DNA from: Halalkalicoccus sp. CG83
Lineage (GTDB): Archaea > Halobacteriota > Halobacteria > Halobacteriales > Halalkalicoccaceae
Direction of reading: 5' to 3'
DNA length: 64,000 nt
NCBI RefSeq assembly: GCF_037081715.1
Contig: NZ_JAZDDH010000001.1
Location: 372,001-436,000 of the forward strand
The position numbers and the translations under genes are program-made. Of this stretch, positions 1-64,000 are shown in pieces (the first letter of the stretch is position 1; the number at the start of each line of letters is the position of its first letter). The notes beneath the pieces are model-generated. The model searched no databases. It was not told the origin of the DNA and saw nothing but the letters and a program-made list of their open reading frames with translations.

Positions 1-102
1 GGCACGAGCGCCGTCTTCGCCGGTACGCCGATCGTTGGAATCGCGCTGGTCGGAACGAGTCTGCTCCTGCTGATCGGGGCGATCGTGATGCTGTTCCGGT
101 GA
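1..102 (+). CDS. C-terminal end of a membrane protein (partial)
   Basis: Frame 1 is open from the first base to a TGA at 100-102 and encodes 33 residues. They are dominated by hydrophobic and small residues, ending in an LLLLIGAIVMLF stretch and a final Arg, which looks like a last transmembrane helix. The gene begins outside the window, so its function cannot be assigned. Confidence 0.6.
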   Translation, partial: GTSAVFAGTPIVGIALVGTSLLLLIGAIVMLFR

Positions 103-657
103 CGCGCAGCTCGGTTCTCCCGGCAATGAACCCTGAATCGCGGGTCGCCCTGGAAAACCGACTTCGGTTTTCCCAGCGTCGGAGCGAGAGTCCCGGGCAC
201 GTCCCTCTTCCCGTTTTCCGTGAGAGAGGCCAGGACTGCTGGTCGATCAGCGCCGGTGAGTGCGACCGCCGATCAATCGAACTCACACCTATCGAGGTTC
301 CTAGCCCGAGGAACCCGCAATCCATCTTGAAACTGTATTATCATTCACGATCAATATTATATGAAGAAGAATAACATCTAGTATGTGTTCAAATCACACC
401 AGGATTCGTTATCTGTTCTGCTATACGCTCCAAGCCGGGTCAAACACCCCGATATCGAATGAAAGGGACTATCAGGTGTATTCACCGCAGCTTACGATAC
501 CTGATCGTCTATCTAATATACATTTAAAAATAGATACCATAAAATCTCTTATAATACTAGTTCGTTTTATCTTTCATATATCTTGTAGATTAACACATCA
601 GACAGATTTATTACTTAACTAACTGTCAATTAGGTCGCTCCGGAAGGGGAGCACGCT
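103..657. other. AT-rich intergenic gap
   Basis: No convincing gene is visible. The first 200 bases keep chromosomal GC, but about 320-630 is strikingly AT-rich compared with the rest of the window, with many TAATA and ATTTAAAA tracts. Two short open frames here (99-374 and 383-622) have no haloarchaeal acidic composition. The AT-rich part directly precedes the Tat protein gene and may hold its promoter; it also resembles the low-GC flanks of acquired DNA. Confidence 0.5.
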
Positions 658-1234
658 ATGAACGGAAAGAACCGCTCGAGCACGAACCGTCGACGTCGCA
701 CGTTCCTGAAAGCGACCGGTCTCGCGACGGCCGGTCTGTTCGGGTTCACCGGCGTCGGCGCCGCTCACGACGATCACGAGAAGAACGATGAAAAGAAAGA
801 CCCGGTCTTCCGCGGGTTCAAACACGGCTATCACGGCGAGAAAAAAACGGAAGCACCACGGTAACGGATACCATCCCGGATACCGATACGGGAAGAAGAA
901 ACGTCGTGAGTACAGCGGCAAGAAACTCTACTTCCGCGGGTTCAAACACGGCTATCACGACGAGAAGAAACGGAAACGCCACGGCAAGGGCTACCACGAC
1001 GGCTACCGCGACGGCAAGACGGCGCACAAGGAAGTCGAGAAACGTCACAAAAAGCGCGACGAAAAGAAGCACACGCACGATCACGACCACCACGACCACA
1101 AAAAGGACGAGAGGCACAAGAAAGACAAAAAGGACGGACACCACCACGATCACGACACAGACGATCACCACGACCACAAGAAAAAGCGCAAGAAAGGTAT
1201 GAAGCGCGGGAAAGACAAGCACCACCACGGCTGA
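658..1234 (+). pseudogene. Tat-exported His/Lys-rich repeat protein, frame broken at a 7-A run
   Basis: The ATG at 658 opens a frame with a twin-arginine signal (RRRRTFLKAT, residues 11-20), a hydrophobic core and a VGAA cleavage region. It stops at 862-864. The +1 frame continues without a stop to 1234. With six instead of seven A at 841-847 the two parts join and the sequence matches itself: FRGFKHGYH plus EKK(R)K..HG.GY..GYR.GK occurs twice. The tail (about 1066-1231) is almost only His, Asp, Lys and Glu in HDHDHHDH-type blocks. This suggests metal binding outside the cell, which is inference. It is unusually basic for a haloarchaeal secreted protein. The break could be a sequencing error, a real mutation or slippage at the A run. 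Confidence 0.65.
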
Positions 1235-1411
1235 CCGTTTGATCGACTCCGACGGTCCTTCGACCGTCGAAGAGACGCCGCTCGGGCGTTCGGCTTACTC
1301 TTGAGCGGCGTCATACTGGGGATTCTCCCCCCTTCGAGTAGCGGCCTCAAATAGTAACGGTCGTGGTCGACGATTCGAATCAGTTCGGCAGTCGATGCGA
1401 TGGCGCTTCGT

Positions 1412-2659
1412 CTACGCGAACAGCTGTCGCGCGTCGTCGATGGCGTCGATCAGTCTGTCGACCTCCTCGCGGGTGTTGTAGAGGTAGAAGGAGGCCCGCG
1501 CGGAGGCCGCCGTGCCGAGTTCGTCGTGCAGCGGCTGGGTACAGTGGTCGCCCGCCCGGATCGCGACCGCGTGGTCGTTCATGATCGAGGCGAGGTCGTG
1601 GGCGTGGACTCCGTCCAGGTTGAAGCCGACGAGTCCGCCGCGCTTCTCGGGGTCGCGCGGCCCGTAGAGATCAATGTCGTCGAACTCCTCGAAACGGTCG
1701 ATGGCGTACTCGGTGAGCCACTCCTCGTGGGCTCGAATGCGGTCCATTCCCACGTCCTCGAGGTACTCGATCGCTCGATCGAGGGCGATCCCCTGGGCGA
1801 TCAGCGGCGTGCCGGCCTCGAACTTCCAGGGGAGGTCGTTCCAGGTCGAGTCCTCGAAGGTGACCTTCCGGATCATCTCGCCGCCGTAGAGGAACGGCTC
1901 CATCTCCTCGAGGATCTCCTTCTTCCCGTAGAGACAGCCGATCCCCGTCGGACCGGCCATCTTGTGGCCCGAGAAGGCGTAGAAGTCGGCGTCGATCGCC
2001 TCGACGTCCACCGGTCGGTTGGGAACGGCCTGGGCGCCGTCGACGAAGATCAGCGAGTCGTCTGCGTGAGCGAGGTCGGCGAGCTCCTCGACGGGGTTGA
2101 TCGTGCCCAGCGCGTTCGAGACGTGGACCACCGAGACCATCCGCGTGTCCTCGCCGATCAGCTCACGGGCGTGTTCCATGTCGAGTTCGCCCTCCTCGGT
2201 GATGCCGATGTACTTCACCTCGGCACCCGTTCGTTTCGCGATCTGCTGCCAGGTGACCAGCGAGGCGTGGTGTTCCATCTGCGTCAGCACCACCTCGTCG
2301 CCCTCCTTGAGCTCGTTCAGTCCCCAGGCGTAGGCGACGAGGTTCTCCGCCTCGGTGGTGTTCTTCGTGAAGACCATCTCCTCGCGCTCGCCGCTCGCGC
2401 CGACGAACCTCGCCACGTTGTCGTGGGCCTCCTCGTAGGCGATCGAAGCCTCCTGACTGAGATGGTGGATCCCGCGGTGGACGTTCGCGTTGGTCGCGCG
2501 GTAGTAGTCGGAAATCGCGTCGATCACCTGGTTCGGCGTCTGCGTCGTCGCGGCGTTGTCGAGGTACACCAGCCGGTTGCCGTCGAACTCGCGCTCGAGG
2601 ATCGGGAAGTCCTCCCGGATCCGTTCGACGTCGAGCGGTGCGGATTCCTGAACACCCAT
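1412..2659 (-). CDS. sufS: Cysteine desulfurase SufS
   Basis: A class V PLP enzyme of 415 residues, usual for SufS. It takes sulfur from cysteine as a persulfide and passes it to Fe-S cluster assembly in the cytoplasm. The PLP lysine is K233 in SGHKM, the PLP-contacting VDGAQ is at 206-210, and the catalytic cysteine is C373 in AGDHCTQP. The N-terminal YLDNAATTQ motif is at 32-40. The start ATG at 2659 is the first in frame and the N-terminus matches the family. It stands alone here; no sufBCD or sufU is within the window. Confidence 0.93.
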   Translation of the reverse strand: MGVQESAPLDVERIREDFPILEREFDGNRLVYLDNAATTQTPNQVIDAISDYYRATNANVHRGIHHLSQEASIAYEEAHDNVARFVGASGEREEMVFTKNTTEAENLVAYAWGLNELKEGDEVVLTQMEHHASLVTWQQIAKRTGAEVKYIGITEEGELDMEHARELIGEDTRMVSVVHVSNALGTINPVEELADLAHADDSLIFVDGAQAVPNRPVDVEAIDADFYAFSGHKMAGPTGIGCLYGKKEILEEMEPFLYGGEMIRKVTFEDSTWNDLPWKFEAGTPLIAQGIALDRAIEYLEDVGMDRIRAHEEWLTEYAIDRFEEFDDIDLYGPRDPEKRGGLVGFNLDGVHAHDLASIMNDHAVAIRAGDHCTQPLHDELGTAASARASFYLYNTREEVDRLIDAIDDARQLFA

Positions 2660-2822
2660 TGACGGTGCGGAGGGGCCCGAGGGAGAACATTCCTTCGGTC
2701 CTACGGCGGATTCGTAACCGGAACCGGTTATCTCTCCGTCGCCCGCTCCGGGCGCTCGCCGTTCGATCGTGCCGTGCGATCACCTACCGATAAGTGGGGA
2801 TGCCGCGATGGGCGAAGCGTCA

Positions 2823-3794
2823 ATGACACGCATCACGAACCGACCGCTCGGCGACGCCCCCTCGGGTGAGGCCCCGGAACCCCTCGACATCCCCTGGGTC
2901 GACATCCACCAGCACACGCAGTCGCTCACGTGGAACGACCGGGAGGCGTTCGACCTTAGCGGCGGACAGGCAGCAGTGATGATCGCGGCGGGCTACTACT
3001 GGGCACCCTACCGGCCCGTCTCGGCCGACGACGTCCGCTTTCTGTGGGACGACGCGCTCCGGCGGGCGGCGTGTTTCGACCACCGTCACTTCTACGACCA
3101 GTACGTCGCGGTCGGCGTCCACACGTGGGCCGGCGTCGAGGGTGCTGAGGAACTGCTCGCGGTGCTGCCCGACTACTGCGAACACGAGCGGGTGATCGCG
3201 CTCGGCGAGACGGGGATCGAGTCCACCCACCACACCTCGGGATGGGGGCTTGACGAGCAACGCGAGGTCGTCTCCGAGCAGTTCCACGTCGCCCGCGAGA
3301 CGGGGCTGCCGGTGCTGGTTCACACGCCCGGATCGAGCAAGGGAGGGCTCCCCGCGAAGTACGGCCACAGCTACGAGGAGGCCAACGAGAGCTTCACCGA
3401 CCCCCTACTGAATCCGGAGACGGCGAAGACCGACGCCGTCGAGATCGACCTCGAACTCGTCGACGAGGCCGGGCTGTCGGACGAGCAGGTCGTGATCGAC
3501 CACGCCAGCCCCGAGATCGTCCCGCTGGTGATGGAGACCACCGACTGCTATCTGAGCTTCAGCGTCAGCGCGCCGTGGCTCCGCGGGTTCGATCCCGCGG
3601 ACGTCGCCGAGGCGATCGAGGAGTACGGCCCCGACCGAATCGTGCTCGATTCCGATCTCATCGGCGCCATGCAGCACGACGCGTTCGCGATGAAGCGGAC
3701 GATAATGGACCTCCGTCGGTTGGGCGTCGACCGCGAGGCGATCGAAACGGTCGTCCACGAGAACCCGAGACGCGTGCTCGGGCTGGATCGGTAG
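2823..3794 (+). CDS. TatD-like metal-dependent hydrolase (COG1099 type)
   Basis: A TIM-barrel amidohydrolase-superfamily protein. Visible metal ligands are HQH (H29 and H31 from this start), E in ALGETGIES, H in LVHTPG, H in VIDHASPE and D in VLDSDL, in the TatD order. Archaeal COG1099 proteins have this length (about 320-340) and no firm substrate; phosphoester or nucleic acid hydrolysis is inferred from the fold. In-frame ATGs at 2769 and 2808 would extend the N-terminus; I prefer 2823 because family similarity starts soon after it. It is divergent from sufS. Confidence 0.8.
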   Translation: MTRITNRPLGDAPSGEAPEPLDIPWVDIHQHTQSLTWNDREAFDLSGGQAAVMIAAGYYWAPYRPVSADDVRFLWDDALRRAACFDHRHFYDQYVAVGVHTWAGVEGAEELLAVLPDYCEHERVIALGETGIESTHHTSGWGLDEQREVVSEQFHVARETGLPVLVHTPGSSKGGLPAKYGHSYEEANESFTDPLLNPETAKTDAVEIDLELVDEAGLSDEQVVIDHASPEIVPLVMETTDCYLSFSVSAPWLRGFDPADVAEAIEEYGPDRIVLDSDLIGAMQHDAFAMKRTIMDLRRLGVDREAIETVVHENPRRVLGLDR

Positions 3795-3800
3795 ATCCGC

Positions 3801-4091
3801 CTACATCCGCAGGAACTGGGCGTGGGGCGTCCCGTCGATCTCAAGAACGTTCGCCTCGTCGACGTGGCCGCGCTCGATCGCGAGCGTCACCGCCCGTTCG
3901 CCGACGAGGTTCGCGACGCTCGCGCGATCGAGGCTGTTCGCGGCGTCGCGTTCCTCGACCTCCTCGCCGCCGTAGAACTCCTCGGTGACCGTCAGCGAGA
4001 GCTCGCCGTTCTCGAAGGTCTCTCCCAGAACGTCCGCGTCGCAGACCGCGACCAACAGCCCCTTCGGCGTCTCGTGTTCGGTGACGATCAT
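3801..4091 (-). CDS. DUF424 family protein
   Basis: A 96-residue acidic protein with the DUF424 pattern: an N-terminal beta strand followed by GLLVAVCDADVLGETF, then FYGGEEV and an alpha-helical end. The family is archaeal and its function is unknown. Its ATG overlaps the stop of the upstream TPR gene as ATGA (4088-4091), so the two are probably co-translated. The open frame continues further upstream inside the TPR gene, but that part reads as Arg-rich shadow sequence, so the start at 4091 is secure. It converges with the TatD-like gene, with a 6-base gap. Confidence 0.85.
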   Translation of the reverse strand: MIVTEHETPKGLLVAVCDADVLGETFENGELSLTVTEEFYGGEEVEERDAANSLDRASVANLVGERAVTLAIERGHVDEANVLEIDGTPHAQFLRM

Positions 4092-4825
4092 CGCTCCATC
4101 AGCTGCTGTTCTGCGTCGGAACGGAGCTCCTCGGCCTCCTCCGCGAGCTCCTCTGCGAGATCGTCCTCGCCGAGCTGCTCGTGGGCGCGGGCCTTCTCCT
4201 CGAGCACCTCGGCGCTCCGGGTCCCGAGCCGGATCGCGTTGTCGAAGCAGTTCACCGCCTCCTCCGCGAGGCCGCGCTCGAGCAGGAAGAAGCCGCGGTT
4301 GTACCACGCCTGCGAGAAGCGCTGGTCGATCTCGACGGCGCGTTCCGCGTGTTCGAGCGCCTGCTCGCTCTTGCCGGTCTCCCAGAGCGCGTAGGCGAGG
4401 TTCGTCTCGGCAACGGCGGCGTGCTCCGAGCGGTCGTCGATCCGCAGCGCCTCACGGTAGGCGCCGATCGCCTCGTCGTACTCCTCCATCTCGGCGTGGG
4501 CGACGCCCTTGTTCGCCCACGCCTCCTGGGCGAGAAGCGAGTCCTCCTCGGCGAAACGAGCGGCGCGCTCGAACGTGTCGACCGCCTGCTCGTGGCGGTT
4601 GATACCCATGTAGGAGAGCCCCACGTCGATCAGCGACCCGACGTCGATGTCGTCGCGGGCGACGTTGTGCTCGTCGAGGAGGTCGGTCAGCACGCGCGAG
4701 TCGACGGGATCGACCTTCTCGGGGTCGATCTCGAGCTCGGGCGGATCGAGATCGAACTCCTCGTAGGCCTCGGAGAAGCCCTGCCCCTCGGAGAAACGGT
4801 GGTCTCGGTCCTCTGAATCGGTCAT
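4088..4825 (-). CDS. TPR repeat protein
   Basis: 245 residues, strongly acidic. After an Asp/Glu-rich N-terminal tail, several tandem 34-residue TPR helices are visible between about residues 60 and 215: A..NKGVAH.....YDEAI..Y.EAL.ID, then A.ETNLAYAL....G....ALEHAERAVEID, then A.YNRGFFLLERGL.EEAVNCFDNAI. TPR proteins hold protein complexes together; the partner is unknown. It is the first gene of a two-gene operon with the DUF424 protein (ATGA overlap). Confidence 0.85.
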   Translation of the reverse strand: MTDSEDRDHRFSEGQGFSEAYEEFDLDPPELEIDPEKVDPVDSRVLTDLLDEHNVARDDIDVGSLIDVGLSYMGINRHEQAVDTFERAARFAEEDSLLAQEAWANKGVAHAEMEEYDEAIGAYREALRIDDRSEHAAVAETNLAYALWETGKSEQALEHAERAVEIDQRFSQAWYNRGFFLLERGLAEEAVNCFDNAIRLGTRSAEVLEEKARAHEQLGEDDLAEELAEEAEELRSDAEQQLMER

Positions 4826-5021
4826 ACTCGCCGTAGGCGAGTCGGCGTGTTAAACCCTGCGCGAGATCCCCGTTCGATCCCGCCGAGGCGCTTTCCGGCT
4901 CCGTCGCCCTGGGACGCCCGACCGCTCCAGCCGGAACCGTCCGTCGGAAGGGTGCTCTCCCACGTGAGACGTCCCTTTCACGTCCACAACCGATTAACCG
5001 ACTCCCGACGAACGCCTCGGC

Positions 5022-5576
5022 ATGCGCCTGTTCGTTAGCGTCGACGTTCCCGACGAACTCGTGGACGCGGTCGCGGAGCTCCAGGAGGCGTTCGCCGGCG
5101 CCGACGGCCTCCGGTTCACCGATCCCGGATCCGTTCACGTCACGCTGAAGTTCCTCGGCGAGGTCGAGGAGGAGCGCCTTTCCGAACTGACGAGCGCGAT
5201 CGAGACGGCCATCGAGGAGGCCGGCGTCTCGGCGTTCGAGACCGAGTTCGGCGGGCTCGGCGTCTTCCCCTCGCCCGAGTACATCAGCGTCGTCTGGTTT
5301 GGGGTTCGCGAGGGTGCCTCGGAGATGACCCGGCTCCACGAGGCGATCGAACGCCGAACCGTGGAGCTGGGATTCGAACCCGAGAGCCACGAGTTCACGC
5401 CCCACGTCACGCTCGCACGGATGGACCACGCCGGCGGAAAGGAACTCGTCCAACGGCTGGTCCGCGAGCGCGACCCGACGATCGGTCGGACGACCGTCGA
5501 GGAGGTACGACTGACCGAGAGCGAACTCGGCCCCGATGGTCCGACCTACTCGACGATCGAGCGGTTCCCCCTGTAG
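5022..5576 (+). CDS. thpR: RNA 2',3'-cyclic phosphodiesterase ThpR
   Basis: 184 residues, matching the LigT/ThpR fold of two related lobes. The two catalytic HxT motifs are HVTL at H39/T41 and HVTL at H128/T130. The family hydrolyses 2',3'-cyclic phosphates and can ligate 2'-5' linkages; in archaea a role in tRNA end processing is thought likely. The start MRLFVSVDVP matches the family N-terminus. No obvious operon partner. Confidence 0.92.
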   Translation: MRLFVSVDVPDELVDAVAELQEAFAGADGLRFTDPGSVHVTLKFLGEVEEERLSELTSAIETAIEEAGVSAFETEFGGLGVFPSPEYISVVWFGVREGASEMTRLHEAIERRTVELGFEPESHEFTPHVTLARMDHAGGKELVQRLVRERDPTIGRTTVEEVRLTESELGPDGPTYSTIERFPL

Positions 5577-5664
5577 GTTACGTCCGTCCTAACGCCGGTT
5601 ACACACATCAAAAAACCTAGAACAATATATTGTATTTATTATGTTTACGTACCATCGACCGGAC

Positions 5665-5940
5665 ATGGCGAACTGTGACCGATGTGGTAGCTACGTGTCG
5701 GCGGATTACGTCCGAGTGTTCAGCGACAACCAGGGCCGGATCCACTCCTGTCCCGACTGTCCGACCGGTCGAGAGGAGGAATCGACCGCGAGCGAGGAGT
5801 CGCGGCGCGGACTCACGTTCAGAATGAGCGAGTACGAGACCGGGACCGACCGCGAGGACGGGACGACCGACTCGGCGTCGTCGGCCGGCACCGATAGTCG
5901 GCTCGGTCGCGTGAGCGCGGCGGTGTCGGGGCTGTTCTGA
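5665..5940 (+). CDS. Small zinc-finger protein (DUF7563-like)
   Basis: 91 residues from the ATG at 5665. The N-terminal 40 residues form a compact zinc-binding module: CDRCGSYVS, then [16 protein letters not shown], giving two CxxC knuckles. This resembles the short haloarchaeal proteins now called DUF7563. The rest is a disordered acidic Ser/Thr-rich tail. An in-frame ATG at 5641 would add MFTYHRPD; family members begin just before the first CxxC, so 5665 is preferred. The AT-rich stretch 5610-5640 just upstream is the likely promoter. Function unknown. Confidence 0.75.
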
Positions 5941-5992
5941 GCCGGTTCGAAGGGACAGCATTTTATGCGCCCGTAGGGTAGATGCGGCTACT

Positions 5993-6145
5993 ATGGGTAA
6001 GAAGTCGAAGGCGAAGAAGAAGCGGCTGGCGAAGCTCGAACGGCAGAACTCGCGGATCCCCGCATGGGTGATGCTGAAGACCGACCGTGAGGTCACGCGA
6101 AACCACAAGCGCCGCAACTGGCGGCGTAGCGACACCGACGAATAA
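5993..6145 (+). CDS. rpl39e: 50S ribosomal protein L39e
   Basis: 50 residues, [16 protein letters not shown]...[12 protein letters not shown]...NHKRRNWRR.., a clear L39e. It is a short basic protein that lines the peptide exit tunnel of the large subunit. Its TAA stop overlaps the ATG of rpl31e by one base (TAATG at 6143-6147). It heads the rpl39e-rpl31e-tif6 operon. An archaeal promoter probably lies in ATTTTATGCG at about 5960-5968. Confidence 0.96.
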
Positions 6146-6423
6146 TGAGCTCGAGCGACTTCGAGGAGCGCGTCGTCACGGTGCCGCTTCGCGACGCCAA
6201 GGCGCAGGCCGGCCACGAGCGTGCCGACAAGGCGATGACCATCGTCCGCGAACACCTCGCGAAACACTTCAGCGTCGAGGAGGACGCCGTTCGGCTCGAC
6301 TCCTCGATCAACGAGGCCGTCTGGGAACGCGGGCGAAGCAAGCCCCCGCGAAAGCTCCGGATCCGCGCGGCTCGCTTCACCGAGGAGGGTGAGGCGACCG
6401 TCGAAGCAGAGCTCGCACAGTAG
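6145..6423 (+). CDS. rpl31e: 50S ribosomal protein L31e
   Basis: 92 residues. It begins [19 protein letters not shown], then has the [19 protein letters not shown] helix and the C-terminal [19 protein letters not shown], which are L31e hallmarks. It is a large-subunit protein near the tunnel exit. It overlaps rpl39e by one base and is followed one base later by the GTG start of tif6, so all three are translationally linked. Confidence 0.96.
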
Positions 6424-6424
6424 C

Positions 6425-7090
6425 GTGCTCCGCGCCGCGTTCTTCGGTTCGTCGGCGATCGGCGTCTTCACCCGTGCCACCGACGACTGCGTGCTGGTTC
6501 GCCGCGACGTCGAGGACGACCTCCGGGAGGAACTCGAGGCCGAACTTGAGGCGCCGGCGATCCCAACGACGATCGGAGGCTCCTCGACGGTCGGTGCGCT
6601 CTCGGTCGGCAACGAGAACGGGTTGCTCGTAAGCAGCCGCATCACCGACGCCGAGCGCGAGACCATCGAGGCCGTCTCGGACCTGCCGATCACCGAACTA
6701 CCGGGACGGATCAACGCCGCGGGCAACGTCGTGCTCGCGAACGACACCGGCGCGTACGTCCACCCGGACCTCGACCGGGAGGCGGTCCGTGCCGTGAAGG
6801 ACGGACTCGGCGTCCCGGTGGAACGCGGCGAGCTCGCGGGTCTCAGAACCGTGGGAACGGCGGCGGTCGCCACCGAGAAGGGCGTGCTCTGTCATCCCAA
6901 GACGACCGACGGCGAACTCGACTTCCTCGAGGAACTGCTCGACGTCTACGCCGACATCGGTACGATCAACTACGGCGGCCCGCTGGTGGGCTCCGGCCTC
7001 GTCGCGAACGACGCCGGCTACGTCGTCGGCCAGGACACCACGGGGCCCGAACTCGGGCGGATCGAGGACGCGCTGGGCTATCTCGACTAG
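6425..7090 (+). CDS. tif6: Translation initiation factor aIF6
   Basis: 221 residues from the GTG at 6425 ([15 protein letters not shown]). It has the five-fold pseudo-symmetric repeat seen in aIF6, with a recurring pattern such as [24 protein letters not shown] and ANDAGYVVG. aIF6 binds the 50S subunit and keeps it apart from the 30S. The frame stays open upstream to 6389, but that part lies inside rpl31e. The GTG one base after the rpl31e stop is the natural start. Confidence 0.94.
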
Positions 7091-7160
7091 GAAGATACTT
7101 CCGACTCGCTGCTCGATGTGTGGACATGACGTTCGCTTCTAACTCGACGGTGATCGCACG

Positions 7161-7625
7161 ATGAGCATGGGTGGCATGGGCGGCAACCCCGAACTGCAGG
7201 AGCTCTCACAGCAGCTCCAGGAACTCGACGCCCAGCAGGAGTCCCTGGAGGACGAGATCGAGCGGCTCCAGAACGAACAGACCGAAATCACCGAGGCGAT
7301 CGACGCGCTCGAGTCCCTCGAGACCGGCTCGACGGTGCAGGTGCCCGTCGGCGGCGGCGCCTACGTCCGCGCGACCGTCGACGACATCGACGAGGTCGTC
7401 GTCGGGATCGGCAGCGACTTCGCCGCCGAGCAGCCCCGCGACGACGCCATCGAGACGCTCCGAGCGAAGCGCGACACCCTCTCCGAGCGGATCGACGAGT
7501 TCCAGGGCGAGATCGACGAGGTCGAGAGCGAGATAAGCGAGCTCGAACAGAAGGCCCAGCAGCTCCAGCAGCAACAGCAGCAGCAGGCGATGCAGCAGCT
7601 CCAGCAGCAGAACGACGAGCAGTAG
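7161..7625 (+). CDS. pfdA: Prefoldin subunit alpha
   Basis: 154 residues with two long coiled-coil helices. The first (about residues 10-50) is QQLQELDAQQESLEDEIERLQ; the second (about 100-150) ends in a Gln-rich tail. Between them lie the beta hairpins TGSTVQVPVGGGAYVRA and DEVVVGIGSDFAAE. Prefoldin is a jellyfish-shaped cytosolic chaperone that hands unfolded proteins to the thermosome. The first 10 residues are Met/Gly-rich. It is followed 13 bases later by ftsY. Confidence 0.95.
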   Translation: MSMGGMGGNPELQELSQQLQELDAQQESLEDEIERLQNEQTEITEAIDALESLETGSTVQVPVGGGAYVRATVDDIDEVVVGIGSDFAAEQPRDDAIETLRAKRDTLSERIDEFQGEIDEVESEISELEQKAQQLQQQQQQQAMQQLQQQNDEQ

Positions 7626-7638
7626 AGTAGCGTAGGCC

Positions 7639-8919
7639 ATGTTCGACAGTCTGAAGGACAAGCTCGGCCGGTTCCGCGAGGACGCCGAGGAGGAGGCCGA
7701 AGCGGCCGAGACGGAGGAGACGGAGGAACCCGCGGAGACCGTAGACGAAACCGGGGGAGAGAAGCCACCCGCGGGATCGCGGACGGACGCCGACTCGACG
7801 CAGGGAACGACCGAGCCCGCGGCGAGTGTGGAACCCGACGCCGAACCCGAGCCCGCCGGCTCCGGCGAACCGATCGAGCCCGCCGGCTCCGGCGAACCGA
7901 TCGAGCCCGACGTCTCCCCGGACGCCGACTCCGATTCCGCCACTAGGGCGGAGCCGAGCGAGACGCGAGTCGAAGCGGACGAACAGACGTCCGAGTCCCG
8001 GACCGAGTCCGAGGAGGGTGGGGACAGTTCTAGCGGCTTCATGCACCGGGCGCGCTCGCTCGCGACCGGCAAGATCGTCATCGACCCGGAGGTCATCGAG
8101 GGACCGCTCGACGACCTCGAGATCGCGCTGCTCGAGAGCGACGTCGAGCTGACCGTCGCGAACGAGATCATCGAGGGCGTCCGGGACGAGCTCGAGAACG
8201 CCACTCGCGGGATGCGACAGACGGTCGACGACGTGATCGAGAACGCGCTCCGCGAGGCGCTGCTCGACGTGATCGCGGTCGGCCAGTTCGACTTCGACCA
8301 ACGGATCGCCGAGGCCGAGAAGCCCGTCACGCTCATCTTCACCGGCGTCAACGGCGTCGGCAAGACCACCACGATCGCGAAGCTCTCCCAGTACCTCGAG
8401 AAGCGGGGCTACTCGACGGTGATCGCGAACGGCGACACCTACCGCGCGGGTGCGAACGAGCAGATCCGAGAGCACGCCGACGCGTTGGGGACGAAGCTCA
8501 TCAGCCACCAGCAGGGTGGCGACCCCGCCGCGGTGATCTACGATGCCGTCGAGTACGCCGAGGCCCACGACGTCGACGTCGTGCTCGGCGACACGGCCGG
8601 ACGGCTCCACACCAACGAGGGGCTGATGGACCAGCTCGAGAAGATCGATCGCGTCGTCGGTCCCGACATGACGCTGTTCGTCGACGAGGCCGTCGCCGGC
8701 CAGGACGCCGTCCAGCGCGCGAAGAAGTTCAACGACGCCGCCGAGATCGACGGCGCCGTCCTCACGAAGGCCGACGCCGACGCCAACGGCGGCGCGGCGA
8801 TCTCGATCGCCTACGTCACCGGCAAGCCGATCCTGTTCCTCGGCACCGGCCAGGGCTACGACGACATCGAACGGTTCGACCCCGAGCGACTTGCCGACCA
8901 GTTAGTCGGCGCGGAGTAG
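7639..8919 (+). CDS. ftsY: Signal recognition particle receptor FtsY
   Basis: 426 residues: a long acidic disordered N-terminal region (about 1-130), then the helical N domain and the GTPase G domain. The P-loop GVNGVGKTT starts at residue 236 (K242); GDTYRAGA, DTAGR and TKAD follow in order. FtsY docks SRP-ribosome complexes at the membrane. The acidic tail probably makes membrane and translocon contacts, as in other FtsY proteins. It contains two exact 9-residue copies of EPAGSGEPI. The partner srp54 lies about 6 kb downstream. Confidence 0.96.
   Translation: MFDSLKDKLGRFREDAEEEAEAAETEETEEPAETVDETGGEKPPAGSRTDADSTQGTTEPAASVEPDAEPEPAGSGEPIEPAGSGEPIEPDVSPDADSDSATRAEPSETRVEADEQTSESRTESEEGGDSSSGFMHRARSLATGKIVIDPEVIEGPLDDLEIALLESDVELTVANEIIEGVRDELENATRGMRQTVDDVIENALREALLDVIAVGQFDFDQRIAEAEKPVTLIFTGVNGVGKTTTIAKLSQYLEKRGYSTVIANGDTYRAGANEQIREHADALGTKLISHQQGGDPAAVIYDAVEYAEAHDVDVVLGDTAGRLHTNEGLMDQLEKIDRVVGPDMTLFVDEAVAGQDAVQRAKKFNDAAEIDGAVLTKADADANGGAAISIAYVTGKPILFLGTGQGYDDIERFDPERLADQLVGAE
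7849..7902 (+). repeat. 27-base tandem duplication in the ftsY linker
   Basis: Two exact in-frame 27-base units (7849-7875 and 7876-7902), each encoding EPAGSGEPI, in the disordered acidic region of FtsY. A third partial copy (GAGCCCGA) follows. The perfect identity suggests a recent slippage duplication without functional cost. Confidence 0.9.
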
Positions 8920-9029
8920 CCGTCCGCCTTCGGCCGAAACCCCTATCGTACCGTCGCGACGGAATCGCACGATCTCGAGGGTTTGACACGCTCCACGCAC
9001 CGGAGTAGGGTTCGTCGCCCGTATCGTCA

Positions 9030-9587
9030 TCACTCCTTGTCGGCCCTATCGAGTACGTGGACCTCGCCGTCGCGGACGTCGACCCTGACCAGGTGGCGGA
9101 CGGGCACCGGCAGGTCGTCCTCCGCTCCCCGCCGGATCACGACGACCACCTCGGTCGGCTCCGCGCCGAGTCCGACCAATGCGTCGTGCAGCGCCTCGAG
9201 CGTCCCGCCGGTCGAGAACACGTCGTCGAGCAACAGGACGCGCTCTCCGGGTTCGACTCCGTTGATGTAGAGTTCGTCCTCGGAGTAGCCGGTCTCCTGG
9301 TGGACCGCGACCTCGTCGTCGAACCCGTAGGAGCGCTTTCTCGCGACGCTGAACGGCACGTCGGTCTCGAGAGAGACGGCCGTCGCGTGGTGGATCCCCA
9401 TCGCCTCGGCGGTGAGGATCCGATCGACGTCCTCGAGGTTCGCCACCCGCTCGACGCCGGCGGCGATCTCGCGCAGCAGGGGGGCCTCGACGCTCGGGAT
9501 CCCGTCGGTCACGGGGTGGACGAAGTAGTCGTACTCCCCTCGGCTGACGACCGGCGCCTCGCGCAACGACTCGACGAGCCGATCCAT
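9030..9587 (-). CDS. HGPRTase-like purine phosphoribosyltransferase
   Basis: 185 residues from the ATG at 9587 (MDRLVESLREAPVV). The PRPP-binding loop VLLLDDVFSTGG is clear, and the EAMGIHHA and VARKRSYGFDDE stretches match the haloarchaeal HGPRTase-like proteins of the adenine/hypoxanthine family. The reaction is transfer of ribose-5-phosphate from PRPP to a purine base; the exact base is not settled for this subfamily. The frame is open further upstream, but that part is Arg-rich and unlike the family. It is convergent with ftsY. Confidence 0.85.
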   Translation of the reverse strand: MDRLVESLREAPVVSRGEYDYFVHPVTDGIPSVEAPLLREIAAGVERVANLEDVDRILTAEAMGIHHATAVSLETDVPFSVARKRSYGFDDEVAVHQETGYSEDELYINGVEPGERVLLLDDVFSTGGTLEALHDALVGLGAEPTEVVVVIRRGAEDDLPVPVRHLVRVDVRDGEVHVLDRADKE

Positions 9588-10037
9588 ACCGCCCCACCGG
9601 GAACCGACGGCAAAAGCCTGCCGGCCCCGATCCTCGGACCGGCGAGTCCTCCCCGCCGGCAGAGCAATCACGCCACGTACCGGCAACGATCGCCTCTTAT
9701 CGCGTCGACAGCGACGCTGGACGAGCGAGAACGTCGCTACACCCTCGGATTCGGGATAGAGGCGTCGTCGGTAGGGGCAGCGATTGCCGACGATTCCAAG
9801 CGTCGACACGCTTCGCCTCGAAGAGGACGGCTATACGTCTCCGGCCTCACCCGTACTATGAGTGGCGTGACCAGATACCAATGGTCCGCACGGTGAGATC
9901 ATGATTCGTTCTGACAACGGCGAGAGGCGACTAGAGGGGCGCGGAATCGATACGGGGCGGCGCGAAGCGACTGGCGTTCGCGTGAACTGTCATAAACCAT
10001 CGGCTCGTCCGGCTTACGGCGACCGGGGGTGGCCGCC
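9588..10037. other. Intergenic region before the reductase operon
   Basis: No gene of support is seen. A 12-codon open frame at 9858 is too short to claim. A TATA-like TGTCATAAACC (about 9988-9998) lies roughly 40 bases before the upstream ORF at 10038 and is the best promoter candidate for the reductase operon. The region also holds the first copy of the duplicated initiation segment. Confidence 0.45.
9988..9998 (+). promoter_or_regulatory. Candidate TATA box of the sulfite/nitrite reductase operon
   Basis: TGTCATAAACC is the only TATA-like element between the divergent genes. A start of transcription about 25 bases later would leave a short leader carrying GGGGGTGG in front of the upstream ORF at 10038. 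Confidence 0.35.
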
Positions 10038-10102
10038 ATGAACGACGACGGACAGTCGGTCCGTCCGGCTCGCGGCGACCACACGAGGTGGTCGCCGTGA
10101 AC
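10006..10102 (+). repeat. Imperfect duplication of the reductase initiation region
   Basis: 10006-10043 and 10062-10102 are near copies: CGTCCGGCT, then a CGGCGACC core, a G-rich Shine-Dalgarno tract (GGGGGTGG or CGAGGTGG), then CGCC and a start codon followed by AAC (ATGAAC or GTGAAC). A 3-base insertion and a few substitutions separate them. The first copy starts the 20-codon ORF, the second starts the reductase. Confidence 0.75.
10038..10100 (+). CDS. 20-residue upstream ORF (candidate leader peptide)
   Basis: ATG at 10038, preceded by GGGGGTGG at a good ribosome-binding distance, encodes 20 residues rich in Arg, Asp and Pro. Its TGA overlaps the GTG start of the reductase as GTGA (10097-10100). 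The overlap and strong Shine-Dalgarno-like sequence suggest translational coupling or a leader role. Part of the ORF lies in a duplicated segment, so it may simply be an old start region that was copied. No cysteine-rich or attenuator-like pattern is seen. Confidence 0.4.
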   Translation: MNDDGQSVRPARGDHTRWSP

Positions 10103-11791
10103 ACGGTCGAACGGTGGAAGCAGGAACAACACCCCCTGGACGTCATCGACGACGTCTACGAGTACGCCGAGGAGGGCCTGTCGTTCGACGAGATCGAGCA
10201 ACGGGGAGGTGAGGGCGTCTGGGAGCGCATGAAGTGGACCGGCATGTACACCCACGGCCGCCAGCGGGGCTACCTGATGAAGCGCACGAAGGTCCCCGGT
10301 GGCTACCTGACGCCCGACCAGGCCGAGGTCATCGGCGAGGTCGCCGACGAGTTCGCCACCGCCCCCGAGGAGTACGGCGGAAGCGAGCAGAACGAGCTAT
10401 GGGGCGACGCCTTCCTCGACATCACGACCCGCCAGGACATCCAGATGCACTGGATCGAGATCGAGGACGTCCCCGAGGTCTGGGAGCGCTACGACGAGGT
10501 CGGACTGACGACGGTCCAGGGCTGTGGCGACGGCGCTCGGAACGTGCTCGGCTGTCCGGCCGCCGGACTCGACGATCACGAGTGCTTCGACGCCCAGCCG
10601 GTGATCGACGCGGTCTCGGAGTTCTTCACGGGCAACCGCGAGTACGCGAACCTGCCCCGGAAGTTCAAGATGACGATCACGGGCTGCAGCCAGGACTGCG
10701 CGCAGTCCCAGATCAACGACGTCGGGCTCGTCCCCGCGAAGCGGGAGATCGGCGGCGAACCCCACTACGGCTTTCACGCTCGCGTCGGCGGCGGGCTCTC
10801 GGACGGACCGCGGATGGCCTCGCCGCTCGACGTCTTCGTCCGCCCGGAGGACGCAGTCGAGTTCTGCCGGGCGGTCGCCCAGACGTTCAAGGAGCTCGGC
10901 GACCGGCACAACCGCGGCGTCTGTCGGATGCGCTATCTCGTTCAGCAGCTCGGACCGGAGAAGTTCGAGGAGGCCGTCCGTGACCGCTGTTCGGTCGACC
11001 TTCGATCGCGAGGCCGGGACCTCACCGAGGGCTACGCCGGCGATCACGTCGGCGTCCACGACCAGCGCGAGGACGGTCTCAAGTACGTCGGCTTCAACGT
11101 GATCGCGGGTCGGATGGGCGGCGACGAGTTCGTCGAGGCGGCCCGTGCGGCCCGCGAGTACGGCACCGAGGAGAGCTCGATCCGGCTGGCGACGGATCAG
11201 AACTTCCTGATCACCCACGTTCCCGAGGAGAACGTCGAGGATCTCCTGGCCGAACCGTTCGCCGCGGACTACCAGCCCGATCCCGGCCCGTTCTCGCGGG
11301 GCGCGGTCGGCTGCACCGGCTCCGAGTTCTGCAACTACGGCATCATCGAGACGAAGAACCGCGTCAAGCGGTGGGCCCGCGAGCTCGACGAGCGAATCGA
11401 GACGCCCGACGAGCTCGAGGTGGTGCGGATGCACATGAGCGGCTGTTCGGCCTCGTGTGCCCAGCCCCAGATCGCGGACATCGGTTTCCGCGGCGAGACC
11501 GTGAAGATCGAGACCGAGGGCAACGCCGACGACGACATCGTCGAGGGAATGGACTTCGGCCTCGGGGGCAGCCTCGGGAGCGACAACGACTTCCTCGACT
11601 GGGTGGAGACGGCCGTCCCGGCCGAGTCGGTCATCCCGGCGCTCGAACAGCTCTTTTCGGCCTACGCCGAGGAACGCCGCGAGGGAGAGCGCTTCTACGA
11701 GTGGACGCGGCGGGTCGAGAACGGCCGCCTGCGAACCGTGATGCAGGGAGCCGAGGCGAACGTCGCCGGAGGTGTCGCCGCCGATGACTGA
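10097..11791 (+). CDS. Siroheme sulfite/nitrite reductase (ferredoxin type)
   Basis: 564 residues from the GTG at 10097, which has GAGGTG just upstream; an in-frame GTG at 10088 would add three residues. Two nitrite/sulfite reductase half-domains repeat in the chain. The N-terminal half shows GCGDGARNVLGCP and TGCSQDCAQSQIND. The cluster and siroheme ligands are C406-x5-C412 (CTGSEFC) and C450-x3-C454 (CSASC). The reaction is the six-electron reduction of sulfite to sulfide or nitrite to ammonia; sequence alone does not decide which. It overlaps the next gene, an F420-dehydrogenase-type flavoprotein, which suggests F420H2 as the electron source. Confidence 0.85.
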   Translation: MNTVERWKQEQHPLDVIDDVYEYAEEGLSFDEIEQRGGEGVWERMKWTGMYTHGRQRGYLMKRTKVPGGYLTPDQAEVIGEVADEFATAPEEYGGSEQNELWGDAFLDITTRQDIQMHWIEIEDVPEVWERYDEVGLTTVQGCGDGARNVLGCPAAGLDDHECFDAQPVIDAVSEFFTGNREYANLPRKFKMTITGCSQDCAQSQINDVGLVPAKREIGGEPHYGFHARVGGGLSDGPRMASPLDVFVRPEDAVEFCRAVAQTFKELGDRHNRGVCRMRYLVQQLGPEKFEEAVRDRCSVDLRSRGRDLTEGYAGDHVGVHDQREDGLKYVGFNVIAGRMGGDEFVEAARAAREYGTEESSIRLATDQNFLITHVPEENVEDLLAEPFAADYQPDPGPFSRGAVGCTGSEFCNYGIIETKNRVKRWARELDERIETPDELEVVRMHMSGCSASCAQPQIADIGFRGETVKIETEGNADDDIVEGMDFGLGGSLGSDNDFLDWVETAVPAESVIPALEQLFSAYAEERREGERFYEWTRRVENGRLRTVMQGAEANVAGGVAADD

Positions 11792-13388
11792 GCGCGATCG
11801 CGGCCCGTTCCCGCGCGTGCCGGACGGCGGCGATGACGGCGACGGAGCGAGCGTCCCGCCCACGAGCGGGGCGCGCGATCCCGCCGGCACCGATCCCGAC
11901 GCGAAGCCGATCCGCTATCGACGGGCTGGTGCCGAGGAGGAAGCGAACACCGAAACCGAGGCCGCCGGCGACGACTGCGGCTGTGGAAGCTGCGGCTGCA
12001 GGGAGGGAAGCGGGGAATCGAGAGTCGCCGCCGACGGCAGCGGCGGTGCGGTCAACGTCAGTCCTGATGGAAGCCTCGGCGACGTGCAGTTCACGGAGCC
12101 GGCGGCCGAGGGCACGAGCCAGGACCTCGCGGACGATCCGGCCGAGCGCGTCGGCGTCCCTGAAGGCGTCGATCTCGATACTCCGACGTACTCGATCCGG
12201 AGCGAGATGAACGACATCGAAACGCCGGACGAGAAGACCTGGTTCATGGAGCTCGACGCGGCGGTGATCGACGACGGTCGTTGCATCCAGTGTGGCACCT
12301 GCGTCGCGGCCTGTCCCTCCGACTCGATCGGGATCGGCGACGACGACCTGCCCGAACTGGTGAAGATGTGCACCGGCTGCTCGCTCTGCTGGGACTTCTG
12401 CCCGCGCGGCGGACTGCGATACGAGCGCCAGTGGAAGATCACCGGCGGCGAGGACAACGTCAAGGGTGCGGGCGACCCCATCACGGAGTTCTCCGCCAAA
12501 GTGAACGAGGAGTGGCGCGAGGGCGCCCAGGACGGGGGCGTCGTCACGAGCGTGCTCTCGCACCTGCTCGAGTCCGGCGAGATCGACGGCGCGTTGATCG
12601 CCACCGAGAGCGACGACGAGCCCTGGAAGGCCGAGAGCTTCCTCGCTACCAGCCACGAGGACCTCGTCGCGAACGCGGGCAGCTTCTACAACCAGACGAT
12701 GGCGCTCGGCAACCTCGACCTCGATAAATGGGAGCACAAGCTCCCGGACAAACCGCCGGAGGAGATCAGCCTCGCGATGGTGGGGACGCCCTGCGAGATC
12801 GAGGGAATCCGCGCGATACAGGACTTCGAGTGGGAGTACGGCTCCCAGGAGGAGGGCGTCCGAGCGATCGACTACACGATCGCGCTGATGTGTACGAAGA
12901 ACTTCAACTACCGGCGGCTGATCGGCGAGCAGCTCGAGGAGAAACGCGGGATCACGCCCGACGAGATCGGGAAGATGGACGTCCTCCACGGGGACATGAT
13001 GGTCTACGGCCACGACGGCGAACTCCTCGTCGAGGAGGACGTGAAGAACTTCCACGACGCGACGCTGAAGGGCTGTGACGAGTGTGCCGACTTCACGGGC
13101 TACTGTGCCGACCTCACCGTCGGCTCGGTGGGCTCGAGCGACGAGTACTCGAGCGTCATCGTCCGTACCGATCGCGGGATGGAGGCCTGGGAGCTGACGG
13201 CGCCCGACCTCGATTATCACGACCTGGAGGACCGAAGCGCGGTCGGCAAGCTCCAGAGCTGGGACAAGAAGAAGGCGTTCGAGTCGCTCGAACGGCCGTT
13301 CGACCCCGACGCGCCGCGGTTCATCGAGTACACGGAGCACGCCGAGAACTACGGGACGACGCTCAACCCCCACGAGAGCGACCACTGA
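11784..13388 (+). CDS. F420-dehydrogenase/hydrogenase beta-type flavoprotein with two 4Fe-4S clusters
   Basis: 534 residues. The ATG at 11784 sits 8 bases inside the reductase gene and follows GGAGGTG. Residues 1-150 are acidic and disordered, with an unusual CGCGSCGC cluster (C65, C67, C70, C72). A two-cluster ferredoxin domain follows: CIQCGTCVAACP and CTGCSLCWDFCP. The rest matches the FrhB/FpoF family N and C domains, with GGVVTSVLSHLLE, VGTPCEIEGIRAIQ, ALMCTKNFNY and GCDECADFTGYCADLTVG. Such proteins oxidise F420H2 with FAD and pass electrons to Fe-S clusters. Fusion of this module to a siroheme reductase is known in methanogen Fsr; here the two parts are separate, overlapping genes. Confidence 0.85.
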   Translation: MTERDRGPFPRVPDGGDDGDGASVPPTSGARDPAGTDPDAKPIRYRRAGAEEEANTETEAAGDDCGCGSCGCREGSGESRVAADGSGGAVNVSPDGSLGDVQFTEPAAEGTSQDLADDPAERVGVPEGVDLDTPTYSIRSEMNDIETPDEKTWFMELDAAVIDDGRCIQCGTCVAACPSDSIGIGDDDLPELVKMCTGCSLCWDFCPRGGLRYERQWKITGGEDNVKGAGDPITEFSAKVNEEWREGAQDGGVVTSVLSHLLESGEIDGALIATESDDEPWKAESFLATSHEDLVANAGSFYNQTMALGNLDLDKWEHKLPDKPPEEISLAMVGTPCEIEGIRAIQDFEWEYGSQEEGVRAIDYTIALMCTKNFNYRRLIGEQLEEKRGITPDEIGKMDVLHGDMMVYGHDGELLVEEDVKNFHDATLKGCDECADFTGYCADLTVGSVGSSDEYSSVIVRTDRGMEAWELTAPDLDYHDLEDRSAVGKLQSWDKKKAFESLERPFDPDAPRFIEYTEHAENYGTTLNPHESDH

Positions 13389-13405
13389 ACGGGACCGGAG
13401 CCGCG

Positions 13406-13436
13406 CCGGACGTGGCCGGTCAGGCCACGGGTCCGG
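13406..13436. terminator. Strong hairpin between convergent genes
   Basis: CCGGAC GTGGCC pairs with GGCCAC GTCCGG around a GGTCA loop and a 2-base bulge. It lies just after the flavoprotein stop and runs into the last codons of the convergent HAD gene. No T run follows, so its role as a terminator is only possible. Confidence 0.3.
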
Positions 13437-14151
13437 AACCGAGCCGCTCCGCGAGGTCCACGACGTCATCGGCCACGACGTCGTACGCCGACTCGTCGGG
13501 TCGCTCGACCTCGTCGGCCCGTTCCGGGCCCCACTCCAGGGGTCGATGAACGTACGCGGTCCGGAGCCCCGCCTCGCGGCTCGCGTCGAGATCCCGCTCG
13601 TGGGCCGCGACCATCGCGACCTCCTCGGGCCGGAGGTCGAGCAGGTCGACGGCGGTCAGGTAGGCCTCCTCGTCCGGCTTGTAGTGGCCCGAGAGCTCGG
13701 CCGAGAGGATCAGATCCCACGGAATGCCGGCGCGCTTGGCCATGTTCGTGAGGAGTCGCACGTGGCCGTTCGACAGCGGAGCGACGAGGAAGTCCGACCG
13801 GAGTCGATTGAGGCCGGGGACGGCGTCGGGCCAGGGATCGAGTCGGTGCCAGACGCGATTGAGGTGCTCCGTCTCCTCGGCGGTCATTTCGTCCACGTCG
13901 AAGCGATCGAGGAGGCATTCGAGCGATTCGCGGTGGAGGGCGTCGAGGTTTCGCCAGGGGATCTCCCCCCGTCGGACGCGGGCCAGCGAGGGCTGGTACT
14001 CCTCGCGCCAGGCGTCGGCGAACGCCGCCCAGTCGACGTCCAGTTCCTTGGCCTCGCCGAGCGTCCGGCCGTCGCGGACGACCCCGCTGCGCCAGTCTAC
14101 GACCGTGCCGAACACGTCGAACACGAGTGCGTCCACGTCCGGGAGCGTCAT
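13420..14151 (-). CDS. HAD hydrolase, haloacid dehalogenase type II
   Basis: 243 residues. Motif I is DVFGTVVDWR (nucleophile Asp in DALVFDVFGT), motif II is PLSNGH, motif III contains HYKPDEEAY, and the motif IV region reads MVAAHERDLDAS. These match L-2-haloacid dehalogenase type II. The substrate in this organism is unknown; phosphoglycolate-type activity cannot be excluded. ATG at 14151 fits the family start (MTLPDVDALVFDVFGT). A perfect 14-base palindrome lies 8 bases upstream. Confidence 0.85.
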   Translation of the reverse strand: MTLPDVDALVFDVFGTVVDWRSGVVRDGRTLGEAKELDVDWAAFADAWREEYQPSLARVRRGEIPWRNLDALHRESLECLLDRFDVDEMTAEETEHLNRVWHRLDPWPDAVPGLNRLRSDFLVAPLSNGHVRLLTNMAKRAGIPWDLILSAELSGHYKPDEEAYLTAVDLLDLRPEEVAMVAAHERDLDASREAGLRTAYVHRPLEWGPERADEVERPDESAYDVVADDVVDLAERLGSGPVA

Positions 14152-14474
14152 TCGGACTCACCCGGCGCCGGGTCGATCCGTTCTGTGACATCGTTTCGCG
14201 GTTCGTTCGTCGGGGTCTCGGGTCGGAACACACCGACCAGTGACCGCGGGTGATCTTCAGGTTACGGCTCGCGGTCATTCGGTGATCGAGGCTCGCGAGT
14301 GGTCGGTGATTCGCGACCGGCTGCTCGCCGATTCGTCTACACGACGGTCGATCGAATGCCGTCGAGGACGTCGATTCCACCCCCTCCCCGGCTACTCGGA
14401 GCGACACCCGTCGCCCTTGTCCGGGAACGCTAGGCGACCGGTACGCATACCGTATCCGGTGTGCCGTTCCGACG
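14152..14474. other. Intergenic region
   Basis: No gene recognised. A perfect palindrome ACCCGGCGCCGGGT (14160-14173) lies just upstream of the HAD gene start. Several GGTGAT copies with variable spacing occur at about 14247-14312. Small open frames here have no family resemblance. Confidence 0.5.
14160..14173. repeat. 14-base perfect palindrome upstream of the HAD gene
   Basis: ACCCGGC followed by GCCGGGT. It is placed 8 bases before the HAD start codon on the minus strand, where a repressor or RNA structure could hide the ribosome site. In GC-rich DNA such palindromes also occur by chance. Confidence 0.5.
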
Positions 14475-15053
14475 CTACGTCCGGTCGAAGACGACCGCGT
14501 AGTGGTGCGGCGAGACCGAGGTCGTTTCGCGGGCCTGGAACCCCGCGGGCTCGACGGCTGCGATCGTCTCCTCGGGCGTCAGCCGCAGCTCCTCGGGCGG
14601 ACCGCGTGGCTCGTCGAGCACGGGCGTCTCCGACGGCGGCGCGTCGATCCAGTTGATCACGACGAATCGGCCGTCCGGATCCAGTACCGCTGTGACGGCC
14701 TCCGCGAACGCCGTCTTCTCGGGGATCCCGTGGAGGGTGTTCGCGAGCAGGGCACACTCGACGCGTTCGGGGAGGAGGTCGGGAAGCGCCATCGCGTCGC
14801 CTTCGATGGTGGTGACGGGACGTTCGACCCGGTCCTCGAGCGCGGCGAGCAGCTCCCCGTCGAGGTCGAGCGCGTAGATCGGTCCCTCGATCAGTTCGGC
14901 GGCGGGGGCGGTGAAGTGGCCGTCGCCACAGCAGACGTCGACGAGCGACCCACACTCCCCGAGTCCGAGCCCCTCGAGGGCGTCTCGTGGATCGGGCCAC
15001 AGTGCCTCCCACCAGTCGCGGTCGGGCTGTGCGGTGTTGCGAAACTCGGTCAT
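14475..15053 (-). CDS. SAM-dependent methyltransferase (class I)
   Basis: 192 residues with a Rossmann methyltransferase core. Motif I is [10 protein letters not shown], the acidic loop is [12 protein letters not shown], motif II is [11 protein letters not shown], and the post-motif strand is [11 protein letters not shown] followed by [10 protein letters not shown]. The substrate is unknown. The N-terminal [12 protein letters not shown] and the C-terminal [10 protein letters not shown] are typical of a haloarchaeal subfamily. It is divergent from srp54 with 56 bases between the starts. Confidence 0.82.
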
Positions 15054-15109
15054 CGGCCACGAATCGAACGGACAAAGCCTTTAGCGCCTCGGTCGCGTAC
15101 GGCGAACAA

Positions 15110-16507
15110 ATGGTACTCGACGATCTCGGAAGCTCCCTCAGGGGAACCCTGGAGGAGCTCCGCGGGAAGTCACGGCTCACCGAGGAGGACGTCCAGGACG
15201 TCGTGAAACAGATCCAGCGATCGCTGCTCCAGGCCGACGTCGACGTCTCGCTGGTGATGGAGCTCTCCGACTCGATCAAGACTCGCGCGCTGGAGGAGGA
15301 GCCGCCGGCGGGCACGACGGCACGCGATCACGTCCTGCGAATCGTCTACGAGGAACTCGTCGCGCTCGTGGGCGACTCGACCGACCTGCCCCTCGAGGAA
15401 CAGACGATCATGCTCGCGGGGCTCCAGGGCTCCGGGAAGACGACGACGGCGGCGAAGATGGCGTGGTGGTTCTCGAAAAAGGGGCTCCGCCCCGCCGTGA
15501 TCCAGACCGACACCTTCCGTCCGGGCGCCTACGACCAGGCACGGGAGATGGCGGGCCGCGCGGAGGTCGACTTCTACGGCGATCCCGACGCCGAGGACCC
15601 CGTCGAGATCGCCCGTCGCGGGCTCGAGGAGACCGCCGACGCGGACGTCCACATCGTCGACACCGCGGGTCGACACGCCCTCGAGGACGATCTCATCGAG
15701 GAGATCGAGGCGATCGGGGACGTCGTCGATCCGGATCGCAACCTGCTGGTACTCGACGCCGCGATCGGCCAGGGCGCGAAGGAGCAGGCCCGACGCTTCG
15801 AGGAGTCGATCGGCATCGAGGGGGTCGTCATCACCAAGCTCGACGGGACCGCGAAGGGTGGCGGAGCCCTGACGGCGGTCAACGAGACCGACTCGACGGT
15901 CGCGTTCCTCGGCACCGGCGAGGAGATCGGCGACATCGAGCGCTTCGAGCCCAACGGCTTCATCTCCCGGCTGCTGGGTATGGGCGACCTGAAGCAGCTC
16001 GCCGAGCGCGTCGAACGGGCAATGACCGAGACGGGCGAGGAGGAGGACGACTGGGACCCCGAGAGCATGCTCGAGGGCCAGTTCACGCTCCACGACATGC
16101 GCCAGCAGATGAACGCGATGAACCGCATGGGTCCGCTGGACCAGATCATGGACATGATCCCCGGACTGGGCGGCGGGCTGATGGACCAGTTGCCCGACGA
16201 CGCGATGGACGTCACCCAGGACCGGATGCAGCGCTTCGAGTTCGTCATGGACTCGATGACCGACGCGGAGATGGAACACCCGCGCGCGATCGGCCAGAGC
16301 CAGATCGAACGGATCGCCCGCGGTTCGGGCACCGACGAGGAGATCGTCCGCGAGCTACTCCAGCAGCACAAGATGATGGAGCGGACGATCAAGCAGTTCC
16401 AGGGGATGGGCCAGGGCAACATGGACATGGAGCGCATGATGAAGCAAATGCAGAAGCAGGGCGGCGGCGAAGGCGGCCCCGGCATGGGCGGCGGCGGGCT
16501 GTTCTGA
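15110..16507 (+). CDS. srp54: Signal recognition particle GTPase SRP54
   Basis: 465 residues from the ATG at 15110 ([14 protein letters not shown]). The four-helix N domain is followed by the G domain: P-loop GLQGSGKTT at 104-112 (K110), then [18 protein letters not shown] and [10 protein letters not shown]. The C-terminal M domain (about 310-465) is rich in Met and binds 7S RNA and signal peptides. The end is a Gly/Met-rich tail. The frame is open further upstream but that part is not family sequence. It works with FtsY, also in this window. Confidence 0.96.
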
Positions 16508-16508
16508 G

Positions 16509-17720
16509 GTGGCGACGCGACTCGGCCGGCTCGACCGGTTCGTCCGGTTCGACGCGCTCGTCGTCACCGCGGCGATCTGGTTTCTCGCGAAACTGCTCCG
16601 ATACGCGTTTCCTCCGCTGTTCGAGCCGCTGCGGGCGACCTACGGCGTCTCGAACGCCGCCATCGGAAGCGCCTTCACCGGGTTCATGCTCGTCTACGCC
16701 GCGATGCAGTTCCCCAGTGGCGTGCTCGCCGACCGCTTCGGCTCGGTTCGGGTGATCGTCGCGGGCGCACTCGTCGCCGCAGGCGGCGCGCTCGCGCTGA
16801 TCGTCGAGGCCTCCTTTCCCGTGCTGGTCTTGGCGATGCTCGTGATCGGCGCGGGCACCGGCGCACACAAGACCGTCGCCGTGCGCCTGCTCTCGGGGAT
16901 CTATCCCGCCCGGACGGGCCGGGCGCTCGGCGCGCTCGATACGTTCGGCACGTTCGGCGGCGTCGTCGCGCCGATCGCCGTCGTCGCCTTCGTCGGAACG
17001 AGAGTCGGTTGGCGAGGGTTCTTTCTCGCGGCCGGCCTCGTCGGCATCGCGCTCGTGGGGCTGTTCGTCCGGTGGGTACCGCGGCGGGTCCCCGACGGTC
17101 GGTCCGGCGCCGACGATGGCTCGTCCCCGGCCGAAACTCGCGAGTATCTCGCGCCCTTCCGCGACCGGCGCTTCGCCCTGTTCGTCCTCGTGACCGTCGC
17201 CTTCTCCTTCGCCTACAACGGCGTCGTCGCCTTCCTGCCGCTCTACCTGGTCGAGGAGGCGGGACTCTCGGGCGCGGTCGCCGGTCTGCTCTACAGCGCG
17301 CTGTTCGCCGCGAGCCTCGTCCAGCTGGCGACCGGGGAGCTGAGCGATCACGTCGGTCGGCTCCCCGTACTCGCCGCGAGCGTCGTCCTCGGGCTGGTCG
17401 GGGCCGTGCTGCTCGCGTCGTCCTCCTCCCCGGTCGCACTCGGAGTCGCCGTCGTCGTCTTCGGACTGGGGTATCACGGCTTTCGACCCGTCCGGGGGGC
17501 GTATCTGGTGGCGATCATCCCCGAGGCGGTCGTCGGCGGCACCCTCGGTAGCGTACGGACGGTCCACATGGCAGCCGGGGCGCTCGCGCCCGCGGCCGTC
17601 GGACTGCTCGCCGATCTCGCCGGCTTCCGCGTCGCCTTCGGAACGCTCGCGGGCTCGGTCGGGGCGTCGCTCCTCTGTACCGTCGTGCTGATCGTCTCAC
17701 ATCGACACGACGATCAGTGA
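16509..17720 (+). CDS. MFS transporter
   Basis: 403 residues with about 12 hydrophobic helices. The N-terminal half shows the MFS loop 2-3 pattern [14 protein letters not shown], and the second half repeats it as [14 protein letters not shown]. The GTG start follows the srp54 stop by one base, so it is likely co-transcribed. Substrate cannot be predicted. The 3' end overlaps the end of the convergent yjbQ remnant by a few bases. Confidence 0.85.
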
Positions 17721-18139
17721 ACGATGACCTCGACGTCGCGCCGGCGGGGACCGTCACACTCGACGAAGAGGACCGACTGCCAGGTTCCGAGCGCGAGTTC
17801 GCCGTCCTCGACCGGCACCGTCACGCTCTCGCCGAGCAGCATCGCTCGGAGGTGTGAGTCCGCGTTCTGCGGCTACGCCGCAGAGCTCGTCGAACGGTGT
17901 TCGACGCTGTTATCGTCGATCTCGTCGTGATCCCATCCCTCGTCGGCGATCAGGTCGTCCACGGCGCGCTCGACGTCGCGAAGCAGCCGCGCCTCCGCCT
18001 CGTTCACGACGACGCCGGCGGTCGTGTGGCGGACGAAGACCGTACAGACGCCCTCGGCGTCAGCGGGCAGCACGTCGGCCACGCGGTCGGTCACGTCCCG
18101 AACGTCGGTTCGAGCCTCGGTCTCGACGGTGAACGTTAT
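17714..18139 (-). pseudogene. YjbQ family gene disrupted by a palindromic insert and a lost start codon
   Basis: The whole YjbQ (secondary thiamine-phosphate synthase, UPF0047) sequence is readable in one frame: TFTVETEARTDVRDVTDRV, the FVRHTTAGVVVNE motif, [14 protein letters not shown] and [20 protein letters not shown]. Two defects are visible. The codon where ATG is expected is ATA (18139-18137), and no other start codon is near. A 45-base in-frame insert at 17864-17908, between DDN and ADSH, carries a TAG at 17873-17875. Removing it gives 126 residues, close to the usual length. The upstream part stays open into the UPF0201 gene. It lies downstream of UPF0200 and UPF0201 on the same strand. 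Confidence 0.8.
17864..17908. repeat. 45-base palindromic insert with two perfect hairpins
   Basis: The insert holds TCTGCGGC-TAC-GCCGCAGA (17866-17884) and CGTCGAAC-GGT-GTTCGACG (17888-17906), both 8-base perfect stems with 3-base loops. On the yjbQ strand AAC is found at both borders, which could be a 3-base target duplication. The stop codon lies in the first hairpin. The length, a multiple of three, resembles the in-gene palindromic elements known from Rickettsia, but no family is known to me here. Confidence 0.65.
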
Positions 18140-18173
18140 ACGATCGCTTGGACCGCCCGTTCGAAAAGGGTAG

Positions 18174-18608
18174 CTACCGCCGGTCGTCGGCGTCGCCTGC
18201 CGTGATCGGCCTGCCGTCCTCGGTCGGCGGGGCGACGTGGTCGATGTACGACTCGACGTCGGGCTCGTCCACCCGGACCTCGACGTCGATGTCACCGAGT
18301 TCGCTCTCGTTGCCGACCGCGAAGTTCACTACGCCCTGGAAGGCCGCCTGCTTCTTCAGCGAGAAGGAGAAGTACGGCCCCGACTGTCGACGGAAGAACT
18401 CGCTTCGGGCGGTATCGAGGATCTCCTGGCGGTGCAGCAGTTCGGAGAACCGGCCGAGCGAGTGGGTCGTGGCGTCGATCCCGCCCTCGTGACGATCGAT
18501 CTCGGCATTGGGAAACAGGTTCTCTACGGCGTCGACGACCCGATCGCCGACCTCGGTGTCCTCGATCGGCGCCGTGATCGTCGCCTCGATCCGGTAGATC
18601 GCCGTCAT
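18174..18608 (-). CDS. UPF0201 family RNA-binding-like protein
   Basis: 144 residues. MTAIYRIEATITAPIEDTE, VENLFPNAEI and FSELLHRQEILDTARSEFF match the archaeal UPF0201 family (PF01877 fold, suspected RNA binding, function not established). The start ATG overlaps the stop of the upstream UPF0200 gene as ATGA (18605-18608). This pairing of UPF0200 and UPF0201 suggests a shared RNA- or nucleotide-related task. Confidence 0.85.
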   Translation of the reverse strand: MTAIYRIEATITAPIEDTEVGDRVVDAVENLFPNAEIDRHEGGIDATTHSLGRFSELLHRQEILDTARSEFFRRQSGPYFSFSLKKQAAFQGVVNFAVGNESELGDIDVEVRVDEPDVESYIDHVAPPTEDGRPITAGDADDRR

Positions 18609-19153
18609 CGCTCGATCGCCTCCCCGGTGAGGATCGTCCGGACGCGCTCGCGAAACCGCTCGAGCGACTCGGTGTTCTCGATGCTGACGTCCGCGCGTTC
18701 GATCGCCTCGCCCATTCCGAAGCCGAGTTCGCGCTCGTCGCGGATCTCCAGCGATTCGACGTCGGCGTTGTCGCGTCCGCGGACGCCGATGCGTTCCTCT
18801 CTGAGTTCGAAGGGAGCCTCGACCGCAACGAGCAGGAAGTCCTCGCCGAACGCCTCCTCGAACCGATCGACCTCGGCGCCCGACCGGAGCCCGTCGACGA
18901 GCACCGTCCCGTTCTCCTCGAGATCCTCCTCGATCAACGGCAGCGATCGTTCGGCGATGGCGAGCGGGCCGTCCTCCTCGCGGAGCGCCCGAGCGACCTC
19001 GCCGTGGTGGTCCGCGGGGTCGAGCCCTCGGTTCCGGCACTCCCGGCGGATGACGTCCCCCATCGTGACGACGGGGATTCCGAGTTCGCGGGCGACGGTC
19101 GCGGCCTCCCCCTTGCCGCTTCCCGGCAGTCCGACGGTTCCGATGACGCGCAT
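18605..19153 (-). CDS. UPF0200 family P-loop kinase
   Basis: 182 residues from the ATG at 19153 (MRVIGTVGLPGSGKGEAA). The P-loop GLPGSGKG is at residues 8-15, with TMGDVIRREC and VLVDGLRSGAEVDRFE following as in the UPF0200/adenylate-kinase-like family (dephospho-CoA kinase relatives). The phosphate acceptor is unknown. The frame is open further upstream but with no family sequence. ATGA overlap with the UPF0201 gene. Confidence 0.87.
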   Translation of the reverse strand: MRVIGTVGLPGSGKGEAATVARELGIPVVTMGDVIRRECRNRGLDPADHHGEVARALREEDGPLAIAERSLPLIEEDLEENGTVLVDGLRSGAEVDRFEEAFGEDFLLVAVEAPFELREERIGVRGRDNADVESLEIRDERELGFGMGEAIERADVSIENTESLERFRERVRTILTGEAIER

Positions 19154-19371
19154 TCGGCGGGGATAGACGCGGTCGGCGAATAAGTCCTCTGGGTCTCGTC
19201 GCCCGAACGCGGTGAGTCCCCATCGCAATTCCCCACGTTCTACCCGGGCGCCGGCTGGTCGGTGACGCGACCCCGGTGGATCGACGCTCGAGGCCCCGAA
19301 CCCGTACTGCTCGTACGGGATGCCGGCTTCGCATCCACTGAAGTATCGGTCGACGCCATCGCGACGTTCCC

Positions 19372-19551
19372 TCAATCGTGACGGTACGCCCAGTCCTCGA
19401 GGGGCGTGAACCCGCCCTCGCCACAGGCTCCGCAGCCGTCGGGCGCTTCGTACTGATGTCCCGAGTCGGTGTGCTCCACCACGGTACCCACGTGAACCGT
19501 CTGACACGCGTTACAGACGTACTGCCTCGGACGTTCCGGCGAGTGTGCCAT
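19372..19551 (-). CDS. 59-residue two-knuckle zinc-finger protein
   Basis: An ATG at 19551 opens 59 residues with C13-x2-C16 (YVCNACQTVH) and C40-x2-C43 (GCGACGEGG), then TPLEDWAYRHD. The spacing of two CxxC pairs is that of haloarchaeal zinc-ribbon micro-proteins, many of which are of unknown function. It lies alone, 200 bases upstream of the UPF0200 gene on the same strand. The composition and conserved pairs make it far more likely than the opposite-strand frame. Confidence 0.75.
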   Translation of the reverse strand: MAHSPERPRQYVCNACQTVHVGTVVEHTDSGHQYEAPDGCGACGEGGFTPLEDWAYRHD

Positions 19552-19721
19552 GCTCTCCCCTCACTCCCGACCCGCATAACTGTGATCCCGGTGACTGCGG
19601 TCACGTCTCTAACCTCCATCGGACAGGCACCACGACCGAGACGCGCCACCGAACCGACCGAAACCGGCCAGTCAAAGGGTATAAAGCGAATCGAGGAGTA
19701 AACGCCGAGTGCGACCCATCG

Positions 19722-19796
19722 GGGCACGTAGCTCAGTCCGGATAGAGCGTCGGACTTCTAATCCGACGGTCGTGGGTTCGAATCCCATCGTGCCCG
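19722..19796 (+). tRNA. tRNA-Arg (anticodon TCT)
   Basis: A full cloverleaf: acceptor GGGCACG pairs with CGTGCCC, D stem GCTC/GAGC, anticodon stem TCGGA/TCCGA around CTTCTAA (anticodon TCT, reads AGA), T stem GTGGG/CCCAT with loop TTCGAAT. 75 bases, discriminator G, CCA not encoded. Copies of its 3' end follow downstream. Confidence 0.96.
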
Positions 19797-20236
19797 CTCG
19801 CTCACTCCGTTCACTCGCGGGCACTCTTGAGTCCCCCCTCGCTTCGCTCGCGGGACTCCCATCGTGCCCGTGTACCTTTTTACTCGTCGGGTGTCCTCGC
19901 GCGATCGCGCTGCGGGCACCGCTCCGAGCAAAAAGCTACGCCAAAAAGGCCGCTCGCTCGCTGCGTTCGCTTGCGGAACCCCCCTCGTGCCCGCATACCT
20001 TTTTCCTCGTCGGGTGCGCTCGTTCGACTCGCGAACCGCTCCGGCACAAATCTGCACCATCACCAGAACGCGGAGCGTTCTGGTTAGCAGCCAGAAACCG
20101 CAAGCTTCTGGCGACAAAAAAGGCCACTCGTTCACTCCGGGAGAGCCGGCTCGGCCATGCTTCCATTGCTTCGATCGCGGGACTCCCATCGGACGGCGAC
20201 CGCGCCGCTTTTGATCCGCCCCGCGAGACTCCGACC
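19797..20236. repeat. Degenerate repeats of the tRNA-Arg 3' end and flanks
   Basis: The region between tRNA-Arg and pyrE has no gene. The tRNA end CCCATCGTGCCCG (19784-19796) recurs as ACTCCCATCGTGCCCG (19855-19870), CCCCTCGTGCCCG (19981-19993) and CTCCCATCGG (20183-20192). Two copies are followed by a module reading TACCTTTTT(A/C)CTCGTCGGGTG (about 19872 and 19995). CTCGCTC..T.CGTTC.CT.GCGG and AAAAAGGCC blocks also recur. This looks like tandem remnants of attachment sites from elements that integrated into the tRNA gene. No integrase is present. Confidence 0.65.
20063..20112. repeat. Pair of adjacent hairpins
   Basis: CCAGAACGC-GGA-GCGTTCTGG (20063-20083) is a perfect 9-base stem with a 3-base loop. 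It is followed at once by GCCAGAA...TTCTGGC (20090-20112). Both share CCAGAA/TTCTGG arms. The layout of two short hairpins side by side resembles the insert in yjbQ, though the stem sequences differ. Confidence 0.7.
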
Positions 20237-20758
20237 ATGGCCGACGCGGAACTCATCGAGGCGCTGCGGGAGGCGGAGGCGATCAAATACGGCGAGTTCG
20301 AACTCTCCCACGGGGGGACGAGCGACTACTACATCGATAAGTACCTCTTCGAGACCGATCCCCGCTGTCTCTCCCTGATCGCGCGCGCCTTCGCCGAGCG
20401 GGTCGACGGGGAGAAACTCGCGGGCGTCGCCCTCGGGGCGGTACCACTGGTAGCGGTCACGAGCGTCGAGACCGGCCTGCCGTACGTCATCGCACGCAAG
20501 CAGCAGAAGGAGTACGGCACCGGGAACCTGATCGAGGGCGACCTCGAGGAGGGAGAACGCGTCGTCGTCCTCGAGGACATCGCCACTACCGGGCAGAGCG
20601 CCGTCGACGCCGTCGAGGCGCTCCGGGAGGCCGGCGCCGTCGTCGATCGCGTCGTCGTCGTCGTCGACCGCGACGAGGGCGCCGACGAACTGCTCGCCGA
20701 TCACGGCGTCGAACTCGAGGCGCTGCTCACCGCCGAGGAGCTGCTCGCGGCCGAGTGA
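20237..20758 (+). CDS. pyrE: Orotate phosphoribosyltransferase
   Basis: 173 residues. It has [23 protein letters not shown] at the N-terminus (only partly quoted elsewhere), [15 protein letters not shown] with the catalytic Lys, and the PRPP loop [13 protein letters not shown]. It transfers ribose-5-phosphate from PRPP to orotate in UMP synthesis. The frame is open upstream across the tRNA repeat region, but [15 protein letters not shown] is the family start. Next downstream is a regulator with a related fold. Confidence 0.94.
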
Positions 20759-20832
20759 GTATCCGTCCCTGTGGTGCTTCAAGGATCGAACTGACCCGAA
20801 CTATTCAAGTTCGTGTAGTGTCGTGGACGCGT

Positions 20833-21546
20833 ATGAACAGAGTCGAGAAGGCCACCCTCCAGTTGGGGGCGGTCTCGATCCTGGGTGTACTCAAGGGGAG
20901 CCGCACCTACGAGGAGCTCGCCGAACTGACCGGGCTTCCGGCCGGCGACCTGAACCGCTACGTCAACGGCCACGTCCTCCCCGGCGTCGAGCGGGCCAGG
21001 GCCGTCGTCGAGGACGTCGGTCGGGAGACGCTGGCGGCGGAGCTCGACGCCCGCATCGAGTTCGACGCGGAGGGGTACGTCGACAACTCGGAGGTCGTCT
21101 TCGACCAGCCCTTTCTGGATCTGGTCGCGCCCGTCGTCGCCGAGTCCTTCGGCTTCGACCGGCCCGACGTGGTACTCACCGCGGCCACCGACGGGATCAC
21201 CCTCGCGGCGGCGATCGCGAGCCACTTCGACGCCCGGTGTGCGTACGCCAAGAAATCGAAGGAGACCGCGGTCGAGGAGTTCATCGAGGCCCGGGAGCGC
21301 CTCGAATCGGGGATCGAGCTCACCTACTACCTGCCCGCCTCGGCGCTACGGTCGGGCGAACGGGTGCTCGTGGTCGACGACCTGATCCGATCGGGCGAGA
21401 CCCAGGAGCTGCTGCTGGAGATCGTCGAGGGCGCCGACGCACACGTCGCGGGCGTCTTCGCGCTGATCGCCGCCGGCGACGAAGGAATCGAGCGCGCCAG
21501 AGCACGGACCGACGGCCCCGTCGACGCACTCACTCGCGCCGACTGA
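20833..21546 (+). CDS. gfcR: HTH-phosphoribosyltransferase regulator (GfcR-like)
   Basis: 237 residues. Residues 1-70 form an HTH domain (KGSRTYEELAELTGLPAGDLNRYVNG) and the rest is a phosphoribosyltransferase domain with the PRPP loop VLVVDDLIRSGETQ. This architecture is that of GfcR, the haloarchaeal activator of sugar degradation genes, once annotated as a second PyrE. The ATG at 20833 is chosen because the HTH starts there. It precedes an NCS2 permease gene on the same strand, so a local role in nucleobase uptake is also possible. Confidence 0.75.
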   Translation: MNRVEKATLQLGAVSILGVLKGSRTYEELAELTGLPAGDLNRYVNGHVLPGVERARAVVEDVGRETLAAELDARIEFDAEGYVDNSEVVFDQPFLDLVAPVVAESFGFDRPDVVLTAATDGITLAAAIASHFDARCAYAKKSKETAVEEFIEARERLESGIELTYYLPASALRSGERVLVVDDLIRSGETQELLLEIVEGADAHVAGVFALIAAGDEGIERARARTDGPVDALTRAD

Positions 21547-21550
21547 ACCA

Positions 21551-21569
21551 GCACGTTCGTGCATATATA
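21551..21569 (+). promoter_or_regulatory. Palindrome abutting the TATA box of the NCS2 permease gene
   Basis: GCACGTTCGTGC (21551-21562) is a perfect inverted repeat, and it runs directly into CATATATAC (21562-21570), a good TATA box about 60 bases before the permease start. The position over the BRE suits an operator. Confidence 0.5.
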
Positions 21570-21628
21570 CTCCAAACAGAGACGAAAACGGTTAAATAAC
21601 GTGGTGTCGCTATGCTCACTCGTGCATC

Positions 21629-23008
21629 ATGTCCATCGGTGACCGCCTCGGCGAGTACTTCGACGTCGAGGAGGGGGGCAGCGACGTCCGGACCGAGACG
21701 GTCGCCGGGCTGACGACGTTCCTCGCGATGTCGTACATCGTCCTGGTGAACCCGATCATCCTGGCCGAGGCGATCACCGTCGAGGGCTACACGCAGGTGG
21801 AGGTCCAGCAGATGCTCGCCATCGCGACGATCCTCTCCGCGTTCGTCGCGACGCTCGTGATGGCGTTCTACGCGAGACGGCCGTTCGCGCTCGCGCCGGG
21901 CATGGGCCTGAACGCCTTCTTCGCCTTCACGGTCGTCCTCGGGTTGGGCGTTCCCTGGCAGACCGCGCTCGCCGCGGTGTTCGTCGAGGGACTGATCTTC
22001 ATCGCCATCACCGCGGTCGGCGCCCGGAAGTACGTCATCGAGCTGTTCCCCGAACCGGTGAAGTTCTCCGTCGGCGCGGGCATCGGCGTCTTCCTGCTGT
22101 TCATCGGGCTCCAGGAGATGCAGATCGTCGTCGCGGACGAGGCGACCCTCGTCGCGCTGGGCGACGTCGCCGGCAGCCCCGTCGCCGGGCTCGGCGTGCT
22201 CGGGCTCGCCGCGACGTTCATCCTCTGGGCACGCGGAATCAAGGGGGCGATCGTCATCGGCATCCTCGGCACGACGGCGACGGGCTGGCTGCTCACGCTC
22301 GCGGGCGTCTTCGAACGCGGCGTCGTCACCCCGGAGACGCTCGTGAGCCCCCAGTACGACGTTACACCACTGGCTGGCGCGTTCCTTGAAGGGCTCCGTG
22401 ACGTCGATCCGCTGACGTTCACGCTGGTCGTGTTCACCTTCTTCTTCGTCGACTTCTTCGACACTGCGGGCACGCTGATCGGCGTCTCGCAGTTCGGCGG
22501 CTTCCTCGACGAGGAGGGCGATCTCCCCGAGATGGAGAAGCCGCTGATGGCCGACGCGATCGGCACCACCGTCGGCGCGATGATCGGCACCTCGACGGTG
22601 ACCACCTACATCGAGTCCTCGACGGGAATCGAGGAGGGCGGCCGAACGGGGCTCACGGCGCTGGTCGTCGCCGCGTTCTTCGCGCTCGCGTTCGTCGCCG
22701 TCCCGCTGATCGCGGCGATCCCCGCCTACGCCTCCTACATCGCGCTCGTCGTCGTAGGGATCATCATGCTCCAGGGCGTGCTCGACGTCGACTGGCACGA
22801 CCCGGCATGGGCCGTTTCGGGCGGGCTGACGATCACGGTGATGCCGCTGACCTACTCGATCGCGAACGGACTCGCCGCGGGGATCATCGCCTACCCGGTC
22901 ATCAGGACCGCGACGGGCGAACCCCGCGAGGTCCGACTCGGGCAGTGGCTGCTCGCGGCCGCGCTCGTGGGCTACTTCTACGTTCAGACCAGCGGCATGC
23001 TGCTCTGA
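21629..23008 (+). CDS. NCS2 family nucleobase permease (AzgA-like)
   Basis: 459 residues with 12-14 hydrophobic segments. It shows the AzgA/COG2252 pattern: VAGLTTFLAMSYIVLVNP near the start, LAPGMGLNAFFAF, and TSTVTTYIESSTGIEEGGRT in the second half. It imports purine bases such as adenine, guanine or hypoxanthine with protons or sodium. It follows the GfcR-like gene, and has its own TATA box and a palindrome upstream. Confidence 0.87.
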   Translation: MSIGDRLGEYFDVEEGGSDVRTETVAGLTTFLAMSYIVLVNPIILAEAITVEGYTQVEVQQMLAIATILSAFVATLVMAFYARRPFALAPGMGLNAFFAFTVVLGLGVPWQTALAAVFVEGLIFIAITAVGARKYVIELFPEPVKFSVGAGIGVFLLFIGLQEMQIVVADEATLVALGDVAGSPVAGLGVLGLAATFILWARGIKGAIVIGILGTTATGWLLTLAGVFERGVVTPETLVSPQYDVTPLAGAFLEGLRDVDPLTFTLVVFTFFFVDFFDTAGTLIGVSQFGGFLDEEGDLPEMEKPLMADAIGTTVGAMIGTSTVTTYIESSTGIEEGGRTGLTALVVAAFFALAFVAVPLIAAIPAYASYIALVVVGIIMLQGVLDVDWHDPAWAVSGGLTITVMPLTYSIANGLAAGIIAYPVIRTATGEPREVRLGQWLLAAALVGYFYVQTSGMLL

Positions 23009-23088
23009 TCGTCGTACTGCCCCACGGTCGTGCGACCGACGGGCACCCGCACCGTACATTCTTCCCGCTCGAAGTCCTACCGACGGTG

Positions 23089-23334
23089 ATGGCACCGATC
23101 CAGTTCTACGAGCTTGACGGCTGTCCGTTCTGCGCGAAGGTTCGAACGACGCTCGACGACCTCGGCGTCGAGTACGAGACCCACTCGGTTCCGAGCAGCC
23201 ACGGCAAACGAACCGAGGTGGAGGAGATCAGCGGCCAGACCGAGGTCCCGATGATCGTCGATCCCGACAACGGGGTCGAGGGGATGCACGAGAGCGACGA
23301 CATCGTCGAGTACCTCAACGAGACGTACGCCTGA
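23089..23334 (+). CDS. Glutaredoxin-like protein
   Basis: 81 residues with a thioredoxin fold: FYELDGCPFCAKVRTTLDDLG contains the CPFC active site at the N-terminus (quoted in part), followed by TEVPMIVDP with the cis-Pro and DDIVEYLNETY. It resembles haloarchaeal glutaredoxin/GST N-terminal-type proteins. It likely reduces disulfides with gamma-glutamylcysteine or a protein partner. ATG at 23089 fits. Confidence 0.85.
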   Translation: MAPIQFYELDGCPFCAKVRTTLDDLGVEYETHSVPSSHGKRTEVEEISGQTEVPMIVDPDNGVEGMHESDDIVEYLNETYA

Positions 23335-23490
23335 GCGAGGGACCCTCTGACGGGCCGGTCCGTACGGATCGACGCGGATTACCCGCCGTCCCGATTGTCG
23401 AACGGCGGCTCCGGTCGAACCCGTCTGAATCTGACGAAGCGGTAGCTGTTCGTCGTTCGATCCTGCTAGATGGAGCTTCCTCCGGCGGAG

Positions 23491-24459
23491 CTACGCGTGT
23501 TCCTCCGGCGGGGTGGTGCGCTCGCGAATCAGCTCGCGGAGCTCCTCGCCGTCGCGCATCGATTCGGCCTCCTCGCGCTCGACGAACGCGGTCCCCTCGA
23601 CCTCGCGTCGGGGGATTCGATCGACGAAGTAGACCGATCGGGTGCGCGTTACCCTTCCGATCGACCCCATGATGCGGGCGCGTTTTTCCGCGGCCTCGGT
23701 GAACGTCGAGTTGCCGGTGAGGACGTTCTCTTCCTCGCTGGTGTCCTCGCCGACGGCCTTGAAGGGCGCACGGTTCGTCGGGTGGACGTCGAAACCGGCC
23801 TGCGTGAGCACGGCGACGATCCCCTCGTCGTCGGGGCTGACGTCGGGGTCGGCGGGCGTGGGTTCGGCGTCGCGGACCTCCTCGGCTCCGTCGAGGACGT
23901 CCACCGGGCTCGTTAGCGGCGCCTCGAACAGCTCCTCGAGCTGCATCGCGACCTCGATCGAGGCGTTCATCCCGTCCTCGTACTTCGAGACCGTTCGCCG
24001 GGAGACGCCGAGCTCGGTCGCGAGCTGGCCCAGACTCCAGCCGCGCCGCTCGCGTTCGTCGGCGAGGACGTCGGCGTCGATGCTGACGTACAGTCCGCCC
24101 GGGGCGGCGTAGATCAGCGGCGGAACCTCCTCGACGAACAGGTCCATCGCGGTGTCGGGGCTGAACGCGGGAACGCCGTGGCGGAAGTAGACCACGCCGG
24201 GCTTGAGCTCCTCGTCACGGGTACGGAGCCCGATGACGAACGGCGTCGCGTCGAGGTACGTGCCGAGCCGGCGCATCTCCCCGCCCGTCGCCGCGTCGAA
24301 GCCGTCGACGTTGCCGAGGATCTTCACCAGGATCAAGTCCGCTCCCCGGCGGGCGGCCACGTCGAAGCTCTTCGGACGGATCGCACACCGGTCGCTCACC
24401 ACGAAGCCCGCGTCCTCGAGCATCGCGGTCACGTTTCCGACCAGTGCTGACCGGGACAT
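23491..24459 (-). CDS. HTH-type transcriptional regulator (COG1395)
   Basis: 322 residues, matching the archaeal family of putative HTH regulatory proteins. An N-terminal nuclease-like domain (residues 1-110, [20 protein letters not shown]) is followed by an Xre/Cro HTH (about 130-180: [26 protein letters not shown]) and a C-terminal domain with [16 protein letters not shown]. The start MSRSALVG at 24459 is preceded by TATA-like sequences that make the message probably leaderless. Confidence 0.85.
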
Positions 24460-24462
24460 GTT

Positions 24463-24490
24463 CCTATATAAGTCATTCGTCCCATATAGG
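24463..24490 (-). promoter_or_regulatory. Promoter with inverted repeat before the COG1395 regulator
   Basis: CCTATAT (24463-24469) and ATATAGG (24484-24490) are inverted repeats 14 bases apart. The distal one is a TATA box at the distance for a leaderless start at 24459. The symmetric pair could be an autoregulatory operator. Confidence 0.45.
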
Positions 24491-24541
24491 TGTTGTGACG
24501 GGTCGGACCCGCGAGCCGCCGTTCTCCCGCGCACGACCGGG

Positions 24542-24551
24542 GGTATATACC
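24542..24551 (+). promoter_or_regulatory. TATA box of tiaS
   Basis: GGTATATACC, a perfect 10-base palindrome, lies 43 bases before the tiaS start, predicting a leader of about 20 bases. Confidence 0.5.
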
Positions 24552-24594
24552 GCCAGTCGAAAGCCGTTAGCCGCTCGGCCGGTTACGACTCCCG

Positions 24595-25860
24595 ATGACG
24601 ACCGTCGGAATCGACGACACCGACTCGCGCACGCGCGGGATGTGCACCACCTACGTCGGCGCTCGGATCGCCGCCGCCCTCCGCGAGCGGGACGTCCGGG
24701 TCGATCGCCCGGCTCTGGTTCGGCTCAACCCCGCGATCGAGCACAAGACCCGGGGCAACGCGGCCGTCGCCGTCCACGCCGACTGCGACCCCGAGACCGG
24801 CTTCGAGGTCGCCCGCGACCTGATCGACCGCCTGGCCGAGACCGACGATCCGAACACACAGCCCGGACTCGTCGTCACGCCCGGTGTCGACCGACCGCCT
24901 GAAGCCGTCCGCGAGTTCGCCCGCCGGGCGGTCCGTGAGCGCCACGACCTCGAGGACGCACTCGCGCTGATCGAGAGGGCCGAGTACCGGCAGGCCGGCT
25001 GGTCGGGCGGACGCGGACGGATCGGCGCGCTCGCCGCGGTGGGCGCCCGGGACGCGTTCGAGGGGTGGACCTACGAGCGGATCAGCTATCGCGAGCGCGA
25101 ACGCTGGGGGACCCCGCGGGAGGTCGATCCGGAGAGCGTCTTCGCTGCCGCCGACGCGGCCTACCCCGAGGCCTGGGACACCGTCGACCGGGGGACCGGC
25201 GACCTCGTCTGCGTTCCGAGCGCCCCGGGCCCGATCCTCCACGGGATCCGCGGCGACGACCCCGAGAGCGTCCGTGAGGTCGCCGACGCGATCGAGAGCG
25301 AACCGATCGAGCGAAGCGCGCTGTTCGTCACCAACCAGGGGACGGACGCCCACCTCCGCGACGGGGAGGTCGCCACCGTCGAGGACGGCCGCGCCTACCG
25401 CCTCGAGGGCCGTGTCGCGAGCGAACCCGAGACGCGCCGCGGCGGCCACGTCTTCCTCGCGCTCGAGGACGGCGGGACGACGATGGCGTGTGCGGCGTTC
25501 GAGCCGACCAAACGGTTCCGGAATCGGGTGCGTGTGCTCCGTTCCGGCGACCGGATCGTCGCCTGCGGCGAGGTCTCGGAGGGGACGCTCAAGCTCGAGA
25601 AGTTCGCGGTGCGCGAGCTGAACCGAATCGCCTACGAGACGCCCGACTGCCCCCGTTGTGAGCGGTCGATGGAGAGCGCCGGACGCGACCAGGGTTATCG
25701 GTGCCGGGACTGTGGGACCCGCGCGGAGCGAAAGGTCGAAGTCGAGATGGACCGCGCGATTGAGACTGGCTGGTACGAGGTGCCCCCCTGTGCGCGTCGA
25801 CACGTCGCCAAACCGCTCGTCCGCGGCGGGTTCGACGCGCCGATACACCCTGAGCGGTAG
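24595..25860 (+). CDS. tiaS: tRNA(Ile2) 2-agmatinylcytidine synthetase TiaS
   Basis: 421 residues. The N-terminal MTTVGIDDTDSRTRGMCTTY motif is the ATP-binding TCKD signature, followed by the FLD domain, an OB-fold (FEPTKRFRNRVRVLRSGDRIVACG, in part) and a C-terminal zinc ribbon, CPRCERS...YRCRDCGT. TiaS attaches agmatine to C34 of tRNA-Ile so that it reads AUA. It is archaea-specific. Length fits the family (about 420). Confidence 0.94.
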   Translation: MTTVGIDDTDSRTRGMCTTYVGARIAAALRERDVRVDRPALVRLNPAIEHKTRGNAAVAVHADCDPETGFEVARDLIDRLAETDDPNTQPGLVVTPGVDRPPEAVREFARRAVRERHDLEDALALIERAEYRQAGWSGGRGRIGALAAVGARDAFEGWTYERISYRERERWGTPREVDPESVFAAADAAYPEAWDTVDRGTGDLVCVPSAPGPILHGIRGDDPESVREVADAIESEPIERSALFVTNQGTDAHLRDGEVATVEDGRAYRLEGRVASEPETRRGGHVFLALEDGGTTMACAAFEPTKRFRNRVRVLRSGDRIVACGEVSEGTLKLEKFAVRELNRIAYETPDCPRCERSMESAGRDQGYRCRDCGTRAERKVEVEMDRAIETGWYEVPPCARRHVAKPLVRGGFDAPIHPER

Positions 25861-25914
25861 GCCGTCGTCCGTGTGGATCCCGTGACTTTTCTCCCCCCAC
25901 GATCCACCCTGCAC

Positions 25915-26085
25915 ATGGACCGAGCGGTACTCCTGATCGCGGTCGTTCTCGGCGTCCTCGGCGCGGCGCTGGCGCCGATCTTCCCGCCGACCGCCGCGCT
26001 CCCCCGCCTCCTCGTCTTCCTCGTCTGTGCGCTCGGCGGGTTCCTCGGGCTGTGGGTCGTCTCCTACGCGCTCTCGCTCGAGTGA
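25915..26085 (+). CDS. Small two-helix membrane protein
   Basis: 56 residues from MDRAVLLIAVVLGV, with two hydrophobic helices around PPTAALPR. An in-frame ATG at 25873 would add 14 residues, but the membrane segment starts after 25915. Its end overlaps the end of the convergent PLP enzyme gene by 22 bases. Unknown function; a haloarchaeal family is likely. Confidence 0.65.
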   Translation: MDRAVLLIAVVLGVLGAALAPIFPPTAALPRLLVFLVCALGGFLGLWVVSYALSLE

Positions 26086-27179
26086 CCCCACTCGGCCTTC
26101 AGCCCGCTGCCGGTGAGGGGGACGACCACGTCCTCGTCCTCCCCGATGACACCCCGCTCGCGGTACTCGCGGAGCGCTGCGGGCGCAGCGGCGGCGGTCG
26201 GCTCGACGAAGAAGCCCGCCCGGTGGAGCCCCTTGAGCTCGCGTTCGGTCGCGTCCTCCGGGACGGCGATCGCGTCGCCACCTGTCGCCTCGATCGCTTC
26301 GAGGATCTCCTCCTTTCGGACGGGCTCGCGAATCTGAATCCCGTCGGCGAGGTCGTTCCTCCCGTCCTCGTCCTCCTCCGATCCGTCGTGAAGCGCCGCG
26401 ACGATCGGCGCGTAGCCGTCGGCCTGTGCCCCGAGTAATCGAGGAAGCGAGTCGATCCACCCCGCCTCCTCGAGGGTTCGAAAGCCGCGATACGCCCCCA
26501 GAAAGAGCGTGCCATGACCCAGGGGAAGCACGAGCGCGTCGGGCGCCTCCCAGCCGCGCTGGGCAGCGATCTCGAAGGCGACGGTCTGGGTACCCGCGAA
26601 GAAGGCGGGGTTCCACGCGTGGCTGGCGTACCAGCCCTCGCCGCGTTCGACCGCCTCGACGCACGCCCCGGTGACCGCCTCGCGCGAGCCCTCGATCCGG
26701 ACCGGCCGTGCGCCCGCCCGCTCGATCGCCGCGAGCTTCGAGGCCTTCGCGTCCGCTGGTACGTAGATCTCCGCGTCGATGCCCGCGCGGGCCGCGTAGG
26801 TCGCGACCGCCGCGCCGGCGTTGCCCGAGGAGTCCTCGAGCACCCGAGAGACGCCGAGCGTCGACGCCCGCGAGAGCAGCGTCGTCGCGCCGCGGTCCTT
26901 GAACGATCCCGTGGGGAAGACGTACTCGAGCTTGAACGCGGCGTCCCACTCGGGGGCGTCCACCAGCGGGGTGGACCCCTCGCCGAGGCTCACCTCCCGG
27001 GAGACGGGGAGGAGCTCCTCGAACGCCCACAGTCCCCGCCGGGCGTCGGCCTCAATCGGACGCTCGGGGAGCGTCGGGGCGGGGAGCTCGAGGGGGCTCC
27101 CGCAGTCACAGCGCCAGGGTTCCTCGGGTTCGGCGGGGTACGTTCGATCGCAGTTCGGACAGACGAGGCCGGGCGCCAT
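26064..27179 (-). CDS. Threonine-synthase-like PLP enzyme
   Basis: 371 residues of fold type II. An N-terminal zinc knuckle pair (LVCPNCDRTY, CDCGSPLEL) is followed by the PLP lysine motif GSFKDRGA and the SSGNAG phosphate-site motif, then LPLGHGTLFLGAYRG and a GSG near the C-terminus. It resembles threonine synthase, but haloarchaea hold several paralogs, so the substrate is not certain. The start ATG directly abuts the stop of the upstream M14-like gene (TAGATG), so the two form an operon. Confidence 0.8.
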   Translation of the reverse strand: MAPGLVCPNCDRTYPAEPEEPWRCDCGSPLELPAPTLPERPIEADARRGLWAFEELLPVSREVSLGEGSTPLVDAPEWDAAFKLEYVFPTGSFKDRGATTLLSRASTLGVSRVLEDSSGNAGAAVATYAARAGIDAEIYVPADAKASKLAAIERAGARPVRIEGSREAVTGACVEAVERGEGWYASHAWNPAFFAGTQTVAFEIAAQRGWEAPDALVLPLGHGTLFLGAYRGFRTLEEAGWIDSLPRLLGAQADGYAPIVAALHDGSEEDEDGRNDLADGIQIREPVRKEEILEAIEATGGDAIAVPEDATERELKGLHRAGFFVEPTAAAAPAALREYRERGVIGEDEDVVVPLTGSGLKAEWGHSSESA

Positions 27180-28136
27180 CTAGTAGGTGTTGAGGCCGGT
27201 CGCGACCGAACAGACGTACTCGCCGGTCGCCACCTGCGGGAGGCGCCGCGAGCGCCAGAACAGGCCCGAGCCGTCGGCTGTCACCTCCGCCTTGACCGTC
27301 CCGAAGACGTTCCGGACGGTGAACAGCGTCTCGCCGTTCGAGACGTCCTCGCCGAGCGCCTTCTCGAAGCGCACCAGTCCGCCCCGCGGGGTGCCGTACT
27401 GGTCGAACCCCGTCGCACGGGTCTGGGTCTCGGTGGCGACCTCGCCCTCCAGAAAGCCGTAGTACCGGAGCACGTTGAAGACGCCCCGGACCCCGTACTG
27501 GATGCTCTCGTCGTTCCAACCGACGCTGCCGCCGAGCTCGGGATCGACCGTGGGGATGCCCTCGTCGGGGCCCACGCGCGCGAGCTGGCCGTCGGGTCCC
27601 TTCTGATCGAGGACGTGGCCACAGCCGAACACCTTCGCGAGCTCGAGACACTCGTCATGGAGCCGGTGGCGGCTACCACAGCGCACCCGCACCTCGTTTA
27701 TCATCCGGCTGGTCGAGCCCTGGTGGAGGTCGAGAATCAGGTCCGCACGTTTGGCCGCGTCGAAGGTGGCCGCGGCGATGCGTTCCGAGGAGGTGCCCTC
27801 GGCGTCGCCCGGGTACGCCCGGTTCATCTTCGTGTCGTCGACCGGGTTGCGGTGCTCCGCCACCTGGAAGCCGTGATAGTTGACGATTCCCACCACCAGT
27901 ACCGTTCCACTGATCTCGTCGGGGTCGAGCCGCGGGACGACCCGTTGGATCACTCCCACCCCGTTGAGCTCGTCACCGTCGCTCGCAGCCTGCAGATAGA
28001 GCGTCTCGCCGTCCCGTGCGCCGTTCACGACCGCGACGGGGAGGCCGAACTCCCCGCCGTCTCGCGTCTCGCCGACGGGGAGGCGGCCCGTGTCGATCTC
28101 GCCGGGGTCGGCCTGGGCCGTTCCGAGGCTCGTCAT
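27180..28136 (-). CDS. Succinylglutamate desuccinylase/aspartoacylase (M14) family protein
   Basis: 318 residues of the M14 zinc carboxypeptidase-like fold with a C-terminal lipoyl-like barrel. The first zinc motif, normally HGxE, here reads DGDE in AASDGDELNG, replacing the His ligand with Asp. The second region has KMNRAYPGD, and the third ligand is H in LDLHQG. Members remove acyl groups from amino acids; the actual substrate is unknown. It is the upstream partner of the threonine-synthase-like gene with no gap. Confidence 0.8.
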   Translation of the reverse strand: MTSLGTAQADPGEIDTGRLPVGETRDGGEFGLPVAVVNGARDGETLYLQAASDGDELNGVGVIQRVVPRLDPDEISGTVLVVGIVNYHGFQVAEHRNPVDDTKMNRAYPGDAEGTSSERIAAATFDAAKRADLILDLHQGSTSRMINEVRVRCGSRHRLHDECLELAKVFGCGHVLDQKGPDGQLARVGPDEGIPTVDPELGGSVGWNDESIQYGVRGVFNVLRYYGFLEGEVATETQTRATGFDQYGTPRGGLVRFEKALGEDVSNGETLFTVRNVFGTVKAEVTADGSGLFWRSRRLPQVATGEYVCSVATGLNTY

Positions 28137-28230
28137 TACCCGTACACGGCGGGGCCACGCTCTTTAGCCGTTCGATCCCCCATCCGCGGCGATCCGGTGT
28201 CCCTTTGATCGCCCGTCCCCAATCCCGGCC

Positions 28231-28506
28231 GTGAGCGACGACCGATCGGACGAGCCCTCGTTGGCGGCGCTGTTGATCGCACTCGACGTCCGGCGAAACG
28301 CGCTGATCGGCATCGTGACCGGGGTCGTTCTGGCGACCCTCGCGTACGTCTACCGGGTGGTCGTCGTCGAACCGGCCCCGGGCGTCGAGAGCTCGCCGTT
28401 GTTGTTCGGGACGCTCGCCGTGACGCTCGCGCTCTCGGCGGCGGCGTTCGTCACCCTCGTGCTGACGGTCGGGTCGGCGGTTCGTCGGGCCCGACGGCTC
28501 GACTGA
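28231..28506 (+). CDS. Small two-helix membrane protein
   Basis: 91 residues from a GTG at 28231. Residues 20-45 and 58-85 are hydrophobic helices linked by a short Pro/Glu loop (VVVEPAPGVESS), ending in Arg-rich RRARRLD. This looks like one of the haloarchaeal DUF families of small membrane proteins, with unknown function. It lies 46 bases before citrate synthase and may be co-transcribed with it. Confidence 0.65.
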   Translation: MSDDRSDEPSLAALLIALDVRRNALIGIVTGVVLATLAYVYRVVVVEPAPGVESSPLLFGTLAVTLALSAAAFVTLVLTVGSAVRRARRLD

Positions 28507-28552
28507 CGGCGCAACGGTAATCCTTAACCGGGATGGAAAAGAAGCTCACGTC

Positions 28553-29692
28553 ATGGCCGACGACCTGAAGAAGGGACTGGAGGGCGTGCTGGTCGCGGAG
28601 TCCTCGCTCAGCTCCATCGACGGCGACGCCGGAGAGCTCATCTACCGCGGGTACTCGATCGAGGACCTCGCCCGCGAGGCGAGCTACGAGGAGGTGCTCT
28701 ACCTGCTCTGGCACGGCGAGCTCCCCGATCGGGATGAGCTCGAGGAGTTCAACCAGCGGATGGTCGAGGAACGCGCGATCGACGACACCGTCCTCGAGAC
28801 CGTCGGAAACCTCGCCGAGAAGGACCCCGAGCCGATGGCGGCGATCCGAACGGCCGTCTCGCAGCTCGGCGTGACCGACCCCGAAGGGTTCGAGACCGAG
28901 CCCGAGGACCGCGAGACCAACCTCGAGAAGGGGCGCCGGATCACCGCGAAGCTCCCGACCATTCTCGCGGCGTTCGCCCGGCTCCGCGACGGCGACGAAC
29001 CGGTCGAGCCGCGTGACGACCTGGGTCACGCGGCGAACTTCCTCTACATGCTCAACGACGAGGAGCCCGACGACGTCGCGGTCGAGACGTTCGACGCCGC
29101 GCTCGTCCTCCACGCCGACCACGGGCTGAACGCCTCGACGTTCTCCGCCATGGTGACCGCGAGCACCCTCTCGGACGTCCACAGCGCGATCACCAGCGCC
29201 GTGGGGACGCTCGCCGGCCCGCTCCACGGCGGAGCGAACCAGAACGTCATGAAGATGCTGAAGGAGGTCGACGACAGCGATAAGGACCCGATCGACTGGG
29301 TCGAGGACGCGCTCGACCGAGGCCGGCGAGTGGCCGGCTTCGGCCACCGCGTCTACGACGTAAAGGACCCGCGCGCGCGGATCCTCGGCGACATGTCCGA
29401 ATCGCTGGCCGAGGAGGCCGGCGACATGAAGTGGTACGACTACAGCGTCGCGATCGAGGAGTACATGCAGGAGAACAAGGGGATCGCCGCGAACGTCGAC
29501 TTCTACTCCGCGACCACCTACTACCAGATGGGGGTCCCGATCGCCCTCTACACCCCGATCTTCGCGATGAGCCGCGTCGGCGGGTGGACGGCTCACGTCC
29601 TCGAACAGTACGACGACAACCGAATCATGCGCCCACGCGCACGCTACGTCGGCCCCACCGACCAGGAGTTCGTCCCTCTCGACGAACGCTGA
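28553..29692 (+). CDS. citZ: Citrate synthase
   Basis: 379 residues. MADDLKKGLEGVLVAESSLS, the GPLHGGANQNVM catalytic His region, FGHRVYDVKDPR with the second His, and NVDFYSATTYYQMG with the catalytic Asp are all present, as expected of the family. It condenses oxaloacetate and acetyl-CoA at the entry of the citric acid cycle. Length fits the archaeal type I enzyme. Confidence 0.95.
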   Translation: MADDLKKGLEGVLVAESSLSSIDGDAGELIYRGYSIEDLAREASYEEVLYLLWHGELPDRDELEEFNQRMVEERAIDDTVLETVGNLAEKDPEPMAAIRTAVSQLGVTDPEGFETEPEDRETNLEKGRRITAKLPTILAAFARLRDGDEPVEPRDDLGHAANFLYMLNDEEPDDVAVETFDAALVLHADHGLNASTFSAMVTASTLSDVHSAITSAVGTLAGPLHGGANQNVMKMLKEVDDSDKDPIDWVEDALDRGRRVAGFGHRVYDVKDPRARILGDMSESLAEEAGDMKWYDYSVAIEEYMQENKGIAANVDFYSATTYYQMGVPIALYTPIFAMSRVGGWTAHVLEQYDDNRIMRPRARYVGPTDQEFVPLDER

Positions 29693-29970
29693 CCCACCCG
29701 CCGATCGAAGAGGCGTTTCGACGGATCAACCCGATGGACACGTCGTTCGAGACGAGTACACCCACCGTGGCCGAGGTGGAGCACCGGATCCCGTGATCGT
29801 CGTGCGGTTCGAGTCCGATCGCCCGCGTTCTCGTATCGTCGGATCGTGAGCGCCGGGCGTCCGACCGGTCCGCGCCCGGACGCGACGCCGGCAGCGGTCG
29901 TCTCCGAACGATCCGGCCCGTCGGGTAGGGCTACCGTAACGGGGAACCGGTCCGCTTCGGTATCCCCTCC

Positions 29971-30357
29971 ATGGTCCGCGTGTTCGTCTACGGGACGCTC
30001 ACCGATCCCGACCGAGTGGAGTCACTGCTCGACCGCTACGAACTGGGGAGCGAGGCGACCCTCCACGGTCTCCGTCGCGTCGAGGGCCGGTATCCGACGC
30101 TGGCGCCCGGCGGCCGGACCGAGGGACGGCTGCTCTCGACCCAGGAGATCGGCCGTCTCGACGCCTACGAGGGCGTCGAGAGCGACCTCTACGTTCGCGT
30201 CTCGATCCCGCTCTCGGAGGGCGGGACGGCCGAGTGCTACGTCGGCGATCCGGAGCCCCTCGGCGCCGACGCCGTCTGGCCCGGCGACGGTCCCTTCGAG
30301 GACCGCGTGCGCGCGTATCTCTCCGAGGAGCGGGTCGTCATCGGCCGCAACGAATGA
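29971..30357 (+). CDS. Gamma-glutamylcyclotransferase-like (AIG2) protein
   Basis: 128 residues with the signature VFVYGTLTDPDRV at the N-terminus, the YPTLAPGG loop and LDAYEGVESDLYVR carrying the catalytic Glu. This is the AIG2/GGCT-like fold. Haloarchaea use gamma-glutamylcysteine, so a role in its turnover is possible but unproven. Confidence 0.83.
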   Translation: MVRVFVYGTLTDPDRVESLLDRYELGSEATLHGLRRVEGRYPTLAPGGRTEGRLLSTQEIGRLDAYEGVESDLYVRVSIPLSEGGTAECYVGDPEPLGADAVWPGDGPFEDRVRAYLSEERVVIGRNE

Positions 30358-30546
30358 CACCCGTGTGCCGTCCGTCTGACGGGGTAGAAAGGCGCCGCAG
30401 TCTGGTGGTTCCACTCCCGGACTGGACGGGTTGGTTTTATGTACCCCCGGACCCGTGATACGGACGCACGTCACACGGTTCGTGCATTCCCCATCCGTTC
30501 TTTCCCGGAGAGAACCGTTAACACCCCCACTCGCATAGGCGCGGGT

Positions 30547-31758
30547 ATGCTAGACGTAGCGGACGTTCGCGCGGCGCGCGAGCGAGTCGCGGAGACCGCC
30601 CGGCGCACGCCGCTCGAGTACTCGCATACCTTCTCCGAGCGGACGGGCGCCGAAGTGTATCTCAAACTCGAGAACTTCCAGCGAACCGGCTCGTTCAAGA
30701 TCCGCGGGGCGACCAACCGGATCGCCACCCTGTCGCCGGCGGAACAGGAGGCCGGCGTCGTCACCGCCAGCGCCGGCAACCACGCCCAGGGCGTCGCGCT
30801 GGCGGCGACCCGGATCGGTGTCGACGCGACGGTCGTCATGCCGGAACACGCGCCGATCTCGAAGCTGAAGGCGACCCGGACCTACGGCGCCGAGGTGGTC
30901 CTTCACGGTGCGGACTACGAGGCGGCCGCCGAACGCGCCCACGAGATCGAACGTGAGGAGGGACGCGTCTACGTCCACGCCTTCGACGACGAAGCGGTGA
31001 TGGCGGGCCAGGGGACGATCGGCCTCGAGATCCTGGACGAGCGTCCCGACGTCGACGTCGTGCTCGTCCCGATCGGCGGCGGCGGGCTGATCTCGGGGAT
31101 CGCGACTGCGATCAAGGCCCGGCGTCCCGAGGCTCGTGTGATCGGCGTGCAGGCCGAGGGCGCCGCGAGCGCCGCCGACTCCCTGCGGAAGGGATCGATC
31201 TCCGAGTGGGAGCACGTCGACACCATCGCGGACGGGATCGCCGTCGGCCGGGTCGGCGATCTGACGTTCGAGGTGATCCGCGAGCGGGTCGACGAGGTGG
31301 TGACGGTCTCGGACTCCGAGATCGCCACCGCGCTGACCGCGCTGCTCGAACGTTCGAAGACGCTCGTCGAGGGCGCCGGAGCCGTGCCGCTCGCCGCACT
31401 CCTCTCGGACGCCTTCGAGTACGAGGAGGGCGAGACGGTCGTCCCCGCGCTCTGTGGTGGCAACATCGACCTCAACACGCTGACGACGGTGGTCATGCGC
31501 GGGCTGGTCGAGACCGGACGGTATCTCAAGATCCGCACGGTTCTCGAGGATCGACCGGGGGCGCTTCGCCGACTCATCGACGTGCTCGCCGAGAACCGCG
31601 CGAACATCTACGCGATCCAGCACGATCGGACCTCCCGCGACATCGCGATGAACGCCGCCGAGGTGGTGATCGACCTCGAGACGCGGGGTCCCGGCCACGT
31701 CGAGGGGCTCGTCGGCGACCTCCGCGAACGCGGGTACGAGGTCGAGATACTCGTGTAG
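30547..31758 (+). CDS. ilvA: Threonine ammonia-lyase
   Basis: 403 residues from MLDVADVRAARERV. Catalytic domain with PLP lysine motif GSFKIRGA, phosphate motif SAGNHAQG and Gly loop IGGGGLISG; C-terminal ACT domain (about 325-403, LKIRTVLEDRPGALRRL). It converts threonine to 2-oxobutanoate and ammonia, feeding isoleucine synthesis. Neighbouring ridA, 31 bases downstream, removes the reactive enamine/imine intermediates of this reaction, so the two make functional sense together. An upstream in-frame ATG at 30439 is unlikely to be used. Confidence 0.93.
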   Translation: MLDVADVRAARERVAETARRTPLEYSHTFSERTGAEVYLKLENFQRTGSFKIRGATNRIATLSPAEQEAGVVTASAGNHAQGVALAATRIGVDATVVMPEHAPISKLKATRTYGAEVVLHGADYEAAAERAHEIEREEGRVYVHAFDDEAVMAGQGTIGLEILDERPDVDVVLVPIGGGGLISGIATAIKARRPEARVIGVQAEGAASAADSLRKGSISEWEHVDTIADGIAVGRVGDLTFEVIRERVDEVVTVSDSEIATALTALLERSKTLVEGAGAVPLAALLSDAFEYEEGETVVPALCGGNIDLNTLTTVVMRGLVETGRYLKIRTVLEDRPGALRRLIDVLAENRANIYAIQHDRTSRDIAMNAAEVVIDLETRGPGHVEGLVGDLRERGYEVEILV

Positions 31759-31789
31759 CTTTAAGGCCGGGCCGACCGACGGTGGTGCC

Positions 31790-32170
31790 ATGAAGCGGAT
31801 CATCAACACTGGCGACGCGCCGGAGGCGATCGGTGCGTACAGCCAGGCGACGACCGCGAACGGTCTCCTGTTTAGCGCCGGACAGATCGCGCTCACCCCG
31901 GAGGGGGAGTTCCTCGGCGACGAACCCGTCGCCGTCCAGACCCGTCAGTGTCTAGAGAACCTCAAAGCGATCCTCGAGAACGAGGGCCTCTCGACTCAGC
32001 ACGTCGTGAAGACGACGGTCTACCTCGACGACATCGACGACTTCGACGCGATGAACGAGGCCTACGCGGAGTACTTCGACGACAACCCGCCCGCGCGAAG
32101 CGCGCTCGAGGTCGGTTCGCTCCCCAAGGGCGCCGCCGTCGAGATCGAGGTCATCGCCACGACCGAATGA
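31790..32170 (+). CDS. ridA: RidA family 2-iminobutanoate/2-iminopropanoate deaminase
   Basis: 126 residues: MKRIINTGDAPEAIGAYSQA, FSAGQIALTP, the HVVKTTVYLDDIDDF strand and PPARSALEVGSLPKGAAVEIE with the conserved Arg. It forms a trimer and hydrolyses the imines that threonine ammonia-lyase releases. It lies right after ilvA, and its stop overlaps the start of a small membrane protein (ATGA at 32167-32170). Confidence 0.94.
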   Translation: MKRIINTGDAPEAIGAYSQATTANGLLFSAGQIALTPEGEFLGDEPVAVQTRQCLENLKAILENEGLSTQHVVKTTVYLDDIDDFDAMNEAYAEYFDDNPPARSALEVGSLPKGAAVEIEVIATTE

Positions 32171-32373
32171 ATCCGCGGCTGAAGGCGAGCGTCCTCTGGG
32201 GGGCGACCGGTGCGCTCTCGTTTCTCGTTCTCGTCCAGGGCTACGAACTGCTCTCGGACGTCAGTCTCTCGTTCGCGCTGAAGTTCGCCGTCGCGGGACT
32301 CGTCGCCACGCTCGCGACCGGTTCGACCTACTTCGCTGAACCGCTGCTCGCCGCCGGGAACGGAAGGACTTAA
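32167..32373 (+). CDS. Small membrane protein coupled to ridA
   Basis: 68 residues, MNPRLKASVLWGATGALSF, with two hydrophobic helices separated by ELLSDVS. The start overlaps the ridA stop as ATGA, so translation is coupled. Unknown function; a haloarchaeal DUF family is likely. Its product would be the third member of the ilvA-ridA unit. Confidence 0.7.
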   Translation: MNPRLKASVLWGATGALSFLVLVQGYELLSDVSLSFALKFAVAGLVATLATGSTYFAEPLLAAGNGRT

Positions 32374-32400
32374 CCTCGGCCGACCGGTAGGGATCGGTGA

Positions 32401-32482
32401 GCCGGGATGGCCGAATGGTAAAGCGCACGCCTGGAAAGCGTGTTCCCTGACGGGATTCTGGGTTCAAATCCCAGTCCCGGCG
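32401..32482 (+). tRNA. tRNA-Ser (anticodon GGA)
   Basis: Acceptor GCCGGGA pairs with TCCCGGC; anticodon stem CACGC/GCGTG around CTGGAAA gives anticodon GGA (reads UCC/UCU). A long variable arm (TTCCCTGACGGGATT) marks a class II tRNA, and T stem CTGGG/CCCAG closes it. 82 bases, discriminator G, no CCA encoded. Confidence 0.96.
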
Positions 32483-32601
32483 TGGCTCCGTCGCATATCA
32501 CTGATACCTCGATCCGGCGTACCGACGCCGAGGCGCCTGCGATCACGTCTAGTTATTCGACGAGAATTCCTTAACCGTCTAGGGGGTGTCTCTGGGGTAC
32601 C

Positions 32602-33282
32602 ATGGCCACGATTATCGACTACCGCGTTCCCGTAGAGCAGTTCGCACTGGCTCATACCTTCGCGCTCTGTTCCGATCTCAGCGTCGATATCGAACGATTC
32701 GCCGCCCAGGACGCGGACTCGGCGATGCCGTTCGTCTGGGTTACGGTCGACGACTTCGAGGCGTTCGAGGCCGCACTGGACGAGGACCCCACCGTCGAGA
32801 CGTACTCCTCGCTGACCGAGTTCGACGACGAACGGTTCTACCGCATGAACTGGGTCGAGGAGGTGGAGCTCGTGATGCAGCTCCTGATCGAGGAGCAGTG
32901 TGCGCTCACCTCGGCGAAGTCGAGCGGCGACTCGTGGCAGCTTCAGGTGATGTGTCCCGAACGCGAGTCGCTCTCGCGGACCCACGAATACTGCGAGGAG
33001 AACGGGCTGTCGCTCACCGTCGACTCGATCTACGAGCTCGACGAACAGGACCACTCGGAGTACGGCCTGACCGAGGCCCAGCACGCGACGCTCGTGGAGG
33101 CGAAACGAATGGGATACTACGACGTACCGCGGAACGTCTCGCTGAGCGAGCTCTCAGAGCGCCTCGACGTCTCGCATCAGGCGCTCTCCGAGCGGCTTCG
33201 GCGAGCACACGCGAACCTGATCGATCGTACGATCTCCTCGCCGGACGAGCTCGATCGCGCGCACCCCGAACCGCTCAACTGA
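32602..33282 (+). CDS. Bacterio-opsin-activator-type HTH regulator (HTH_10)
   Basis: 226 residues. The N-terminal 150 residues are a haloarchaeal sensor-like module found before HTH_10 domains, and the C-terminal 60 residues form the HTH_10 fold: YGLTEAQHATLVEAKRMGYY and VSLSELSERLDVSHQALSERLRRAH (in parts). Ligand unknown. It follows tRNA-Ser and has a TTCCTTAACC-like promoter region about 40 bases upstream. Confidence 0.87.
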   Translation: MATIIDYRVPVEQFALAHTFALCSDLSVDIERFAAQDADSAMPFVWVTVDDFEAFEAALDEDPTVETYSSLTEFDDERFYRMNWVEEVELVMQLLIEEQCALTSAKSSGDSWQLQVMCPERESLSRTHEYCEENGLSLTVDSIYELDEQDHSEYGLTEAQHATLVEAKRMGYYDVPRNVSLSELSERLDVSHQALSERLRRAHANLIDRTISSPDELDRAHPEPLN

Positions 33283-33360
33283 CGCCGAACCGACGCCGAC
33301 TCGAGCGGCGTCGGATCCCTTCCGTCGCGTTCGGGTCCCTTCCGGCGGACGTCGGATCGT

Positions 33361-33570
33361 TCACCGGGTCTCCTCGATGGCGACGTACGAACCCCGTTTC
33401 GCGGCGATCCATCGTCGATCGAGACGACCACGCGTCGCGTCGAACACCACCACCTCGTCGGGTTCGAACGTCCCCCGTAGGCCGATGCCCGCCGGATTGA
33501 ACGTGTATCGCAGTGCGAACGTCGGCCAGCTGTCGACGGCCGAGGGCTGCTCGGCACCCGTTTCAGTCAT
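33361..33570 (-). CDS. DUF7511-like small protein
   Basis: 69 residues ending in ...RWIAAKRGSYVAIEETR, the typical end of haloarchaeal DUF7511 proteins (WISA..GSYV.LEEMR). Function unknown. It starts inside the end of the upstream 56-residue gene (overlap 33563-33570). Confidence 0.72.
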   Translation of the reverse strand: MTETGAEQPSAVDSWPTFALRYTFNPAGIGLRGTFEPDEVVVFDATRGRLDRRWIAAKRGSYVAIEETR

Positions 33571-33733
33571 CGGTCCGCTCGTCGTGAAACGAGTCCTCGA
33601 GCCGGTCGAGGAACTCGAGCGCCTCCATGAGGTTCGCCAACTGTTCGGCTCGGAGGTCGTCGTGTTCGTCCGGGATCTTCTCCAGGAGTTCCCTGGCCGC
33701 GGCGACCCGGGACGGCAACGACGCCACGCTCAT
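33563..33733 (-). CDS. 56-residue helical protein
   Basis: From ATG at 33733 the frame reads MSVASLPSRVAAARELLE..., an amphipathic helical protein of 56 residues rich in Glu, Asp and Leu, ending DSFHDERTDD. The acidic composition matches a real haloarchaeal gene. It overlaps the DUF7511-like gene by 8 bases and its start overlaps the stop of a further upstream frame (TGATG). Function unknown. Confidence 0.65.
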   Translation of the reverse strand: MSVASLPSRVAAARELLEKIPDEHDDLRAEQLANLMEALEFLDRLEDSFHDERTDD

Positions 33734-33945
33734 CACCGCCCCTCCGAGAGGACGACCGCCACGGATCGCCGATCCGTCACCGCCTCGAGTCCGACGCGGC
33801 GCCCCACTCGGGGTCGAACGCCGCCCGACTCGTCGGGATCGAGCGACGGGGCGGTCACGCCGGCGTCAGACAACGGTTCGCTCGTTACGTCTCCTCGTCC
33901 ACTCCGATACGGGCACTGCGTGACGGTTCGGCTCGCGCGAGTCAT
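33733..33945 (-). CDS. Possible small protein upstream of the 56-residue gene
   Basis: 70 residues from an ATG at 33945, with an N-terminal TQCPYRSG and an ending RVGLEAVTDRRSVAVVLSEGR (in part), the kind of strand-rich end seen in small haloarchaeal proteins. Its stop overlaps the next start as TGATG, which supports a three-gene unit. The middle is Arg/Pro rich, which also fits non-coding frames, so support is modest. Confidence 0.4.
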   Translation of the reverse strand: MTRASRTVTQCPYRSGRGDVTSEPLSDAGVTAPSLDPDESGGVRPRVGRRVGLEAVTDRRSVAVVLSEGR

Positions 33946-34132
33946 GTTCGATGTTTCCTCACGAGTCCGAGAGATCCGCCCACTACATGTATCCTCTGTA
34001 ACACGTACGTGACCCGATCCCTTACCCGGAAGTAAGCGACATGGGCGATAAACTCTTAATTTCTATGCATAATCTAACGGATAAAGCATATACGTTCTCG
34101 GAGAGGACTGCATCCATCGAACCGTTTCAACC

Positions 34133-36727
34133 ATGATCACCGTTCTCCACGTAGGCCGGTCCGTCGACCTCGTCGAACGGCTGCTCTCGGCCTCCGTCGA
34201 TCCCGCGATCTCCGTCTGTAACGCCCCGACCGTCGACTCGGCGGTCGGGAGAGCGGGCGAGTGGCGACCCGACTGCTGGCTGTTCGATCGCGAAGCGCTG
34301 CCCACCGACCCGCAGACGAGTCGACGAATCGCGTCCGCCACGTTCGGTTCCCCGCTTCTGATCTGCGGCGACGGGCCGATCCCGTCGTCGCTCGCCGAGG
34401 ACCACGAGGTCCGTCGCGTCACGCCCGACGGCCTCGTCGACGCCGTCCTGGAGGCGGTCGAGGGACGGGAAGACCGGCCCGGACCGCCCCCGTCGTCCGT
34501 GCTGCTCTCGCTGCTCGATCGATCCGCCGACCGGGTCGCTCGTCTCGATCGTCACGGCAGGTACCTATCGGTCGACGACCGGATGGCGGCCCTTCTCGGC
34601 GTCTCCGCCTCCCAGGTGGTCGAAACGACCCTCTCCGAACACGCGCCGGGGGCGGACCCCGACACCCTCCGCACGTGGGGAGGCAGAGCGATCGACACCG
34701 GGACGATCCAGCGTTACGAGAACGACGTTCATCGGTACCTGTTCGTTCCAAACGACGACGAGTTTCGGCTGATCGTTCAGGAACGGATCGACGGCGCGAC
34801 GAACTCGGAGCCGGAACCGGTCTCGGACTTCGTCGGTACCGTACTCAACCGATTGACGGACATCTTCTTCGTCTTCGATCTGCAGGGGCGGTTTCTCCAC
34901 TGGAACGATCGGCTCACCGAGACGACCGGCTACACCGACGAGGAGGTCGCCTCGATGAACCCGATGTCGTTCTTCGTCGAGGAGGACCACGACCGGGTCG
35001 CCGCCGCCGTCTCCGAGGTCGTCGCCACGGGCGAGGCGACCGACGTCGTTCGTATTCGGACCCGAGACGGGCGATTGCTCCCCTACGAGTTCACCGGATC
35101 GCTCGTCCCCGACGGGGATGGCGAGCCGCGGTACGTCTGTGGCATCGCTCGAGGCGTCTCGCGTCGGGAACACGCCGAGCGCGCGCTGCGCGAGCGCCAG
35201 CAGGCGCTGTCGAACCTCATCCGCAACCTCCCGGGGGTGGTGCTGCGCTATCGCACCGAGTCGGGCTATCCCGTCGAGTTCATGGGCCGGGGGTGTGTCG
35301 ACATCGCCGGCTACACGATGGAGCAGTTCGAGCACGGCGAGGTCTCGTGGATCGAGGACGTCGTCCACCCCGCCGACCACGACCGCGTCCGGACGTGCGT
35401 TCGAGACGCCGTCGAGGCCGCCGAACAGTACCAGATCAGGTATCGAATTCGAACCGACGACGACGCGCTTCGATGGGTGTGGGAGCAGGGCGCGGTCGTC
35501 GAGGGTTCCGACGGGTCGATCGACTACGTCGACAGCTACGTCTCGGAGATCACCGACATCGTCTGGCTTCAACGCGAACTGCGCCGCGAGCGCGCGTTCA
35601 CCGAGAGCGCGCTCGACGCCCAGCCGGATCTGTTCTACGTGTTCACCCCGCAGGGACGGATCCTGCGCTGGAACGACCGCTTCGCCGACGTGACCGGCTA
35701 CACGGACGAGGAGATCGCCTCGATGCATCCGACCGAGTTCCTCGAACCCGACGACGCCGAGCGCGTCATCGACGCGATGACGCGCGTCGTCTCCGAGGAG
35801 CGGACGCTCAGCGTCGAAGCGACGCTGGTCACCAAAGACGACGACCGGATCCCCTACGAGTTCGTCGGCTCGGTGATGGAGGACGTCAACGAACCGATCG
35901 GCGAACCCGACGCTCGTACCGACGCCACCGATCTGTACATCTGTGGTACCGGACGGGACATCACGCAACGAGTAGAGGCCGAGGCCGAACTCGAGGCGGC
36001 CATCGCCGATCTCGAGCGTTCGAACGACGAACTCGAACGGTTCGCCTACGTCGCCTCCCACGACCTCAAGGAGCCGCTTCGGATGATCCACAGCTACCTC
36101 GATCTCATCCGACGCCGGTACGAGAACCAGCTCGATGAGGACGCCGACGAGTTCATCGAGTACGCGATCGACGGGGCGGATCGCATGCGTCAGATGATCG
36201 ACGACTTGCTCACCTACTCGCGGATCGGTACGAGCGACGCGGAGTTCGACCGCGTCGACTGTCAGGACGTGCTCGACCGCGCTCTCGATAACCTCCGGCT
36301 CGCCATCGACGAGACCGACGCGGCGATCACCGTCGACCCCCTGCCGACGGTCACGGCCGACGACCAGCAGCTCGTCCAGCTCTTCCAGAACCTCCTCAGC
36401 AACGCCATCGCTTACGCCGGCGAGGCGGAGCCGCGGATCCACGTCTCGGCGTCCGAGACCGACGACGGATGGTGCTTTTCGATCTCGGACGAGGGTATCG
36501 GCATCGCCGAGGAGCAGATCGAGGAGGTGTTCGAAATCTTCTCGTCGGGATCGAACGGAACGAACAGCACCGGGATCGGTCTGGCGATCTGTGAGAAGAT
36601 CGTCACTAGACACGGCGGCGACATCTGGGTCGAATCCCGTCCCGGAGTCGGATCGACGTTCCGATTTACCGTCCCCCACGACGGTCAACCGGCGCCCGAT
36701 CGATCGAGCCGACGGCTCGACGCCTGA
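34133..36727 (+). CDS. PAS-domain histidine kinase
   Basis: 864 residues. Residues 1-110 look like a receiver fold without the acidic phosphorylation triad (VLHVGRS where VLHVDDD is usual). PAS-type sensor modules follow, at about 130-220, 235-345, 355-480 and 485-610, two of them with nearly the same WNDRL or WNDRF...TGYTDEE sequence. The HisKA domain has the H box FAYVASHDLKEPLRM and the HATPase_c domain has N (NLLSNAIAYA), SDEGIGIAEEQ and GIGLAICEKIV. It has no transmembrane segment, so it is a cytosolic sensor. The partner response regulator is unknown. Confidence 0.9.
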   Translation: MITVLHVGRSVDLVERLLSASVDPAISVCNAPTVDSAVGRAGEWRPDCWLFDREALPTDPQTSRRIASATFGSPLLICGDGPIPSSLAEDHEVRRVTPDGLVDAVLEAVEGREDRPGPPPSSVLLSLLDRSADRVARLDRHGRYLSVDDRMAALLGVSASQVVETTLSEHAPGADPDTLRTWGGRAIDTGTIQRYENDVHRYLFVPNDDEFRLIVQERIDGATNSEPEPVSDFVGTVLNRLTDIFFVFDLQGRFLHWNDRLTETTGYTDEEVASMNPMSFFVEEDHDRVAAAVSEVVATGEATDVVRIRTRDGRLLPYEFTGSLVPDGDGEPRYVCGIARGVSRREHAERALRERQQALSNLIRNLPGVVLRYRTESGYPVEFMGRGCVDIAGYTMEQFEHGEVSWIEDVVHPADHDRVRTCVRDAVEAAEQYQIRYRIRTDDDALRWVWEQGAVVEGSDGSIDYVDSYVSEITDIVWLQRELRRERAFTESALDAQPDLFYVFTPQGRILRWNDRFADVTGYTDEEIASMHPTEFLEPDDAERVIDAMTRVVSEERTLSVEATLVTKDDDRIPYEFVGSVMEDVNEPIGEPDARTDATDLYICGTGRDITQRVEAEAELEAAIADLERSNDELERFAYVASHDLKEPLRMIHSYLDLIRRRYENQLDEDADEFIEYAIDGADRMRQMIDDLLTYSRIGTSDAEFDRVDCQDVLDRALDNLRLAIDETDAAITVDPLPTVTADDQQLVQLFQNLLSNAIAYAGEAEPRIHVSASETDDGWCFSISDEGIGIAEEQIEEVFEIFSSGSNGTNSTGIGLAICEKIVTRHGGDIWVESRPGVGSTFRFTVPHDGQPAPDRSSRRLDA

Positions 36728-36920
36728 TCACCTCTTGCTACCTACCTCTGTTATTACGGGATTAATAGGTGAAACGACGTGAAACGGCGACGTCCGACGT
36801 ACCACATTCAATTAATGATGCCGTTATAACGTCGGTAGAAACCCTCTCATCCGTCCGTAGACGGCGTGGAGTCTCCGATAGTCCTCTAGGTGACGTGTAA
36901 CGTCGTGAACCATCGCCTCG

Positions 36921-36928
36921 TTATATAC
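36921..36928 (+). promoter_or_regulatory. TATA box of the PadR-type regulator
   Basis: TTATATAC lies 45 bases before the favoured GTG start, giving a leader of about 20 bases. Confidence 0.45.
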
Positions 36929-36965
36929 GTTCTGGACTCGATACGATAACCATGAGGTGTACTGC

Positions 36966-37289
36966 GTGCATGATTTGACGGGATTCCAGCGTGATCTGCT
37001 TCTGGTCATCGCTGGCCTCGACGAACCGAAGGGTCTAGACGTGAACGACGAACTCGAACGCTACTACGGCACCGAGATCCGCCACGGTCGGCTCTACCCC
37101 AACCTCGATACGCTGGTCAACAAGGGGCTGGTGAAGAAGGGGAAACACGACCTCCGGACCAACAAGTACGTATTGACCGACCGCGGCGAGCGCGAGATCG
37201 AAGCCCGTCTCAGCTGGGAGCTGTCGTACATCCCCGACGAGATCAAGGCCGAACTCGATGGCGTAGCCCCCCGGACACAGACCCAGTAG
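36966..37289 (+). CDS. PadR family transcriptional regulator
   Basis: 107 residues from a GTG at 36966 (MHDLTGFQRDLLLVIAG), with an alternative GTG at 36957. The winged helix contains DVNDELERYYGTEIRHGRLYPNLDTL, in part, and the wing KKGKHDLRTNKYVLTDRGERE. PadR regulators bind DNA as dimers and often control transport or stress genes; the target is unknown. It precedes the alkaline-phosphatase-like gene on the opposite strand. Confidence 0.83.
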   Translation: MHDLTGFQRDLLLVIAGLDEPKGLDVNDELERYYGTEIRHGRLYPNLDTLVNKGLVKKGKHDLRTNKYVLTDRGEREIEARLSWELSYIPDEIKAELDGVAPRTQTQ

Positions 37290-37316
37290 CTACACGCACG
37301 AGTCCGCCGTCGGAAC

Positions 37317-38951
37317 CTATTCGAGGTAACCGAGATCGGCCAACCGCTTCTCCACCGTCTCGTCGCCCGCCGTCGTCGCATCTTCATCCGAGTACGTCGG
37401 GTACTCCGTGCTCTCACCCTCTTCGACGACCGGCAACGCCGACCCGTCCATCCTGTCGCTGTGGGGGACCCCGAGCGCGGCCATGATCGTGGGGGCGACG
37501 TCGAAGAGGTGTGCTCCAGAGAGGTCGGCGTCCACGTCGATCCCCTCGCCCGCAGCGACGAACAGCCCGTCGAGCTTGTGGTTCCACGGCTCGGTCGGCG
37601 GGCCGAACTGCGTACCCACCAGCTGGGCCGAGAGGAACTGTTCGAACTCGTTCGGAACGGCGATCACGTCGACCGCCTCGTCGACGTAGGGCCCGTGGAA
37701 GTACTCCTCGCGCGGGACTACCTCGCCGAACACCGGATCCCCGTCCGGCGTCTCAACCCGGCTCAGGCGCTCGATCAGTTCGTCGCGGACGTCCTCGTAT
37801 TGCTCCTCGGGCACCTTCCCCTCGGGGTCGCGGCCCTCGAGGTTGATCCGGACGCCGAGTTCGGTGCGCGCACGCATGTACGCCCGTGAGCCGGCGAAAT
37901 CGACCTGCTTGCTGCCGGTTCGGGTGACGCCCGAGGGAACGTACTGCTTGACGACCGACTCGAGGCCGACGCGGCGCAACAGTGCTCCGACCTGGCTCGG
38001 CGTGATCCCGATCGAGGCGGCCTTCGCGGCCAACCGTTCGACGGTGCCCGGCTCCCACCTCGTCTCGTCCTCGCCGGCCCGGAGCTGATTCCGGATGGGG
38101 TTCCACGACGGCATCCCCTTCCCGCCGGTGATCGTTTCAACGTAGCCCTCCTCGCGGAGGAACTCGTTGACGCGGAACTCGTAGTTCTCGTAGGGTCCGA
38201 TCCCGTGGTCGCTCGCGACGAACACCCGGTCGGGATCGCACTCCTCGAGGATGCGGCCGATCTGCTCGTCGGTCGCCTCGTAGATCTGCCGGACCTTCTC
38301 GACGTCGCCCTCGAACTCGTGGAAGACGGTATCTGTCTTCTGGAACTCGACGAAGCCGAAGTCGGGTTCGAACCGCCCCGTGAGGTAGCGAAACGCCTCC
38401 CCACGCATCCGTGCGAGCGTACAGTACTCCTCCATCTTCTCGTCGTCCGTGTAGTGCTCGTCGCCCCGCGAGTAGTTCGGGTAGACCCGGTACTCGCCGA
38501 TCGCCTCGCGAATCTCCTCGAGGATCCCTTCCGGGTGGCTTCGGGGGCTCTCGGGTCCGATGAACCCGGGGACGATCGCGCCGTCGATCTCGTCCGGGGG
38601 ATGCGTGACGGGGACGTTGACGACGACGCTGGTGAGGTCGTGTCGATCGAGAAGCGTCCAGAGGGCGTGTTCGCGCACGTGGTTGGACGTGACGACCTCC
38701 CAGTCGTAGCCGTCGAACGCGACGAAGCCGTAGACGCCGTGCTTCCCGGGGTTGACTCCGGTGTACATCGACGGCCACGCGCTTGGCGTCCAGGGGGGGA
38801 TCTGTGAGGTGAGCGGTGCGCTCGTTCCCCGCTCGATCAGCGCCTTGAGGTTGGGAATGCTGTCGGTCTCGTACAGCCGGTCGAACACCGGCTCGCAGGC
38901 GGCGTCGATTCCGATGAGGAGGGTATCGAGGTCCCCGCTTCCGTCGCTCAT
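37317..38951 (-). CDS. Alkaline-phosphatase-superfamily hydrolase (phosphodiesterase/nucleotide pyrophosphatase type)
   Basis: 544 residues. Metal ligands are D in LLIGIDAA and D/H in VASDHGIGPYE; the nucleophile region is IPPWTPSAWPSMYTGVNPGKHGVYGF in part. There is no signal peptide, so it is cytosolic, and haloarchaeal homologs occur in polysaccharide and glycosylation regions. It may hydrolyse phosphodiesters of sugars or lipids; no exact substrate can be given. It starts the surface-sugar region of this window. Confidence 0.83.
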   Translation of the reverse strand: MSDGSGDLDTLLIGIDAACEPVFDRLYETDSIPNLKALIERGTSAPLTSQIPPWTPSAWPSMYTGVNPGKHGVYGFVAFDGYDWEVVTSNHVREHALWTLLDRHDLTSVVVNVPVTHPPDEIDGAIVPGFIGPESPRSHPEGILEEIREAIGEYRVYPNYSRGDEHYTDDEKMEEYCTLARMRGEAFRYLTGRFEPDFGFVEFQKTDTVFHEFEGDVEKVRQIYEATDEQIGRILEECDPDRVFVASDHGIGPYENYEFRVNEFLREEGYVETITGGKGMPSWNPIRNQLRAGEDETRWEPGTVERLAAKAASIGITPSQVGALLRRVGLESVVKQYVPSGVTRTGSKQVDFAGSRAYMRARTELGVRINLEGRDPEGKVPEEQYEDVRDELIERLSRVETPDGDPVFGEVVPREEYFHGPYVDEAVDVIAVPNEFEQFLSAQLVGTQFGPPTEPWNHKLDGLFVAAGEGIDVDADLSGAHLFDVAPTIMAALGVPHSDRMDGSALPVVEEGESTEYPTYSDEDATTAGDETVEKRLADLGYLE

Positions 38952-39096
38952 CGTCTCTCCGACCGCGTCATTCTGAACGGTCGTCGCTCGGCCGGCCGCG
39001 TGCTCCGGTCATCCGTCTTCGTTGGCTTCGCGGGGCCCATGTCATCGTGTGATTGGTCGCACAGTCATTTCAATGTGTCCGATGGCGTCGGTCGCT

Positions 39097-41109
39097 TCAG
39101 CCCTCGGCGTCCTCGCCGGCGCCGAAGTCGCCGCCGGCGTCGTCGCCGGGATCGATCTCCCAGGTCGCCGGGCAGACCGTCACGTCACCGTTGTCGTAGC
39201 TGTAGTGGCGCTCTGCGCTACACAGTTCGCTGCGCGACATCTCGGGGGTGATCCCGCCTTCCTCCTCGTCCTCGATGAAGAACGTCGATCCCAACTGCTG
39301 TTGATCGCGATGGATCAGCACGTCGGTGTTCTCCCGTCCCTCGTCGCTGATGTTCGCCACCCCGGACGGTCCGGGCCCCGACCGGCTGAACACGGTGTTG
39401 TACGGGTGGTCGGTGTGATAGCGTTCACCCTCCTCGAGGGGGTGGATCGCGCCGATGGTGTCGACCGCATCGAGCTCCGGCTGGTCGTAGCTGTACTTCG
39501 TCTGTGCGCCCTCGAAGCGCGGGTTGTCGATCGTCGAGTTGGTCGCGGCGATCGACACGGCCGGGAAGACGAGGGTGAACACGAGCAGTATCGCTACGAT
39601 CGTCGGCGGGTTCAACCGTCGTGCCAGATACGCGACGCCGAGCGCCGAGAGCACCGCCATGGGCGCGGTGAGGAAGGCGTACCATCGCTGGGGGATGAAC
39701 GTCCGGATTCCGAACATAGGGAAGCCGAAGATGAACACCAGCATGACGACGATCGACACTCCACACATGAACGTCCCGTGCGAGATGTTCCGCCGTCGGA
39801 GGATGTACAGACAGCCGACGACCGTGAGCGCGAACAGCGAGAGGAACACCGCCGCGTCGATGTAGTTAACTGCCTGTTCGATCAGCGTCGGGGCCGCCGT
39901 CGCGGCGGTATCACCCCGTTCGCCGCTGAGGTCACCGAAACCGCCGGACTCGGCGAGCGTCGTCCGGAAGAAGCTGAACGTGGTCGCGAGGAACGTGTCC
40001 CCGTGATACGGGGTCAGCGACCACATGAACGTGATGAAGCCGAGGTCGAACGCGAGTAGACCGGTGAGGCTCACCGAGTCACCTTGTCTGGCCCGGATCC
40101 CGCGGACCTGGCTCGGCGGCGAGAGCAGATCGAACCGCAACAGCACGTGTGCGAGCAGCCCCGCCCCGGTCAGCACCAGCATGATGAACGCCGAGATCTG
40201 GTGGGTGAGGATCGTCCCGATGCTGAAGACGACGATCATGAAGAACTCACGTCCGCCGGGCTCGACGTCGAGCGCCCTGATGAGCAGGTAAAAGACGCCC
40301 AGAAAGAACACCAGCCCCAGGCTGGTCGGGATGAGGTGGATCGACCACTCGACGGTGTGGGCCGTGATCGCGAACACCGCGAGCGCGAACAGGCTCCACC
40401 GTTCGGAGACGAACAGCCGCGCGGCGGCGTAGACGAACAGCGGCGAGAGCGCTACCGCGACTCCGACCGAGAGGAACAGGCCGTAACGGATCGAGATGCC
40501 ACCGAGGAGGCTCGTCGCGACCGTCAGCAGGTGAAACAGCGGCGAGGCGTAGTACTTATTGCCCGCCAGCGGCGCGAGCGATCTGGTCTCGAGGATCGCC
40601 GCCGACCAGTTCGGAACGTGCGTCCAGACGTCGATCCCCGTGAACCCCGGCGTGGTGAGCAGCGACATGAACCGGATGACCACGGCGAACGCCATGATCT
40701 GCACGACGAGCAACGCCGGAACGAGGTCCTGATCGCGCGTGAAGAAGACCTGCGCGAATATCCCCATCCCTACGAGCGTCGCGACGTTGTAGAACGCCGG
40801 CGTCCGACCGCCCTGCCAGAGTGCGAGGACGATCAGCAGCGTCGTCCCGAGAAACACCAGGCTCGGCAAGATCCGACCGAGCCAGACCGGCATCGTCGGA
40901 AGTCCTTCACCGTGGTCGGTTCGGACCGCGAACAGGTAGAGCCCCGACGCGAGCCCGATCATCACCGGGATGCCGACGATGAAGAGGTTGGAGGAGATCA
41001 GCCGCAGCGGCAGCATCGCTACCGCGAGCAGTAGTCCGATGACCGCCCCAATCACGTCGAACCGCTGGCTCGCGAGCCAGCGGTAGACCCCATTTGAGCT
41101 ACTTGCCAT
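39097..41109 (-). CDS. Large polytopic membrane protein, GT-C-like
   Basis: 670 residues. The N-terminal 500 residues hold many hydrophobic helices, with a GIDVWTHVPNW motif early in a loop, then a soluble C-terminal part (about 530-670) ending in a Gly/Asp tail. This layout is like GT-C glycosyltransferases and other lipid-linked-sugar membrane proteins. I cannot place it in a named family. It precedes the deacetylase gene on the same strand with 61 bases between, so the genes 42771 to 39097 may be one unit. Confidence 0.7.
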   Translation of the reverse strand: MASSSNGVYRWLASQRFDVIGAVIGLLLAVAMLPLRLISSNLFIVGIPVMIGLASGLYLFAVRTDHGEGLPTMPVWLGRILPSLVFLGTTLLIVLALWQGGRTPAFYNVATLVGMGIFAQVFFTRDQDLVPALLVVQIMAFAVVIRFMSLLTTPGFTGIDVWTHVPNWSAAILETRSLAPLAGNKYYASPLFHLLTVATSLLGGISIRYGLFLSVGVAVALSPLFVYAAARLFVSERWSLFALAVFAITAHTVEWSIHLIPTSLGLVFFLGVFYLLIRALDVEPGGREFFMIVVFSIGTILTHQISAFIMLVLTGAGLLAHVLLRFDLLSPPSQVRGIRARQGDSVSLTGLLAFDLGFITFMWSLTPYHGDTFLATTFSFFRTTLAESGGFGDLSGERGDTAATAAPTLIEQAVNYIDAAVFLSLFALTVVGCLYILRRRNISHGTFMCGVSIVVMLVFIFGFPMFGIRTFIPQRWYAFLTAPMAVLSALGVAYLARRLNPPTIVAILLVFTLVFPAVSIAATNSTIDNPRFEGAQTKYSYDQPELDAVDTIGAIHPLEEGERYHTDHPYNTVFSRSGPGPSGVANISDEGRENTDVLIHRDQQQLGSTFFIEDEEEGGITPEMSRSELCSAERHYSYDNGDVTVCPATWEIDPGDDAGGDFGAGEDAEG

Positions 41110-41170
41110 GCCGTCCTCCTTCGGTAGGGGCGCCGATCCGCCGATGGTGGCCGTTGGATACGTTCATCGC

Positions 41171-41944
41171 TTATCGCTCCGGTTGGTATCGAAACTCGTC
41201 GACGTTGTATCGCTTCTCGATGAACTGTTCGTGCATGAACCGTCGCGTCCGTTCGAGCTCGTTGTCGGTCTCCTCGTACAGTCTGGTCTCGAAGTCCGCG
41301 TCGTCCTCGCCCCACAGACCCGGATGGGTGAGGATCTGCAGCTTCTCGGGGCGCTCGCCCGCGAGCGGGTGTTGCTCTCGCCAGCGCTGGTTCGAGTCGC
41401 CGCGGTAGTCGATCTCCGTGAAGAACCGCTCCTCGTAGGTGCTGATGAATCCGTCGAACGATCGCCTGAACAGCCACTCGTCGGGCCGGTGAAAGGAGAC
41501 GGCCCCGCTCACCTCGCCGACCGCGGCCGATAGCGCATCGCGCTCGGCGCCCACACGTTCGCTGACGGCTTCGTTCGGGGCCTCGCCGTTCCAGTACTGG
41601 TGGGTGCTGAAGTGAAGGCCGATCGTGTGACCGAGCGACTGTAGCTCCTCGAGGACGCTCCGGACGGGCTTGTAGAAGACGTTGTAGAGCGGCGAGTTCA
41701 TCAGTACGAAGTAGGTCGATTCGATCCCGAGGTCGGCCTCGATTCGCCCTATCGTCAGCGCCTTCCGCGGCGAGAAGTCCACGTCGTGTCGGAGAATCAC
41801 ATCGCCGGCCGAGAGCGATTCGCCGTAGTCCGTCGGCGTGTAACCGGCATCGAGCAGTCGGCGGAGGAATCGTTCGTACCAGTCGTAGGTGAACTCGACC
41901 GGAGCCGGAAGCGGCTGGTCGGAGGTGGATGTGTCGATCGTCAT
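41171..41944 (-). CDS. Polysaccharide deacetylase-like protein
   Basis: 257 residues. The catalytic region is VILRHDVDFSPRKAL (Asp-His-Asp-type metal site) and the second motif is IGLHFSTHQYWN (HxSTH). These fit the NodB-like carbohydrate esterase fold in the variant used by polysaccharide-locus proteins. It has no signal peptide. Start ATG overlaps the stop of the upstream acyltransferase as ATGA (41941-41944), so they are translated together. Confidence 0.8.
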   Translation of the reverse strand: MTIDTSTSDQPLPAPVEFTYDWYERFLRRLLDAGYTPTDYGESLSAGDVILRHDVDFSPRKALTIGRIEADLGIESTYFVLMNSPLYNVFYKPVRSVLEELQSLGHTIGLHFSTHQYWNGEAPNEAVSERVGAERDALSAAVGEVSGAVSFHRPDEWLFRRSFDGFISTYEERFFTEIDYRGDSNQRWREQHPLAGERPEKLQILTHPGLWGEDDADFETRLYEETDNELERTRRFMHEQFIEKRYNVDEFRYQPER

Positions 41945-42771
41945 TGGTGAGAGGGATTGATTGGACGTGCGGGGGTGCCGACCACGGTCGTTCCGTCTGG
42001 GACGTCCTCGAGAACGCCGGCGTTCATGCCGACCTCGGCGTCATCACCGATCGAAACGTCTGTCGCGACGGCGACGTGCGGGTGGATCGTCGCCCGTTCG
42101 CCGACGGTCGCGCCGCCGGAGAACCCGCTGTTGTACGCGACCGTGGTGTCGGCGCCGATCCGCACCTGGTGTGCGACGTGCACCTGCCCGCTGAGCTTCG
42201 CGCCGCGTTCGATCACCGTCTCGTCGAAGACGGCCCGATCGACGGAGGTGTTCGGCCCGATCTCCACGTTGTCCGCGATTCGAACGCGGCCCTGATGGAT
42301 CTGTCGGTACAGTTCGCCAGATCCGGCGCGTGCGAACCCGAAGCCCGCGGTTCCGAGGGTCGCGCCTGCCCGAACCGTACAGCCGTCGCCGATCTCGACC
42401 CGTTCACCGACGTGGACGTGCGGACCGATCACGGTCCGCTCGCCGACCGTCGCGTCCTCGTGGACGGTCGCGGTCGGGTGGATCGTCGTCTCCTCGCGAT
42501 CCTCGACGAAGAACTCCTGTGTCGCCTTCACGAAGGCGAGCTTCGGGTCGGTCGCAAAGAGCAGGGTACGGCCGTCGATCGGACCGATCGACGGCGGACA
42601 GACGATCGCACCCGCATCGGAGTCGCGGACGTACTCCGGATCGTCGTAGACGCAGAACGCGAGCTCTTCGGAGCCGGCAGCGTCGAGCGCGTCAACGCCG
42701 TGTATCGTGACCTCCGGCCCGTGGTGGTCGGCGTCGAGGAACCGCGCGACATCGGTGGAACTGGGAGTCAT
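41941..42771 (-). CDS. LpxD-like left-handed beta-helix acyltransferase
   Basis: 276 residues. Residues 1-95 resemble the LpxD N-terminal uridine-binding domain (HGVDALDAAGSEELAFCVY), then a hexapeptide-repeat helix (IHPTATVHEDATVGERTVIG...) runs to an end GTTVVGTPARP. Catalytic-type His is in VHVAHQVRIG. Archaea lack lipid A, so it is not an LpxD in function; it probably acylates a nucleotide-linked sugar. ATGA overlap with the deacetylase gene indicates a sugar that is acylated and deacylated in the same pathway. Confidence 0.82.
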   Translation of the reverse strand: MTPSSTDVARFLDADHHGPEVTIHGVDALDAAGSEELAFCVYDDPEYVRDSDAGAIVCPPSIGPIDGRTLLFATDPKLAFVKATQEFFVEDREETTIHPTATVHEDATVGERTVIGPHVHVGERVEIGDGCTVRAGATLGTAGFGFARAGSGELYRQIHQGRVRIADNVEIGPNTSVDRAVFDETVIERGAKLSGQVHVAHQVRIGADTTVAYNSGFSGGATVGERATIHPHVAVATDVSIGDDAEVGMNAGVLEDVPDGTTVVGTPARPINPSHQ

Positions 42772-42891
42772 TCGGGTCGACCAACTGCTCCTACCTTGTC
42801 CCCGAGGGGTACTTTATTACCGCGTTTCTAACGCGATCGGGTCCGGTCGGACGGTCGGTGTGTGGTAACACGCGTACGCACATGCATCACA

Positions 42892-42900
42892 CATAATAAA
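42892..42900 (+). promoter_or_regulatory. Candidate TATA box of the GT2 gene
   Basis: CATAATAAA lies 40 bases before the ATG at 42940 in a short AT-rich stretch between two divergent operons. Confidence 0.4.
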
Positions 42901-42939
42901 GGCCCGTGACCAACGAGCTATCGACGACCTACTCTATCC

Positions 42940-43914
42940 ATGTATAACGACAAGACGATCGCTGCGGTCATACCGGCGTACAACGAGGAGCCGTTCATCG
43001 GCGAGGTCATCGAGACGCTCCCCGAGTTCATCGACCGTGCGTACGTGATCGACGACCGTTCGACGGACGACACCTGGGCGGAGATCCGGCACAAGGCCGA
43101 TGCGGTGAACGAGGAGGGCGAGACCACGCTCGATCGGGTCGTGCCGATCCGCCACGCGGAGAACAAGGGAGTCGGCGGCGCCATCAAGACGGGCTACCTC
43201 CACGCGCTCGAGGACGAGATGGACGTGACGACCGTGATCGCCGGCGACGGCCAGACCGAGCCCGACATCGTCGAACGGATCGTCGCGCCCGTCGCAGACG
43301 GCCGGGCCGACTACTCGAAGGGCAACCGACTGCTCGGTCAGGAGCGCCGTGACATGCCGCTGTTCAGACAGATCGGCAACTTCACCCTCACCCTGATCAC
43401 CAAGATCGCCAGCGGCTACTGGAAGATCATGGACCCCCAGAACGGATCGACCGCCATCTCCCACGAGGCGCTCGATCGCGTCGGCATCGAGGAGATGTAC
43501 GAGGGGTATGGCTACTGTAACGACCTGCTCGTCCGGCTCAACGCGAACAACGTCCGCGTCGCCGACGTCAAGCGACGTGCGGTCTACAAGGACGAGGAGA
43601 GCGACATCGACTACAAGACGTATATCCCGCGGGTGTCCGGGCTGCTCCTCCGAGGGTTCCTCTGGCGTCTGCGCACTAAGTACCTCGTGCGCGACTTCCA
43701 CCCGCTCGCGCTGTTCTACTACGTCGGTGCGGCGACGGCCGGCGTGGGTCTGCTCTCCGGACTGAAGAGCGCGGTCGATCGCGATTCGGGAACCTCGCGC
43801 GGTTCGTCGCTCGTGCTGTTCGTCCTCGGCTGGCTGTTCCTCCTGATCGCGATGGTCTTCGATCTGGAGGAGAACGAGGACCTCGAACTGCTGCTCTACG
43901 ACGAGTACGAGTAG
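42940..43914 (+). CDS. Family 2 glycosyltransferase (dolichol-phosphate mannosyl-type)
   Basis: 324 residues. GT-A domain with IPAYNEEPFI, DDRSTDDTW, the DGQTEPD metal motif (usual DxD-type), QNGSTAISHEAL and the RVADVKRRAVYKDEE region. At the C-terminus two hydrophobic helices (about 245-270 and 285-305) anchor it in the membrane. Such enzymes transfer a sugar to a polyprenyl phosphate for N-glycan or polysaccharide assembly. It is divergent from the LpxD-like operon. Confidence 0.87.
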   Translation: MYNDKTIAAVIPAYNEEPFIGEVIETLPEFIDRAYVIDDRSTDDTWAEIRHKADAVNEEGETTLDRVVPIRHAENKGVGGAIKTGYLHALEDEMDVTTVIAGDGQTEPDIVERIVAPVADGRADYSKGNRLLGQERRDMPLFRQIGNFTLTLITKIASGYWKIMDPQNGSTAISHEALDRVGIEEMYEGYGYCNDLLVRLNANNVRVADVKRRAVYKDEESDIDYKTYIPRVSGLLLRGFLWRLRTKYLVRDFHPLALFYYVGAATAGVGLLSGLKSAVDRDSGTSRGSSLVLFVLGWLFLLIAMVFDLEENEDLELLLYDEYE

Positions 43915-43968
43915 TCGCTAAAACGAAAACGTTCGTTCGAGCTCGACCGTCAAACCTCCGCTGGCCGT

Positions 43969-44997
43969 TCAGTAGTGGTAGACCTCGTTACGAACGCCGC
44001 CGTCGACGTCGAGGTCGTCCGTCTCGACCGGACCGGCGCCCGAGGTGACCGAGATGGCGTCGCGTGCCCCGCCGCCATTGATCGAGCAGTCCTCGATGTC
44101 CGCCGACTCACATCCCGGCATCACGCGGATGGCCTCGGTCTGGCTGATCGACATGTAGATGTCGAGGCCGCTGATCTCGATGTCGCCGCCGTCACAGCGA
44201 ACCGGGCGCTGGCCGCCGAAGCCGGGGATGTCCTCGTCGTACTCGAACTCCGCGTCCTTCAGCGAACACTTCTCACCGTCGAGGCGGACACCCGCGACGT
44301 TGGTATTCACGAACTTCCCCCCCTTGACGTGGACCTCGCCTTCGCTGCTCGTACAGTAGATCCCGTTGTCGGGGAACGGGCCGATGACACAGTCTTCGAT
44401 CGTGAGGTTTCCGGCGTGGTGGTTGCTGACGAGCATACCGGTACCGCCGTTGCCGCTGCTCGAGTCCTCGCCGCCGTCGGGCATCTCGACGTTCGAAACG
44501 TTGCCGTCGCCGTCGTCCGAGTGGAGGCCGACGAGCATCGGTCCCTTGCCGGAACCGCTGTGCTTGCCTCGGAAGCTGACGTTGCTCACGTCGAGGTCGT
44601 CCCGCGCCTGGCACTCGAGGGCGCGTCCGTCTGTGCTGCTCCCGGTGAGATCGAAATTGAGATCTCTGATCTCCAGGTCGTCGATCGGACTCTTCGAGGT
44701 CCCGCATTTGAGGACGTAGCCGCTCGTGGAGGGGACCTCGATCGTCGCGCCGTTGCCGTTTATCGTGAGCTCGTCGAGACCGGTAGCCCGTATCGTGTCG
44801 TCTATCTTGTAAACGGTATCGGAGTCGAGGTTGACCGTCCCCCCGCTCTCGATCTCGTCTTCGAGCTCCGATTCGCTGCCGACGTCAGCCGCACCGACGG
44901 CCGAACCGATCATCGGCGTCGCGGCGACTCCCGCGATCGCACTCAGATAACTTCTGCGGTTAATACTACGATTATCTCCGTCAGTCCTCTGCACCAT
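43969..44997 (-). CDS. Tat-exported right-handed beta-helix protein
   Basis: 342 residues from MVQRTDGDNRSINRRSYLSA. The Tat signal RRSYLSAIAG is followed by a helix ending GSAVGAAD. The rest is a parallel-beta-helix repeat: LTINGNGATIEV, LEIRDLNFDL, LDVSNVSFRG, LTIEDCVIGP, IEISGLDIYM, ADIEDCSING. Such proteins bind or cut polysaccharides at the cell surface. An in-frame ATG at 45066 adds 23 residues before the Tat motif and is less likely. Confidence 0.82.
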   Translation of the reverse strand: MVQRTDGDNRSINRRSYLSAIAGVAATPMIGSAVGAADVGSESELEDEIESGGTVNLDSDTVYKIDDTIRATGLDELTINGNGATIEVPSTSGYVLKCGTSKSPIDDLEIRDLNFDLTGSSTDGRALECQARDDLDVSNVSFRGKHSGSGKGPMLVGLHSDDGDGNVSNVEMPDGGEDSSSGNGGTGMLVSNHHAGNLTIEDCVIGPFPDNGIYCTSSEGEVHVKGGKFVNTNVAGVRLDGEKCSLKDAEFEYDEDIPGFGGQRPVRCDGGDIEISGLDIYMSISQTEAIRVMPGCESADIEDCSINGGGARDAISVTSGAGPVETDDLDVDGGVRNEVYHY

Positions 44998-45399
44998 TAC
45001 GTTGTAACGACATCGACCCCGACATGTATCTTTTCTGTATTCGAGACCGGCTTCAGAGTACATCATACGGGTTATATGTATCGAATCGATGGGATGAAGG
45101 CAGGCGTTTAGAACGAGTCAGAACACCGTTTTATTCTCTGTATTTCACGTTCGATTGACGGGTAATCGACCTCGCGATCCGTCTCGCTGCTACGAGGACC
45201 ACCGTCCGTCGGTTGCAACCGGTTCTATATCCCGGTCCCGTTTCCCGTCGAAACGCCGTCTCGACCTCTAGTATCCGGGACGAAATAATAGTCTGACAGT
45301 AGTTACCACGAAACGATCTGTCGTTGGTAGCGATCTGAGTCTCTCTACTGGACGAATTAACCGAGATATAAGTAAAGGGACGCTGGATATAGATGAACT
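44998..45399. other. Intergenic region between divergent secreted-protein genes
   Basis: No gene seen. It is AT-richer than its surroundings. On the right TTAACCGAGATATAAGTAAAGGG (in part, 45357-45379) supplies a good TATA box, GAGATATAAG, about 35 bases before the deacetylase start at 45400. The left part may hold the promoter of the beta-helix gene. Confidence 0.5.
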
Positions 45400-46587
45400 A
45401 TGACAGTATCCTCTCGCAACGATCTCCCGCGCCGGTCATTCCTCCGAACCACGGCTGGTGCGGCCGTTCTCGCGTCGACGTCCCTGACGAGACCGGCATT
45501 CGCACGGACGGACGTGGACGGTGAACCGGCCGGCTATCTGGTGTTCACGTACGACGACGGCACCATCGAGGACTACGAGAAGACCTTCCGAGTGCACGAG
45601 GAGTACGACGTTCCCGGCTGTGTGGCGGCTTCTCCCGGGATGCTCGGCTCCTCGGACGACTGGGTCGATCCCGCCCAGCTCCGTGAGATGTACGACGCCG
45701 GCTGGGAGGTCCTCTCGCACACGATCAAACATCGCGCGATCGGAGAGATCTCGGTTACGGAGGACGTCGAGGCGGGAGACACCGAGATCGCCGTCGCCTC
45801 GAACCGTCACGGTCGCTATGCCGGCGACCCCGTTGCACTTCTCGACGCCGAGGGCATCGTCGCCGAAGCCGTCGTCGCCGGCCGGAACGGGAGCGGTGAC
45901 GGCCAGTACATCGAACTCGAGGAGCCGATCGAGACGGACGTCTCGGGGGACGACTGCTACGTTCGATACACCGACGAGTTCACCCGCGAGATCCTCGCGG
46001 AGTCGAAGGCCCAGTTAGAGGAGATCGTCGGAGAGGACCAGGTAACGGGGTTCGTCTACCCCTACGAACGTCACGACGGTCTGGCGGCGGAGATCGTCCC
46101 CGAGTACTACGAGACTACGCCGCGTGCCTTCACCGGCAACGGACTCAACCCCTCTCACGGTTCGGATCCGTTCTCGATCTCCCGGGAGTACTACGAGGAG
46201 GGCCGGATGAACGAGGAGGAACTCGCGACGTTTCTCGATACGGTCGCGAACGAGCCCGACTTCGGGATCCTCGCCTCCCACAGCAGCTACGATACCCTCA
46301 CCGAGGAACGGATCTCGACTGCGATCGAGATGGCGCTTGAGCGCGACATCGCGATCGTTACCCTCCAGGAGGCGCTCGACGTCTTCGGCATCGTCGAAGC
46401 ACCCGATCGTTCCACCGAGGCAGCCGACGAGAACGCCGACGAAACCGACGCTCCGGAGGAGACCGAGAGCCAGGAGCGCGAAGAGGACGAGGAGGAGCAG
46501 TCCGAGGGCCGTTCGCCCGGTTCGTCGACTTCATCAAGTCGGTGTTCGACTCGATCGCTAGTTCCGGTGAGTAGAACGACAACATAG
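45400..46587 (+). CDS. Tat-exported polysaccharide deacetylase, C-terminus possibly frameshifted
   Basis: 395 residues. Tat signal RRSFLRTTAGAAV, then a NodB-like domain (about 50-330): FTYDDGTIEDYEKTF with the metal Asp pair, WEVLSHTIKHRAIGE with the HxxxH-type pair, FVYPYERHDG. An inserted acidic segment is at 120-185. After an Asp/Glu-rich tail the ending switches to SSTSSSRCSTRSLVPVSRTTT, in part, which is unlike halophilic protein. In another frame the same DNA reads ARFVDFIKSVFDSIASSGE and stops at 46574, so a base seems missing near 46507-46510. The core enzyme is unaffected. Confidence 0.83.
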   Translation: MTVSSRNDLPRRSFLRTTAGAAVLASTSLTRPAFARTDVDGEPAGYLVFTYDDGTIEDYEKTFRVHEEYDVPGCVAASPGMLGSSDDWVDPAQLREMYDAGWEVLSHTIKHRAIGEISVTEDVEAGDTEIAVASNRHGRYAGDPVALLDAEGIVAEAVVAGRNGSGDGQYIELEEPIETDVSGDDCYVRYTDEFTREILAESKAQLEEIVGEDQVTGFVYPYERHDGLAAEIVPEYYETTPRAFTGNGLNPSHGSDPFSISREYYEEGRMNEEELATFLDTVANEPDFGILASHSSYDTLTEERISTAIEMALERDIAIVTLQEALDVFGIVEAPDRSTEAADENADETDAPEETESQEREEDEEEQSEGRSPGSSTSSSRCSTRSLVPVSRTTT

Positions 46588-46656
46588 TATCTTATTTCCA
46601 TCATGAAATAGAAGACATATAGTGGGTGGAGTCGTTCGTACGCCGGGCGAACAACG

Positions 46657-47541
46657 GTGAAGGGCAACATCGATCGAGCACAGCGGGTCGCCGAGACCGT
46701 GGATCTCATCTCGAAGAAGTGGCATCCAGTGATCATCCAACGGCTGATCGAGGACGGACCGCTGGGCTTCAACGAACTCAAGGAACGAATCGAAGACGTC
46801 TCCGCGAAGGTGCTGACGGACAGCCTCGAGGATCTCACGGAGAACGAACTAGTCGAACGGACGGTGATCAGCGAGTCGCCGCTCCGGGTCGAGTACGAAC
46901 TAACGGAAACGGGGCGGGAGCTACAGGGGGCGATGGAGGCGCTGGCGACGTGGGGCGATCGCCACCTCGATCCGGAGCCGAACCCGACGGTCCTCATCGT
47001 CGACGACGATCCGCGCCTACTCAACATGCACGCCGACTGGCTCGAGGACGACTACACCGTCGAACGAGCCTACGACGGTCAGGAAGCGTTTCGAAAGCTC
47101 GACGAGTCGGTCGACGTCGTCCTGCTCGACCGGCGCATGCCGGGTCTCTCCGGCGAAGAGGTGCTCGAACGGATCCGTGGCTGGGGAATCGACTGTCGGG
47201 TGGTGATGCTCTCGGCGGTCGATCCGGACTTCGACGTCCTCGACATGGGTTTCGACGGCTACGTCGTCAAACCCGGGTTCCGCGACGAGATCCGTGACGT
47301 GATCACGGACGTGCTCGCGCGTGACATGCACGAGCAGCCGGTCCAGGAGTACCTGGCGCTGTCGGCGAAGGAGGCGCTGCTTCGGGCGGAGAAGACCCGG
47401 ACCGAACTCCGAGAAAACGACGCGTACGTTCGGCTCGTCGAGCGACTCGAGCGCCTGGAGACCGAACTCGACGAGACGACGGAACGGGCGACGGAGGACG
47501 AACGACTTAGGGCGCTGATAGGCGGCCCCGGCGAGCAGTAA
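46657..47541 (+). CDS. HxlR-type HTH fused to receiver and HalX domains
   Basis: 294 residues from a GTG at 46657. Residues 1-105 are an HxlR winged helix (VDLISKKWHPVIIQRLIEDGPLGFNELKE, in part, and DLTENELVERTV). Residues 110-220 are a receiver with DDDPR, the phospho-Asp in VVLLDRRMPG, the Ser/Thr position in VVMLSA and the Lys in YVVKPGF. The C-terminal 70 residues are the HalX helix pair. It is a response regulator with its own DNA-binding domain at the N-terminus. A likely partner is the receiver-kinase gene just downstream. Confidence 0.88.
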   Translation: MKGNIDRAQRVAETVDLISKKWHPVIIQRLIEDGPLGFNELKERIEDVSAKVLTDSLEDLTENELVERTVISESPLRVEYELTETGRELQGAMEALATWGDRHLDPEPNPTVLIVDDDPRLLNMHADWLEDDYTVERAYDGQEAFRKLDESVDVVLLDRRMPGLSGEEVLERIRGWGIDCRVVMLSAVDPDFDVLDMGFDGYVVKPGFRDEIRDVITDVLARDMHEQPVQEYLALSAKEALLRAEKTRTELRENDAYVRLVERLERLETELDETTERATEDERLRALIGGPGEQ

Positions 47542-47696
47542 CGTGATTGAACGGACGGCTCTACCATGACCTGGATTCCATTCCTGCGGACGAACACACG
47601 ACCAGAACACGACCACCATCGACGACGGCCGATCGGCTCTTCTCGATTGCCGATCCTCCACGATCGATCTAACGACGCGACCATCGGTGTCCACTC

Positions 47697-48788
47697 ATGA
47701 CGGGGTCGACTCGTCCCGACCGGGTCGTGTTGATCGAGGACAACCCCGGTGACGCTCGCCTGATCGAGGAGATGCTCGCCGAGTGCCGTCGTTCCGGCGA
47801 ACCGACGGCTGACGTCCACCACGCGGAATCTCTCGCCGCCGGCCTCGATCGGCTCACCACCGACGAACCGGACGTCGTTCTGCTCGATCTCCAGCTTCCG
47901 GACAGCTCGGGTCTCGAGACTCTCGAGACGCTCCTCGATCGTGTCGAGGGCGTTCCGGTGGTCGTCCTGACGGGGATGCCCGAGACGGCCCTCGGTATCG
48001 AGGCCGTCGCCAACGGTGCACAGGACTATCTCGTAAAGGACGACGTGACCCCCGAGGTGCTCTCGCGGACGATCCGTTACTCGATCGAACGAAAGCGAAC
48101 CGAGCGCGAACTCGAACGCCGAACCGAGGAGCTCACGATCCTGAACCACCTCACTCGTCACGACATCCGTAACGACATCAGCCTCGTCGTTGGTCGGGCG
48201 CGAGAGCTGGCAGAACACGTCGAACCCCGGGGTCAGAGTGCCCTCGACGAGATCGTTCAATCGAGCAACCACGTCCTCCAACTGACTCGCACCGTCGGCG
48301 ACGTCGTCGAATCGATCTCGGAGGAGGAGACTGACCTTCGGCCGGTCGTGTTATCACGGGTGCTCGGGATCGAGATCGAGAAGGCCCAGGGATTGTATCA
48401 AGGCGCCGAGATCTCGCTCGAGGGCGACGTCGCGGGGGTTCGCGTTCGCGCGAACGATCTGCTCTCCTCGGTCGTGGGGAACCTGATCAGCAACGCCGTC
48501 TTCTACAACGACAAGGCGGTCCCCGTCGTCGTCCTCACCGTCGAGGCCGACGAGGAGATCGTGACCCTTCGCGTCGCGGACAACGGGCCCGGCATCCCCG
48601 ACCGACGAAAGGACAGCGTCTTCGCGAAGGGCGAACGCGGTCCGGGGAGCGCGGGGATGGGAATCGGCCTCTCGTTGGTGGATCGTCTCGTCGAACGGTA
48701 CGGAGGCGAGATCCACATCGAGGACAACGAGCCCGTCGGATCGGTTTTCCGTGTCGAGCTGCTTCGGGCGCCGGCCACGAACCCCTGA
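47697..48788 (+). CDS. Receiver-histidine kinase hybrid
   Basis: 363 residues. Residues 5-125 are a receiver: IEDNPGDAR, VVLLDLQLPD with the phospho-Asp, VVVLTGMP, DYLVKDD. A coiled-coil linker (TERELERRTEELTILN) leads to a HisKA-like H box LTRHDIRNDISLVVG and a HATPase_c domain with NLISNAVFYN, ADNGPGIPD and GMGIGLSLVDRLV. No transmembrane or PAS part is seen. It follows the HxlR-receiver gene on the same strand by 155 bases, so a phosphorelay between them is likely. Confidence 0.88.
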   Translation: MTGSTRPDRVVLIEDNPGDARLIEEMLAECRRSGEPTADVHHAESLAAGLDRLTTDEPDVVLLDLQLPDSSGLETLETLLDRVEGVPVVVLTGMPETALGIEAVANGAQDYLVKDDVTPEVLSRTIRYSIERKRTERELERRTEELTILNHLTRHDIRNDISLVVGRARELAEHVEPRGQSALDEIVQSSNHVLQLTRTVGDVVESISEEETDLRPVVLSRVLGIEIEKAQGLYQGAEISLEGDVAGVRVRANDLLSSVVGNLISNAVFYNDKAVPVVVLTVEADEEIVTLRVADNGPGIPDRRKDSVFAKGERGPGSAGMGIGLSLVDRLVERYGGEIHIEDNEPVGSVFRVELLRAPATNP

Positions 48789-48812
48789 TCGCGTCGTGAC
48801 ACCGATAACACC

Positions 48813-50129
48813 ATGTCGGGCGATCCGGATGGGTACGCACGTGACTCACAGGAGCCGACCGACGGCCGTGGTAGGATGGTAGCGGAGCGACTCGACGTGG
48901 CGTTCGTCCCCGCGGAGTGTCCCGGCAGCGAGGGCAGCGGCGCGACCCATAGTTCGACGGTCTACATCGAGCGGCTCTCACGCCGCCACGACCTGACCGT
49001 GTACGTCTCGACTCAGATGGACGCGTCCGACGCGGACCTGCCGGCCCGCGACCGGGTCGAGTACGTCCTTCACGACCGGCTCCCGAAGCTTCCCCACCCG
49101 ATCTTCACGAAGATCGACGCGCTCCGCGAGGAGAGCGAAGCGCTCGAGAGCCACGACCTGGTCCACTCCTACTCCTCCGCGTTCATCCCCGTGCTGGCCG
49201 ATCTCTCGGTTCCGACGTTGATGACGCTCAACTCCTATCTGCCGGTCTGTCCGAAAGCGGATCTCCTCTATCACGGCGAGCGCAAGTGTTCCGGCCCCGG
49301 TCCGCTCAAGTGCGCCGGCTGCGTCCCGGCGACGGCGTTGAAGCGCCGGCAGGGGATCGAGGCGGAGCTCCGGCAGGGTTACGTCTCGGCCGGACAGATC
49401 CCCTTCGTCAGACGGTCGATCGAGCGCGCCGACGAGGTCACCGCCTACCACGCGCTCTCACCGCATCTCCGCGAGGACTACGCCGACATCGGTTTTCCCG
49501 AGGAAGCGATCACCGTCATCCCTCACTTCTACGACGACCACTTCCATCGACCGGCGGAGTCACCGGGCGAGCCCACCGATCCGGTCTCGCTGCTCTATGT
49601 CGGCGCGCTTCAGGACATCAAGGGCGTCGACACGTTGGTTCGAGCGCTTCCTCTACTTCGCGAGGCCGGCTACGACGTCGAACTCCGGATCGCGGGTCGC
49701 GGACCGTACGAGTCGACGCTCCGTTCGCTCGCCCGTGAACTGGGCGTCCAGGGCTCGATCCACTGGTACGGCTACGTCGACCACGACGAACTCCCGGACC
49801 TGTACGCGGATTCGGACGCGTTCGTCTACCCCGGCGTGATCGACGAGCCGTTCGGCCGAGTGATGCTCGAGGCGCTCGCGAGTCAGACGCCGATCCTGAG
49901 TTCGGACGTCGGCAGCATGGACTACATCGTCGGACCGGCGGGTGCGCTGTTCGAACCGGGCGACGAGCGCTCGCTGGTTCGCGCCTTCGAGAGCCTCCAC
50001 GAGAACTACGCCGATCACCAGGAGGCGATCTCCCACCAGCTCGAGCGCTTCTCCGAGGAACGGGTGATCGACTCGCTGAGTTCGCTGTACGCCGATACGG
50101 CACTCTCGTCGGTCGATCACGAGGTCTGA
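48813..50129 (+). CDS. Family 4 glycosyltransferase
   Basis: 438 residues with the GT-B fold. The N-terminal half binds the acceptor; the C-terminal half has LLYVGALQDIKGVDTLV, ELRIAGRGPYESTL, the IHWYGYVDHDELPDLYADSDAFVYPG stretch in part, and the donor-site PFGRVMLEALASQTPIL with the two Glu. It may add a sugar to a lipid-linked glycan. A Cys-rich loop CSGPGPLKCAGC, in part, near residues 158-169 is unusual. Likely start is ATG 48813, though ATG 48876 would also fit (MVAERLDVAFVPAE). Confidence 0.87.
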   Translation: MSGDPDGYARDSQEPTDGRGRMVAERLDVAFVPAECPGSEGSGATHSSTVYIERLSRRHDLTVYVSTQMDASDADLPARDRVEYVLHDRLPKLPHPIFTKIDALREESEALESHDLVHSYSSAFIPVLADLSVPTLMTLNSYLPVCPKADLLYHGERKCSGPGPLKCAGCVPATALKRRQGIEAELRQGYVSAGQIPFVRRSIERADEVTAYHALSPHLREDYADIGFPEEAITVIPHFYDDHFHRPAESPGEPTDPVSLLYVGALQDIKGVDTLVRALPLLREAGYDVELRIAGRGPYESTLRSLARELGVQGSIHWYGYVDHDELPDLYADSDAFVYPGVIDEPFGRVMLEALASQTPILSSDVGSMDYIVGPAGALFEPGDERSLVRAFESLHENYADHQEAISHQLERFSEERVIDSLSSLYADTALSSVDHEV

Positions 50130-50251
50130 TTCGGTTCCGACCGGCGCTCGACGAGGTGGCGGTCGATCCTCTCGCGTCCGGTGGACGCACCGCTACCGTC
50201 GTTCGTCACCACCGCGAAAAAACTTCGAGAACTCGATGTCGACTCGGACGT

Positions 50252-50581
50252 TTACAGGTCGGACTCGTTGTCGGACTCGTTGAGACCGGACTCGTTGTCG
50301 GACTCGTTGAGACCGGACTCGTTGTCGGACTCGTTGAGACCGGACTCGTTGTCGGACTCGTTGAGACCGGACTCGTTGTCCTCGCCGCCGAGACCGGACT
50401 CGTTGTCCTCGGACTCGTTGTCCTCGCCGCCGAGACCGGACTCGTTGTCCTCCGATCCGTTCTCTTCTTCTTCGCCGCCGTCGCCGCCGTCGCCGCCCTG
50501 GTCGGTACAGCCCGCGAGCGCGAAGATGCTTGCCGCGCCTGCCGCCTCGACGAATCGCCGTCTGCTGAGTTTTTCTCTCAT
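50252..50581 (-). CDS. Tat lipoprotein made of NES sequon repeats
   Basis: 109 residues. MREKLSRRRFVEAAGAASI is a Tat signal, and the lipobox LAGC gives a lipid-anchored Cys. After a GGDGG linker and EEEENG, the chain is a repeat of DNESGLNES and GGEDNESGL types up to the end. It contains 12 NES and one NGS, which are N-glycosylation sequons (N-x-S). No globular domain is seen. The likely role is a glycosylated surface stalk or tether; that is inference. It lies beside glycosyltransferase genes. Confidence 0.75.
   Translation of the reverse strand: MREKLSRRRFVEAAGAASIFALAGCTDQGGDGGDGGEEEENGSEDNESGLGGEDNESEDNESGLGGEDNESGLNESDNESGLNESDNESGLNESDNESGLNESDNESDL
50256..50432 (-). repeat. 27-base coding minisatellite in the lipoprotein gene
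   Basis: Four 27-base units run 50256-50363, of which three (50283-50309, 50310-50336, 50337-50363) are identical; each encodes two NES sequons. Variant units follow at 50364-50390 and 50391-50432. Exact copies suggest recent or ongoing slippage, so length may differ between strains. Confidence 0.9.
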
Positions 50582-50901
50582 TGGTTAACCCATCGACCCG
50601 TACAGGCCCCAAGGGGATTACTATACTCGATCTAAGGGACGGGAGCCGGCCGAACCCGGTCTAGCTGGGTGCAAATCCGTGAAACTGAGTGAAAGAGTCC
50701 GTAACGATGGGTTTAGCCACTCCCTTTGCGGCCCGGTTCGTCGGAGGCACGTTCGTATTAGATCCCGGATAATTCGGGAGCGGCAATTAATGCATATAAA
50801 AAAAGCCTTTACGCCGCGGCCGGTACTGATCGCACGAAGACGTATGACTCGGCTCTCGCCTCGCCTCCGAACGCCCCCTCGATTCGACGCCCGAACGCCG
50901 T
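50582..50901. other. Intergenic region between divergent surface-protein genes
   Basis: No gene supported; a 76-codon frame at 50679 has no haloarchaeal composition. A TATA box TGCATATAAA (50791-50800) points to the membrane HTH gene at 50902 with a leader of about 75 bases, and GAGTATAGTAATC read on the minus strand (about 50616-50628) could serve the lipoprotein gene. TCCCG/CGGGA (50763-50779) is a short hairpin. Confidence 0.45.
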
Positions 50902-52101
50902 ATGGGTGAGCGCACGCTCCTCGTCGTTCTGGCCGGCGTCGTCCTCGTCTGCGTCGCTGCCGGGGTCGTCGGCGTCGGATCGGGGGTGGGTTCGGCTGCT
51001 CCTATCGGGGACGACACCGGCGGTGCCAGCGGGGCGGCCGCCGGCGACGGCTCTCCGGGCGTCCACGCGATGGACGTCTCGGGACCGGGTTACATCGACG
51101 ACCAGTACGAGACGGTCGGCGACCATCCCGGCCCGCCGTACGTCTGGAGTACCGAACCGCTCGAGGTCGAGGCCGTCCTCGGCGGCGAGGAGGGTGCCGA
51201 GTACGTCGTCTGTGCCAGCGCGACCGACGAGGAGGGGAACGAGATCCACGACTACGGCTGCCAGACCACGACGGTCGGAGCCGACGGCGAGGAGACGGTC
51301 TCGTTCACGACCAAGTGGCCGGATGAGAACGAGGAGGGCGTCTGGATCACCGTCGAGGCGGAACACCAGGGGACGGGCGACCGCTACTACGAGACCACGG
51401 CAGTGACGCTGATTCACCCTGAAGGCGATCTCTCCGGCGATGGTCTGAGCAACGCCCGCGAGGTCGAACTGGGAACCGACTTCACCACGCCCGACACCAG
51501 CGGTAACGGACTGACCGACTGGGAGGAGGTGCGGGTGTACGGTACCGACCCGTTGAAGGCCGACACCACCGGCGATGGAGTGGACGACGGGACCATCGCC
51601 CGCTTTCCGGGTAACCTCGACCCGACCCAGCCGTACGTTCTCCACCTCTACATCGGCGGCATCCTCGTGGTACTGGGTCTGTTGATCGTCGGCGGCGGGG
51701 CGCTGGGATGGAAGGCGATGCAGCGCTACACGGGGAGGACCGAACGCGACGCGAGCGCCGGCGACGATCGATCCGAACCACCGGTCTCGACGGAGTCCTC
51801 ACCACCGTCCGTCGAATCGGAGGCGTCGTCACCGCCGTCGGTTGAGACGGCTGGTGAGGGCGAGGGGCCGCCGCTGACCAAGGAGGAGGAGATCTGTCGG
51901 CTGCTCCGCGAACACGCCGGACGGATGAAGCAGTCACAACTCGTCGAACGGACCGACTGGTCACAGGCGACCGTGAGTCGGCTGTTGACCCGACTCGAAC
52001 AGGAGGGGACGGTCACGAAGCTCCGGGTCGGACGCGAGAACATCGTCGAACTCCGCGACCCCGAGTCGACCGAACGGCAGGGGGCCGCCGACGCCCAGTG
52101 A
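50902..52101 (+). CDS. Membrane-anchored HTH regulator with calcium-type extracellular repeats
   Basis: 399 residues. An N-terminal signal/anchor (about 5-32) is followed by an acidic extracellular domain, then DLSGDGLSNAREVELGTD and DTSGNGLTDWEEV...GTDPLKADTTGDGVDDG, which are thrombospondin type-3-like calcium motifs (DxDGLxNxxE). A transmembrane helix (YIGGILVVLGLLIVGGGAL) follows at about 250-270. The cytosolic part has a Ser/Glu linker and a winged-helix HTH (KEEEICRLLREHAGRMKQSQLV, in part; DWSQATVSRLLTRLEQEGTV). It looks like a one-piece transmembrane signal transducer. The stop is 4 bases from the end of the convergent DUF1616 gene. Confidence 0.82.
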   Translation: MGERTLLVVLAGVVLVCVAAGVVGVGSGVGSAAPIGDDTGGASGAAAGDGSPGVHAMDVSGPGYIDDQYETVGDHPGPPYVWSTEPLEVEAVLGGEEGAEYVVCASATDEEGNEIHDYGCQTTTVGADGEETVSFTTKWPDENEEGVWITVEAEHQGTGDRYYETTAVTLIHPEGDLSGDGLSNAREVELGTDFTTPDTSGNGLTDWEEVRVYGTDPLKADTTGDGVDDGTIARFPGNLDPTQPYVLHLYIGGILVVLGLLIVGGGALGWKAMQRYTGRTERDASAGDDRSEPPVSTESSPPSVESEASSPPSVETAGEGEGPPLTKEEEICRLLREHAGRMKQSQLVERTDWSQATVSRLLTRLEQEGTVTKLRVGRENIVELRDPESTERQGAADAQ

Positions 52102-52105
52102 GCGG

Positions 52106-53092
52106 CTACGAGACCGTCACCGTCAGTCGGGTGGTCCGGTCCGCGTTCTCGGGTGACGGGTCGTCAGGGACATCGCCCCGATAGAGCAGGAACCAGACGT
52201 GGACGTCGCCGCTGCCGGTCGGAGTCAACGCGTACTCGGTTCGTTGGGTCTCCCCGTCCTCGACGGTCGTTTCGAATCGATCGAGCTCCTCCTCGCTCTC
52301 GACGCTCTCGACGGTCGAGCCGTCGTCAGCGAGCGTTACCTCCTGTTGAAGCACGACGGTCGTATAGGTCTGCGTCTCGCCCTCCTGGTTCTCGATTCCG
52401 ACGTAGATCGGCTCGGCGCTACCCGTCGATAGCTCCGTCGGCAGGTCGTTCGCGGTTAGTTCACCCTCCCCGTCCTCCGAGAGCAGGTAGTACTCGGTGT
52501 GTGGCTCCGAATCGGGCAGCGACGGGGCCGCGATGGCCAGATACGCCCCTCCGCCGAGCAGGACGACGACGCTGAAGACGAGGAAGACGTTGAGCAGGAG
52601 CTGTCGGCCGTTCTCGGGCTCGAACGGGCCGCGTTGAGCGTGAATTCCGCGTTGTCGAACCGAGAACAGCGTCGGGAGCGTGCTGTCGCCGGCGTTCCAC
52701 TGTAGCCGATAGCGGTCCGGGGGTGCGACCCGCGCTCGTCGCACCAGTCCGATCACGGCGAACGTGACCGACCAGCCGACGACGGCGATCAACACCGGTG
52801 CCAACCGGATCCCGTACGGCGTGAAGTTCGCGAGATACGCCGCGATCGAGACCACCGCGAGACTGAGCGCGACCGAGAGGACGAGGCGTTCGAGCAGGTC
52901 GAACCCACGATCGCCGCGCTCGGGAAAGAGCGCACTCAGGAACGCGTAACCGGGTGCCAACAGGACGAGAGGGAGCGCGAGCGCGAGCCGAACCGAGGTC
53001 CACGGGAGATCGACCGCTAGGATCCCCACCAGGGCAGTCGTGCCGAGGACGAGGATCGAGAGCAGATCCAGCGTCCATTGATGGGCTCTCAT
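52106..53092 (-). CDS. DUF1616 family membrane protein
   Basis: 328 residues. The N-terminal part has four hydrophobic helices (LDLLSILVLGTTALVGILAV, in part; LALALPLVLLAPGYAFLSALFP; helices at about 70-90 and 95-115), then a loop and a fifth helix (NVFLVFSVVVLLGGGAYLAI) before an extracellular beta-rich domain (about 190-328) of DUF1616. Haloarchaeal members occur by polysaccharide and S-layer glycosylation genes. Function unknown. Confidence 0.84.
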   Translation of the reverse strand: MRAHQWTLDLLSILVLGTTALVGILAVDLPWTSVRLALALPLVLLAPGYAFLSALFPERGDRGFDLLERLVLSVALSLAVVSIAAYLANFTPYGIRLAPVLIAVVGWSVTFAVIGLVRRARVAPPDRYRLQWNAGDSTLPTLFSVRQRGIHAQRGPFEPENGRQLLLNVFLVFSVVVLLGGGAYLAIAAPSLPDSEPHTEYYLLSEDGEGELTANDLPTELSTGSAEPIYVGIENQEGETQTYTTVVLQQEVTLADDGSTVESVESEEELDRFETTVEDGETQRTEYALTPTGSGDVHVWFLLYRGDVPDDPSPENADRTTRLTVTVS

Positions 53093-53438
53093 TTCCCCAG
53101 CCTACGCAAGGTGTAGTGAAAAACCCCGCGAAGGTTCATCACCGTAGGGAATCGATAGGATCGCTGATGTGAATCGGATGGAACGCGTCGCTTTCGTTCG
53201 TTTCGCCCGTTATAATGGCCCTTAACACGTTTATAACAAAGACCGGGCGTTTCGTGGGTTGGGATGAGCACGGCTTCGGTCCGCCAGTGTTTCGATCCAT
53301 GCAACAACGAGAGAGCCGCCCCGTACGCCCGGTCCGACCGTGGAACGTGGGGTACGACCCCGATCCGCGGCGAGCAGCCCGCTCGTCGCCCCGTATCGCC
53401 CCTGGAGCACCGCTCGCGCGGGAGGTGAGACTCCCCGG
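53093..53438. other. Intergenic region before the amino-sugar operon
   Basis: No gene supported. A 54-codon frame from 53264 has neutral to basic composition and no family resemblance. CGTTTATAACA (53229-53239) is the best TATA box for the operon that begins at 53439; the resulting leader would be about 175 bases. A strong Shine-Dalgarno GGAGGTGAG (53421-53429) lies before the aminotransferase start. Confidence 0.45.
53229..53239 (+). promoter_or_regulatory. Candidate promoter of the amino-sugar operon
   Basis: GTTTATAACA follows TTATAATGG and CTTAACA in the only AT-rich stretch before the first operon gene. Confidence 0.35.
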
Positions 53439-54530
53439 ATGACGATCCCGATCGCGAACCCGGACATCGGCGAGGCGGAACGAGAGGGGGTCGTCTCGGT
53501 CCTCGAGTCCGGCTACATCGCAAGCGGCGACGTCGTCACGACGTTCGAGGAGGAGTTCGCCGACTACTGCGGCGCCGAGCGCGCCGTCGCCACGGCAAAC
53601 GGCACCGCCGCACTCCACGCCACCTACGAGGCGCTCGACGTCGAGGGTCAGGCCGTCGTCACGACGCCCTTCTCCTTCGTTGCCACCGCGAACTCGATCC
53701 GGCTTGCCGGCGGGGAGCCGGTCTTCGCCGACATCGAACCCGAGACGTACAACCTGGATCCCGACGCCGTCGAGGCGATCCTCCGCGAGCGTGACGACGT
53801 CGCGGCGATCATGCCGGTCCACCTCTACGGACTGCCCGCCGACATGCGCCGGTTCCGCGAGCTCGCGGACGATCACGACGTCGCGCTGGTCGAGGACGCT
53901 GCCCAGGCCCACGGTGCCTCCATCGACGGCCAGCGCGTCGGGTCGTTCGGCGACGCCGCCTGCTTCTCCTTCTACCCGACGAAGAACATGACCACCGGCG
54001 AGGGCGGGATCGTGACGACCGACGATCCCGAGATCGAGGCGGGGATCCGGGAGTTCATCAATCACGGGCGCAACGGCGGCGACGCCTACGCCCACGTCTC
54101 GGTCGGGCACAACCTCCGGCTGACGAACGTCGCCGCCGCCCTGGGACGCGCACAGCTCGATCGACTCCCCGCGTTCACCGAGGCCCGCCAGGAGAACGCC
54201 CGGCGGCTCACCGAGGGGCTCGCGGACGCCCCGGTCGAGACGCCGACGGTCCCCGACGGCATGGAACACGTCTACCACCAGTACACGGTCCGAACGGCGG
54301 ACCGCGACGGACTCCGGTCGGCGCTCGAGGAGCAGGGGGTCGATAGTGCGGTCTACTACCCGACCTGCATCCACGAGCTCGAGGCGTACGAGGGGTACAG
54401 CGCGGAGACGCCGGCGGCGAAGCGAGCTACCGAGGAGGTGCTCTCGTTGCCGGTCCACCCGAACGTATCGACCGACGACGTCGATCGGATCGTTGAAGCA
54501 ACCACGAACGCAGGTATCAAACATGTCTGA
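53439..54530 (+). CDS. DegT/DnrJ/EryC1-type sugar aminotransferase (WbpE-like)
   Basis: 363 residues. MTIPIANPDIGEAEREGV, the GTAALHATYEAL loop, VEDAAQAHGASIDG with the PLP Asp, and CFSFYPTKNMTTGEGG with the PLP lysine. It transfers an amino group from glutamate to a 3-keto sugar nucleotide. In the WbpE role it makes the 3-amino group of UDP-GlcNAc3NAcA. The next gene overlaps by 8 bases. ATG at 53439 follows GGAGGTGAG. Confidence 0.9.
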   Translation: MTIPIANPDIGEAEREGVVSVLESGYIASGDVVTTFEEEFADYCGAERAVATANGTAALHATYEALDVEGQAVVTTPFSFVATANSIRLAGGEPVFADIEPETYNLDPDAVEAILRERDDVAAIMPVHLYGLPADMRRFRELADDHDVALVEDAAQAHGASIDGQRVGSFGDAACFSFYPTKNMTTGEGGIVTTDDPEIEAGIREFINHGRNGGDAYAHVSVGHNLRLTNVAAALGRAQLDRLPAFTEARQENARRLTEGLADAPVETPTVPDGMEHVYHQYTVRTADRDGLRSALEEQGVDSAVYYPTCIHELEAYEGYSAETPAAKRATEEVLSLPVHPNVSTDDVDRIVEATTNAGIKHV

Positions 54531-55503
54531 ACAACCAGCCCTCCGGGTCGGCGTCATCGGCGTCGGCAGCATGGGACAGAACCACGTCCGAGTCTACCGG
54601 GAACTGCCCGAAACGAACCTCGTCGGCATCACCGACGCCGACATCGAACAGGCCGAGTCCGTCGCCGACGCCTTCGGCACGGACGCCCTCGAGATGGACG
54701 AACTGCTCGAGGCCGTCGACGCGGTCTCGATCGCCGTTCCGACGCCGTATCACTACGAAACCGCCCGCGAGTGCATCGATGCCGGGGTGAACGTCCTGGT
54801 CGAGAAACCGTTCGTCGAGAAGCTCGAGAACGGACGCCGGCTGATCGAGTTCGCCGACCAACGCGACGTCGTCCTCCAGGTCGGCCACATCGAGCGGTTC
54901 AACCCTGCGGTGATGACGCTGATGGACCTGCTCGACGACCTCGACATCATCGCGCTCGACGCCCAGCGGCTCGGACCGCCGCTCGATCGCGACATCGAGG
55001 ACACCGCAGTGATGGACCTGATGATCCACGACCTCGACATCCTGCTCGCGATCCTCGACGAGGAAGTCGAGAAGGTGTACGCCGCCGGGACTCGCGAGTC
55101 GAACTACGCGACCGCGACCATTCAGACCGAGTCGGGACGGATCGGCGAGCTGACCGCGAGCCGCGTCACCCAACAGAAGGTCAGACAGCTCACGATTACC
55201 GCGGAGAACTGCCGGGTAATCGTCGACTACACCGACCAGTCGATCGAGATCACCCGCCAGTCGCTGCCCGAGTACGCTCGTGAGAACGATTCGTTCCGGT
55301 ATCGCCACGAGAACGTCATCGAACAGGTGCTCGTCGAGCGCCGCGAACCGCTGAAGAACGAGCTTTCCGCGTTCGCCGAGGCCGTCCGGACCGAGTCCGA
55401 ACCGCTCGTTACCGGCGAGGACGGGATCCGTGCGCTCGAACTCGCCCGAGAGATCGACGAACTCGCGAGCGAGCGGGTGCCCGCACCGGCCGATACGGTC
55501 TGA
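54523..55503 (+). CDS. Gfo/Idh/MocA oxidoreductase (WbpB-like sugar 3-dehydrogenase)
   Basis: 326 residues. Rossmann dinucleotide motif VGVIGVGSMGQNHVR, followed by AVPTPYHYETA, the EKPFVEKLENG motif with the catalytic Lys (EKP), and HIERFNPAV plus MIHDLDIL in the substrate domain. In the predicted pathway it oxidises C3 of UDP-GlcNAcA with NAD. It overlaps the aminotransferase gene (ATGTCTGA). An Gfo/Idh enzyme next to WbpE-type and WbpD-type genes is the expected layout. Confidence 0.88.
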   Translation: MSEQPALRVGVIGVGSMGQNHVRVYRELPETNLVGITDADIEQAESVADAFGTDALEMDELLEAVDAVSIAVPTPYHYETARECIDAGVNVLVEKPFVEKLENGRRLIEFADQRDVVLQVGHIERFNPAVMTLMDLLDDLDIIALDAQRLGPPLDRDIEDTAVMDLMIHDLDILLAILDEEVEKVYAAGTRESNYATATIQTESGRIGELTASRVTQQKVRQLTITAENCRVIVDYTDQSIEITRQSLPEYARENDSFRYRHENVIEQVLVERREPLKNELSAFAEAVRTESEPLVTGEDGIRALELAREIDELASERVPAPADTV

Positions 55504-55645
55504 CGGTTCGACGACCGAACCGATAGCGTCGTATGGCCGGTGCGTTAATACCGGCCGAACGGAGACCTAGAGCACGAACCATGACCGAAACCAGACCCCA
55601 GACTACTGACCCGCCGTTCCCCCTTCTGCGGCCGGGAGTCCGATC

Positions 55646-56236
55646 GTGACGAACCGCTCACGGCTCGGAGAGGACTGCGTCCTCGACGAACCGGAGAACG
55701 TCGGCTACGTCCACGACGAGGACGCGGAACCGGCGACGGTCGGCGACCGCGCCCGGATCCGCCAGGGAACGATCGTCTACTGCGACGTCGAGATCGGCGA
55801 CGATCTGACCACGGGTCACAACGCCCTGATTCGTGAGGACACGACCATCGGCGACGACGTGATCGTCGGCACCGACACCGTGATCGACGGACGGACGGAG
55901 ATCGGCTCGAACGTCAGCCTCCAGACCGGCGTCTACGTTCCCACCGACACGACGATCGGCGACAACGTCTTCGTCGGCCCGCGTGTAGTGATGACGAACG
56001 ACCCCTACCCCGTCAGGCAGGACGTCGATCTGGTCGGACCCACCCTCGCCGACGGCGTCTCCGTGGGTGCGAACGCGACGATCCTCCCCGGCGTGCGGAT
56101 CGGCGAGGGTTCGTTCGTCGCGGCGGGTTCGACCGTTACCGAGGACGTCCCGGCAGACACCCTCGCGCTCGGCACGCCCGCGCGCCATCGCGAGCTTCCC
56201 GAGAACCTCTCGGGGGAGAACACCTTGTATGAGTGA
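55646..56236 (+). CDS. Left-handed beta-helix acetyltransferase (WbpD-like)
   Basis: 196 residues from a GTG at 55646. Hexapeptide repeats (VGDRARIRQGTIVYCDVEIGDDL, in part, TTIGDDVIVGTDTVIDG, TTIGDNVFVGPRVVMTNDPYP) run to GTPARHRELPENL. MTNDPYPVR is the typical loop of sugar N-acetyltransferases such as WbpD. It would acetylate the C3 amino group. The end overlaps the dehydrogenase gene by 8 bases. Confidence 0.87.
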   Translation: MTNRSRLGEDCVLDEPENVGYVHDEDAEPATVGDRARIRQGTIVYCDVEIGDDLTTGHNALIREDTTIGDDVIVGTDTVIDGRTEIGSNVSLQTGVYVPTDTTIGDNVFVGPRVVMTNDPYPVRQDVDLVGPTLADGVSVGANATILPGVRIGEGSFVAAGSTVTEDVPADTLALGTPARHRELPENLSGENTLYE

Positions 56237-57620
56237 CAGCGTATCCACGAGCGCCCCAGCGCTCTACGGCTCGGACGCATCGAGCGACGAACAGCGAGCG
56301 GCGCTGACGGACGGGGAGATCCCCGTCGCCGTCTATGGCCTCGGGAAGATGGGGCTGCCGCTGGCCTCCGTCTACGCCGACGTGACCGAGAACGTCACCG
56401 GCGTGGACGTCGACCCCGAGGTGGTCGAGTCGATCTCCGCCGGCGAGAACCATATCGCCGGCGAGCCCGGTCTCGACGAACTGGTCTCCGGCGTCGTCGA
56501 ATCGGGCTCGCTCGCCGCGAGCGTGGACGGCGCCGCCGCTGCCCGGGACGCACGTGTCCACGTCGTGATCGTCCCCACGCTGGTCGACGAGAGCTCTCGA
56601 CCCGACCTGTCGGTGGTCGAGTCGGTGATGAGCGACATCACGGAGGGGCTCTCGCCGGGCGACGTCGTGATCCTCGAGTCGACCGTGCCGCCGCGGACCT
56701 GTATCGATCGGGTGCTCCCGCTTCTGGAGGAGGGTAGCGGTCTCGACCGTGGCGAGTTCGGGGTGGCGTTCTGTCCCGAGCGAACCTCGAGCGGCCGCGC
56801 CATAGAGGACATCCGCGGCGCGTATCCGAAGATCGTCGGCGGCGTCGACGAGGAGAGCACGCGCGTCGCGGAGTTGATCTACGGCGAGATCAGCGACAAC
56901 GAGGTGATTCCCGTCTCGGACGCCACGACCGCGGAGGCCGTGAAGGTGTTCGAGGGGGTCTATCGCGACGTCAACATCGCGCTGGCGAACGAGCTCACGA
57001 AACACGCCGAGGAGCTCGACATTAGCGTCCTCGAGGCGATCGAGGCCGCCAATACCCAGCCGTTCTGTGACCTCCACGTTCCGGGTGCAGGCGTCGGCGG
57101 CCACTGCATCCCCTACTACCCGCACTTCTTGATTCAGGAGTTCGACGCGGACTCCCGACTGATGGAGACCGCCCGCGACATCAACGACACGATGCCTGGC
57201 TACACCGCGGAGCTCGCGCTGAACGGCCTCGCCGAGCAGGGGATCGACAGCGAGGGTGCCGAGGTGCTCGTGCTCGGACTCACCTACCGCGCGGGCGTCG
57301 ACGAACTCCGTGCGACGCCCGCGATGGGCGTGATCGAGCGGCTGGCCTCGGCGGGTACGAACGTCACGGCGGTCGACCCGATCACCGACACGTACGAGCC
57401 GTTCGAGGAGGCGGGTGCGTCCGTCGTCTCGCTCTCCGAGGCTCGTGAGGGAAGCTACGACGCGGTGATACTCGTCACCGCCCAGGAAGCGTTCGAGGAG
57501 CTCGACGTGCCGGCGCTCGGCTCCGGGCGCGGCTCACTGGTGGTCGTCGACGGCCGCCAGGCGCTGACCGAACTGCAGGAACGCGACGTCTACTACAAGG
57601 GAATCGGTATCAATGCCTGA
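56229..57620 (+). CDS. Nucleotide sugar 6-dehydrogenase (WbpA-like)
   Basis: 463 residues from MSDSVSTSAPALYG. After an acidic 30-residue N-terminal tail comes the Rossmann motif VAVYGLGKMGLPLA, then ILESTVPPRT, FCPERTSSGRAIEDI, AEAVKVFEGVYRDVNIA and the catalytic Cys in GAGVGGHCIPYYP. The C-terminal domain is complete. It oxidises C6 of UDP-GlcNAc or a related sugar to the carboxylate with two NAD. Overlaps on both sides (8 bases each) place it in the middle of one operon. Confidence 0.88.
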   Translation: MSDSVSTSAPALYGSDASSDEQRAALTDGEIPVAVYGLGKMGLPLASVYADVTENVTGVDVDPEVVESISAGENHIAGEPGLDELVSGVVESGSLAASVDGAAAARDARVHVVIVPTLVDESSRPDLSVVESVMSDITEGLSPGDVVILESTVPPRTCIDRVLPLLEEGSGLDRGEFGVAFCPERTSSGRAIEDIRGAYPKIVGGVDEESTRVAELIYGEISDNEVIPVSDATTAEAVKVFEGVYRDVNIALANELTKHAEELDISVLEAIEAANTQPFCDLHVPGAGVGGHCIPYYPHFLIQEFDADSRLMETARDINDTMPGYTAELALNGLAEQGIDSEGAEVLVLGLTYRAGVDELRATPAMGVIERLASAGTNVTAVDPITDTYEPFEEAGASVVSLSEAREGSYDAVILVTAQEAFEELDVPALGSGRGSLVVVDGRQALTELQERDVYYKGIGINA

Positions 57621-58944
57621 ACACGAAAGCGAGCTCGACTCATCATCGATGTCTGAACACGGAACCGGAACGGTCTGTATCGTCGGTCTCGGCTACGTCG
57701 GTCTGCCGCTCGCGAGCGCCTTCGACGAGGAGGGGCTCGACGTAATCGGCTTCGACGTCGACGAGGCGAAAGTAGCGAGGCTCTCGGAGGGTCGGGACCC
57801 GACCAACGAGATCGGCGACGAGGCGGTCGCCCGAAGCGGCATCGAGTTCACGACCGACCCGACGCCGATCGAACGGGCGGAGTACGTCATCATCACCGTC
57901 CCGACGCCGGTCGACAGCATGAAGAACCCGAACCTCGACTTCGTCGAGAGCGCGGGCCGGACGGTCGGCGAACACCTCTCATCGAGCACGACGGTCGTGC
58001 TCGAATCGACGGTCTATCCGGGCGTTACGCGCGACGTGCTCGCGCCCGCGATCGAGGCCGTTTCCGGTTTCACGCTCGGCGAGGAGTTCAACGTCGGCTA
58101 CTCGCCGGAACGGCTCGCGCCGGGCACCGACAAGAGCCTGCGCGAGGTCGTGAAGATCGTCAGCGGGGACACCGACGAGACGCTCGCGGATCTGGCGACG
58201 CTCTACGAACGGGTCGTCGACGCGGGCGTCTATCGAGCGCCTACCATCGAGGCCGCGGAGGCGGCGAAGGTGCTCGAGAACGTCCAGCGTGACGTGAACA
58301 TCGCCGTGGTGAACGAGCTCGCGCTGATCTGCGATCACATGGGGCTCGACACCCAGGAGGTGATCGACGCCGCCGCCTCGAAGTGGAACTTCCACGCGTA
58401 CGAGCCCGGGCTCGTCGGCGGCCACTGCATCCCCGTCGACCCGCTCTTTCTCGTGCACGGTTCCGAGCGGGCGGGCTACTCGCCGAAGCTCATCCTGCAG
58501 GCGCGCGAGGTAAACGAGTACATGCCGAAACACACGGCCGAACTGACGTTGAAGGCGCTCAACCAGTCCGGAAAGGTTCTCCAGGACAGCGAGCTCGTCG
58601 TGCTCGGGCTCGCCTACAAGCCCAACGTTGGCGATCTGCGCACCTCCGAGATCGGCGGCGTCATCACCACCCTCGAGGAGTACGGGATCGAGTGTGCGGG
58701 TTACGACCCGCTCGCGCCCGACGAGGCGATCCGCGAGAGCTTCGGGATCGAACCGCTCGCCGAGCCCGATTTCGAGGGGAAGGACGGGATCATTCTCGCG
58801 ACGCCGCACGACGAGCTCGTCGAAGGGCTCGATCTCGCGGCCGCGCGCGAGGAGCTCGCCGATGATCCCGTTCTGATCGACGTGAAGGGCGTATTGGACG
58901 AGGACGAGGCGACGAAGGCCGGCTACGCCTACCGAAAGCTCTGA
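57613..58944 (+). CDS. Second nucleotide sugar dehydrogenase (WecC-like, UDP-ManNAc dehydrogenase type)
   Basis: 443 residues. Rossmann motif CIVGLGYVGLPLASAF, TVPTPVDSMKNPNL, GYSPERLAPGTDKSLREV, EAAKVLENVQRDVNIAVVNE, catalytic Cys in GLVGGHCIPVDPLF and LVVLGLAYKPNVGDLR. ATG 57613 overlaps the preceding stop by 8 bases; ATG 57649 is an alternative start (MSEHGTGTVCIVG). Its sequence differs clearly from the previous one, so the operon makes two uronic acids or one is a backup. Confidence 0.88.
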   Translation: MPEHESELDSSSMSEHGTGTVCIVGLGYVGLPLASAFDEEGLDVIGFDVDEAKVARLSEGRDPTNEIGDEAVARSGIEFTTDPTPIERAEYVIITVPTPVDSMKNPNLDFVESAGRTVGEHLSSSTTVVLESTVYPGVTRDVLAPAIEAVSGFTLGEEFNVGYSPERLAPGTDKSLREVVKIVSGDTDETLADLATLYERVVDAGVYRAPTIEAAEAAKVLENVQRDVNIAVVNELALICDHMGLDTQEVIDAAASKWNFHAYEPGLVGGHCIPVDPLFLVHGSERAGYSPKLILQAREVNEYMPKHTAELTLKALNQSGKVLQDSELVVLGLAYKPNVGDLRTSEIGGVITTLEEYGIECAGYDPLAPDEAIRESFGIEPLAEPDFEGKDGIILATPHDELVEGLDLAAAREELADDPVLIDVKGVLDEDEATKAGYAYRKL

Positions 58945-58945
58945 G

Positions 58946-59968
58946 ATGCGCGTCTGTATCGCCATCCAGCACCCGGCCCACGTCCACTTCTACAGACATG
59001 CGATCCGGGAGCTCGAGGCCGACGGTCACGAGTGTTCGATCGTCGTCCGTGAGTCTGAGGTCGCGACCGACCTGCTCGACGCCCATGGCTTCGACTATCG
59101 CGTGCTCGGCGGCTCCGCCTCGGGGCTCCGGCTGCTCGCCTCGCAGGCGAGCTACGAGGCGAGGATGCTCCGTCACGCGAGGCGGTTCGACCCCGACGTG
59201 ATGACCGCGATCGGCGGCTCGGCGGCGGCACACGTCGCCAGCCTCGTCGGAGCGCGAAGCGTCGTCTTCACCGACACCGAGCACGCGACGCTTACCAACC
59301 GGTTGATGGCACCGTTCGCCGACGAGATCTGGACGCCCGAGTGCTTCCACGCCGACTTCGGCCCCAAACAGGTCCGCTATCCCGGCTACCACGAACTCGC
59401 CTACCTCCATCCCGATCGTTTCGAGCCCGATCCGTCGGTGCTCGACGATCTAGGGGTCGCCGACGAGGAGTACATCGTCCTCCGACTCGTCTCGTGGGAC
59501 GCCTCGCACGACGCCGGCGCCGGGGGGATCGATGACGTGGGCGACGTAGTCGACCGACTCGAGGCGACCGGCGCGCGCGTGCTCGTCACCGCCGAGGGCG
59601 ACATGCCCCCGCGGGTCGCCGACCGAACGGCCGACGTCGAGCCCCACCGGATGCACGACGTGCTCGCCGGTGCGTCGCTGTTCCTCGGCGAGGGGGCGAC
59701 GATGGCCGCCGAGAGCGCCGTCCTCGGCACACCGGCGGTCTACGTCAATACGCTTCGGATGGGCTACACCGACGAGCTCGAGGCGCGCTACGGGTTGCTG
59801 TACAACTGCCAAGGCGCCTACCGCCACCACAACGCACTCGAGACCGCCGAGACGATCCTCTCGGGCGAGGAGGGCGACGACTGGGCCGAGCGGCGCGAAC
59901 GACTGCTCTCCGAGAAGGTCGATACGACGAACGTCATCCTCGCGGCGCTCACCGATGGCGAGTACTGA
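58946..59968 (+). CDS. DUF354 family protein (GT-B-like, epimerase or glycosyltransferase)
   Basis: 340 residues. MRVCIAIQHPAHVHFYRHAI opens the GT-B-like N domain; FTDTEHATLTNRLM and VSWDASHDAG mark the middle, and LFLGEGATMAAESAVLGTPAVYVNT the donor-site loop. DUF354 is related to UDP-GlcNAc 2-epimerases and to GT28 enzymes. In this operon it could be the WbpI-type epimerase or a transferase; sequence alone does not decide. One base separates it from the dehydrogenase. Confidence 0.8.
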   Translation: MRVCIAIQHPAHVHFYRHAIRELEADGHECSIVVRESEVATDLLDAHGFDYRVLGGSASGLRLLASQASYEARMLRHARRFDPDVMTAIGGSAAAHVASLVGARSVVFTDTEHATLTNRLMAPFADEIWTPECFHADFGPKQVRYPGYHELAYLHPDRFEPDPSVLDDLGVADEEYIVLRLVSWDASHDAGAGGIDDVGDVVDRLEATGARVLVTAEGDMPPRVADRTADVEPHRMHDVLAGASLFLGEGATMAAESAVLGTPAVYVNTLRMGYTDELEARYGLLYNCQGAYRHHNALETAETILSGEEGDDWAERRERLLSEKVDTTNVILAALTDGEY

Positions 59969-60884
59969 CCTCGACGTCCTCCAGCTGGTCACCACCCCGC
60001 GGTCGTTCTTCGACCAACAGGTGCGCGTCCTCGAGGAGCGTGGCGTCCGTTCGACCGTGGTGGAGGTACCCCGGTCCGAGGCCGGGAGACGGCCGAGCGA
60101 CTTCGGCCGGTTCTACGCGCGAGTCCTCCGAGAAACCGCCCCGCCGTCGGGTTACGACCTCGTTCACGCCAACTACGGATTGATCGGTCCGTTCGCCCTC
60201 GCCCAGCCGACGCGCCCCGTCGTGCTCACGGTCTGGGGGTCGGAGGTGATGGGTTACTCGCGACGACTCGACCTGATCACGCAGCGGGCCGCCGAACACA
60301 GCGACGCGGTGATTGCCCCCTCGAAGGCGGTCTCGCGCGAACTCGACGCACCCCATACGGTGATCCCGTTCGGCGTCGACACCGGACTGTTCCGGCCGAT
60401 GGACCGCAGTGAGGCACGCGAGCGCCTCGGATGGGACGCCGACGCTCGAATCGTGCTCTTCCCCTACGACCCGGTACGGGAGGTGAAGAACCACAGGCTG
60501 GCAAAGCAGGTCGTCGAGCGCGCCTCGGTCGACGCCGAACTGCGGACGGTCTCGGGTCTCGATTACTCCGAGATGCCCTACGTGATGAACGCGAGCGACG
60601 CCCTGTTGGTCACCTCCGACCGCGAGAGCGGTCCAATGGTGATCAAGGAGGCAGCCGCCTGCGACCTCCCGGTCGTCTCGACCGACGTCGGCTTCGCCCG
60701 CGAAATCCTCGAGGGGCTGCACCGATGTACGGTCGGCGATACGGAAACCGAACTGGTCGCCGGACTCGAACGCGCTCTCGACTCCGACGAACGCTCCAAC
60801 GGACGCGAGGTTACCGACGACCTAGACCTCGATCGAATGGGCGATCGACTCCTTACGGTGTACACAACCGTCCTTGATCTGTAG
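59955..60884 (+). CDS. Family 4 glycosyltransferase
   Basis: 309 residues from MASTDLDVLQLVTTPR. GT-B fold with LVHANYGLIGPFALAQ and TVWGSEVMGYSRRLDLIT in the N domain, VIPFGVDTGLF, and the C domain IVLFPYDPVREVKNHRLAKQV, in part, with ESGPMVIKEAAACDLPVVST as donor-site loop. It overlaps the DUF354 gene by 14 bases and ends the operon that begins at 53439. A likely role is adding the diacetamido-uronic acid to the glycan. Confidence 0.86.
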   Translation: MASTDLDVLQLVTTPRSFFDQQVRVLEERGVRSTVVEVPRSEAGRRPSDFGRFYARVLRETAPPSGYDLVHANYGLIGPFALAQPTRPVVLTVWGSEVMGYSRRLDLITQRAAEHSDAVIAPSKAVSRELDAPHTVIPFGVDTGLFRPMDRSEARERLGWDADARIVLFPYDPVREVKNHRLAKQVVERASVDAELRTVSGLDYSEMPYVMNASDALLVTSDRESGPMVIKEAAACDLPVVSTDVGFAREILEGLHRCTVGDTETELVAGLERALDSDERSNGREVTDDLDLDRMGDRLLTVYTTVLDL

Positions 60885-61102
60885 CCAGAATCGGAGCGGT
60901 ATCGATCCCATCAACCTCCGTTTCGGCCCCTCGAAAACTCCTCGAGAAAGGTATGTTACATCGCGGCGAACCGAGCCGCGAGCTCCCGAATGCCGATTTG
61001 AGCGCCAGTTACGGATACGAAGCGTTGGATCGGGGACGTCCTAAACGATACACAAATCGTATGGTTCTTGACGCCGCCGATCCGATCACAACAACTAACT
61101 TA

Positions 61103-61127
61103 TTAGGCACCGCCTGATAATGCCTAA
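61103..61127. promoter_or_regulatory. Inverted repeat before the DUF7344-like gene
   Basis: TTAGGCA (61103-61109) and TGCCTAA (61121-61127) are perfect inverted repeats with an 11-base spacer, ending 8 bases before the start at 61136. Symmetry and place suit an operator, perhaps for the HTH protein it precedes. Confidence 0.55.
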
Positions 61128-61135
61128 GTGATGAA

Positions 61136-61720
61136 ATGATGTCGACCGCCGACGCGAAACGGTCGTCCTCGGACGAGACCGGCTCGGAGACCCCATCCCG
61201 AGCGTCCAGCCTCTCGAAGGACGATACGTTCCACATCCTTCAGAACGAGCGACGTCGGCGGGTTTTGCGGTATCTCTCCGACGCCGAGGGCCCGGTGGAC
61301 ATGCGAGACATCGCAGAGCAGGTCGCCGCCTGGGAGCACGATACGACCGTTCAGCAGCTCACGTCGGATCAGCGCCAACGGGTCTACATCGCGCTCTATC
61401 AGTCCCATCTCCCGAAGCTCGCGGATTTCGGGCTCATCACGTACAACCGGAGCCGAGGCGTCGTCGAGCGAACGCCGCTGGCCGACCAGATCGCGTGGTA
61501 TCTCGACGATGAAAACGGAACCGAGGAGTCGACCGGCGCTCGGGACGACTGGGTGCGATACTACGTCGGCGTGACGGTCCTCAGCCTCCTGTTGATCGGC
61601 GTGGTCTGGCTCGGGGTCGTCCCTTCGACCCTGCTCTCGAACGTCGGACTCGCGGTGGTGATCACCCTCCTCTACGCGGCCGTAACCGCGGCGATGGCAG
61701 GCCTACCGACCGGAACGTAG
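61136..61720 (+). CDS. DUF7344-type HTH membrane protein
   Basis: 194 residues. After a Ser-rich tail, residues 28-125 form the DUF7344 winged helix: FHILQNERRRRVLRYLSDAEGPVDMRDIAEQV, in part, and YQSHLPKLADFGLITYNRSRGVVE. Two hydrophobic helices at about 145-165 and 167-190 anchor it. Such proteins are common in haloarchaea near surface and stress genes, with unknown targets. An inverted repeat lies just upstream. Confidence 0.83.
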   Translation: MMSTADAKRSSSDETGSETPSRASSLSKDDTFHILQNERRRRVLRYLSDAEGPVDMRDIAEQVAAWEHDTTVQQLTSDQRQRVYIALYQSHLPKLADFGLITYNRSRGVVERTPLADQIAWYLDDENGTEESTGARDDWVRYYVGVTVLSLLLIGVVWLGVVPSTLLSNVGLAVVITLLYAAVTAAMAGLPTGT

Positions 61721-62121
61721 ACGTCACCTTCCGAATCCGGCTACGTCGCGGACGTGCCCTCGCCGACGACCGAACCCCGTTGACCTCGTTCGAGTCCCGA
61801 ACGTTCCACAGAGCCAAGCACCGACCGCTTTCCCTTCGCCGGGGCGAACGGTTCGGTCGACCGATCGTTCCTTGGTGCATCCTACCAATACGCGCGCAGT
61901 ACCGGCGAAAACGATCGTTTCCGTCGCTCGGCTGATGTGCCGTTCCGGATGTTTATCATGTCGTTTTAGCTAGCCTATAGTAATGCTTGAATCGTTCATA
62001 TGTCGGATACCGATCACCGATCGCCGGTGCGAGACCACTCCACGCATGATCCTGTACGCTTCCCCGGTCGAGACACGTCGAGAACAGTCCTCCAGCCACC
62101 CCGACGACGAGGTGGCCTAAG
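61721..62121. other. Intergenic region before glmS
   Basis: No gene seen. TTTATCATG at about 61951 and CCTATAGTAA (about 61974-61983) are TATA-like; the second would give a long leader of about 115 bases. GAGGTGG (62109-62115) lies before the glmS start. Confidence 0.45.
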
Positions 62122-63936
62122 ATGTGTGGCATCATCGCCTGCGTCGGTGCGGACGACGCCGTCGATACGGTCCTGACGGGGCTGAACAACCTCGAGTACC
62201 GTGGCTACGACTCCGCGGGCATCGCCGTCCAGAACGGGCGAGGGCTCGCGATCCGGAAACGGGCGGGCGAGATCAGCGATCTCTCCGGATCGTTCGTGGA
62301 GAGTCTACCTCAGGCCACCGTCGGTATCGGCCACACTCGTTGGAGCACCCACGGGCCGCCGACGGACGACAACGCGCATCCACACACGAGTCGCTCCGGC
62401 GACGTCGCGGTGGTCCACAACGGCGTCATCGCGAACTACGCCGCCCTCCGTGAGGAGCTCGAGGGACTCGGATACGAGTTCACGAGTGAGACCGATACCG
62501 AGGTCATCCCCCACCTCGTCGACCGGTATCTCGAAGACGGCCTCGACGGCGACGCCGCGTTCCGCCGAACGGTCGAGCGTCTCGAGGGGAGCTATGCCAT
62601 CGCGATGTTGATCGAGGGCGAGAACACCATCCGAGCGGCCCGGCAGGGTTCGCCGCTCGTCGTCGGTCTTCACGACGACGCCTACTACCTCGCGAGCGAC
62701 GTCCCGGCGTTCCTCGAGTTCACCGACCGGGTGATCTACCTCGAGGACGGCGACGTCGTCGCCGTCGATCCGACCTCGCTGTCGATCACCGACCTCGATG
62801 GCGAGCCGGTCGAACGCGACGTCGACACGGTCGACTGGAGCCCCGAGGAGACCGGCAAGGGCGGGTACGATCACTACATGCTCAAGGAGATCGAGAGTCA
62901 GCCGGAGGCCCTCTCGAACACGATTCGCGGTCGGATCGATCCCGACGAACCCGCGATCACCCTCGAGGAGTTCCCGCCGGGATCGTTCGAAGGGATCACC
63001 GACGTCCACTTCGTCGCCTGTGGTACCTCGTATCACGCCGCACTGTACGGGGCTCGTCTGCTCGATGAGGCCGGGTTGCGAGTACGGACGAGCAGAGCGA
63101 GCGAGTACACCGGTAGCGTCCCCGATCCCGAACACACGCTGGTCGTCGCCGTCACCCAGAGCGGTGAGACGGCCGACACCCTCGGTGCGCTCCGAGCCGC
63201 GAAGGCGACGGACGCCAGGACGCTCGCGCTCACGAACGTCGTCGGCTCCACCGCGGCGCGCGAGGCCGACGATGCCCTCTACATTCGCGCGGGTCCGGAG
63301 ATCGGCGTCGCCGCGACCAAGACCTTCTCCTCGCAGGTCGTGACGCTCGTCCTGCTCGCGGAACGGGTCCGCCAGGACGTCGAACCGGCGACCGAACGCG
63401 ATGACCTCGGTGCGCTGCTTCGGGCGCTCTCGCAGCTCCCAGACCAGCTCGAGGAGGTGATCCGTACCTCGCGAGCGGAGGCTCTCAGTAGGGCTTACGA
63501 GGGGCGTGAATCGTACTTCTTCATCGGTCATCGGCTCCTCCACCCGGTCGCGCTCGAGGGAGCGTTGAAGTTCAAGGAGATCACCTACGAACACGCCGAG
63601 GGGTTCGCTTCCGGCGAACTCAAACACGGCCCGCTTGCGCTCGTCACGCCCGGAACGCCGGTGTTCGCGATGTTCGATGGCGTCCACGACGAGAAGACCC
63701 GTACCAACGCCACGGAGGCACGCGCTCGTGGCGCGGAGATCGTCGCGATCACGGCGAGCGAGCAGCGCGTCGAGGAGTGTGCCGACGAGGTGCTCGTGAT
63801 CCCCGACACCCATCCCGACCTCAGCGGTCTGCTGTCGAACGCTCAGCTCCAGCTCGTCTCCTACTACACCGCCCGGCTCCTCGACCGTCCGATCGACAAG
63901 CCGCGCAACCTCGCGAAGAGCGTCACCGTCGAGTAG
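62122..63936 (+). CDS. glmS: Glutamine-fructose-6-phosphate aminotransferase GlmS
   Basis: 604 residues. The N-terminal nucleophile is Cys2 in MCGIIACVG, and the glutaminase domain has HTRWSTHGPP and VVHNGVIANYA. Two SIS domains follow: VACGTSYHAALYGARL with TQSGETADTLGAL, then the second with KFKEITYEHAEGFASGELKHGP, in part. The end KPRNLAKSVTVE is the family signature. It makes glucosamine-6-phosphate, the first step to UDP-GlcNAc, which feeds the sugar operon just upstream. Confidence 0.95.
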   Translation: MCGIIACVGADDAVDTVLTGLNNLEYRGYDSAGIAVQNGRGLAIRKRAGEISDLSGSFVESLPQATVGIGHTRWSTHGPPTDDNAHPHTSRSGDVAVVHNGVIANYAALREELEGLGYEFTSETDTEVIPHLVDRYLEDGLDGDAAFRRTVERLEGSYAIAMLIEGENTIRAARQGSPLVVGLHDDAYYLASDVPAFLEFTDRVIYLEDGDVVAVDPTSLSITDLDGEPVERDVDTVDWSPEETGKGGYDHYMLKEIESQPEALSNTIRGRIDPDEPAITLEEFPPGSFEGITDVHFVACGTSYHAALYGARLLDEAGLRVRTSRASEYTGSVPDPEHTLVVAVTQSGETADTLGALRAAKATDARTLALTNVVGSTAAREADDALYIRAGPEIGVAATKTFSSQVVTLVLLAERVRQDVEPATERDDLGALLRALSQLPDQLEEVIRTSRAEALSRAYEGRESYFFIGHRLLHPVALEGALKFKEITYEHAEGFASGELKHGPLALVTPGTPVFAMFDGVHDEKTRTNATEARARGAEIVAITASEQRVEECADEVLVIPDTHPDLSGLLSNAQLQLVSYYTARLLDRPIDKPRNLAKSVTVE

Positions 63937-64000
63937 CGCCCCCTCTCCTGACGGACCCTCGGTGCGAACCGCGGGTCTCGATGTCCTCGGTGACTACGGA

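Follow-up and report, generated by a model that had tools for sequence, protein, structure and literature searches.

A 45-bp double-hairpin insert in a haloarchaeal yjbQ gene as a probable copy of an order-wide element family

An interrupted yjbQ gene and its insert

The window, meaning the whole 64,000-nucleotide stretch of Halalkalicoccus sp. CG83 DNA analysed here, carries an interrupted yjbQ (UPF0047) gene on its minus strand at positions 17714-18139. Read from 18139 to 17714, the frame begins with ITFTVETEARTD and ends with VEVIVH at the original stop codon, TGA (17716-17714). Where the start codon would be expected (18139-18137), the gene indeed has ATA, as a sequence-only reading of this DNA had claimed, and no in-frame ATG, GTG or TTG was found near it. 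An open reading frame for an MFS-like transporter on the plus strand (16509-17720) overlaps the gene tail to tail by seven bases (17714-17720).

The same reading described a 45-base in-frame insert dividing yjbQ, and this description proved correct. The upstream part (17910-18139, minus strand; ITFTVETEARTD...DEIDDN) matches positions 1-66 of the 117-position Pfam profile UPF0047/YjbQ (PF01894; E 1.6e-12), and the downstream part (17717-17864, minus strand; ADSHLRAM...VEVIVH) matches positions 68-115 (E 1.9e-17) with all strongly conserved positions kept, the two parts thus meeting at profile positions 66/68. Translation across the junction gives ...WDHDEIDDN[SVEHRSTSSAA*PQN]ADSHLRAM..., where brackets enclose the insert and the asterisk marks a stop. 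Apart from this stop and the ATA codon, no decay was seen: the gene shows no deviation at any of the 39 columns conserved at 90% or more.

The insert, CAGCGTCGAACACCGTTCGACGAGCTCTGCGGCGTAGCCGCAGAA, lies on the minus strand at 17865-17909 and consists largely of two perfect hairpins, each with an 8-bp stem and a 3-nt loop, as already proposed. Hairpin 1 (CGTCGAAC ACC GTTCGACG) occupies 17888-17906 and hairpin 2 (TCTGCGGC GTA GCCGCAGA) occupies 17866-17884, separated by the linker AGC (17885-17887). In its second loop, GTA and the following G create the in-frame TAG that had been noted (17875-17873), which is the 12th codon past the AAC at the upstream border. The predicted fold of the insert is two separate closed hairpins, both within its borders. 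Tandem hairpins of at least 8 bp occur as exactly one pair in the whole window and not at all in its dinucleotide shuffles. The borders first given, 17864-17908, delimit the same insert equally well; the structure model described below shifts them by one base, with a C at both ends. Likewise, the AAC reported on both sides of the insert is present, although it reflects in part an ambiguity of placement, since an element of the form C...AA was inserted into AA|C.

Elsewhere in the window, just downstream of a tRNA-Arg gene (19722-19797), positions 19790-20170 hold two imperfect units of about 100 bp that are 77% identical, with no convincing gene; a hairpin with a 10-bp stem and a 3-nt loop (ACCAGAACGCGGAGCGTTCTGGT) lies at 20062-20084.

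The double-hairpin family in haloarchaeal genomes

To place the insert in context, yjbQ genes of relatives were located by protein search, a method blind to nucleic acid structure. Three of them, in genomes G275, G018 and G136, are divided at the same residue as the window gene. G275, which belongs to another family, carries a 45-nt insert (CAGCGTTGAGCGAAGCTCAACGAGCTTTGCGGTGTAACCGCAAAA) at exactly the window's site; the two inserts show three differences in loop 1, and the remainder form four compensated stem pairs, two per hairpin. The stop is retained in G275, as TAA vs TAG in the window. AAC codons flank the insert in both genes, and AAC and AAT flank that of G018 (Halorutilus salinus), a 51-nt double hairpin of other sequence that lacks a stop. 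The insert of G136 is 66 nt long with an open frame. Counting G302, discussed below, five yjbQ genes bear inserts. They do not group together and require five changes on a poorly resolved tree; repeated insertion is thus likelier than common descent, as far as so weakly resolved a tree can indicate. Among the 125 genomes of family f8, only G275 has a yjbQ insert, and when the genome_contigs collection was scanned for inserts at this yjbQ site, Halorutilus salinus was the sole haloarchaeon found. The other 12 matches of that scan have no such element, some being chance matches and others different bacterial UPF0047-like proteins. The search of the genome and of relatives suggested by the first reading had a divided outcome: no further copy of the insert's own subfamily was found in this genome or in viral contigs, but related copies were found, one of them at the yjbQ site of G275.

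A search with the second hairpin, allowing up to three mismatches, returned matches roughly at chance level because the copies differ in sequence; only a structure model revealed the family. A tandem-hairpin scan of the collected loci found further copies in the RsmB/F methyltransferase gene of G175, elsewhere in the yjbQ gene of G302 and in other stretches of G302. The model, CM R1, was built from seven gap-free aligned copies; the window copy, itself one of the seven, scores 64.3 bits (E 8e-12 in the whole genome). On whole genomes, CM R1 separated copies clearly from background; the genome of the window has nine at E<1e-3, and further copies were found in G302 and G175. The matches are mostly 46, 49 or 52 columns long, corresponding to 45-bp inserts plus multiples of three. 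In an order-wide survey in which 15 candidates were scored per genome, at least 298 of 392 genomes and at least 80 of 95 genera held one or more copies at E<=1e-3. When genomes were drawn from across the phylum, the 17 that scored positive were all members of the order and none of the 124 outgroup genomes did so, a result to which differences in base composition may contribute. Rfam gave no match for ten loci with noncoding or doubtful copies. We found no earlier report of this family in the openly licensed literature, although one may exist elsewhere; the family thus appears to be undescribed so far.

The architecture is fixed as CNN-hairpin(8/3/8)-RGC-hairpin(8/3/8)-A, at sizes of 45, 48 or 51 bp. 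The consensus of 66 copies of 45 bp reads C(A/G)N CG NNG RRC-loop-GYY CNN CG-RGC-ARTCGGAC-GCA-GTCCGAYG A, and nearly every 45-bp copy has AGC or GGC as its linker. GNA loops (GAA, GCA or GTA), which are stable in DNA, occur in many copies. Insertion takes place between A and C (A before in 59 of 75 copies, C after in 72 of 75), most often in GAC or AAC codons. No clear target duplication was detected: the shared flank averages 4.04 vs 3.09 for shuffled pairs, a slight excess that derives partly from tandem copies. The window copy has the family's two 8-bp hairpins, 3-nt loops, RGC linker and 45-bp length, and it is likewise inserted between A and C, in the sense orientation and with its first base at codon position 3.

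The stems covary. The seed alignment scores 0.732, vs 0.209 when shuffled and 0.04-0.13 for slid structures. Among 47 unique in-frame 45-mers, pair 7-19, which joins third codon positions, occurs as GC (21), CG (13), TA (10) and AT (1), and third-position pair 10-16 varies between AT and GC. Covariation at paired third positions would not arise from peptide selection alone; the hairpins are either needed as nucleic acid or kept perfect through a templated correction process. Most of the other copies were found by a structure model that favours paired stems, which makes the structure-blind pair of the window and G275 the cleanest evidence for covariation.

Reading frame, stop codons and the fate of yjbQ

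When the flanks of 78 copies were classed by codon usage, 58 copies proved to be flanked on both sides by sequence coding in a single sense frame, their first base falling at codon position 3, and five more lay antisense but in frame. The peptide added is a linker of about 15 amino acids, rich in Ser (27%) and Asp (10%). Only two of the 58 sense copies contain a stop in the gene frame, and both are in yjbQ (TAG in the window, TAA in G275), so that the open frame usual for copies in genes, though not a defining trait of the family, is absent at 17875-17873. Another sense frame contains stops in 32 of the 58. The third is open in all copies, with no stop in any of the 58, and yet no copy uses it, a bias suggestive of selection for a hydrophilic peptide.

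The host genes, usually working ones and some of them for essential enzymes, encode OMP decarboxylase (GIIFAGEYGSPSSRTPSGNAGED), an asparaginase-family enzyme, prephenate dehydratase, an aminotransferase and RsmB/F; a ValRS gene holds two inserts and a MetRS gene an antisense copy. In histidine kinases, the N-box holds between one and four copies in tandem, as FRN[SVEHGSTSSRTESGD]n. In-frame tandem arrays of two to four copies with a period of about 45 bp were seen at L310 (G013), L318 (G050), L320 (G040) and L252 (G302); most such arrays lie in histidine-kinase N-boxes (FRN[SVEHGSTS...]n), where the element resembles its target sequence. The same asparaginase-family gene is occupied at the same place in two families (L237 in G000, L183 in G302), and there the upstream flank (GGATCACGAC) recurs in the element's 3' arm, which looks as though part of the hairpin had been copied from the target.

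Copies whose second loop would create a stop have a different distribution. The stop-making GTA-loop pattern gave 64 matches vs none for a reversed control, and among 29 contexts none was sense and in frame; almost all were noncoding and one was antisense. Many of these copies sit within IS200/IS605-type elements, either in a terminal palindrome or in the 3' region; such elements were identified from the end sequence TGACATCCTCCCC and an adjacent TnpB-like reading frame. Because copies within genes are open and stop-makers lie outside them, ribosomes evidently read the inserts and selection removes the stops; read in this way, the window copy should terminate YjbQ after about 90 codons.

Noncoding settings recur in other ways. 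In five genomes (L280, L286, L288, L289 and L291), copies occupy one fixed place in the 3' region of an IS605/TnpB element, probably the omega-RNA region, and two of these five elements also hold other double hairpins of different sequence. A noncoding repeat (tcgaagattctctgg ... ctcgcgcgtgc), present several times per genome, contains double-hairpin copies at L306-L309 (G013) and L313-L317 (G050).

These distributions bear on the two readings offered at the outset, a haloarchaeal mini-element or an RNA-structured recoding site. The former is strongly supported by an order-wide dispersed family with conserved length, orientation and phase and covarying hairpins. The latter fares poorly: 56 of the 58 sense in-frame copies are open and both exceptions are yjbQ, stop-making loops otherwise occur only outside genes or antisense, and the yjbQ genes of some other species carry different kinds of lesion. 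Indeed, the gene is frameshifted in G135 and G220, and in G275 an extra base shifts the frame near the end; in G302 it has a TGA plus two antisense inserts; and in G329 (L063 1484-1876) an otherwise intact gene without an insert has a TAG at about codon 21. Congeners lacked yjbQ in every case searched.

We therefore regard it as very probable that the insert belongs to a haloarchaeal double-hairpin family spread across the order and that the dispensable gene yjbQ has recently lost its function in the window. Judged from sequence, the window gene would most likely be a fresh null allele rather than a recoding site, and the family is apparently mobile, as its dispersal and the empty sites in orthologues of other species suggest. 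The copies may be propagated at the DNA level by a process dependent on both small hairpins. One plausible route runs through single-stranded DNA, as for IS200/IS605 transposons, since the terminal palindromes of the latter harbour copies of the element; transposons and elements also share hosts, and both insert without target duplication. Insertions would then survive selection only where the host protein can accommodate the added peptide. In the window copy, the loop GTA appears to have replaced the usual GCA, giving TAG where the family commonly has CAG (25 copies), and YjbQ would end after about 90 codons on account of that codon. The changes from CAG to TAG and from ATG to ATA could each be a single transition.

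The retention of all 39 conserved columns implies either that the loss of yjbQ is very recent or that its product is still made. Should stop-bearing copies be skipped or removed during expression, the mobile element would be silent at the protein level, a proposal we consider very unlikely in general. One form of it is translational bypassing of the byp or T4 gene 60 type, whereby ribosomes would take off at the first AAC, skip 42-45 nt and land on the second to give full YjbQ. The matched codons around the insert in the window and G275 (AAC/AAT in G018), the in-frame stop that both of the former carry inside a structured insert and the fully conserved downstream protein in the window all fit this idea, and byp of Magnusiomyces mitochondria and T4 gene 60 resemble the locus in having a structured in-gene insert, a stop and matching flanking codons. 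However, the window stop is the 12th codon, whereas that of T4 gene 60 directly follows the take-off codon, and the G275 gene has its additional frameshift. Moreover, the family is otherwise translated: inserts in other genes keep an open frame and stop-makers are absent from genes, which would be needless if ribosomes skipped them. Sec, Pyl and -1 frameshifting are the only demonstrated cases given in a review of recoding in archaea (PMC8211752), and bypassing here seems highly improbable.

Removal at the RNA level, as a very small intron of the bulge-helix-bulge type or otherwise, would account for a precise, in-frame, structured insert in a gene that is otherwise intact. Yet the predicted fold lacks the two 3-nt bulges, 4 bp apart at exon-intron borders, that characterise such introns, and both hairpins lie inside the insert with no bulges at its borders. 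The in-frame length, the single phase and the lack of stops elsewhere, in turn, indicate that the copies are read as codons, leaving RNA removal with next to no likelihood. Read-through or redefinition of the stop, by which YjbQ would be made with a 15-residue linker, is in keeping with the conservation of both sides of the gene and with a family linker that is, as a rule, translated and tolerated; on the other side, the gene also lacks its usual start codon, and the stop is TAG in the window vs TAA at the same codon in G275, such that no single suppressor accounts for both. We consider read-through exceedingly doubtful and favour the null-allele reading throughout.

Comparison with known systems

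To our knowledge, in-frame translated palindromic elements are known mainly in Rickettsia and its relatives. The present family occurs in most genera of an archaeal order, including in genes for tRNA synthetases and biosynthetic enzymes, and such tiny DNA elements would routinely add disordered linkers to archaeal proteins. It offers a natural test of how hairpins are maintained, through third-position covariation, while obeying a reading frame, and 15-residue inserts such as AVEHGSTSxRTxSDD become recognisable in annotation as element copies. The closest known kinds are the Rickettsia palindromic elements (RPE) and the SMRs of Haloquadratum. RPE are short palindromes that interrupt many unrelated protein genes without breaking the frame and occur at noncoding loci too, those in genes being translated as an extra peptide. 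The haloarchaeal family likewise consists, as a family, of palindromic inserts dispersed in frame among unrelated protein genes; it differs in being archaeal and order-wide and in measuring 45-51 bp, with two separate 8-bp hairpins, rather than about 100-150 bp. Because of these differences in architecture and length, it is set apart by description and not filed as RPE.

Double-hairpin elements of fungal and algal mitochondria are very short, dispersed and built as a side-by-side pair of hairpins. Their build is similar as far as such descriptions extend, but they are organellar. REP sequences of the GTAG and CGTC superfamilies are also short palindromic repeats, some of them intragenic, and those of the CGTC type have comparable stems of 8-9 bp, with loops of 4-5 nt and dimers that are mostly head-to-head (PMC3733652). 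In contrast, the haloarchaeal copies have 3-nt loops and two unlike hairpins in fixed order, and lie mostly inside ORFs.

Ends of IS200/IS605 elements and their PATE derivatives also have palindromes near their termini and insert without target duplication, which raises the alternative that the element is no family of its own but a degenerate terminal-only PATE formed from fused IS605-type transposon ends. Its two palindromes, the lack of a long target duplication, its occurrence within IS605 elements, at terminal palindromes and in 3' regions, and the 52-bp terminal-only PATE described in Haloquadratum (PMC3119063) speak for such an origin. On the other hand, the two hairpins of one copy are unlike each other, the conserved 4-6 bp 5' target of IS605-derived PATEs is absent, with only an A at -1 (59 of 75) and a C at +1, and copies intrude into IS605 ends rather than forming them. 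We thus consider a PATE origin unlikely and retain the assignment to a separate family.

SMR-A elements of Haloquadratum walsbyi, in the portions of the account drawn on here, are about 110 bp long with prominent terminal inverted repeats, are commonly more than 95% alike within a type, and insert into near-terminal palindromes of IS605 elements and PATEs without target duplication and by an unknown mechanism (PMC3119063). The present family shares with SMR-A and SMR-B its haloarchaeal hosts, the lack of a transposase and of target duplication, and insertion into near-terminal IS605/PATE palindromes, the last a likeness at the level of the family only, as the window copy sits in a gene. It differs from SMR-A in its 45-bp size, its divergence, the lack of terminal inverted repeats and its location mostly in ORFs; those same portions describe no ORF inserts for SMR-A or SMR-B (PMC3119063). 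The family may nevertheless offer a way into the problem of how SMRs and other haloarchaeal repeats that lack a transposase are moved. In sum, it behaves like RPE in genes and like SMRs in transposon ends, and it is set apart from SMR-A by size and terminal repeats.
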